IMG/VR virus record: IMGVR_UViG_3300010885_036910
Span: 1 to 29,156 of that record
From: a virus
DNA: 29,156 nucleotides
Direction: 5' to 3' (one strand)
The translations under genes were made by a program, and so were the position numbers. Positions within the stretch are counted from its first letter, which is position 1; every line of letters starts with the position of its first letter. Below the pieces are notes generated by a model that saw only the letters and a list, made by a program, of their open reading frames with translations, was not told the DNA's origin and searched no databases. Shown here in pieces: positions 1 to 29,156 of this stretch.

Positions 1-53
1 GCGGCGATTGCTGGCGCCATCTGAATTGCTTGGTTTAGTGTGTATGTGTCCAT
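1..53 (-). CDS. Partial CDS, N-terminus only (runs off left edge)
   Basis: On the minus strand an ATG at 53-51 opens a frame with no stop to the window edge, reading MDTYTLNQAIQMAPAIA. The segment is more GC-rich than its surroundings, lies in the same direction as the five genes before it, and has a promoter-like sequence upstream at 99-127. There is no Shine-Dalgarno sequence before the ATG, but that is also true of most other genes here. A run such as 'LNQAIQMAPAIA' reminds me of the N-termini of DUF932-like phage proteins, but 17 residues are far too few to assign a family. It is a plausible gene start, and its function is unknown. Confidence 0.45.
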   Translation of the reverse strand, partial: MDTYTLNQAIQMAPAIA

Positions 54-98
54 ATTATTTTTTATTAGGTGTTTGTGTTGTTGTTATTCTTCCTTTTA

Positions 99-127
99 AT
101 AATATCCCCATTATTGGGAAAACTCAA
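99..127 (-). promoter_or_regulatory. Candidate sigma-70-like promoter for the leftmost gene
   Basis: Read on the minus strand there is TTGAGT (127-122), a spacer of exactly 17 nt, and TATTAT (104-99), matching the bacterial -35/-10 consensus at 4/6 and 5/6. The spacer holds a small dyad, CCCAATAATGGG, that could be an operator. The -10 lies about 45 nt before the ATG at 53, which leaves a leader of about 40 nt. In DNA this AT-rich such matches arise by chance, so the call is tentative. Confidence 0.3.
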
Positions 128-141
128 GACAATTGTGAAAA

Positions 142-573
142 CTATTTCTTTTTGGAAGCAAATCGGCCTTTCTTGTCTCTCTTTGTCTTCTTAATCTTTT
201 TAGTTGAAAAGATAATGGAATTTACTTCTTCTTCGTTAAGCTTACGATACTCAGGTAAATAAATTGCTTTTGTAAAATTCAAACCCTCTTTAGCTAAGAA
301 GTTTAAACGTTTTAAAAGATACTCACCATGGTATCCATGACCTTCATTGGACAAGTGTTCTATCTCTCTGAGGATATTAATAATATCATTCTCAGAGCCA
401 TTATAATAATCCGCGGATATCAAAGACTCTTCATCTTGAGCCAAGTCTGCATGGAGATTGCACCAGCGACAAAAATTTACTAATGTCTCGCTTCCGGGAA
501 AAATGTTTAATACAAGACTACTCGCGTACGATAGACTTCCAAACCAGATTGATGTAATGTTAGTATACTTCAT
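142..573 (-). CDS. Hypothetical phage protein, 143 aa, basic C-terminal tail
   Basis: No family recognised. The N-terminal half carries a CRWC pair (about residues 35-38) with nearby histidines, followed by a charged, probably helical middle section and a strongly basic tail (KKIKKTKRDKKGRFASKKK, the last 19 residues). The RDKKGRF-type ending is common in small phage nucleic-acid-binding proteins, so binding DNA or RNA is possible but not shown. The ATG at 573 is the first in frame and is preceded by a perfect inverted repeat (576-592) rather than a Shine-Dalgarno sequence. It is the last complete gene of the minus-strand cassette headed by the bilin genes, separated from the 62-aa gene by 38 bp. 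A plus-strand ORF over its 3' end is an antisense shadow. Confidence 0.75.
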   Translation of the reverse strand: MKYTNITSIWFGSLSYASSLVLNIFPGSETLVNFCRWCNLHADLAQDEESLISADYYNGSENDIINILREIEHLSNEGHGYHGEYLLKRLNFLAKEGLNFTKAIYLPEYRKLNEEEVNSIIFSTKKIKKTKRDKKGRFASKKK

Positions 574-575
574 AA

Positions 576-592
576 GATCTATATAATAGATC
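576..592. repeat. Perfect 7-bp inverted repeat, GATCTAT-TAT-ATAGATC
   Basis: The arms GATCTAT and ATAGATC (minus-strand reading) flank a 3-nt loop and end 2 nt before the start codon of the 143-aa gene. The repeat fills the place where a ribosome binding site would be expected, so it could be an operator or an mRNA hairpin gating translation. It carries no U-tract, so it does not look like an intrinsic terminator. Confidence 0.5.
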
Positions 593-611
593 CTTTTGCA
601 TACAAAATCAA

Positions 612-800
612 CTATTTTGAAAAATAAAAGGTGACGCTAGCTCTTTGATCTGTTTTACTATTAATTTCAAAAGAAACTGGCTTAAATCCTTTTTGAATTA
701 AATCTCTTTGAATCTTATCAATTTCTATGTTGATATAAGATTCTCTTTGAGCAAAGCTAGGTTTTCTTGGTATGGGTATTATTATTGTTTGTTTTTGCAT
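612..800 (-). CDS. Hypothetical small phage protein, 62 aa
   Basis: A short ORF in the same direction as and only 10 bp after the 63-aa gene, inside the bilin-headed cassette. It begins MQKQTIIIPIPRKPSF, a strand-forming stretch. An amphipathic helix rich in Arg, Glu and Lys (about residues 18-37) and a final strand-like segment ending VTFYFSK follow, so a small alpha/beta fold is likely. There are no cysteines, no membrane segment and no motif I recognise. The start is AT-rich (TTTAATATAATG) without a Shine-Dalgarno sequence. The tight spacing argues that it is a real gene. Function unknown. Confidence 0.7.
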   Translation of the reverse strand: MQKQTIIIPIPRKPSFAQRESYINIEIDKIQRDLIQKGFKPVSFEINSKTDQRASVTFYFSK

Positions 801-810
801 TATATTAAAT

Positions 811-1002
811 TTAATCCTTGATTTTCATTAAAAGATTGACTATTCTTTCTATACAATCAGCAATCTCTGAAACTTTTTTTCTATGAAGAGGTATATGAGG
901 TATAGGTAATTCTAGAGTCACATTCCCAGCTATACTTCTATTTACATTGGCTTCAAAGCCGGTTTGAAATGAAGATATAGGATTACTTGTATAGGAGTCC
1001 AT
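811..1002 (-). CDS. Hypothetical small phage protein, 63 aa
   Basis: The ORF lies 9 bp after the 253-aa gene and 10 bp before the 62-aa gene, in one minus-strand run. The N-terminal half is Ser/Asn/Pro-rich and probably extended, with a PIPHIPLH stretch near the middle. The last 25 residues (from about KVSEIADCIERIVNLL) form a likely amphipathic helix ending KIKD. There is one cysteine and no membrane segment. No family is recognised. Its position suggests co-transcription with the heme oxygenase and reductase genes, but nothing in the protein links it to bilins. Confidence 0.7.
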   Translation of the reverse strand: MDSYTSNPISSFQTGFEANVNRSIAGNVTLELPIPHIPLHRKKVSEIADCIERIVNLLMKIKD

Positions 1003-1011
1003 TTAAGATAC

Positions 1012-1773
1012 TTACTCGCCCTTATGCATAAAAGCAAATGGACATTTTGGTTTATTAGTATCTTCTTCTGTATAATGTTTTTTAGTATGAAAATTATTTA
1101 AATATCTATCGAAAAAACTTGTGTGTGCTTTTTTCCAAATCTTTAAAAGTATTCCGTCTTTATCCCAAGAGCAACTAGAAACAAATTTTTGTCTTTTAAA
1201 AGGTATGACCTGTATCATAGGTGTTCCTTTGGGAATAAGACCTGAGAAATTCTTTTTTAAAAAGAAAGGAAAATTAACGGGTGCTGGAAATTTATCTGTA
1301 TCGACTACAGCTGACAAACATTTAAAGGGAAGATCTTCATGGTGCAAAGGATGAACAAATAAACAAGACCATTCTTTAGGAGTTTTGATAGTCCATAAAT
1401 TAATAAATTTAAATGCTGTATTGTAGAAACCTTCAGGAACTGGGTAACCTATTAATTGTTCTTGTTTATGGCTTGATATAATTTCTATCCTATCCCAAGC
1501 CCATTGATATCTGATTTTACCTTGATCATTATAAACCCAAATATCACAAGGAGTGGTTATATGATAACCACTATTTAAAGAGTCTAAAAAAGGAATACAT
1601 TTTTTAACAGTACTATTAGGATCTCCAAAGTTATCTACAGTTTTAATGTTATTAATGTAGGAAGGTATATCTTTATACCAATTTGGAATATTTTTATATG
1701 ATGGAACTGGCTGAGGTGCTATATCAAAAAATTCTTTAGTAGCTGAAATAAATTGTAATTTAACTTTTTGCAT
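1012..1773 (-). CDS. Phage protein of a type common in marine myoviruses (possibly DUF6065), 253 aa
   Basis: The architecture matches, from memory, a protein found in many marine myoviruses. It has an N-terminal FDIAPQPVPSYKNIPNWYKD element, a central KKCIPFLDSLNSGYHITTP segment, a HHEDLPF / AVVDTDKFP block, and a C-terminal IPKGTPMIQVIPFKRQKF motif. I associate this layout with DUF6065, but cannot confirm the family number. The biochemical function of such proteins is unknown to me. The start codon overlaps the stop of the bilin reductase by one base (TAATG), so translation is probably coupled. It is soluble, rich in Trp, Phe and Pro, and lacks a signal peptide or membrane helix. Because relatives occur in phages without bilin genes, its place here may be incidental rather than a bilin role. 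Confidence 0.85.
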   Translation of the reverse strand: MQKVKLQFISATKEFFDIAPQPVPSYKNIPNWYKDIPSYINNIKTVDNFGDPNSTVKKCIPFLDSLNSGYHITTPCDIWVYNDQGKIRYQWAWDRIEIISSHKQEQLIGYPVPEGFYNTAFKFINLWTIKTPKEWSCLFVHPLHHEDLPFKCLSAVVDTDKFPAPVNFPFFLKKNFSGLIPKGTPMIQVIPFKRQKFVSSCSWDKDGILLKIWKKAHTSFFDRYLNNFHTKKHYTEEDTNKPKCPFAFMHKGE

Positions 1774-2420
1774 TAAATTTCTGGAAACATATAATTGTTT
1801 AAAAAATGTTTGGCATTCTCTTCCCCAACATCCACTGCTAGAGCTTTAAACGTTTTATCATTTTTCTTTTGACCAATACAATAACTATTTTGTTTTTCTA
1901 TATTTGCTTTGTATCTTTCTTTAAAAGATTCTGAATATTTTAAAAATTCTCTCGCAATGCTTCTTGAAGTGACTAATAAGAAATCCAACTCTTCTTCTTT
2001 TGGTGAAACACAAATGAAATTTTCTCCGAAGAAATTTGCCCATTCTGGAAGCTTTCTTTCAGGTGATACTATTGCATTTTTAAATTGTAATAGGTTCTTT
2101 TGAAGAATTTGGTTGGCATTAATAGGTGTAATATCAAAAAAGAAACCAGTAATTTTATTACCAATTTCGATAAAATCCAAACCTAATATAGGAATATCTA
2201 TAGTAGAGTTGGGGAAAATATTAGCATGTACTATACCAATTTTATTGGTTTTATAATATTGTATATGTATATGTCTAAAAATAGGACTTGTATAAATATT
2301 ATTTTGCCATATTAAATCAGTATTATACTGATCCTTATATAGGATTGGGCGTTCTGGGTAACCAAACGTACTTGTAAAATCTTGTGTTAAAAGATCAAAA
2401 AATTCTCTTAGCTTGTCCAT
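1773..2420 (-). CDS. Ferredoxin-dependent bilin reductase, PcyA/PcyX-type
   Basis: The 215-aa protein aligns along most of its length with phycocyanobilin:ferredoxin oxidoreductase. Landmarks are YTSPIFRHIH (about 43-52), VHANIFP (64-70), IPILGLDF (76-83), FDITP (95-99), FGENFICVSP (131-140) and YCIGQKKNDKT (180-190), with a C-terminal NNYMFPEI. His65 and Asp82 correspond to the catalytic PcyA His88/Asp105 pair. Having His at this site places it with PcyA/PcyX, because cyanophage PebS carries Asn. The catalytic PcyA Glu76 is Gln54 here, whereas PcyX is reported to have Asp. The family reduces biliverdin IX-alpha with electrons from ferredoxin, giving phycocyanobilin (PcyA) or phycoerythrobilin (PcyX, PebS); the product of this variant cannot be predicted. 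It is somewhat shorter than cyanobacterial PcyA (about 240 aa). The gene overlaps the heme oxygenase gene by 13 nt, so the two are almost certainly co-expressed. Confidence 0.93.
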   Translation of the reverse strand: MDKLREFFDLLTQDFTSTFGYPERPILYKDQYNTDLIWQNNIYTSPIFRHIHIQYYKTNKIGIVHANIFPNSTIDIPILGLDFIEIGNKITGFFFDITPINANQILQKNLLQFKNAIVSPERKLPEWANFFGENFICVSPKEEELDFLLVTSRSIAREFLKYSESFKERYKANIEKQNSYCIGQKKNDKTFKALAVDVGEENAKHFLNNYMFPEI

Positions 2421-2980
2421 ATTTCTTCGAATAGATTTATGTGAAACTGAAAGAAATTCTTTGTTTCATTGATAATGTTATCATTTAAAGTATCTGGTGT
2501 ATCTTTATCTAAAAGATATCTAACTGTAGTAATAACTGCCATAGGATCCTTTGATTGATATGTTTCATTATAAGGAGCTTGTGATTTAGCTAAAATTCTA
2601 CCACCGTAGAAATCTGCTAACCATCTAAGATAGAAATCAGCCTTAAGTAATTCTTCATTTTTAGTCCAGGAATTTGCAAGCCAGGTGCGAGTAATTGTTT
2701 TAATTGTACTCTTTGTATAGTTAGTATCTGCAATAAGCTTGTCTATATCTTTTTGTATAAAGGTACTCCTCTTTAAATCTATATTTTCTATAATTTCTTT
2801 TTGAAGAAGTCTTTGTTCTACAACCTGATAAATAGGTAAAAGATTAACAAGCAATTCAAGTAAATGTTCTTTCTTAAAAGAACCGTCTACAAAAGATTGC
2901 ATTAGAGGGTGTTGTTCTGAAGTTCTATGAAGTTCAGCGGTTTCTTCTTTTAAACGTATCTGTAAATTGTTAGTTGTCAT
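2408..2980 (-). CDS. ho1: Heme oxygenase (biliverdin-producing)
   Basis: This 190-aa protein has the all-helical heme oxygenase layout. The proximal helix contains LKEETAELHRTSE with the heme ligand His18 (aligned to human HO-1 His25). The distal helix contains YLRWLADFYGGRIL, with Asp123 aligned to catalytic Asp140 and Gly126-Gly127 to Gly143-Gly144. The C-terminal helix, HINLFEEIW, matches the usual LNIQLFEEL ending. It should cleave heme to biliverdin IX-alpha, CO and iron in the cytoplasm, supplying the reductase encoded just downstream. It is shorter than cyanobacterial HO1 (about 240 aa), mainly between the distal and final helices. An oddity is Ala122 at the position of distal Gly139. 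It is the first gene of the minus-strand cassette, and the gene diverging from it starts 51 bp away. Confidence 0.94.
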   Translation of the reverse strand: MTTNNLQIRLKEETAELHRTSEQHPLMQSFVDGSFKKEHLLELLVNLLPIYQVVEQRLLQKEIIENIDLKRSTFIQKDIDKLIADTNYTKSTIKTITRTWLANSWTKNEELLKADFYLRWLADFYGGRILAKSQAPYNETYQSKDPMAVITTVRYLLDKDTPDTLNDNIINETKNFFQFHINLFEEIWTS

Positions 2981-2984
2981 TTCA

Positions 2985-2995
2985 ATTATATTATA
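2985..2995 (-). promoter_or_regulatory. Candidate -10/late promoter element before the bilin genes
   Basis: The minus strand reads TATAATATAAT just before the heme oxygenase ATG at 2980, giving two overlapping TATAAT boxes. There is no convincing -35 at proper spacing (TTGATA lies 14 nt upstream of the first box). The element sits only a few bases from the ATG, as the TAAATA elements do in the structural block, so transcripts starting here would have almost no leader. Assignment rests on position and a short AT-rich match. Confidence 0.3.
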
Positions 2996-3014
2996 ACAAA
3001 AATTCAGATTATCA

Positions 3015-3022
3015 ACTAAATA
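3015..3022 (+). promoter_or_regulatory. TAAATA late-promoter-like element (ACTAAATA)
   Basis: ACTAAATA matches the T4-type late promoter core TATAAATA at 6 of 8 positions and is followed by TTATTAAAC and then the ATG of the 52-aa ORF. The extended form TAAATATTAT is the same as before the 117-, 1145- and 2451-aa genes on the other strand, so it is probably the same signal driving the plus-strand pair. Confidence 0.4.
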
Positions 3023-3031
3023 TTATTAAAC

Positions 3032-3190
3032 ATGAGCAATACTATTATAATTTTAAATTCTTATAATAAAAACGGTTTAACATTATCCGGTAATTACCCC
3101 GTTTATGTTAAAGGTATTTCTCAATGCTGTATAGATAAAAACGGCAAACAAGTAATAACCCCTGTTTACCCTATAGCCACTACAAAATAA
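3032..3190 (+). CDS. Small hypothetical protein, 52 aa, leading the vWA gene
   Basis: An ATG at 3032 opens a 52-codon frame (MSNTIIILNSYNKNG... ending YPIATTK) that stops at 3190, three bases before the ATG of the 1531-aa gene. The late-promoter-like element lies directly upstream, and the codon use looks like that of the neighbours. The protein contains one Cys pair (QCCI, about residues 31-34), alternating polar and hydrophobic strands and no membrane helix. No family is recognised. It could be a small virion protein or a leader ORF coupling translation to the large gene. Confidence 0.6.
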   Translation: MSNTIIILNSYNKNGLTLSGNYPVYVKGISQCCIDKNGKQVITPVYPIATTK

Positions 3191-3193
3191 TAA

Positions 3194-6100
3194 ATGAATT
3201 TATCAACAACATCTCCTTTATCATTCCAAGAATGGTCTAAAGAACAAGGCAATTTTGTAGAAATTTCTCAACAAAATTATTTAAATTATTTAAATTCTTG
3301 GTATGATTATAATAGTAGTAAAAAGGTATTAAAAAATCAATCTATTAGCAAGAAAGAACAATACATTCAATTGGTTAAAGATTTAACTTTTCTTTTTAAT
3401 GCGGATGAGAGAGATCTTTTTTTATCTCAAATTGATTTTTCTAATGAAGAGGATTTAATATATGTTATTCCTTACCTAGCACATAAACTTAAAGATATTA
3501 CCCAAATTTTAAATGCTAAGAGAGAATCTTTAAAAAATTCTAAAACAAAACATAGTTTAATAGGTTCTAATTTAGCTTTAGAAGAAATATTATACGAATA
3601 TATTTTAAAAAATTATACTAAAAAGGAATATTCTTACACAAAGGTTCCAGTATCACCGTTAGTTAACTTTTTCCCAGAGCTTTCTTCAGTTAATGAAAAT
3701 TTCTTTATAGAAATAGAAGAACTATATGATGATGAAAATTATCATGATTCTGACCCTTCTGTACCTATTTCAGAATATTTAAACTCCTCTGATTTAATTG
3801 ATACCTATCCTTTTCAAGATTTAACTCAAGATGAAATTGATAATCTTATTTCAACTAGATATTTGCCAAGGGTTGCTCCTACACCTCTCTCTAGGGTCTT
3901 TAGTCAATACCTAACAACCATATCTACCTTATCTACCTTATCCCTTTCTTCTTATTATGATTCTCAAATAAACAATTTAATAACTGGTTCAGAAAAATAT
4001 CTAGCAGAAAATATATACGGCCTTACCGCTATAAAAGTAGAAGAAACAAATATACCAGATTACATTTTAAATATAGGCATAGAACAAGGTAATAATTGGT
4101 TTTATTGGCCTAGTGGTGATAAGATTACTAATGATTCTTTAGCTGGAAATATTTTTTATCCTATAGAAATTAATAGTTCTAATTTAATCAATTCTATTTC
4201 TTCTATTTTTGGAAACGTAACTGGTTCTAGCTACCTTAATTCGGATTTAATTTTTACAGATAAAAACGGAACTATAGAAGGGGCTTGGTTAATGGGTGTT
4301 AGACAAGAAAATGTTAGTGATACTATGAATGTAGTCGTAGAATCCAATACTACTAAATCTTTCATATATCCTTTTGTAGGTTTTAATATCAATTTAAAAA
4401 ATTATTCTTTTAACGGATATTCTATTAAAGATTATGAATATGGATTATACAATTCGTTAGAGTCTATAGTAAAGCAAAATTTATTAACTTCTTATTATAC
4501 ATCCACTCTTCCTAATTCTGCTTCTTATGATATATATCTCAATCAGTCATCTCTTGTTAAAGCAGGCGCTTTAGCTGCAAAATTTTCTGATGAAGCTGAT
4601 ACTGTAAGAAAAAAAATAAATGATAATATTATTAATACTTCTTATGTAGATAGTATATTAGGTCTTACCGAGGAAGCTTATCTTTTCAAGTTTGATAAAA
4701 CAGATCTTCCTATTGTAGTTGGTGCTAATAATATTGCTTGGCCAGTTGCTAAATTAGATCAAGTAACCAATTTACCTTTAACTCTAAAAAAAGATACTTG
4801 CTTACCTATTGTAATAGGTCAAGTAGAACCTAATTCATCAATGATAGGAGCTGTAGCTGGTACAACTTTTGATACAGCAGATGTGATTTATAAAGCAACT
4901 GATCAAGATGAAAAAACTTTTATAGAAGCTGCTTGGTTGGCTGCTGGTTTGAATACACAATTAGATATATTAAAAGGTGCTATAGATGTTTATAATGGTT
5001 CACCTGCTTTAGATTGTGCTGAGTATTTAGAAGGTCCTTTACAACCATCTTTAGCTTTTAAGGCTGATGCCGGTACTTACGTATCCTTTATATGGGGTGA
5101 TGTAGATACTCCGGCTGACGAAGTTTTTCACTATCATCCCCATGCTAGTAATTGTCCATACGGAAAATCTTATCCACATAATTTTTATGCAAACCAAGAT
5201 TATCAAAATTCCAGTCCTTTAAATAATAGTAACATATTTCCTTTAAAGAAGAATTCTTGTACATGCAGATCTGCTTATTATTCTCCCATAGGTACAGAAG
5301 GTGTTAATGTAAAAGATTACAACGGAATGGCTGATTATCTTTTCGCAGATCCTTTTGGTTTAGGGAAAAGTTTTAGTTTATACGGTTGGAAAGATACTAG
5401 AAGATTAAATGTTAATAATAGTCCACAATTTTCTTTTTACCAAATAGACGGACAATTAGATAAAGAGGTAGGCTTTGGAAATGGAACTTGGAAAACTGGA
5501 AACGGTAGGAAAATGATTTTAAAAACCGGAAGAAGATATACCTATTATAGGTCTTCTTTAAGAAATCAGAGTGGTAATTCTACAGATGTTCCTTACATGC
5601 TTATTTATTATCCTTACAAGAATATTAATTTAATAGGTAAAAATGTATCATCTATTAATAATTCTGTAGTAACTAATCAAAATACAGATTTGGTTTTATT
5701 AATAGACAATAGTAGAACTCAAACATATGACCTAGATACTGTTAAAGAATTGGCAAAGTCCGTTTGCTCTAATATTATTAATAAAAATTTTGATGCTTTA
5801 ATATCTATAATTTCTTTTGCAAAAAATAGTATTGTTTTAAATTATTTAACAAATGATTTATCTTCTATTTTAAATCATATAAACAGTATTACAATTCAGG
5901 ATTATCCTAATTTTACAACAAACATATTAGACGGATTAAAATTGGCTAATAATATTTTTAATAATGTAGAACCTTTTAATAATGATTGTGGTAATACTAA
6001 TTTATGTTCTAATTTATCTACAGAAATTTTTAATTTAACTAATATATCTACTATTACAAATTGCCCGAGATCAGACTCATCAAAACAAATTATAATATTC

Positions 6101-7789
6101 AGTGATGGTCAAGAAACTGAAAATGTAGGAACTGCTATTCCTTATGCTCAAACTTTAAAAGAAAAGGGTATACAAATCACTTCTATGGACGTAGGAGAAG
6201 TTTCTGAAGGTAATGATTTAATGGAAACTATATGTTCTGATGGCTCTTATTTTAATCTTCAGAATTATCTTATTCATAGTGACGGTAATGTTCATAACTA
6301 TATAGAATATGTATCTCTTAAATTGATAGGAATATTCCCATCAATACCTACTTGGTGTAAAGCTGTTAAAAATTCTAATGGATTGTGGACTGGATTACCA
6401 GTTCCCTCGGATATGATTTTAAATCCAGGAGATTATATACAATATAGACATCAAAGTTCTATAATTTATATTGGTAATATCAAAGGATTTGTTCAAGATG
6501 CTATTTCCTTTGCTCTTAACATTAAATTGGATGGATGGGATTATGATACAAATACCTTTAGCGAAAAATGGATAGGAGATGCTTATGGTGCAAAACCTTT
6601 TTGGGGAAAATCTTATACATATATAGATTCTGATAATAATTTCTACAAACCGACTATTAGTTTTGGTGGACAAATAAGAATTTTAGAAGGTTATGTGCCA
6701 ATCCATCAACCGGAATTATCTGAAATGATTTTATCTAATGGTTGTTATATAGAATATACCAATAGAAATTCTAACATTTTGATTTGGCAGCAACCTTTGG
6801 ACTTTGTAGTAACCTTAAAAGATTCAAGATGGAATCAACTTATTATATCTAAAGATGTTTCTAATTTAGACTTTACTATGTATAATGGTAATCCTTTAGA
6901 TTTAATAGCAAAAGCTACTTACGAACCAAGTAATATTATTTTAGAAGGTTATTCTTCTTTCAAACCAGCCAAATACAATTACTACGCGCGCAATGCTTTT
7001 ACCTATACGGAAAATTTATACAATTTAAATGTATGTCAAAACAGTTTTGTAACTTTTGTTACTGGAAAGGTTTTAGATGCCACAGAACCTTATGCCAATT
7101 TAGATAATATTAACTATCCCACAGTAGCAACTATATCATTTCCAGTTAACGCGAAATCTGAAAAACAAACTGGTAGTTATTTAACTGTAGACAAACTAGG
7201 GACTCCTTATTATAGAGGTAAAGGGTATGAAATTGATATAGATCCAAATAGTCTTTCTTATATAAATTCTGTAAGTGCTGAAAGATTATTTTTGAATTTA
7301 GAAAAATACGGTCCTAGAAATAGGGGTTTGACCAAGAAAGATCAGACCTCACCTGTAATGATAAAAGATATAGATAATAGATGGTTGATGAAACCTAATA
7401 ATGCTGGTAATTCTTCTGGAATTATTATTGATACATTAAAAAATCAAAAAATTATACCTTATCAATCAAACTATGAAATAAACCCTAATAATCAATTAGG
7501 AGTTAGTTTACAAAGTGATAACGTTCAATTTTGGGATACAAATGATGTTAATGCTTGGACTAATGAATTAAATTATCCTTTAAATTTAAGAAAAGAATTG
7601 ACTCAAAATGTCTACAACGAGAGACGTAAATCATTACTAGTTAATGGAGGACAACTATATCGTTGGACAACCGATATTTTTGGCAACAATTACGCTTTAC
7701 TCAAAAACAATACAGGAGTTTTTATTACAGAATATGGTGTAATAATAGTTACAGAAAATAATAATATTCCTTTTGTAACAGAAAGTTAA
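3194..7789 (+). CDS. Giant virion-type protein with a von Willebrand A (MIDAS) domain, 1531 aa
   Basis: The N-terminal region (about 1-200) is helical and contains DERDLFLSQIDF and a KLKDITQILNAKRESLKNSK stretch, a signature I recall from large structural proteins of marine myoviruses; it probably anchors the protein in the virion. A Cys/His-rich loop occupies about 646-691. A vWA domain spans about 830-1020 with a full MIDAS set: Asp838-x-Ser840-x-Thr842 (LLIDNSRT), Thr908/Thr909 (FTTNILDGL) and Asp971 (IFSDGQE). The remaining C-terminal 500 residues are beta-rich. vWA domains bind ligands through a metal ion, so an adhesin or baseplate role is inferred. It has no signal peptide. It is one of only two plus-strand genes here, and its end overlaps the convergent Dps-like gene by 4 nt. 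Confidence 0.95.
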   Translation: MNLSTTSPLSFQEWSKEQGNFVEISQQNYLNYLNSWYDYNSSKKVLKNQSISKKEQYIQLVKDLTFLFNADERDLFLSQIDFSNEEDLIYVIPYLAHKLKDITQILNAKRESLKNSKTKHSLIGSNLALEEILYEYILKNYTKKEYSYTKVPVSPLVNFFPELSSVNENFFIEIEELYDDENYHDSDPSVPISEYLNSSDLIDTYPFQDLTQDEIDNLISTRYLPRVAPTPLSRVFSQYLTTISTLSTLSLSSYYDSQINNLITGSEKYLAENIYGLTAIKVEETNIPDYILNIGIEQGNNWFYWPSGDKITNDSLAGNIFYPIEINSSNLINSISSIFGNVTGSSYLNSDLIFTDKNGTIEGAWLMGVRQENVSDTMNVVVESNTTKSFIYPFVGFNINLKNYSFNGYSIKDYEYGLYNSLESIVKQNLLTSYYTSTLPNSASYDIYLNQSSLVKAGALAAKFSDEADTVRKKINDNIINTSYVDSILGLTEEAYLFKFDKTDLPIVVGANNIAWPVAKLDQVTNLPLTLKKDTCLPIVIGQVEPNSSMIGAVAGTTFDTADVIYKATDQDEKTFIEAAWLAAGLNTQLDILKGAIDVYNGSPALDCAEYLEGPLQPSLAFKADAGTYVSFIWGDVDTPADEVFHYHPHASNCPYGKSYPHNFYANQDYQNSSPLNNSNIFPLKKNSCTCRSAYYSPIGTEGVNVKDYNGMADYLFADPFGLGKSFSLYGWKDTRRLNVNNSPQFSFYQIDGQLDKEVGFGNGTWKTGNGRKMILKTGRRYTYYRSSLRNQSGNSTDVPYMLIYYPYKNINLIGKNVSSINNSVVTNQNTDLVLLIDNSRTQTYDLDTVKELAKSVCSNIINKNFDALISIISFAKNSIVLNYLTNDLSSILNHINSITIQDYPNFTTNILDGLKLANNIFNNVEPFNNDCGNTNLCSNLSTEIFNLTNISTITNCPRSDSSKQIIIFSDGQETENVGTAIPYAQTLKEKGIQITSMDVGEVSEGNDLMETICSDGSYFNLQNYLIHSDGNVHNYIEYVSLKLIGIFPSIPTWCKAVKNSNGLWTGLPVPSDMILNPGDYIQYRHQSSIIYIGNIKGFVQDAISFALNIKLDGWDYDTNTFSEKWIGDAYGAKPFWGKSYTYIDSDNNFYKPTISFGGQIRILEGYVPIHQPELSEMILSNGCYIEYTNRNSNILIWQQPLDFVVTLKDSRWNQLIISKDVSNLDFTMYNGNPLDLIAKATYEPSNIILEGYSSFKPAKYNYYARNAFTYTENLYNLNVCQNSFVTFVTGKVLDATEPYANLDNINYPTVATISFPVNAKSEKQTGSYLTVDKLGTPYYRGKGYEIDIDPNSLSYINSVSAERLFLNLEKYGPRNRGLTKKDQTSPVMIKDIDNRWLMKPNNAGNSSGIIIDTLKNQKIIPYQSNYEINPNNQLGVSLQSDNVQFWDTNDVNAWTNELNYPLNLRKELTQNVYNERRKSLLVNGGQLYRWTTDIFGNNYALLKNNTGVFITEYGVIIVTENNNIPFVTES

Positions 7790-8244
7790 AAAGAAATCAT
7801 AGAAAGAAGATAATTTGTTTTGTTAAACGTCGATATAATATCTTCTTTTGTATTATTTAATCCCGATTTAACTGATGTAATATAATTATTAAATTCTAAA
7901 GAAGTTAATATCTCTTGAATACTATTGTTAACTTTTTTATAAGAATTTAAAATATCCTCTGGAGAACCTTTAAATTGTTCTGTATTTAAGTCTAAATTAA
8001 AACTAAATCCAGGGAAAACTGCATTTTGAATTAAGGATGTGCCAATAATTTCTTCTTGAAGTTTGTCAAATAATCCGTCTAAAGATTCATAAAGATCACC
8101 TAAAATAATATGTACATTATGGTTACCTGCATACCAATGAAGTAAATGTATAGTTGAATGTATTTTTTTTAAAAAAATACCAAACTCACGAGTTGAATCT
8201 AAAGGATCTGGTTGTGATTGAATTTTTATTATTTCTATTTCCAT
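7786..8244 (-). CDS. Dps/ferritin-like small protein, 152 aa
   Basis: Residues 29-65 carry the pattern HSTIHLLHWYAGNHNVH...LGDLYESL...FDKLQEE, a helix pair resembling Dps/ferritin-like proteins. The spacing His33/His45/Asp60/Glu64 equals that of E. coli Dps His51/His63/Asp78/Glu82 (12, 15 and 4 residues). The Dps His-Trp dipeptide is present but shifted, at 36-37. Proteins with this HxxHW...H..LG..YE pattern occur in marine phages (I recall DUF5856-like families), where the function is not established. The C-terminal half is mostly helical and not recognised. It is the last gene of the long minus-strand structural run and lies one base after the CxxC gene, so it is probably made late. Iron binding is inferred, not shown. 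Confidence 0.85.
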   Translation of the reverse strand: MEIEIIKIQSQPDPLDSTREFGIFLKKIHSTIHLLHWYAGNHNVHIILGDLYESLDGLFDKLQEEIIGTSLIQNAVFPGFSFNLDLNTEQFKGSPEDILNSYKKVNNSIQEILTSLEFNNYITSVKSGLNNTKEDIISTFNKTNYLLSMISF

Positions 8245-8245
8245 A

Positions 8246-8701
8246 TTAAATTATCTTTTTATATATTTGTACTTTTATCAAAAGATCTCCTGAGTAATTA
8301 TCGCTATCGCTTATACATATATAATTTTTAATATTCTTTTTATCATTAATTTCTTCTAAAGTAATAACTTTGTTTGGGTTTATAGGTAAATTTTCTGTTG
8401 TTCCTTTAAACATAGAAGCTGATGTATTTGAATCATTTACTTTTACTTCAAAGCCATCTTTCTGAGTTGAATTTTTATAAGAAAATAAAGCATCTTTTTC
8501 GTTCTTAAAAAAGAATTTCCACAAAGGAATAGGGAATAAAACATTGAGAGCATCTCTCCTGATAGAGCATACTTTACAAGGTTCCTTTTTACCTGTTATT
8601 TTAAAAGTTAACCAGCTTAAAGCTTTGGAATGTAATATACAAGCAACTATATCCCCCAAACCTTTAGCATATCTAAATTGTAAATCCGGATTCTTGTTCA
8701 T
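8246..8701 (-). CDS. Hypothetical phage protein with CxxC motif, 151 aa
   Basis: The N-terminal half has a hydrophobic helix-like stretch (YAKGLGDIVACILHSKALSW), then ITGKKEPCKVCSIRRDALN with a CxxC pair at 42 and 45, and PIPLWKFF. I recall short phage proteins with the same 'ITGK..PC..C..R...LN..FP' layout but no function for them. Two cysteines alone are not a complete zinc site, so a dimeric site or a redox role is possible. The C-terminal half is polar and strand-rich. The start is AT-rich without a Shine-Dalgarno sequence. It stands between the three paralogous tail-type genes and the Dps-like gene in the same run. Confidence 0.85.
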   Translation of the reverse strand: MNKNPDLQFRYAKGLGDIVACILHSKALSWLTFKITGKKEPCKVCSIRRDALNVLFPIPLWKFFFKNEKDALFSYKNSTQKDGFEVKVNDSNTSASMFKGTTENLPINPNKVITLEEINDKKNIKNYICISDSDNYSGDLLIKVQIYKKII

Positions 8702-8732
8702 TAATATAATAATATACTGCTTGTTATAAAAA

Positions 8733-9497
8733 TCAAATATAAATTCCAGAACATTTATCGTTTAGAGTCTGTACATACTCCCATTTTTTATTTTTTAATT
8801 TAAACTTTAATATGGCATTAACCAACACTCTAACATTATCCCGAGTAAAGGTTGATGTTATAAGCCTTTCATTATAGCTATAGTTGTTAGGTGTATTTTG
8901 ATTTACAATCAAATGATTAGGATCTGAAGGATTTGGTGTATAGTTGAATATTTCTATTATTACATTTACTATAGTACCTTCTGTGTATAAGTTAGTGAGA
9001 TTAGGATTATATTCTTCGTTTAATTTAGATAAGCTGATGGATTTAAGTCTAGGTAATATGGTATTAAATTCTATACCTTGTGTATTGTTTATTTTTATAA
9101 TATTGCCGTTTGTTTCTTCACAAACATTATCAATAATATTATTTGTGGCTACTAAGTCAATAATTTCTTCTCCGTAAAAAATGGAGGCATTAATAGGATA
9201 TTGAATAGAAAATTCATGTTTATTCCAAAAAGAACTTAAACTAGTAGTTACTACAGAATTTAAAAGAATATGATTGACTTCTGTTTCTGTGTATTTAGAA
9301 TTTAAATCTTCAAAATTCTTTGTTACAGATGATAGGTCATCAAAAATGGTTGAGACATTATTTGATTCATCAAATAAAGAACTAGATAAATTACATATTA
9401 AAGTATCTAATAATAAAGCGTTGTAGTTGTGTTTACCGGCGGTATCACCTACACAATCATCTATGTTAATATTTAAAATGGGTATTATGCAATTCAT
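8733..9497 (-). CDS. Tail-fibre-type protein, member 3 of a three-gene paralogous array, 254 aa
   Basis: The N-terminus contains GDTAGKHNYNALLLDTLICN followed by LSS, a motif I recall from marine phage structural proteins. A helical region follows, ending in a W..E(F)SIQYP element (FWNKHEFSIQYP, about 89-100). The C-terminal part has NVRVLVNAILKFKLKNKKWEY, a strand-turn-strand ending also seen in the two neighbouring genes. Unlike those two, it lacks the Cys-rich middle insert. Its start overlaps the stop of the 292-aa gene by 4 nt, indicating coupled translation. The role is probably in a tail appendage, inferred from context and paralogy. Confidence 0.88.
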   Translation of the reverse strand: MNCIIPILNINIDDCVGDTAGKHNYNALLLDTLICNLSSSLFDESNNVSTIFDDLSSVTKNFEDLNSKYTETEVNHILLNSVVTTSLSSFWNKHEFSIQYPINASIFYGEEIIDLVATNNIIDNVCEETNGNIIKINNTQGIEFNTILPRLKSISLSKLNEEYNPNLTNLYTEGTIVNVIIEIFNYTPNPSDPNHLIVNQNTPNNYSYNERLITSTFTRDNVRVLVNAILKFKLKNKKWEYVQTLNDKCSGIYI

Positions 9498-10372
9498 GTT
9501 GTAATATATTTGTCAAATTGCCATTCGCAATTTTTAACTTTAAAAACTAAAGAAGTAATTATATCTGATTCCCATTCATCTTGGTATACCATAGATATAT
9601 CAGCTTGTATTTGACCTTTGGCAAAATGACTAGACAATGTCTCAACATCGCTCACGTGTATTTGTTTTAAAGTATTATTGTTAGTTGTTCCGTCATCTGC
9701 TGGGATATAATACCTAGATGTAGTTGCTAAAAAGGATTCCTCTAATGGAATATAAGGAGGCTTAATATATAAGCAGTCAACATCAATACATTTCTGACAA
9801 TTCCATTCTGATGGACAGCTGTATCCACCATTGCAAGATATAACAGGACCAAACGCAATGGTTTTGCAATTTGCACACAATCTAAAAGAATCTGTATAAC
9901 AAACTGTATAATCTGTTAAGGTTTCACTATAGTTTGTTTGTGTATAACTATCAGAGCCAGTTGTTTTTGTATAAACATTAACTATAATTTTTTGATTTTC
10001 GACGTAATTGTTTAATACAGGGTATTTTGAATTTAACCAAGAATTAATAGTTTTGTCATAGGATTGAGAATACGGGGTTCCTAAAATATAAGGATAAAAT
10101 ATAGTTATAGGCTGAAGCCATTTAGCACTGTTAGTTTCAATTGTTGTAGCAAAATCTGTCCAGCTGCCGGAGAATTGATTAACTAAAGATAAGACATTTT
10201 TATAATCTGCTATATTGTCATTATAAAAATCTATTATAGGTTTCCAATTATTATTGTATTGTGTTTGTATTTCTGACAACCAATTTTGTAAATTTATGTA
10301 ATTTGAATTTACAGATACCAGAGAATCTCCTATAGTTTCTGTATTTTGAATCTTGTAAAAATTATAATTCAT
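9494..10372 (-). CDS. Tail-fibre-type protein, member 2 of the paralogous array, 292 aa
   Basis: The start is placed at 10372 (MNYNFYKIQ) rather than the upstream ATG at 10417. GGAGGA lies 8 nt before 10372, the clearest Shine-Dalgarno in the window, and the longer form would overlap the preceding gene by 56 nt instead of 11. The fold order is a helical N-terminus, a W..PITIFYP element (about 100), a strand block INSWLNSKYP...NYVENQKIIVNVY, a Cys-rich segment with nine cysteines (CYTDSFRLCANC ... CNGGYSCPSEWNCQKC ... DC), and a C-terminal VFKVKNCEWQF. The W/YP and NxxYP...YVEN/DQ blocks align with the next gene, which marks them as paralogs. The Cys pairs suggest a metal-bound or disulfide-bonded knob. 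A tail-appendage role is inferred. Confidence 0.88.
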   Translation of the reverse strand: MNYNFYKIQNTETIGDSLVSVNSNYINLQNWLSEIQTQYNNNWKPIIDFYNDNIADYKNVLSLVNQFSGSWTDFATTIETNSAKWLQPITIFYPYILGTPYSQSYDKTINSWLNSKYPVLNNYVENQKIIVNVYTKTTGSDSYTQTNYSETLTDYTVCYTDSFRLCANCKTIAFGPVISCNGGYSCPSEWNCQKCIDVDCLYIKPPYIPLEESFLATTSRYYIPADDGTTNNNTLKQIHVSDVETLSSHFAKGQIQADISMVYQDEWESDIITSLVFKVKNCEWQFDKYITT

Positions 10373-11240
10373 TATTCTTTTCCTCCAATGATATGTAATT
10401 CCATTTAGAACCGTCATTCTTTAAATAAAGAACAACTACTCTTGATAGATGTCTATCACTTAATGTTTTACTCTTTTGAATTTCTAGCAATCGACCGCCA
10501 CTACCAGTGCAATTACCCTTTTGAGTATCTTTTGTATAGGAATGACCACAGTGGTCGTAAGGATTCCCACACCAATCTCCGGTACCATCATTATTATTAT
10601 GATGGTTGCAACCAGCTCGACGTGGGTCTCGTCCGCACCCATCACAACTCACAACGGCTCCGTCTGTATTGTTATAACCTTTAATTTTATTAGGTACACA
10701 ATATTCATAATAATTTCTATAAAAATAAAAATTAAAATATATGGTCTCATACAAGCTAACAAATAAATTAACTATTTGATCTTCTATATATTCTGAAGGA
10801 GGAAAATTTATATTCATCCAATTTTGAAGCATGGTTAAATTTCCTGATTGTATGCTGTTAGTGTCTGTATACCAATTTCCAGGTGTTACTTGATTAGACC
10901 CTGCTGTCGTCGAGGCCATGTTTATAATTTTTGGATAATATACAGAAAATTCTTTATTCCAATTAGCACTTAATGAGTGCACTACCGATATATGGTTTTG
11001 GTAACTTTCATTTATTCTTTTAATATTTAAAACAGTAGAAAACATAGCTGCGCTGTTTTGATTGAATAAAGTGTAAACATCATTCCATTTATCTATGTCA
11101 TCTAAAAGACTATTTAATCTGGAACTAAGAGACACTACATTAGAGTTGATAATAGGCAGGCTATTACCAGCACATAAATTTTCATCTATTAAATCTATGT
11201 CTCCACAAGTGGGATCTGTTTTTTTTATTTCTATAGTCAT
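10362..11240 (-). CDS. Tail-fibre-type protein, member 1 of the paralogous array, 292 aa
   Basis: The protein shares with its neighbour a helical N-terminus, the WNKEFSVYYP element (about 93-102), the block LQNWMNINFPPSEYIEDQ, and a VVSCDG match to VISCNG. The middle insert is Cys/His-rich (SCDGCGRDPRRAGCNHH, DWCGNPYDHCGH, GNC) and locally higher in GC than the rest of the gene, consistent with a separately acquired or strongly selected metal-binding cassette. The C-terminus resembles the last strands of the other two paralogs (VVVLYLKNDGSKWNY). The start overlaps the end of the 1145-aa LamG gene by 4 nt. Three such genes in a row, each coupled to the next, suggest subunits of one appendage. 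The function is inferred. Confidence 0.88.
   Translation of the reverse strand: MTIEIKKTDPTCGDIDLIDENLCAGNSLPIINSNVVSLSSRLNSLLDDIDKWNDVYTLFNQNSAAMFSTVLNIKRINESYQNHISVVHSLSANWNKEFSVYYPKIINMASTTAGSNQVTPGNWYTDTNSIQSGNLTMLQNWMNINFPPSEYIEDQIVNLFVSLYETIYFNFYFYRNYYEYCVPNKIKGYNNTDGAVVSCDGCGRDPRRAGCNHHNNNDGTGDWCGNPYDHCGHSYTKDTQKGNCTGSGGRLLEIQKSKTLSDRHLSRVVVLYLKNDGSKWNYISLEEKNNEL
10381..10386 (-). promoter_or_regulatory. Strong Shine-Dalgarno sequence deciding the start at 10372
   Basis: The minus strand reads GGAGGA, then AAAGAATA, then ATG. This is a near-perfect anti-16S match at 8-nt spacing. Most other starts in the window have no purine-rich site, so this one both fixes the start and stands out. 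Confidence 0.75.
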
Positions 11241-14200
11241 GACCAGTTAATTTTATATAAAGAAGTATAAGAGGGTGATATTTTATTTATTACATTCTTT
11301 ACAGCTTGCTCTATATTTTTCTTAACATTATCATTAGCTTTAAAGTTATGTATGTTAATATTATAATATTTGCTCTTGTTTCCAGGCATTTTAAATTGGA
11401 ACCAATGTTTAATTTCTTCTATGTAATTTCTCTCACCTATATCAGCATTCCATGTTAAATTGGTAGATTGCGGTGAAAAATCTGAAGCATTATAAATTTG
11501 TTCTATGTCTCCCTGATTTAAATATATGTTATACATTCTTAAATCCGAGACAGAGCCTACAAATTTATAACCTTTATCGGAATTTAATAAATTATTCAAA
11601 ATACTATTTTTAACTGTTGTAGCTCCGAGTAGTAGAGATGTTCTATAATCGTAATATAATTGATATGCTTTGGGAGTAAAATTAGTGGAATCCACTTCTA
11701 CAGAATCTATATAATATTTTGCAGTTCCTAAATCAGAATCAAAGGTAAATGCAAAGTGATGCCACCCGGAAGGTAAAGAAGATACTGAATGTTTTAAAGA
11801 TAATAATTGAGATTGTTTTCCAGAAGAATTTGCAATTTTAAAATTCCATGATAAATTTTTCTTTATGCTTTTGAATTTTCTAGTATGTTGATACCCAGTG
11901 AAATCTCCGTGAGCAAAATAGTTGTTGTTATTTATGTCACTCAAACCACTGAAATTTAATTTAGAAATTGGTGTGCCTCTTTGATTGATTAAATAAGCTT
12001 CTTTATCGTTTTCATCAATCATAATTAACAAATCTTCTTGATCATATTGATTATTACAAGGATCTGTATTAATGGGTGAATTAATAAAATTAATAGATCT
12101 TCTTCTAGAAGTTGAAGGGTTTGCTGGATAAATGGTTTTGGTAGTTTCTTCTGTTACTAATATTTGTAGATAATCATTAGTTAAAACATATTTGTAATCG
12201 GTTGTCGATATGAACGGTAAATCTTCTTCAATGGCTTTTTCGGTATGTGTTACAATAGGAGGAGCTGGAGAACAATTTGTATCTGATATAGGATTTTTAC
12301 TAAATTGATAAGTGAATTCAAAAGTGCCATTTGAATTTATTTTGGTATATAAATCATCTTCTGATGTTATCCATAAATTGTTATTTCTATCACAAATTAT
12401 TTGTTTAGATTTTCCAACAGTGGCATACATTTTTTTGTTTTTATACAAATTAGCGCCAACAACTTCCCATAACATATTGTCATTGTCTATCGTAGAAGCA
12501 TTACCATAAACTTGTAATACATTATTATTTAAATCTATTTCAATTCTATTTGTATTAGAAGTAACACTATACACCCCCAGTAATTCTCCGTCTGGGTTCA
12601 ATTTGATATATTTTTTAACACTATTATCATAAATGTATAAATTTTCTCTAGAATCTGTTTCTACTTGTGATATAGTAGTAATGCTATATCTTATACTTTT
12701 ATCTATTGTAACTCTATCATCTACGTTGTATTTTACAGCTCTTAAATTTTTAGAATCAAAAACCCAATAATCATAGTTAGGTAATCTTTGAATAAAATCG
12801 AATGTGTAGGATGATGGTAAATTCGATATGTTAGTATTTGATATTTTTCCAAATCTATAATTTAGATTTTGAATTTGAGCTGTGTTGTTATTTATTAAAG
12901 TTATTATAGGAGAGAAAACATCCGATTCGTTTAATAAACCAAATCCACTATTATAGTAATTACCAAATATTTGATTTCCTTGAATGTTAGACCAGTCCTG
13001 TACATTCAACCAAAGAGATACGGTAAGATTTTTACTTTCCAATAAGACATCCTTTGCTGGGAATATGGCATAATTATTTCCGTCTAACACCCAGTAATTG
13101 CCTTTAAAATTAAGATCACTATTATTATATAATAATCCATTGTTTTTAAATGTTGAATTATCTTGTAACGGAGAGGAAAGCCAGTTAGTTATATTTAAAA
13201 TTTTAGATGGTTGATTTGTTTTGTAACTATAATCAAAATATTTTAAGAAGTTCTTACTATCTTGTTTACCCACATGATAATACTCATATAAAACATTAGG
13301 TATTATTTTTGTAGTAGAAGGTACATCATAACAATAAGAAAGATTGGGATATAATTTACTATGATAAACCATTTTGGTTGCAGACATTGCTTCATCTGTA
13401 GTGTAGTATGCAGGGTTATAATACCTGTCCAACCATTTTTTACTGCCATCAGGGGCTTTGTATAACCAAGAACACAACCAGAAATTATTATCCGTTTCTG
13501 GATGTATAATATCAAGACTAGTCAAATAAGGAGCATTAGATTTTAATCTTTGACTAATACGATCTGAAATATAAGGAGCTTCTCCTGCGGTTGCTCCGTC
13601 CTCGATAAACCCGGCAGCACTTAAATCTTGGACTTGACTTATTGGATTATAATAAAATTTTGTACTGCTGTTGCTTTTAAATTCTACTTTTATACTATTA
13701 CTAGTATATCCTAAACATATAGAGTCTAATCCATTTTTTTGGTTAGTTCCTGAATATATTTTTCTATAAAATCTATTTATATTATTATTATTGTATAAAT
13801 AATCTGCAGTTTGGTAATTTTTTAAAGGATGAAAATATAAGTCACTTACTGCTTCTTTATTTTTTATAGAAAAATTTTCAGAAGGAAATACCCCTAAATA
13901 ATTTTGTGTATAGTCTGGTGTTTTACTTTTGACAATTAAATCTTTTCTGCTTAATAATGGATTAGTTTCATATTTGACTAAAAAACTATCTTTAACAGAA
14001 GAATTATTTTTTGTATTGTTTGAAAATGATGGTAAAAAGAAAATACAATTGGATGGAATAGTCGCCGAGCTTATATTAAAATTTTGTAATTGTATTGAAT
14101 TATTGACTAGTGCAACTATTACAGAATAATTCGATTTGTTTCTGAACATGGAAATATACCCATCTCCTAAAATGTAATCAAACAATTGACTGTTATCTGG

Positions 14201-14674
14201 TGGATTGATCTGTGGAGCAAAAACTAATCCATTGTCACCTAAACCTTTGTCAGTTAACAAATATCCGACTGAATTTTTTATTATAATTTTGTTATTATAA
14301 AAAGAAAAAATCAATTTATCTTTAATAGAAAATGTATAAAGAGAACTTAATATTAATTTATTATTAACTATGTTAAATATTCTTTTGTCATTAGAAGCTA
14401 TGGGGCTTTCTATCAAAGATAGATTACTAACAGATTCCGGGCTACTATTATCTTCTATAATAGAAGTATTGTTTTTTAATTCAGATAAAAATATACCATT
14501 CTTATTATTAAATTTTAAATCTTGAATATTTTCTAGACAATCAAAGAGATTAAAAGACATCCCATTATCAAAGGTAATAGGTGTTTTTTTTAATTTAAAT
14601 TGTTCTCCTATAATATTAAAATCTATAGGATTCCAGTAAATGTCTGATATTTTATAGGAATTAATAGACGCCAT
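11237..14674 (-). CDS. LamG-type virion protein with inserted propeller-like repeats, 1145 aa
   Basis: Residues from about 545 carry NLTVSLWLNVQDWSNI, the first half of a LamG/concanavalin-like jelly roll. The second half appears near 970-1060 (GWHHFAFTFDSDLGTAKYYI, LLLGATT, VSDLRMYNIYLNQGDIEQIY). Between them is a long insert with NHL/propeller-type repeats (NLYIYDNSVKKYIKLNPDG, NNLWITSEDDLYTKINSNG). The last 70 residues (NYIEEIKHWFQFKMPGNKS ... TSLYKINW) are a closing segment I recall from marine phage structural proteins. LamG domains often bind glycans, so a receptor-binding appendage is likely but inferred. A CATAAATA element precedes the start, and its stop overlaps the first member of the three-paralog array by 4 nt. 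Confidence 0.93.
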   Translation of the reverse strand: MASINSYKISDIYWNPIDFNIIGEQFKLKKTPITFDNGMSFNLFDCLENIQDLKFNNKNGIFLSELKNNTSIIEDNSSPESVSNLSLIESPIASNDKRIFNIVNNKLILSSLYTFSIKDKLIFSFYNNKIIIKNSVGYLLTDKGLGDNGLVFAPQINPPDNSQLFDYILGDGYISMFRNKSNYSVIVALVNNSIQLQNFNISSATIPSNCIFFLPSFSNNTKNNSSVKDSFLVKYETNPLLSRKDLIVKSKTPDYTQNYLGVFPSENFSIKNKEAVSDLYFHPLKNYQTADYLYNNNNINRFYRKIYSGTNQKNGLDSICLGYTSNSIKVEFKSNSSTKFYYNPISQVQDLSAAGFIEDGATAGEAPYISDRISQRLKSNAPYLTSLDIIHPETDNNFWLCSWLYKAPDGSKKWLDRYYNPAYYTTDEAMSATKMVYHSKLYPNLSYCYDVPSTTKIIPNVLYEYYHVGKQDSKNFLKYFDYSYKTNQPSKILNITNWLSSPLQDNSTFKNNGLLYNNSDLNFKGNYWVLDGNNYAIFPAKDVLLESKNLTVSLWLNVQDWSNIQGNQIFGNYYNSGFGLLNESDVFSPIITLINNNTAQIQNLNYRFGKISNTNISNLPSSYTFDFIQRLPNYDYWVFDSKNLRAVKYNVDDRVTIDKSIRYSITTISQVETDSRENLYIYDNSVKKYIKLNPDGELLGVYSVTSNTNRIEIDLNNNVLQVYGNASTIDNDNMLWEVVGANLYKNKKMYATVGKSKQIICDRNNNLWITSEDDLYTKINSNGTFEFTYQFSKNPISDTNCSPAPPIVTHTEKAIEEDLPFISTTDYKYVLTNDYLQILVTEETTKTIYPANPSTSRRRSINFINSPINTDPCNNQYDQEDLLIMIDENDKEAYLINQRGTPISKLNFSGLSDINNNNYFAHGDFTGYQHTRKFKSIKKNLSWNFKIANSSGKQSQLLSLKHSVSSLPSGWHHFAFTFDSDLGTAKYYIDSVEVDSTNFTPKAYQLYYDYRTSLLLGATTVKNSILNNLLNSDKGYKFVGSVSDLRMYNIYLNQGDIEQIYNASDFSPQSTNLTWNADIGERNYIEEIKHWFQFKMPGNKSKYYNINIHNFKANDNVKKNIEQAVKNVINKISPSYTSLYKINWS

Positions 14675-14683
14675 TTTCTATAA

Positions 14684-14691
14684 TATTTATG
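14684..14691 (-). promoter_or_regulatory. Late-promoter-like element CATAAATA
   Basis: On the minus strand CATAAATA matches the T4 late core TATAAATA at 7/8. It is followed by TTATAGAAA and the ATG of the 1145-aa gene at 14674. The extended TAAATATTATAG is shared with the element before the 2451-aa gene. Confidence 0.55.
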
Positions 14692-14715
14692 GACTATGCC
14701 TAATAAACCTACGGC

Positions 14716-17700
14716 TTATCTAGTGGGAGCTTTATAGAAGGCCATAGTAGATGTAAAGGTACTGCAAAGTGGGCTTGTCTGTGTATATAAACCTTGAGTA
14801 TCATAAGCAGATAATTGATTAAAATTCACATAACTAATAGTTCTTGGTCCGTTACTCTTATCTGCATTAACTTGGTTAACGTTATAGTTATTACCGCCTT
14901 GGCTTACAAATGAAGAATAAGATTTAATAAAAGCTGTATAATCGAATGTTTTAGTGGATGTGTCAAATCTCCAAGGAGTTCTACCATTGCTTACTGCGAG
15001 TAAAGAATTGTAATCCGTATAGGTTAAAGAATTATTATTTTGTAAGACATTCCAAGATTTAACAGGCACCTGTCTCCAGTATATATTGTTAAGACCGTCT
15101 CTTGCTGTGCCTGGTTCGAAAGGAATAAAGTCAAATTTGGAATTATAATTTAGAGAAACAATTCTTGTATTTGGATCAACAGTAGTGTCACAAGAACTTA
15201 AAAAGAAATTAGAAGTCTTGTATATTTGATTATCAGATAATAAATAACTACCTTTATATACTCTATAAAAACAACTAGTGTTTATCATTCCATCGAATAT
15301 TATACTACTTTGTATAGGAGAATCTTTACCTATAGGTCCTATATTTTGTCCTTGATCAATAACCCATAATTGGGAAGGTCCAGAGTTGAAGTTAATAGCT
15401 GCAGTATAAGATAAAGTGGGATTCTGTTGGAATGTAGTTTTTCCGTCATTACCAATAATTGCTAAACCATAACCTGGATAATAATTAGGCCCTCCATTTC
15501 CTGGTATCGTGCTCCAAAGATTTTGTGGCCAATGCCATTGATCTAAATGGAAAGGATCTATTTGTCTAGTTCCTAATATATAATTAATACCACCAAAGTT
15601 TTGTGTAAGTATCGGACTGTAATAAAAATTTCCGGGTCCTTTTAATGCTATAGAAGTATTACTGAATTGTGTTCGAGCATTGCCTTGATTAATCCAAAAA
15701 TTAGTATTATCTGATGCGTTATTAGCAAATTCTACACCTAAATTAGTTATATACACAGGTCCAGGAAAGCCTATATTAAAAGGCCTATTCCAAGTTCTGG
15801 GATCACTTCCTATAGTTGTTGTAAAATTATAGACTCTATCACTAGGACTTGATCCAAAATCTGCAAATCTTTTAGATGTATTAGAACAAAAATAGGATCT
15901 AATAGAAACAACTGGTGGTGCAGCGTCAAACGGTTTTCTTGTATCCCAATATTTAGACTTGTCTGAATTTACTTTACTTCCTATTTCAAACATTCCATAT
16001 ATTGAAACGCTTTTGAAATTTATATAATTACTTACACTTAGATGATAAATAGAGCCCCAGGCTCCGGTATTATCAGCTCCCCAATAAAAATTACCACCCA
16101 AGATGCCGTTAGAGGTCAATTCTGGATAATGGGTTCCTAACCATTCTGTACTAAAATAACCCCCTACAAGATTACCATAAACAGTCTGATTAAGATAAAC
16201 ACCAGAAGCATTAGGGGATAAAGCTTTGTTAGTATCTTCACCTTCTACAATATTTTCAAGTATTGCAATATTTAATGCATTACCTATCAATCCATTATTA
16301 ATAACATAATTTAAAGCTCCTTGGAGGTTTTTAAAGAATGGTTTATATATGCCATTAACTTGTGTTGTATATAAAACATCTGCATCACAATTTCCGTTAA
16401 GGGATCTTGTAACTGTTGCATCTTCTGTGGAATAAGAATCTGAAGGCTTAACACCGAGTGTTAAGTTCTTACTTGAATAGGTAGCTAGTTTATTATTATT
16501 ATAGTAAAAATAGTATGGATCTATATCTATTTTTCCATGTAAATTATTTGCAAATACACCATAAGAAGACACATTATTTGTTACTTTTACATAAGAAGAT
16601 GGAGATTTAGATAATTCTAATTGGGCACCCCATACATATACTCCACCATTAGCAGGGTCTGCTACGTGTCCATCATTTTTACCTGAGAATACTCTAGTTC
16701 TTATTAATGTACCAACAACAGCTCCAGCGCTTGTGGTTTTGCAATTTCCAGATACGGAACAACGATACCAATTATTACCAACACTGACTATAGAAGCATT
16801 ATATCCAATGCCAGCACAATTAGCATATCCGTTGGGAGAATATCCATTATTAACTATTGTTCCAGTTTGTAAATCAAAAGCTGCGGCTATTATACCCGCT
16901 TGAACAAAGTCGTTATTTGTGTCTCTAAAATCTATTTCAACATATCGTTGTCCGGCAGAACTTACATAAACTGAATAAGTATAAATTTGATTTATATCAG
17001 AAACTGTAGTATTTGTTCCTATTCTAGGGGAGGAATCCGGTGGGTTTGCGGAAAGCTCTTTTATTAAAGATGCTGTTTTTGTATTTGTTGGTGAATATGC
17101 ATAATTATCAAAAATGAAACAACCAGCAGATGTATCCCAGAATCTAAAGATTTCACTATATAGGAATAAATTTATAGAAGGATTGGACAATAAATTATAA
17201 ACTATAGTTGCATAGTTGGATGTTAAATTATTTGTAAATGTCTGTATAGATGAAAGATAAGGTGTATAAGCGGTATTTTTTACAAGAGCGCTGCTAAGTG
17301 TTATATCATTTGTTAATATATCATTTAAATTATATGAATTATCTAAATTTGTTTGAATAATACTGCCAGTAGCTGTAGCAGCAGAAAGAACATTTCCAAA
17401 ACTAATATTGCTTGTTGGTATTTGATATACTACATTTGATGAAAGATAACTTTGTAATAGAACTGTTGGACTTGCTGCAGAGGAAAATACATTACCTAAA
17501 TTTATATCGCTATTGGATATATTTTGTATTATATTAGAAGATAGTCTTAAAGAAGGAGTTAAATTGAAGCTATAACCATATCCAGTATCTGTTATATTAA
17601 TAGATGTAACCGTACTACTCAAAGTAGTACTTGTAGGGCTACCTAAAGCTGCTATAGCATTTGCAGAATCAAATTCTAAACCTTTATACACACTAACTAG

Positions 17701-20700
17701 TGGTGTTGTTGTAAATCCGCTATAAGAATAGTTACTTCCAACCTTTACATTTATACTTGTAATACCGAGACTAGATGTTTGACTGGTTTGTATGACAACT
17801 GTCGGTGTCGATGTATACCCAATACCAGCTTTGGTGATGATTATAGAACTTACAGATCCATTTGTTGAGTTTAAACTAGCGGATGCTGTTGCATTAGAAA
17901 TTACGTTACTACCACCACCACTAATTAAAATATTAGGAATGCTTTCATATCCATATCCAGATACACTTAAAGATATAGAACTAACACCAGTAACATATGC
18001 CGAATTAGCTGAAAGCTTTATGATCGGAGTTAAGTTGTTTTGATATCCATATCCAGCATTTAAAACGTTTATAGAAGTTATGGTACTGCTTAAAGTGGTA
18101 CTTGCAGCGCTACCTAAAACTGGTAAAGCGCTTAAAGAATAGTACTCACTACCTTTGGTAACACTAACTGATGGTAAATTAATGAATCCGTTATATAAAT
18201 AATTGTTGCTAATATCCTTTACGCTAACAGCTGTAATACCCAAGCTAGATGTTTGAGTTGTGATAAATGATATTAAAGGATTAGAGGTATACCCAATACC
18301 AGGATTGGTAATAGTTACAGAACTTATCGAACCGTTTGTTGTATTTAAACTGACTGTTGCAGTTGCTGGAATAATAGCATTTCCTGTTATAGTAACGGTA
18401 GGAGGAAATTCATAACCATTTCCGCTATTAGTTACAGTTATAGAACGTAAAATGTTTGTAGGTACTATGACGTTTAAAGTAGAAACTGCAGTCATAGAAG
18501 GTACGACGACATTCTGAGCACTTATATAATTGAAAATGGAATAATTGTTAGAATTTGTATTGGAATTTAATTGAACACTGTTAAATCCTTGTACTTTTTG
18601 TATACTTAAATTGTTAGTGGAAAGTTTTGATAATATGTTTCCAGTAGAAGATTGTAAATTTCCATTAATATCAAAATCAAACTTTGGATTAGGATTATTA
18701 TATCCTAAATCATTATTTTTAATAACCAATGTGTCATCACCAGTGAATGTTCTAGATTTGCTGTAAGATTCGTCTTTACCTGCTAATCTAAGATAGTAAG
18801 CTTTATCCTGTAATGTTGTGGAATTAAAAGGTGCTGCGAAAGATACTCCGTTTGTAGGCCCACTATAGATGTAATTTGTAGCCTTTGTTCCTTGTTCTAA
18901 TTGAGCACCCCAAATATATATACCAGATGTTCCGTCTCCTGTATATTTGTTGTAGGTGTTATCTACAGAATTAGTTACACCAAAACCTAAATCTGGAGGC
19001 AAACCTGCAGATACATTGCAAGTATAGGTGCAACGATACCAACCACTACCAATACTATTAATAGTACCGGAGGAAGTCCCTCTGTCTGTAGAGTAACTAG
19101 GTTGAATACTAACTACTTGTGTTGATAAATTATAAACTATAGGTTGATAACCGTTATAGAATAAGGCTATTTGATTGCGTTCTGCAGCTTTTACATAAAC
19201 TGATAATGTATAGGTTTGATTAGTTCCAAGAGGAACAATTTGTAAAGCTTCATGCACCGCTGCTCCTTTTGCTGCAGATTGTTCCACTAATTTATAAGCC
19301 TTGGACCCACTACTGAAAGGATCGTTTACTACTGTAGTTTGGATAGTTCCTTGTCTATTAGAGCCATCTACAACATTCCAAGTATTTTGAGAAAAGTCTT
19401 GGCTGTATTTGAAAAGATTTGTTCTGTTAGGTACTCCTAAGGAAGGTTCTACATTCTCAAGGGATATAAAACCTCTACTAACGTCAGATACAACCGGACT
19501 AGAAGTAGTTCTTATGTAAGGTGAAGCCACTGCTTTTTGTTCTAATTGAGCTCCCCATAATACAATATTACCTCCTAATGCACCTGCATTATTATAATAA
19601 ATCTCACTTCTTAATCTTGTATGTGTTTTAAGAGTTCCTTGTACAGTGACTGTGTATCTATACCAACCATTACTAATATAGGTAGAAGTATAATTTTTAA
19701 TTAAACTACTAGCACCACTTATATATTGTCCGTTTGTATGATTAAAAATAACACTAGCATTTTCTGTTATTGAAGAATCTGAATTAGCTAACCAAAACGC
19801 AATATTTATATTTCCTCTGGAAGGATTGGATGTATTATGAATATAAACGCTGAAAGTATAAGTTTCTTGTGATTTATTTGAGATATCTATATCCTGTAAA
19901 ATTGAACCTGTATTAGTGATCTTATCAGCGGCAAATACACCATTAGGGGCTGCTGATAAATTAGATATTACGGTTTTGAATCCGGTTCCAGCATTATAAG
20001 AACCCCAAGCACTATTTGCAAAATCCTCAGAATATTTTAATAAATTACTATCGTATATCCCATAAGATGTGTATCTAGTATTTTTTGTGTTTTGTACTGT
20101 TACAGCATCATTATTATAATGTCCTACTATAACATGACCTGGGGTTTGAGATTCTTCGTAAGCATCGCCGGTATCCCTTCCATAGGGATCACCACCTTGT
20201 AAAATATAATTGTCTAGAGTAACACCATGAGGATTAGTTCTATATACACCAGAATGGATGTCTTTATCTAATACTTTATATAAGAATCTGTTTCCATTAA
20301 TTGTACCATCCATTATTACTTGGATACCATTATCAGGTTGTCCTGGTACTTTATTAAACCCGTTATAATTACTCGATTCTGGTCCAGCGTAGAAAGTTAC
20401 ACTCTGACCAGCATCTAAAATATAATTCGGGCCGGTTGTTGTATAATAAGTAGGAAATGCTTCTTGTAAATTGGTCGCTGAATATAATGGTACTGATGTG
20501 TAAAACCCTGTTGAAATAAAGTCACCGCTTAACCATATAGTTCCAGTAAAAGGACTGGATCCTATATTTGTCACGGTTAGACTACCTGTGTCCGGGTTAC
20601 CACCGTCTGTAGTGAGGGGATTATATCCATAATCTGCTTTTATATCAAATCCACATGGAGTGGGTGCTCCTGCTCCATAAAACGGTGACACTTTTAATCC

Positions 20701-22071
20701 CCAGGCATAAAATCCTTTGGTTGGATCTCCAGTGTATATTTTAACATTGTCTGAAGATGCACTTCCTAATGTGAATTGTAACTGAGCACCAGTAGATACA
20801 GTTCTGGCTACTTGTAATTTATACCAACCATAATGCACATATTGTATAGACGCTGAATTACCTGCTGTGTTAGTTGCTACGGAACCTGGAATAATACCGC
20901 TTATGTCTGCGGGTAATTTTGGGCAATAAAAATAAGTAGGATAATCTACGTTATTTATTTTAGGTGATAGATAGATATAGTCTCTTCCAGTTCCCTTAGC
21001 ATAAACCGTCCATGCATAGGTTGTAGCAGAAGCTATACCAACATTATTACTATAAATATTGTGTTCTGAATTACTACTATTTTCTAATAAAAGACTGCCA
21101 GTGCCTGGATTGTCTGTTGGGTATTTTAAAGGGCTATAAGAAAATTCTGAACTACCACCGTTTATTTTTAGACTGCTAACTGATGAAATACCATTTTTAG
21201 AATAAGAATCAAACTTATAAGCTGATAATATTAAATTGCCACTATCATAAGAAGGATTAAAAATAGTGTCAATGCCATAAGTTCTGTTATACGGACCTAC
21301 TTTGTCTCCTTTTTCTAATTGAAACCCCCAAACATAAAGCCCAGAACCAGAAACAAGCTGAGTTGAATTGTCTACCTTTCCGTTTCCGGAATAATATAAA
21401 TTATAACCTTTATTTAATGCTAATAAACCTACGTGACCACGAAAACGAGGATCTGTGCTAGCGGAACTAGTGGTTTGAGTTAATGACACTCTAACCCAAC
21501 CATTATCCAAAGGTGTTATTGTCGGGTTGTAAGCTCCATTTAATGTAGAGTATTCGGGTAAGAATTTTTTATATCTTCCTATATCAAAAAAGGCGAGAGT
21601 GTTAGGGCCTGTATTAGGGAAAGTGTCGTAAGATCCGAAAAAGTCTATAGCAACTGAATCAAGTTCTTCTGATTTAACATATGCTGAAAAAGTGTATGGT
21701 GTGCTTGGTTCTAAATTCCAAACTGGTGCGTATAGATAATGGGCTCCGTACTCTGGAGTCGGTATTAACTTATAAGATGTTTTTGAATTATCAGGTGCTG
21801 AATAAGTGTATATATCTGTGTATGTTTCTCCACCATTAGAAGAAACACCAGCCCAAAAAGAACGTGTTGGGCCATAAAACCCAAAATCGTAAGGATATTC
21901 TGAGTATTCATCTAATACTTCAGGAATCCAAGTATAAGGATTATTTGACTGGCTTTCTAAAATACTCTCTACATCAAAATCTTGAGAATAGTAAAAAAGA
22001 TTACTGCTGCCAGTTGTAGCTAATCCAGTTAATTTTGCCTTGCTATCTATAGAAGACGCTTTTGTGTCCAT
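14716..22071 (-). CDS. Giant modular tail fibre / adhesin, 2451 aa
   Basis: The protein is a chain of modules. Five copies of a beta-sandwich of about 180-200 residues each run from 'YS.DF' to 'WGAQLE...Y': about 22-263, 280-470 (divergent), 675-855, 882-1073 and 1634-1832. An Ig-like segment lies at about 470-670 and contains SGVYRTNPHGV...YILQGGDPYGRDTG. A FTGDDTLVIKNNDLGYNN motif occurs near 1110. A tandem GxGY repeat block spans about 1197-1510, and the C-terminal 615 residues are paralogous to the end of the 861-aa fibre. WGAQLE-type sandwiches are widespread in phage fibres and resemble carbohydrate-binding modules. There is no signal peptide and cysteine is rare. The chaperone gene ends 16 bp upstream, and a GGTAAATA element precedes the start. 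A host-recognition fibre is the likely role. Confidence 0.93.
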   Translation of the reverse strand: MDTKASSIDSKAKLTGLATTGSSNLFYYSQDFDVESILESQSNNPYTWIPEVLDEYSEYPYDFGFYGPTRSFWAGVSSNGGETYTDIYTYSAPDNSKTSYKLIPTPEYGAHYLYAPVWNLEPSTPYTFSAYVKSEELDSVAIDFFGSYDTFPNTGPNTLAFFDIGRYKKFLPEYSTLNGAYNPTITPLDNGWVRVSLTQTTSSASTDPRFRGHVGLLALNKGYNLYYSGNGKVDNSTQLVSGSGLYVWGFQLEKGDKVGPYNRTYGIDTIFNPSYDSGNLILSAYKFDSYSKNGISSVSSLKINGGSSEFSYSPLKYPTDNPGTGSLLLENSSNSEHNIYSNNVGIASATTYAWTVYAKGTGRDYIYLSPKINNVDYPTYFYCPKLPADISGIIPGSVATNTAGNSASIQYVHYGWYKLQVARTVSTGAQLQFTLGSASSDNVKIYTGDPTKGFYAWGLKVSPFYGAGAPTPCGFDIKADYGYNPLTTDGGNPDTGSLTVTNIGSSPFTGTIWLSGDFISTGFYTSVPLYSATNLQEAFPTYYTTTGPNYILDAGQSVTFYAGPESSNYNGFNKVPGQPDNGIQVIMDGTINGNRFLYKVLDKDIHSGVYRTNPHGVTLDNYILQGGDPYGRDTGDAYEESQTPGHVIVGHYNNDAVTVQNTKNTRYTSYGIYDSNLLKYSEDFANSAWGSYNAGTGFKTVISNLSAAPNGVFAADKITNTGSILQDIDISNKSQETYTFSVYIHNTSNPSRGNINIAFWLANSDSSITENASVIFNHTNGQYISGASSLIKNYTSTYISNGWYRYTVTVQGTLKTHTRLRSEIYYNNAGALGGNIVLWGAQLEQKAVASPYIRTTSSPVVSDVSRGFISLENVEPSLGVPNRTNLFKYSQDFSQNTWNVVDGSNRQGTIQTTVVNDPFSSGSKAYKLVEQSAAKGAAVHEALQIVPLGTNQTYTLSVYVKAAERNQIALFYNGYQPIVYNLSTQVVSIQPSYSTDRGTSSGTINSIGSGWYRCTYTCNVSAGLPPDLGFGVTNSVDNTYNKYTGDGTSGIYIWGAQLEQGTKATNYIYSGPTNGVSFAAPFNSTTLQDKAYYLRLAGKDESYSKSRTFTGDDTLVIKNNDLGYNNPNPKFDFDINGNLQSSTGNILSKLSTNNLSIQKVQGFNSVQLNSNTNSNNYSIFNYISAQNVVVPSMTAVSTLNVIVPTNILRSITVTNSGNGYEFPPTVTITGNAIIPATATVSLNTTNGSISSVTITNPGIGYTSNPLISFITTQTSSLGITAVSVKDISNNYLYNGFINLPSVSVTKGSEYYSLSALPVLGSAASTTLSSTITSINVLNAGYGYQNNLTPIIKLSANSAYVTGVSSISLSVSGYGYESIPNILISGGGSNVISNATASASLNSTNGSVSSIIITKAGIGYTSTPTVVIQTSQTSSLGITSINVKVGSNYSYSGFTTTPLVSVYKGLEFDSANAIAALGSPTSTTLSSTVTSINITDTGYGYSFNLTPSLRLSSNIIQNISNSDINLGNVFSSAASPTVLLQSYLSSNVVYQIPTSNISFGNVLSAATATGSIIQTNLDNSYNLNDILTNDITLSSALVKNTAYTPYLSSIQTFTNNLTSNYATIVYNLLSNPSINLFLYSEIFRFWDTSAGCFIFDNYAYSPTNTKTASLIKELSANPPDSSPRIGTNTTVSDINQIYTYSVYVSSAGQRYVEIDFRDTNNDFVQAGIIAAAFDLQTGTIVNNGYSPNGYANCAGIGYNASIVSVGNNWYRCSVSGNCKTTSAGAVVGTLIRTRVFSGKNDGHVADPANGGVYVWGAQLELSKSPSSYVKVTNNVSSYGVFANNLHGKIDIDPYYFYYNNNKLATYSSKNLTLGVKPSDSYSTEDATVTRSLNGNCDADVLYTTQVNGIYKPFFKNLQGALNYVINNGLIGNALNIAILENIVEGEDTNKALSPNASGVYLNQTVYGNLVGGYFSTEWLGTHYPELTSNGILGGNFYWGADNTGAWGSIYHLSVSNYINFKSVSIYGMFEIGSKVNSDKSKYWDTRKPFDAAPPVVSIRSYFCSNTSKRFADFGSSPSDRVYNFTTTIGSDPRTWNRPFNIGFPGPVYITNLGVEFANNASDNTNFWINQGNARTQFSNTSIALKGPGNFYYSPILTQNFGGINYILGTRQIDPFHLDQWHWPQNLWSTIPGNGGPNYYPGYGLAIIGNDGKTTFQQNPTLSYTAAINFNSGPSQLWVIDQGQNIGPIGKDSPIQSSIIFDGMINTSCFYRVYKGSYLLSDNQIYKTSNFFLSSCDTTVDPNTRIVSLNYNSKFDFIPFEPGTARDGLNNIYWRQVPVKSWNVLQNNNSLTYTDYNSLLAVSNGRTPWRFDTSTKTFDYTAFIKSYSSFVSQGGNNYNVNQVNADKSNGPRTISYVNFNQLSAYDTQGLYTQTSPLCSTFTSTMAFYKAPTR
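17535..18475 (-). repeat. Two-copy tandem repeat of about 471 bp inside the giant fibre gene
   Basis: Each copy encodes about 157 residues with the order G(N/Y)GYE..P, SLNTTNGS / SLNSTNGS, GIGYTS.P, TQTSSLGIT / SQTSSLGIT, TTLSSTITS / TTLSSTVTS and GYGY. One anchor, gctacctaaa, recurs at 17638 and 18109, giving a 471-bp period. Copy boundaries are approximate. The repeats are in frame and preserve the reading frame. Shorter repeats of about 36 residues (NLGNVFSSAA / SFGNVLSAAT) follow directly. Confidence 0.75.
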
Positions 22072-22079
22072 TACTATAA

Positions 22080-22087
22080 TATTTACC
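22080..22087 (-). promoter_or_regulatory. Late-promoter-like element GGTAAATA
   Basis: GGTAAATA (minus) starts directly after the chaperone TAG stop and is followed by TTATAGTA and the ATG of the 2451-aa fibre gene. It matches TATAAATA at 6/8 and shares TAAATATTATAG with the element before the 1145-aa gene. Confidence 0.45.
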
Positions 22088-22390
22088 CTAGGAAGGTTCT
22101 GTAGGCCAAATTAAATTGTCGTAAGTTGCTGTAGAAGGTAAATCTCTAAGAGCTTGTCTATAAACGACATACTCTTGTTTCTTTTCTTCTGAAAGAGGGC
22201 TGTCTGGTAATTGAGACCAATCAGTTTGAGATAAAAGAACATTTCTTTTACTTCTTAAGTTTGGTAAAAACATTTCTCTATCATATGCCTCATTTAAAGC
22301 AATTTGTTCCGGGCGTAATTCTGTATTTGTATTATATAGAGAATCAATACCTAATGTATAAAGCGGTGGTTGTATGTCTTGTAATTCCAT
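22088..22390 (-). CDS. Tail fibre/tail assembly chaperone, 100 aa
   Basis: The C-terminal half reads RNVLLSQTDWSQLPDSPLS, then EEKKQEYVVYRQALRDLP and NLIWPTEP. This is the standard pattern of the phage tail assembly chaperone family (Phage_tail_APC type: 'RN.LL..TDW..LPD.PLS...K..Y..YRQ.LRDLP..P....WP..P'). Such small proteins assist tail or fibre assembly and are usually not part of the finished virion. The N-terminal 40 residues are less conserved and may contact the client. The gene lies between the 861-aa and 2451-aa fibres, with 8 bp and 16 bp gaps, which makes one or both of these its probable clients. A GATAAATA element overlaps the preceding stop codon. Confidence 0.88.
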   Translation of the reverse strand: MELQDIQPPLYTLGIDSLYNTNTELRPEQIALNEAYDREMFLPNLRSKRNVLLSQTDWSQLPDSPLSEEKKQEYVVYRQALRDLPSTATYDNLIWPTEPS

Positions 22391-22395
22391 AAATA

Positions 22396-22403
22396 TATTT
22401 ATC
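22396..22403 (-). promoter_or_regulatory. Late-promoter-like element GATAAATA
   Basis: GATAAATA (7/8 to TATAAATA) lies 5 nt before the chaperone ATG. The TAA stop of the 861-aa fibre gene is embedded in it, so the signal and the end of the upstream gene share bases. Confidence 0.5.
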
Positions 22404-24984
22404 TAGTAGATGTTTTATAGTAACTCAATTTATAAGTAGTGGATTTATCTGATGGATCTACATAGTATTGTTGTTGTGGTGATCGTATTCTAAAGTAATA
22501 ATCAAAATTTACCATACTACTATTATTATCCTGTCCATTACCAGCTGAAAGAGGTCTGTAATAGAATTTCCAATCATTACCTGCATTACTAAATTGATTA
22601 CTTATTGCATTGGTATAATCACCATATATATAAGCTGAAAGATTAACGACCTGATTAGTTGGTGTGTAATTGTAAGGATCGTAGGTTGAATCAGCATTGT
22701 ATTTTCCATTAAAATTAAATGGAGCATAATATCTATAAGAAGTTCCCTTAGCAGGGGTTGCCCCATTAAATTCCCAAGGTGCTAAAGTATTGTTATTTGG
22801 GAAATTTATAGTGTTAAAAGATGTCTTTAAATCAAAAAGTTTAAAGTTTAATGGTCTACTAGTTATGAAAGGAGATGGAGAACCGTTTTGATAACTATAA
22901 TCATAAGAACTTAAACCAAAACCTATAGAAGTACCGGATGTTATAAGAGCCGTTGTATCATATCCAGTTGAACCAGCTTCAAATCTATAGAAAGAAGTTG
23001 TGTTGAAATTTCCATCAAGTATAGGACAAACCGCTACCATGGAAAGATATCCAAAGTTTCTCATAGGTGTTCCATAATCCCAATATTGTAAAGTACCACC
23101 ATTTTGAGCTAATAATATACCTCGTGTAAATGCTGTAGGATTACTACTCTTTGGGTTTCCAACAACTGCAAAATACCCTGGATAATAATTAGGTTCTTGA
23201 TTGGTTAGCACACCATTACTAGAATTTCTATTATTATAGTATGTAGGATTATTGTAATAGAAAGGATCTGTCTGTTTGGCCCCGTTTGTAAAGGTAATCC
23301 ATGCTAATGAATTATAAGCACAAGCCGCACCGTAGTGATAAGGAGCTGTGCCTAATGTTGCTATAGTGACATTACCTAAATTCATTTTACCACCATAAAC
23401 CATTAATGCTGAAGTATCTAAAGCATTGGAATCAAATTCTAATATCACATTTTCTATATTAAAATTAGCACCAGCTATGTCAAACTCAAAAGGTCTAGTA
23501 AATCTGCTTACATTACCACTTAAAGCTAACCAGGTACTATATACATTATTTTGATCTCCGAAATTTCCAGATGCTGCTAATGTATTGTTAAAATAAGTTC
23601 TGAAGGATACTTTAGGAGGTGGTGTATCAAAAACTTTATAACCAGCCCATACTTTAAGTGGTGGGTTATAAAGATTTAAATTTTTAGAAATATTAACTTC
23701 TGTTCTACCATTGATATAAATGTTTTTAAAATTTAAACCATTGAAATAAACATATCGTTGAAATCCGCTTGTGGTGTTTACACCGTCTGCACTCCAGAAA
23801 AATTGTCCACCTTTAATACCAGCAGCTGTCATAGCAGGGTATCTAGATCCTAACCATTCTGTACTATAAAAAGCACCATTTATATTACCAGTGTGTTCAT
23901 TAGATCCGTAATAGGTACCACTATTATCATTAGCATTGGGAATTGCTGGGCGTTGGCTTTCACCTTCAACAATATCTTCGTCTATATAAATGGTTAAATT
24001 GACACCTGCTAAATTGTAATTTTTAACATAATTTACAGCTCCCCATATTGTCTTGAAGAAAGGTTTGCTTATACCACTTTCATAGACACTAGTATTAGCA
24101 TCATAAGCTCCAAAATAAGTTCTTTGAATACTAGCATCGTCTGTGGAATAAGAATCTGATGGTCTTATAGCAAAAGCATAACTATTACTAGTATTAATTG
24201 ATAATGCATTACCTTTATAAATTAATGAAGAATTAGGATCTAAGTCAATAAATCCATGTAAATTAGAAGCATATATATCACCGCCTACACTGAGCTGATT
24301 AACTACAGTTGCATTATTGGCTGTTAAAGAATTTGTAAATAAATTATTAGCAGAAACAGAAAACACTCTTAAACTGCTTAAAACAAAAATATTGTTAGCT
24401 GTTAAATTACCAGTTAAATTGAGAGAAGTAAGACTAGCATTGGAAAGTGTATAAGTTATTGTAATTTTGTTATTATAAGTCAATGAGTTAGCACTTAAAT
24501 AATTTGCAAATAAATTAGTAGCAGTTAAATTTTTAACAAAATTGTTATTATTGAAATAAGTATCCGAATTAAAATAAACACCTCCTGGATATCCAACGGA
24601 AAGTGTATTAGAAATAGAAGATGGTACTAAATTTGTAGCAGAAAGAGTTGGTATATTTGCTCCACTTAATACATTTAAACTCCCTTTAATGTCTATGTTA
24701 TAGACTGGATTGGAATTGTTAATACCTAAATTACCATTCTTCAATACTAAAGAATCATCACCTGTAAATTTTCTAGAATTGGCATAATACGGATCTACAC
24801 CAATAACTGGAAAATAGTAAGCTGAATTAGGAATAGTATTTGTTGTACCTGTGGGGAGGCCCAAGCTAGGTTCAACAGAAGGAAGGTCTATAAAACCACT
24901 ATCATATGCATCCTTATTAATATTAGGATTTGATAATGGTTTTAACTTAATAGAACCTTTAATGGAATTCGGGTTATTTTGCAT
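22399..24984 (-). CDS. Tail fibre, paralogous to the C-terminus of the 2451-aa fibre, 861 aa
   Basis: The N-terminal 90 residues contain SGFIDLPSVEPSLGLP and RKFTGDDSLVLKNGNLGINN, both also found inside the 2451-aa protein. Residues about 110-240 are built of short repeats such as LTATNLFANYLSANSL, which suit a trimeric beta-prism or triple-helix shaft. From YASNLHGFIDLDP (about 239) to the end, the protein aligns with the giant fibre: SDSYSTDDA, KPFFKTIWGAVNYV, IVEGE, FYSTEWLG, GGQFFW, ending TSTR. This shared domain probably forms a beta-helical body and tip. There are no signal peptide or membrane helices. The start has no Shine-Dalgarno sequence, only GTAATAGAAAATG. It is inferred to be a second receptor-binding or connector fibre assembled with the chaperone encoded next to it. 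Confidence 0.92.
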   Translation of the reverse strand: MQNNPNSIKGSIKLKPLSNPNINKDAYDSGFIDLPSVEPSLGLPTGTTNTIPNSAYYFPVIGVDPYYANSRKFTGDDSLVLKNGNLGINNSNPVYNIDIKGSLNVLSGANIPTLSATNLVPSSISNTLSVGYPGGVYFNSDTYFNNNNFVKNLTATNLFANYLSANSLTYNNKITITYTLSNASLTSLNLTGNLTANNIFVLSSLRVFSVSANNLFTNSLTANNATVVNQLSVGGDIYASNLHGFIDLDPNSSLIYKGNALSINTSNSYAFAIRPSDSYSTDDASIQRTYFGAYDANTSVYESGISKPFFKTIWGAVNYVKNYNLAGVNLTIYIDEDIVEGESQRPAIPNANDNSGTYYGSNEHTGNINGAFYSTEWLGSRYPAMTAAGIKGGQFFWSADGVNTTSGFQRYVYFNGLNFKNIYINGRTEVNISKNLNLYNPPLKVWAGYKVFDTPPPKVSFRTYFNNTLAASGNFGDQNNVYSTWLALSGNVSRFTRPFEFDIAGANFNIENVILEFDSNALDTSALMVYGGKMNLGNVTIATLGTAPYHYGAACAYNSLAWITFTNGAKQTDPFYYNNPTYYNNRNSSNGVLTNQEPNYYPGYFAVVGNPKSSNPTAFTRGILLAQNGGTLQYWDYGTPMRNFGYLSMVAVCPILDGNFNTTSFYRFEAGSTGYDTTALITSGTSIGFGLSSYDYSYQNGSPSPFITSRPLNFKLFDLKTSFNTINFPNNNTLAPWEFNGATPAKGTSYRYYAPFNFNGKYNADSTYDPYNYTPTNQVVNLSAYIYGDYTNAISNQFSNAGNDWKFYYRPLSAGNGQDNNSSMVNFDYYFRIRSPQQQYYVDPSDKSTTYKLSYYKTSTR

Positions 24985-24990
24985 TTTCTA

Positions 24991-25344
24991 TTACGAATTA
25001 GCAGTTTCTAATACAGATAGTGTTAAATTAACAGCATTGGAATTTCCACTTTGGATAATAAAAGCTTCATTCGATTTCAAGACTAATTTAGTTACAGCAA
25101 TGTTGTAAGTGTCATTAGGTGGAATGGAGAAGTTTTGAACTATTGTGAAAGGTGATGCTATATCAGAAGATGTTGTAGCACTCCCTGAAATACTTGCTGT
25201 TACTGATTGAGGAGAGTTAGTAAGATTTGCTGCGAGAGCAGATATTACAACCCCTGCTTTTTGATAAGGTACAACGTAAACATTGGTTGGTGATGTTGTA
25301 GCTGTTACCGATTTTCTTTCGAATTTATTTAATACTGTTGCCAT
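24991..25344 (-). CDS. Small virion-type beta-sandwich protein, 117 aa
   Basis: The protein is made of alternating strands rich in Thr, Ser, Asn and Val, for example TSPTNVYVVPYQKAGVV, SQNPQ-like loops and a final AVNLTLSVLE. I recall similar proteins of 110-130 aa next to fibre genes in marine myoviruses, annotated only as virion structural. There are no cysteines, no membrane segment and no catalytic motif. It lies 12 bp after the 584-aa fibre gene and 6 bp before the 861-aa fibre gene. An AGTAAATA element that overlaps the upstream stop precedes its start. An Ig-like decoration or fibre-attachment role is possible, not shown. Confidence 0.85.
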   Translation of the reverse strand: MATVLNKFERKSVTATTSPTNVYVVPYQKAGVVISALAANLTNSPQSVTASISGSATTSSDIASPFTIVQNFSIPPNDTYNIAVTKLVLKSNEAFIIQSGNSNAVNLTLSVLETANS

Positions 25345-25353
25345 AATTTATAA

Positions 25354-25361
25354 TATTTACT
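25354..25361 (-). promoter_or_regulatory. Late-promoter-like element AGTAAATA
   Basis: AGTAAATA (minus) is followed by TTATAAATT and the ATG of the 117-aa gene at 25344. It contains the TAA stop of the 584-aa gene. TAAATATTATA is shared with the elements of the 1145- and 2451-aa genes. Confidence 0.45.
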
Positions 25362-27111
25362 CCAGAACGATGCTTAATGGTGTAACTAATGTGATAATTG
25401 CTCTCTTAAATGTATCACCACTAATAGTACCAGTGCTTTGTTGAACTTGGAAATTTGGACCTACGTTGAAATTGCCTAATTCGTTAGAACTAGTATAATA
25501 AACAACTGCTGGGTCATAAGAAACTGTATTTGTATCGTAAGGTTTATTTTTAGCATCAAATGCTACTTCGTTATCACTATTTACAATACCACCAAAAGCC
25601 GGGAGAGAAGCATTCATTCTAGTGCCAGTTCCCATATATTCAAAGGTATGACCTCCGGTTTCTATCATACTTCTAGCATAGAAATAAATAGGTCTTCCTA
25701 CAAAAGAGTTTAGAGCAGCTTCTATTCCATAATCTAAAGTAATTTTATATTGACCTCCTACTAAGGATGGTGGGGTATTAATATAGAATAATTGAGTTCT
25801 GTATTTATTGCTAGGATTAGTATTAGGATTAATATCTTCTTCTTGTATAATTGTATTACCAGTTGTATCCTTTGTCCATGGTCCATCAGGATCGTATGTG
25901 GCTCCTACAGTAAAAAACATACCAGAATACGGAACAGATGCGTAGGTTCCTCCATTAGTTAATGTATCTACTACTATAGTATCTTTAATGTTTGGATCAT
26001 CTCCAGAAGTTAAACCTCTAAAAGTGCCTTGCAATATAGCTGATGTTGATCCTCCTCTTGCTACAAGACCTGATAACCCAAAAGTACAGTTAGATGTACT
26101 AATTGAGCAGGTGCCTCCGCTTTCGCAAAGAACTCCTTCTGTTGTACAGACCGAGAAAATACTGACCAATTGAGCATATCCTTGATTTGTAATATGAATT
26201 CCTTTTCCACCTTGATTTACTTGTGTGAAGGAATCTAACACCATACTTCTGATGCTACTATTAACCAAACTTCCATCAATTCTCATACCGCAACCCGCGT
26301 CATTAGCAGTACCACCAAAACCTGTATTCTGGTCTGCATCAGAAGCTACTGCATATGATGTGCAACCTTGAACATAAGGACTGATTGTAATAGGAGGTTT
26401 GCTGCCGGGAGCACTTATTGTATAATTGGCTGTATTATAAGCCACAGCTACCTGTGCTGCTCCGTTTGTGTATTGACCTTGAGTTCCGGAATATAAAGGA
26501 AATGCTACAGCTGCTGATGGTGCTCTATGGCCTCTGAAAGTAACACCCCAAATATAACAAGCTTGGTTTACCCAGAATATATCATAGGTAGGATTGCTTG
26601 GTCTAATGGTTGTTCTTCTAAGATTGTCTCCTATTAAAGAAGTATAAGGAGGAAGATAAATTGGATTTACTTCTGTGTAATCTCCGTTCTTTAAAAATAT
26701 TGTCCAGGGACTTGTTGCTGTAGGGCCTTGAGCTGCTATATAAGCAACAGCCTTTTTAATAGTGGCAAAAGGTGTTTCTATTCTTCTGCCTCTTTCTGTG
26801 CTATCTACAGTATCACTACCACCTATAGACACATAAACTGAATTATAAATTTTAGGATTATTATCATTATTATTAATGTAATTTAATAAGTTTTGAACGG
26901 TTAAATTTTTAGTAACATTGGACTGACTAACTGGAATTAAATCCGAAGGAGAAATGGTGGTCGTCGCATCTAGCTGAGGAACACCAGTTCTTAGAAATTC
27001 TAAGGGGTTAATTTTTCTCGTTATATCCTGCTCTATAACAAGCTCGTCTTGGGTTAACGGATTTCTTACTCCGGAGCTATCTGGTAATTCTCTAATTCGT
27101 GTAAATGCCAT
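25357..27111 (-). CDS. Right-handed beta-helix-type tail fibre, 584 aa
   Basis: The N-terminus (MAFTRIRELPDSSGVRNPLT then DELVIEQD, and IPVSQSNVTKNLTVQNLLNY) looks like the attachment region of fibre proteins in marine myoviruses. From about residue 90 a pectin-lyase-like right-handed beta-helix is suggested by TPFATIKKAVAYI, NGDYTEVNPIYLPP, SLIGDNLRRTTIRP and later short strands with stacked Asn, Ser and Cys (GGTCSISTSNCTFG). Such proteins often recognise or cleave surface polysaccharide, but I see no obvious catalytic cluster. The final 150 residues look like a separate C-terminal domain. A GATAAATA element precedes the start. It begins the fibre cluster and is followed by the 117-aa gene. 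Confidence 0.9.
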   Translation of the reverse strand: MAFTRIRELPDSSGVRNPLTQDELVIEQDITRKINPLEFLRTGVPQLDATTTISPSDLIPVSQSNVTKNLTVQNLLNYINNNDNNPKIYNSVYVSIGGSDTVDSTERGRRIETPFATIKKAVAYIAAQGPTATSPWTIFLKNGDYTEVNPIYLPPYTSLIGDNLRRTTIRPSNPTYDIFWVNQACYIWGVTFRGHRAPSAAVAFPLYSGTQGQYTNGAAQVAVAYNTANYTISAPGSKPPITISPYVQGCTSYAVASDADQNTGFGGTANDAGCGMRIDGSLVNSSIRSMVLDSFTQVNQGGKGIHITNQGYAQLVSIFSVCTTEGVLCESGGTCSISTSNCTFGLSGLVARGGSTSAILQGTFRGLTSGDDPNIKDTIVVDTLTNGGTYASVPYSGMFFTVGATYDPDGPWTKDTTGNTIIQEEDINPNTNPSNKYRTQLFYINTPPSLVGGQYKITLDYGIEAALNSFVGRPIYFYARSMIETGGHTFEYMGTGTRMNASLPAFGGIVNSDNEVAFDAKNKPYDTNTVSYDPAVVYYTSSNELGNFNVGPNFQVQQSTGTISGDTFKRAIITLVTPLSIVLE

Positions 27112-27117
27112 TTTATA

Positions 27118-27125
27118 TATTTATC
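27118..27125 (-). promoter_or_regulatory. Late-promoter-like element GATAAATA
   Basis: GATAAATA (7/8 to TATAAATA) on the minus strand is followed by TATAAA and the ATG of the 584-aa gene. It lies in the 38-bp gap after the 228-aa gene and matches the element before the chaperone gene for ten bases (GATAAATATA). Confidence 0.55.
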
Positions 27126-27149
27126 TTAAAATCATCCCTTTTTAAAAAT

Positions 27150-27836
27150 TTAAATTACAGAAGAATTTTCTATATTTAATGTAGCAAAAGGTAGGAAAGA
27201 ATTGATTTCTTCTATTTCTACTTGTGGTTGACCGCTTATATTAACACTTATTAAACCTAATTTACTAACATCATTTCTTATTACAAAAGAAACATTAAAC
27301 ATATTAGTATCAGAATTATAAGTCAATTTAGGATTTTCTTTAATGCCATTAGAATTGCTCCAATTGGACGCAGAACTTAAAGCTAAAGTTATTGTAGAAT
27401 CAAAATGGTCTTTGACAATTCCCTTTTTAATATCAAATTCTTTAAAGAATAAAGAAAATTTTATTTGAGGCAAATTATTTCCTGGAATGTCATTAAATCC
27501 ACAAAAGTAAATTTTTTTATCCCCTTCATCAAACCAATAATCTATTTCATATGTATTATTGTCAAAATAAGAAGTGAATTGATTATAGGGTTCTATAGTT
27601 GAATCCTTTACAACTATTTTTTCAAAAGCATAACCTATACTGGTTTGTATTAAAAAGGTATCATAAAAAACCTCAAAATTAGAAATATTATTTGTGTTGA
27701 GAGCATTATAGAAATCTGTATATTTTTCGTATTTTATATAAACCGAAGACAATAATACATTAGCAGATTTTGTGTTGTTATTAAAGTCACGCAACCATAA
27801 TTGACTACTGCGCATATTTTCTAAATAAGTGTTCAT
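27150..27836 (-). CDS. Hypothetical virion-type protein, 228 aa
   Basis: No family is recognised with confidence. The protein is strand-rich and aromatic, with segments such as VYIKYEKYTDFYNAL, EIDYWFDEGDKKIYFCGFND and QIKFSLFFKEFDI, and ends in a Ser/Asn/Ile-rich tail. It has one cysteine and no membrane helix or signal peptide. The gene starts 3 bp after the 213-aa gene and precedes the 584-aa fibre, within the structural run, so a virion role is inferred from place and composition. The start has no Shine-Dalgarno sequence. Confidence 0.82.
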   Translation of the reverse strand: MNTYLENMRSSQLWLRDFNNNTKSANVLLSSVYIKYEKYTDFYNALNTNNISNFEVFYDTFLIQTSIGYAFEKIVVKDSTIEPYNQFTSYFDNNTYEIDYWFDEGDKKIYFCGFNDIPGNNLPQIKFSLFFKEFDIKKGIVKDHFDSTITLALSSASNWSNSNGIKENPKLTYNSDTNMFNVSFVIRNDVSKLGLISVNISGQPQVEIEEINSFLPFATLNIENSSVI

Positions 27837-27839
27837 ATA

Positions 27840-28481
27840 TTAAGGATATAATCTATTGATTGTTGTGTTATCTTCTGGATTATAAGGAGTATTGCTTGGT
27901 GAAGGTGTTATAATTGCTTTTTTATTATTTTTAAATTGTTGAGCAAATGGTGCAACAATTTCATAAGGTTTATTTAATTCCTGAATGCTTATTTCTTTTG
28001 GTTTTAGTTTCCAATTTACTAATGATAATAATACATTTTCTTCGTTTTGAGTTTCAAAAGCATATACTATTTGATTATCAGCTCCAAACATTCTTGTTTT
28101 TATTAAATGAACTTTTTCAAAATAATTTTCTAAAGTGGGGTTTTTTAAATTTAAAGTAATATAATAGGTCTTAGGTGTAGAAGAACCAAATACATATACA
28201 TTTACAAAAATATAATAAACTGATAGGTTTAAATCTTTTGATAAAAATTTTTTAACTTGAGTATAATTTTTAGGATTAAGATCTTGAGTGGGATCTGGTT
28301 TATACAATACAGAAGTTGTAGTACCGTCACCCCAAACATAGTCAATTTGTCTAATTTTTTTATTGTTTAAAAAAGCACTACTAATATTAGAAGGGTCTAC
28401 AGTTAATACAAAAGGGGCATAGCTTGAATAGGTGATATTTATATTATTCGTTAAATAAATCGTATTGTTGTAAAGATTCAT
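27840..28481 (-). CDS. Hypothetical virion-type protein with PKD-like segment, 213 aa
   Basis: Residues about 20-60 include APFVLTVDPSNIS and IRQIDYVWGDGTTTSVLY. The VWGDGT element resembles the 'W.FGDG' core of PKD/Ig-like domains, followed by the strand block YYIFVNVYVFGSSTPKTYYI. The C-terminal part is mixed and ends in a Pro/Asn/Thr-rich stretch. PKD-like folds are common decoration or spacer domains in phage structural proteins. The gene begins 1 bp after the stop of the preceding fibre-like gene and is followed closely by the 228-aa gene, suggesting a polycistronic message. A precise role is not visible. Confidence 0.82.
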   Translation of the reverse strand: MNLYNNTIYLTNNINITYSSYAPFVLTVDPSNISSAFLNNKKIRQIDYVWGDGTTTSVLYKPDPTQDLNPKNYTQVKKFLSKDLNLSVYYIFVNVYVFGSSTPKTYYITLNLKNPTLENYFEKVHLIKTRMFGADNQIVYAFETQNEENVLLSLVNWKLKPKEISIQELNKPYEIVAPFAQQFKNNKKAIITPSPSNTPYNPEDNTTINRLYP

Positions 28482-28482
28482 T

Positions 28483-29156
28483 TTATGCGAATTGTATTAT
28501 CTTTCTGTAACTTCCTCTTAAAGGTGTAAAACCAGTTGTAGTACTGGCACTCACTGCTAAATTTAAAGTTGTAGGGATAGTAGTCCCGCTGGTTTTAACT
28601 AAAGAACGAATTATTCCATAAGCCTTTGTATTGGCTCCTATAATTTCTGTGTATCCTATATCTACTATACTTACATTAGTCAAACTAGCAGCAGAGCCTA
28701 TAGATGCAGCAGCAGCACCACCTATATCTTGTATGAAGCTAGCTACGGCAAAACTAAAATTAGTGTCAGATGATAATGCATAATTTATAGATGTTGAATT
28801 GGCTCCTATAAGAGAAAAGACATTGTATTCGATTTCGTATGTAGTATTAGGTGCTAATTTAAAAGTTGTACCAAAAAATGGCGACCTAGAGCCGGATATA
28901 TTTGAACCATCATTTGCTAAATAATAGTTACTACCATTAACAAAGCTTCCACCGTATCCGGTATTAGGGTCTATTCCGGCACTTAATGTTCCGACAACGG
29001 TTAAGGCTGCACCGGATGTATTTGTTGTACCTATACCAACATTACCGTTACCATCAACAACAAACGGGGCTGTATCATTTGCTATATCATCTACTCTAAA
29101 AGCTGGACCGTTACCAAACTGTTGAACTAGTAATGCTGGAGAGTTATTATTGTTTA
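28483..29156 (-). CDS. C-terminal part of a fibre-like virion protein (runs off right edge)
   Basis: The frame ending at 28483 stays open without a stop to the window edge (223 codons plus two bases), so the real gene is longer than the short internal TTG/ATG ORF (28683) alone suggests. The visible part begins NNNNSPALLVQQFGNGPAFR, then has VDGNGNVGIGTT, the repeat typical of trimeric phage fibres and peptidase-tipped spikes. A GYGGSFVNGSNYYL segment and a C-terminal sandwich (FKLAPNTTYEIEYNVFS ... GSYRKIIQFA) follow. An Ala-rich run (GGAAAASIGSAAS) occurs at mid-domain. The motif also resembles the 'GINNSNP' segment of the 861-aa fibre. It is a structural protein, exact identity unknown. Confidence 0.85.
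   Translation of the reverse strand, partial: NNNNSPALLVQQFGNGPAFRVDDIANDTAPFVVDGNGNVGIGTTNTSGAALTVVGTLSAGIDPNTGYGGSFVNGSNYYLANDGSNISGSRSPFFGTTFKLAPNTTYEIEYNVFSLIGANSTSINYALSSDTNFSFAVASFIQDIGGAAAASIGSAASLTNVSIVDIGYTEIIGANTKAYGIIRSLVKTSGTTIPTTLNLAVSASTTTGFTPLRGSYRKIIQFA

Follow-up and report, generated by a model that had tools for sequence, protein, structure and literature searches.

A heme oxygenase–bilin reductase cassette with glutamine at the PcyA Glu76 position in a T4-like phage

The window analysed here, the whole 29,156-bp stretch of an IMG/VR virus record, contains two overlapping minus-strand genes flanked by phage tail genes. The first gene of the cassette (positions 2408–2980) encodes a 190-residue heme oxygenase (HO; PF01126, E = 6.4e-13, over the curated cut-off). 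The second (1773–2420), which shares 13 bases with the HO gene, encodes a 215-residue ferredoxin-dependent bilin reductase (FDBR; PF05996, E = 1.9e-20, 73.9 bits against a cut-off of 31). AlphaFold2 models of the FDBR and HO have pLDDT values of 91 and 92, respectively. The HO model displays an all-helical fold that Foldseek matches to Synechocystis HO1 (1we1), and the proximal His17, distal Asp122 and Gly125-Gly126 are conserved; fold, residues and PF01126 match are together those of an HO-1-type enzyme. The FDBR model matches the PcyA structures 2g18, 2d1e and 3i95 (best E = 4.8e-13; 2.6e-12 for the E76Q PcyA 3i95), and this fold, with the PF05996 score, places the protein in the FDBR family. 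Equivalents of His88 and Asp105 are present in the window FDBR, as in every PcyA-type sequence aligned, and most other active-site positions match PcyA. The PcyA triad Glu76-His88-Asp105, however, reads Gln-His-Asp in the window, where Gln is encoded by CAA, and Glu-His-Asp in the sister enzyme from contig L002; the window lineage also has Phe at the position of Tyr238, the partner of Glu76. The window Gln76 is the same change as in the laboratory mutant PDB 3i95, and this mutant chain gives the window FDBR a slightly higher score (59.4 bits) than wild-type 2d1e does (58.0 bits). An earlier note on this DNA had described an overlapping HO gene and PcyA-side FDBR gene amid phage genes, with the proximal His and distal Gly-Gly of HO and a His/Asp pair in the FDBR. 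The open reading frames, Pfam and Foldseek matches, AlphaFold2 models and tail-gene neighbours bear out this description, residues included, and both proteins fall in the HO and FDBR families; the Gln at the Glu76 position had been missed.

Most window proteins are 33–57% identical to proteins of the 177-kb contig G009, with blocks in the same layout. The major capsid protein of G009 is a gp23 homologue, and its DNA polymerase is ∼52% identical to those of contigs G003 and G001, which are related to T4-like polymerases. Because protein identity and gene layout match those of G009, the window is, judged by its gene content, a portion of a T4-like phage. A gene for a large VWA-domain protein amid the tail genes (3194–7789, plus strand; PF13519, E = 2.5e-7), with 55% identity to its counterpart in the matching place of G009, is divergent from the cassette and marks an insertion site, site A, common to contigs L003 and L017. 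Window DNA aligns to L003 over 1772–7704 and to L017 over 1777–7705. As the HO/tail-gene junction recurs in these independent contigs the cassette is not an assembly artefact, and the possibility raised with the earlier note, a host contig carrying an assembly join, was rejected. Also amid the tail genes, 7786–8244 (minus strand) encodes a Dps/ferritin-like protein (phrog_858), possibly serving iron storage, and G009 has one too. On the other side of the cassette, the start of a minus-strand gene (1012–1773) overlaps the FDBR stop codon (TAATG). Its product, phrog_7084, has no assigned function, and its best phage matches are to haloarchaeal tailed viruses (∼30% identity). The gene is absent at the corresponding place in the compared relatives and is therefore probably not a member of the conserved cassette. 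A candidate sigma-70-type promoter of the cassette, TTGATA-16-TAATAT (2988–3015, minus strand), is weak in the window, where 16 such matches against 15.6 by chance are not above expectation. At the matching place in L017, just upstream of HO (9955–9982, plus strand), TTGACA-16-TATAAT fits the sigma-70 consensus at 12/12 positions, and a near-copy of this sequence is present in L003.

HO lies directly upstream of FDBR in nearly all complete loci examined. Adjacent HO and FDBR genes are also found in L002, L003, L008, L009, L010, L012, L014, L017 and dozens of loci of the PcyA/PcyX clade (hereafter AX), and it is this adjacency on a phage genome that defines the pair as a phage hemO-FDBR auxiliary metabolic cassette. 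Site A, divergent from the VWA gene, is used in the window, L003 and L014/L017, and a second position, site B, directly after the DNA polymerase gene, in L002, L008, L009, L012 and L016. The DNA of the window and L002 aligns only over 1779–2968, corresponding to the cassette (85% identity), and the backbones represent different groups of phages, the window tail genes matching G009 and L002/G001 matching G003 (polymerase 87% identical). In the HO tree the window (site A) groups with L002, L008 and L012 (site B), with strong support for the window–L002 pair only, and in the FDBR tree L012 (site B) groups with L014/L017 (site A). Alignments and trees indicate that the cassette recombines between phages, and the two genes themselves probably do so too. 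Both are under purifying selection, with dN/dS values of 0.06–0.27 for the cassette genes and 0.06–0.18 for HO in pairs that include the window.

Two unrooted FDBR trees, of 66 and 35 rows, in which the bacterial FDBRs are two cyanobacterial references, place the window enzyme in a clade with L002, L003, L008, L012 and L014/L017 that adjoins L042–L045 (100/96 and 98/95). In both trees this clade is separate from cyanobacterial and cyanophage PcyA and from AX/PcyX. Membership of the PcyX clade, a grouping that the earlier note had named as support for its reading, was rejected (AU p = 2.6e-9), as was a topology joining the window clade to the whole of AX to the exclusion of L042–L045 and cyanobacterial PcyA (p = 0.014). 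The window FDBR also lacks the PcyX marker, having Gln rather than Asp at the Glu76 position. On this phylogeny the enzyme belongs to a separate lineage of T4-like phages, its closest relative being that of L002 (86% identity, Glu76). The sequence patterns used revealed no bacterial source of the lineage among 84,980 species genomes. A second scan, for AX-type FDBRs, found two MAG contigs, L139 (PBPT01000016.1, labelled Neomarinimicrobiota) and L140 (PALK01000009.1, labelled Rickettsiales), with an Hsp20-ClpS-HO-FDBR neighbourhood resembling the one seen in L010 and other viral contigs; both probably derive from phages and were binned into bacterial MAGs. AX-type FDBRs are common in IMG/VR, where one scan gave at least 539 confirmed stretches.

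Among 108 aligned sequences, the Glu76 position is occupied by Glu in 87, Asp in 10 and Gln in eight, with two gaps and one PebS. The Gln76 carriers are the window, L008/L009, L012, L014/L017, L045 and L076, a distribution that needs four changes on the tree, at least three of them on supported branches. Assembly error is an unlikely source of this residue because its codons are CAA or CAG, compared with GAA for Glu. Gln76 always occurs with Ile86, and in the PcyX-type rows Asp76 is paired with Met86; Glu76 is accompanied by either Val86 or Ile86. L002 is Glu76/Val86 and the window Gln76/Ile86. In the T4-like clades only positions 76 and 86, of 214 variable columns, show an identical residue change in each of the three sister pairs, and the three to four independent pairs that link Gln76 to Ile86 are too few for significance in a formal pair test. 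Hagiwara et al. in 2010 reportedly found that the E76Q mutant retains A-ring reduction, and Asp at position 76 of PcyX is said, from the work of Ledermann in 2018, not to be catalytic. In the PcyA structure Ile86 lies near Glu76 and Asp105 and is important for catalysis, and the first proton is considered to come from Glu76 (PMC9800206). Glu76 is required for reduction of the 18-vinyl group (D-ring), and phytochromobilin is the product of the pre-PcyA FDBRs, in which it is missing, one of them (pre-3) also making phycoerythrobilin (PEB) (PMC10151467). Six more Asp76/Met86 PcyX-type FDBRs were seen outside the Mosig group (L101, L112, L113, L117, L126 and L137); if these samples are freshwater, PcyX is not marine only. 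In contigs L087 (4294–5675) and L089 (4331–5672), which also bear a 5-aminolevulinate synthase gene, the HO gene precedes a tandem of two FDBR genes whose products have Asp76 (PcyX-type) and Glu76 (PcyA-type), in that order.

In 22 related contigs, which are partial so that absences from them carry little weight, no psbA, over-cut-off phycobilisome gene or Fer2 (ferredoxin) protein was found, nor did related contigs contain PHY (phytochrome) genes or a bilin-binding partner gene. Photosynthetic-antenna use is unlikely because searches of these contigs found no photosystem, phycobiliprotein, ferredoxin or phytochrome gene. Likewise, valaS (5-aminolevulinate synthase) was not found in the nine window-related records, themselves partial; of 18 other records three had it, each of AX type. 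The T4-like core genes are only ∼32–36% identical to their nearest phage matches, which come mostly from cyanophages and in one case from an unassigned Kyanoviridae phage, and therefore do not settle the host. A cyanophage is nevertheless disfavoured, as no psbA and no over-cut-off phycobilisome gene turned up in the 22 contigs. A non-cyanobacterial host is favoured by this and by HO, for which no relative was found at E 0.01 among 50,697 phage records; the source samples are, from their IMG identifiers, presumably freshwater.

In the proposed pathway HO would open heme to biliverdin IXα, freeing Fe(II) and CO, and the FDBR would then reduce biliverdin with reduced ferredoxin, presumably from the host since no Fer2 protein was found in the related contigs. 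With His88 and Asp105 intact the A-ring should still be reducible, while with Gln76 the 18-vinyl group of the D-ring should stay unreduced. As Glu76 is needed for the latter step, the prediction is that the reaction ends with a two-electron product of A-ring reduction, mainly phytochromobilin or a related bilin and not phycocyanobilin. The pigment probably serves a bilin-binding photoreceptor or globin of the host as its chromophore, and/or the reaction disposes of biliverdin while heme iron is recycled. Of the conversion of heme to a phycobilin that the earlier note proposed, the heme-to-bilin pair stands; a phycobilin as the product is questionable, since Gln occupies the position on which reduction of the D-ring vinyl group depends. 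We consider with moderate confidence that the locus is a portable two-gene cassette of T4-like phages infecting non-cyanobacterial, probably freshwater, bacteria, which converts biliverdin to a phytochromobilin-like product. More tentatively, this natural Glu76-to-Gln phage reductase may make phytochromobilin, or a bilin new to phages, with positions 76 and 86 forming a switch that has flipped time and again as the cassette moves between T4-like phages. The E76Q rule may not transfer to the window enzyme, because the mutant enzyme is only ∼20% identical and the window lineage has Phe in place of the Tyr238 partner.

Other functions were considered. In the freshwater phage CB_2 a hemO and pcyA/X pair was shown biochemically to turn heme into biliverdin and then phycocyanobilin (PMC11480375). 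The window FDBR could similarly be an ordinary freshwater phage PcyA that makes phycocyanobilin despite Gln76, another group giving the proton; most other active-site positions fit PcyA and the nearest relative has Glu. This is unlikely given the reported requirement for Glu76 in D-ring reduction (PMC10151467), and the CB_2 enzyme was placed on the AX side, intermediate to PcyX and PcyA (PMC11480375), a grouping rejected for the window clade (p = 0.014). Alternatively, with the carboxylate gone from position 76, reduction could be redirected to the 15,16 bond and so give PEB, the product of PcyX, which also lacks Glu76 (having Asp), and one of the products of pre-3. The enzyme has no PcyX kinship, however (AU p = 2.6e-9), and Asp76 PcyX-type enzymes carry Met86 where Gln76 enzymes carry Ile86, leaving a PcyX-like function quite improbable.

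A further explanation is that Fe(II) from host heme is the pay-off, the FDBR merely clearing biliverdin with a weakly constrained product that drifts as residue 76 changes between Glu and Gln. Iron supply has been proposed (PMC11480375), a Dps-like gene (phrog_858, 7786–8244) lies nearby, related contigs yielded no bilin-binding partner gene, and Glu and Gln alternate between proteins that are 86% identical. Purifying selection on both genes is clear, however, and the retention of FDBR beside HO in nearly all loci, together with the two different tandem FDBRs of L087 and L089, suggests that product identity matters; iron or heme handling as the pay-off is also quite improbable. A phytochromobilin-like product remains the preferred reading. 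Phycocyanobilin-making PcyA is set apart from the remaining FDBRs by position 76, for which most knowledge of what a substitution does comes from engineered mutants. As the window (Gln/Ile86) and L002 (Glu/Val86) enzymes are sisters that differ at this position, they provide a natural pair with which product choice can be tested. Mobile cassettes for bilin synthesis would exist in non-cyanobacterial phages in at least two distinct forms, which sharpens the question of what bilins do in infected cells that are presumably non-photosynthetic.

The phage HO-FDBR pair itself is not new, since such cassettes have been published for PcyX in marine phages and Mosig, and for CB_2. Like the freshwater phage CB_2, the window, presumably also of freshwater origin, combines HO with a PcyA-side FDBR in a large phage of a presumed non-cyanobacterial host, but CB_2, a pmoC phage of 527 kb, also encodes valaS and its PcyA makes phycocyanobilin, whereas the window clade is T4-like, valaS was not found in its records, its FDBR lineage is a different one and the window has Gln76. 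The ho1 and PcyX genes of pelagiphage Mosig and EBK42635 (PDB 5owg) share with the window an overlapping HO-FDBR arrangement, a T4-like phage of a non-cyanobacterium and the His88/Asp105 pair, although this PcyX is 26% identical to the window FDBR, has Asp76/Met86 and makes PEB. The cyanophage PcyA enzymes (P-SSM4, P-RSM6 and Sf-CH3) are likewise phage-borne FDBRs with the same active-site positions, but are 25–29% identical, retain Glu76 and Tyr238, have cyanobacterial hosts and lack an HO open reading frame within the flanks examined. Synechocystis PcyA E76Q (PDB 3i95) matches the window in Gln76 with His88, Asp105 and Ile86 kept, and differs in being an engineered cyanobacterial enzyme with ∼20% identity. 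By sequence comparison, the window departs from the known cases in an FDBR lineage apart from PcyA and AX, a natural Gln76 and a cassette that moves between phages.
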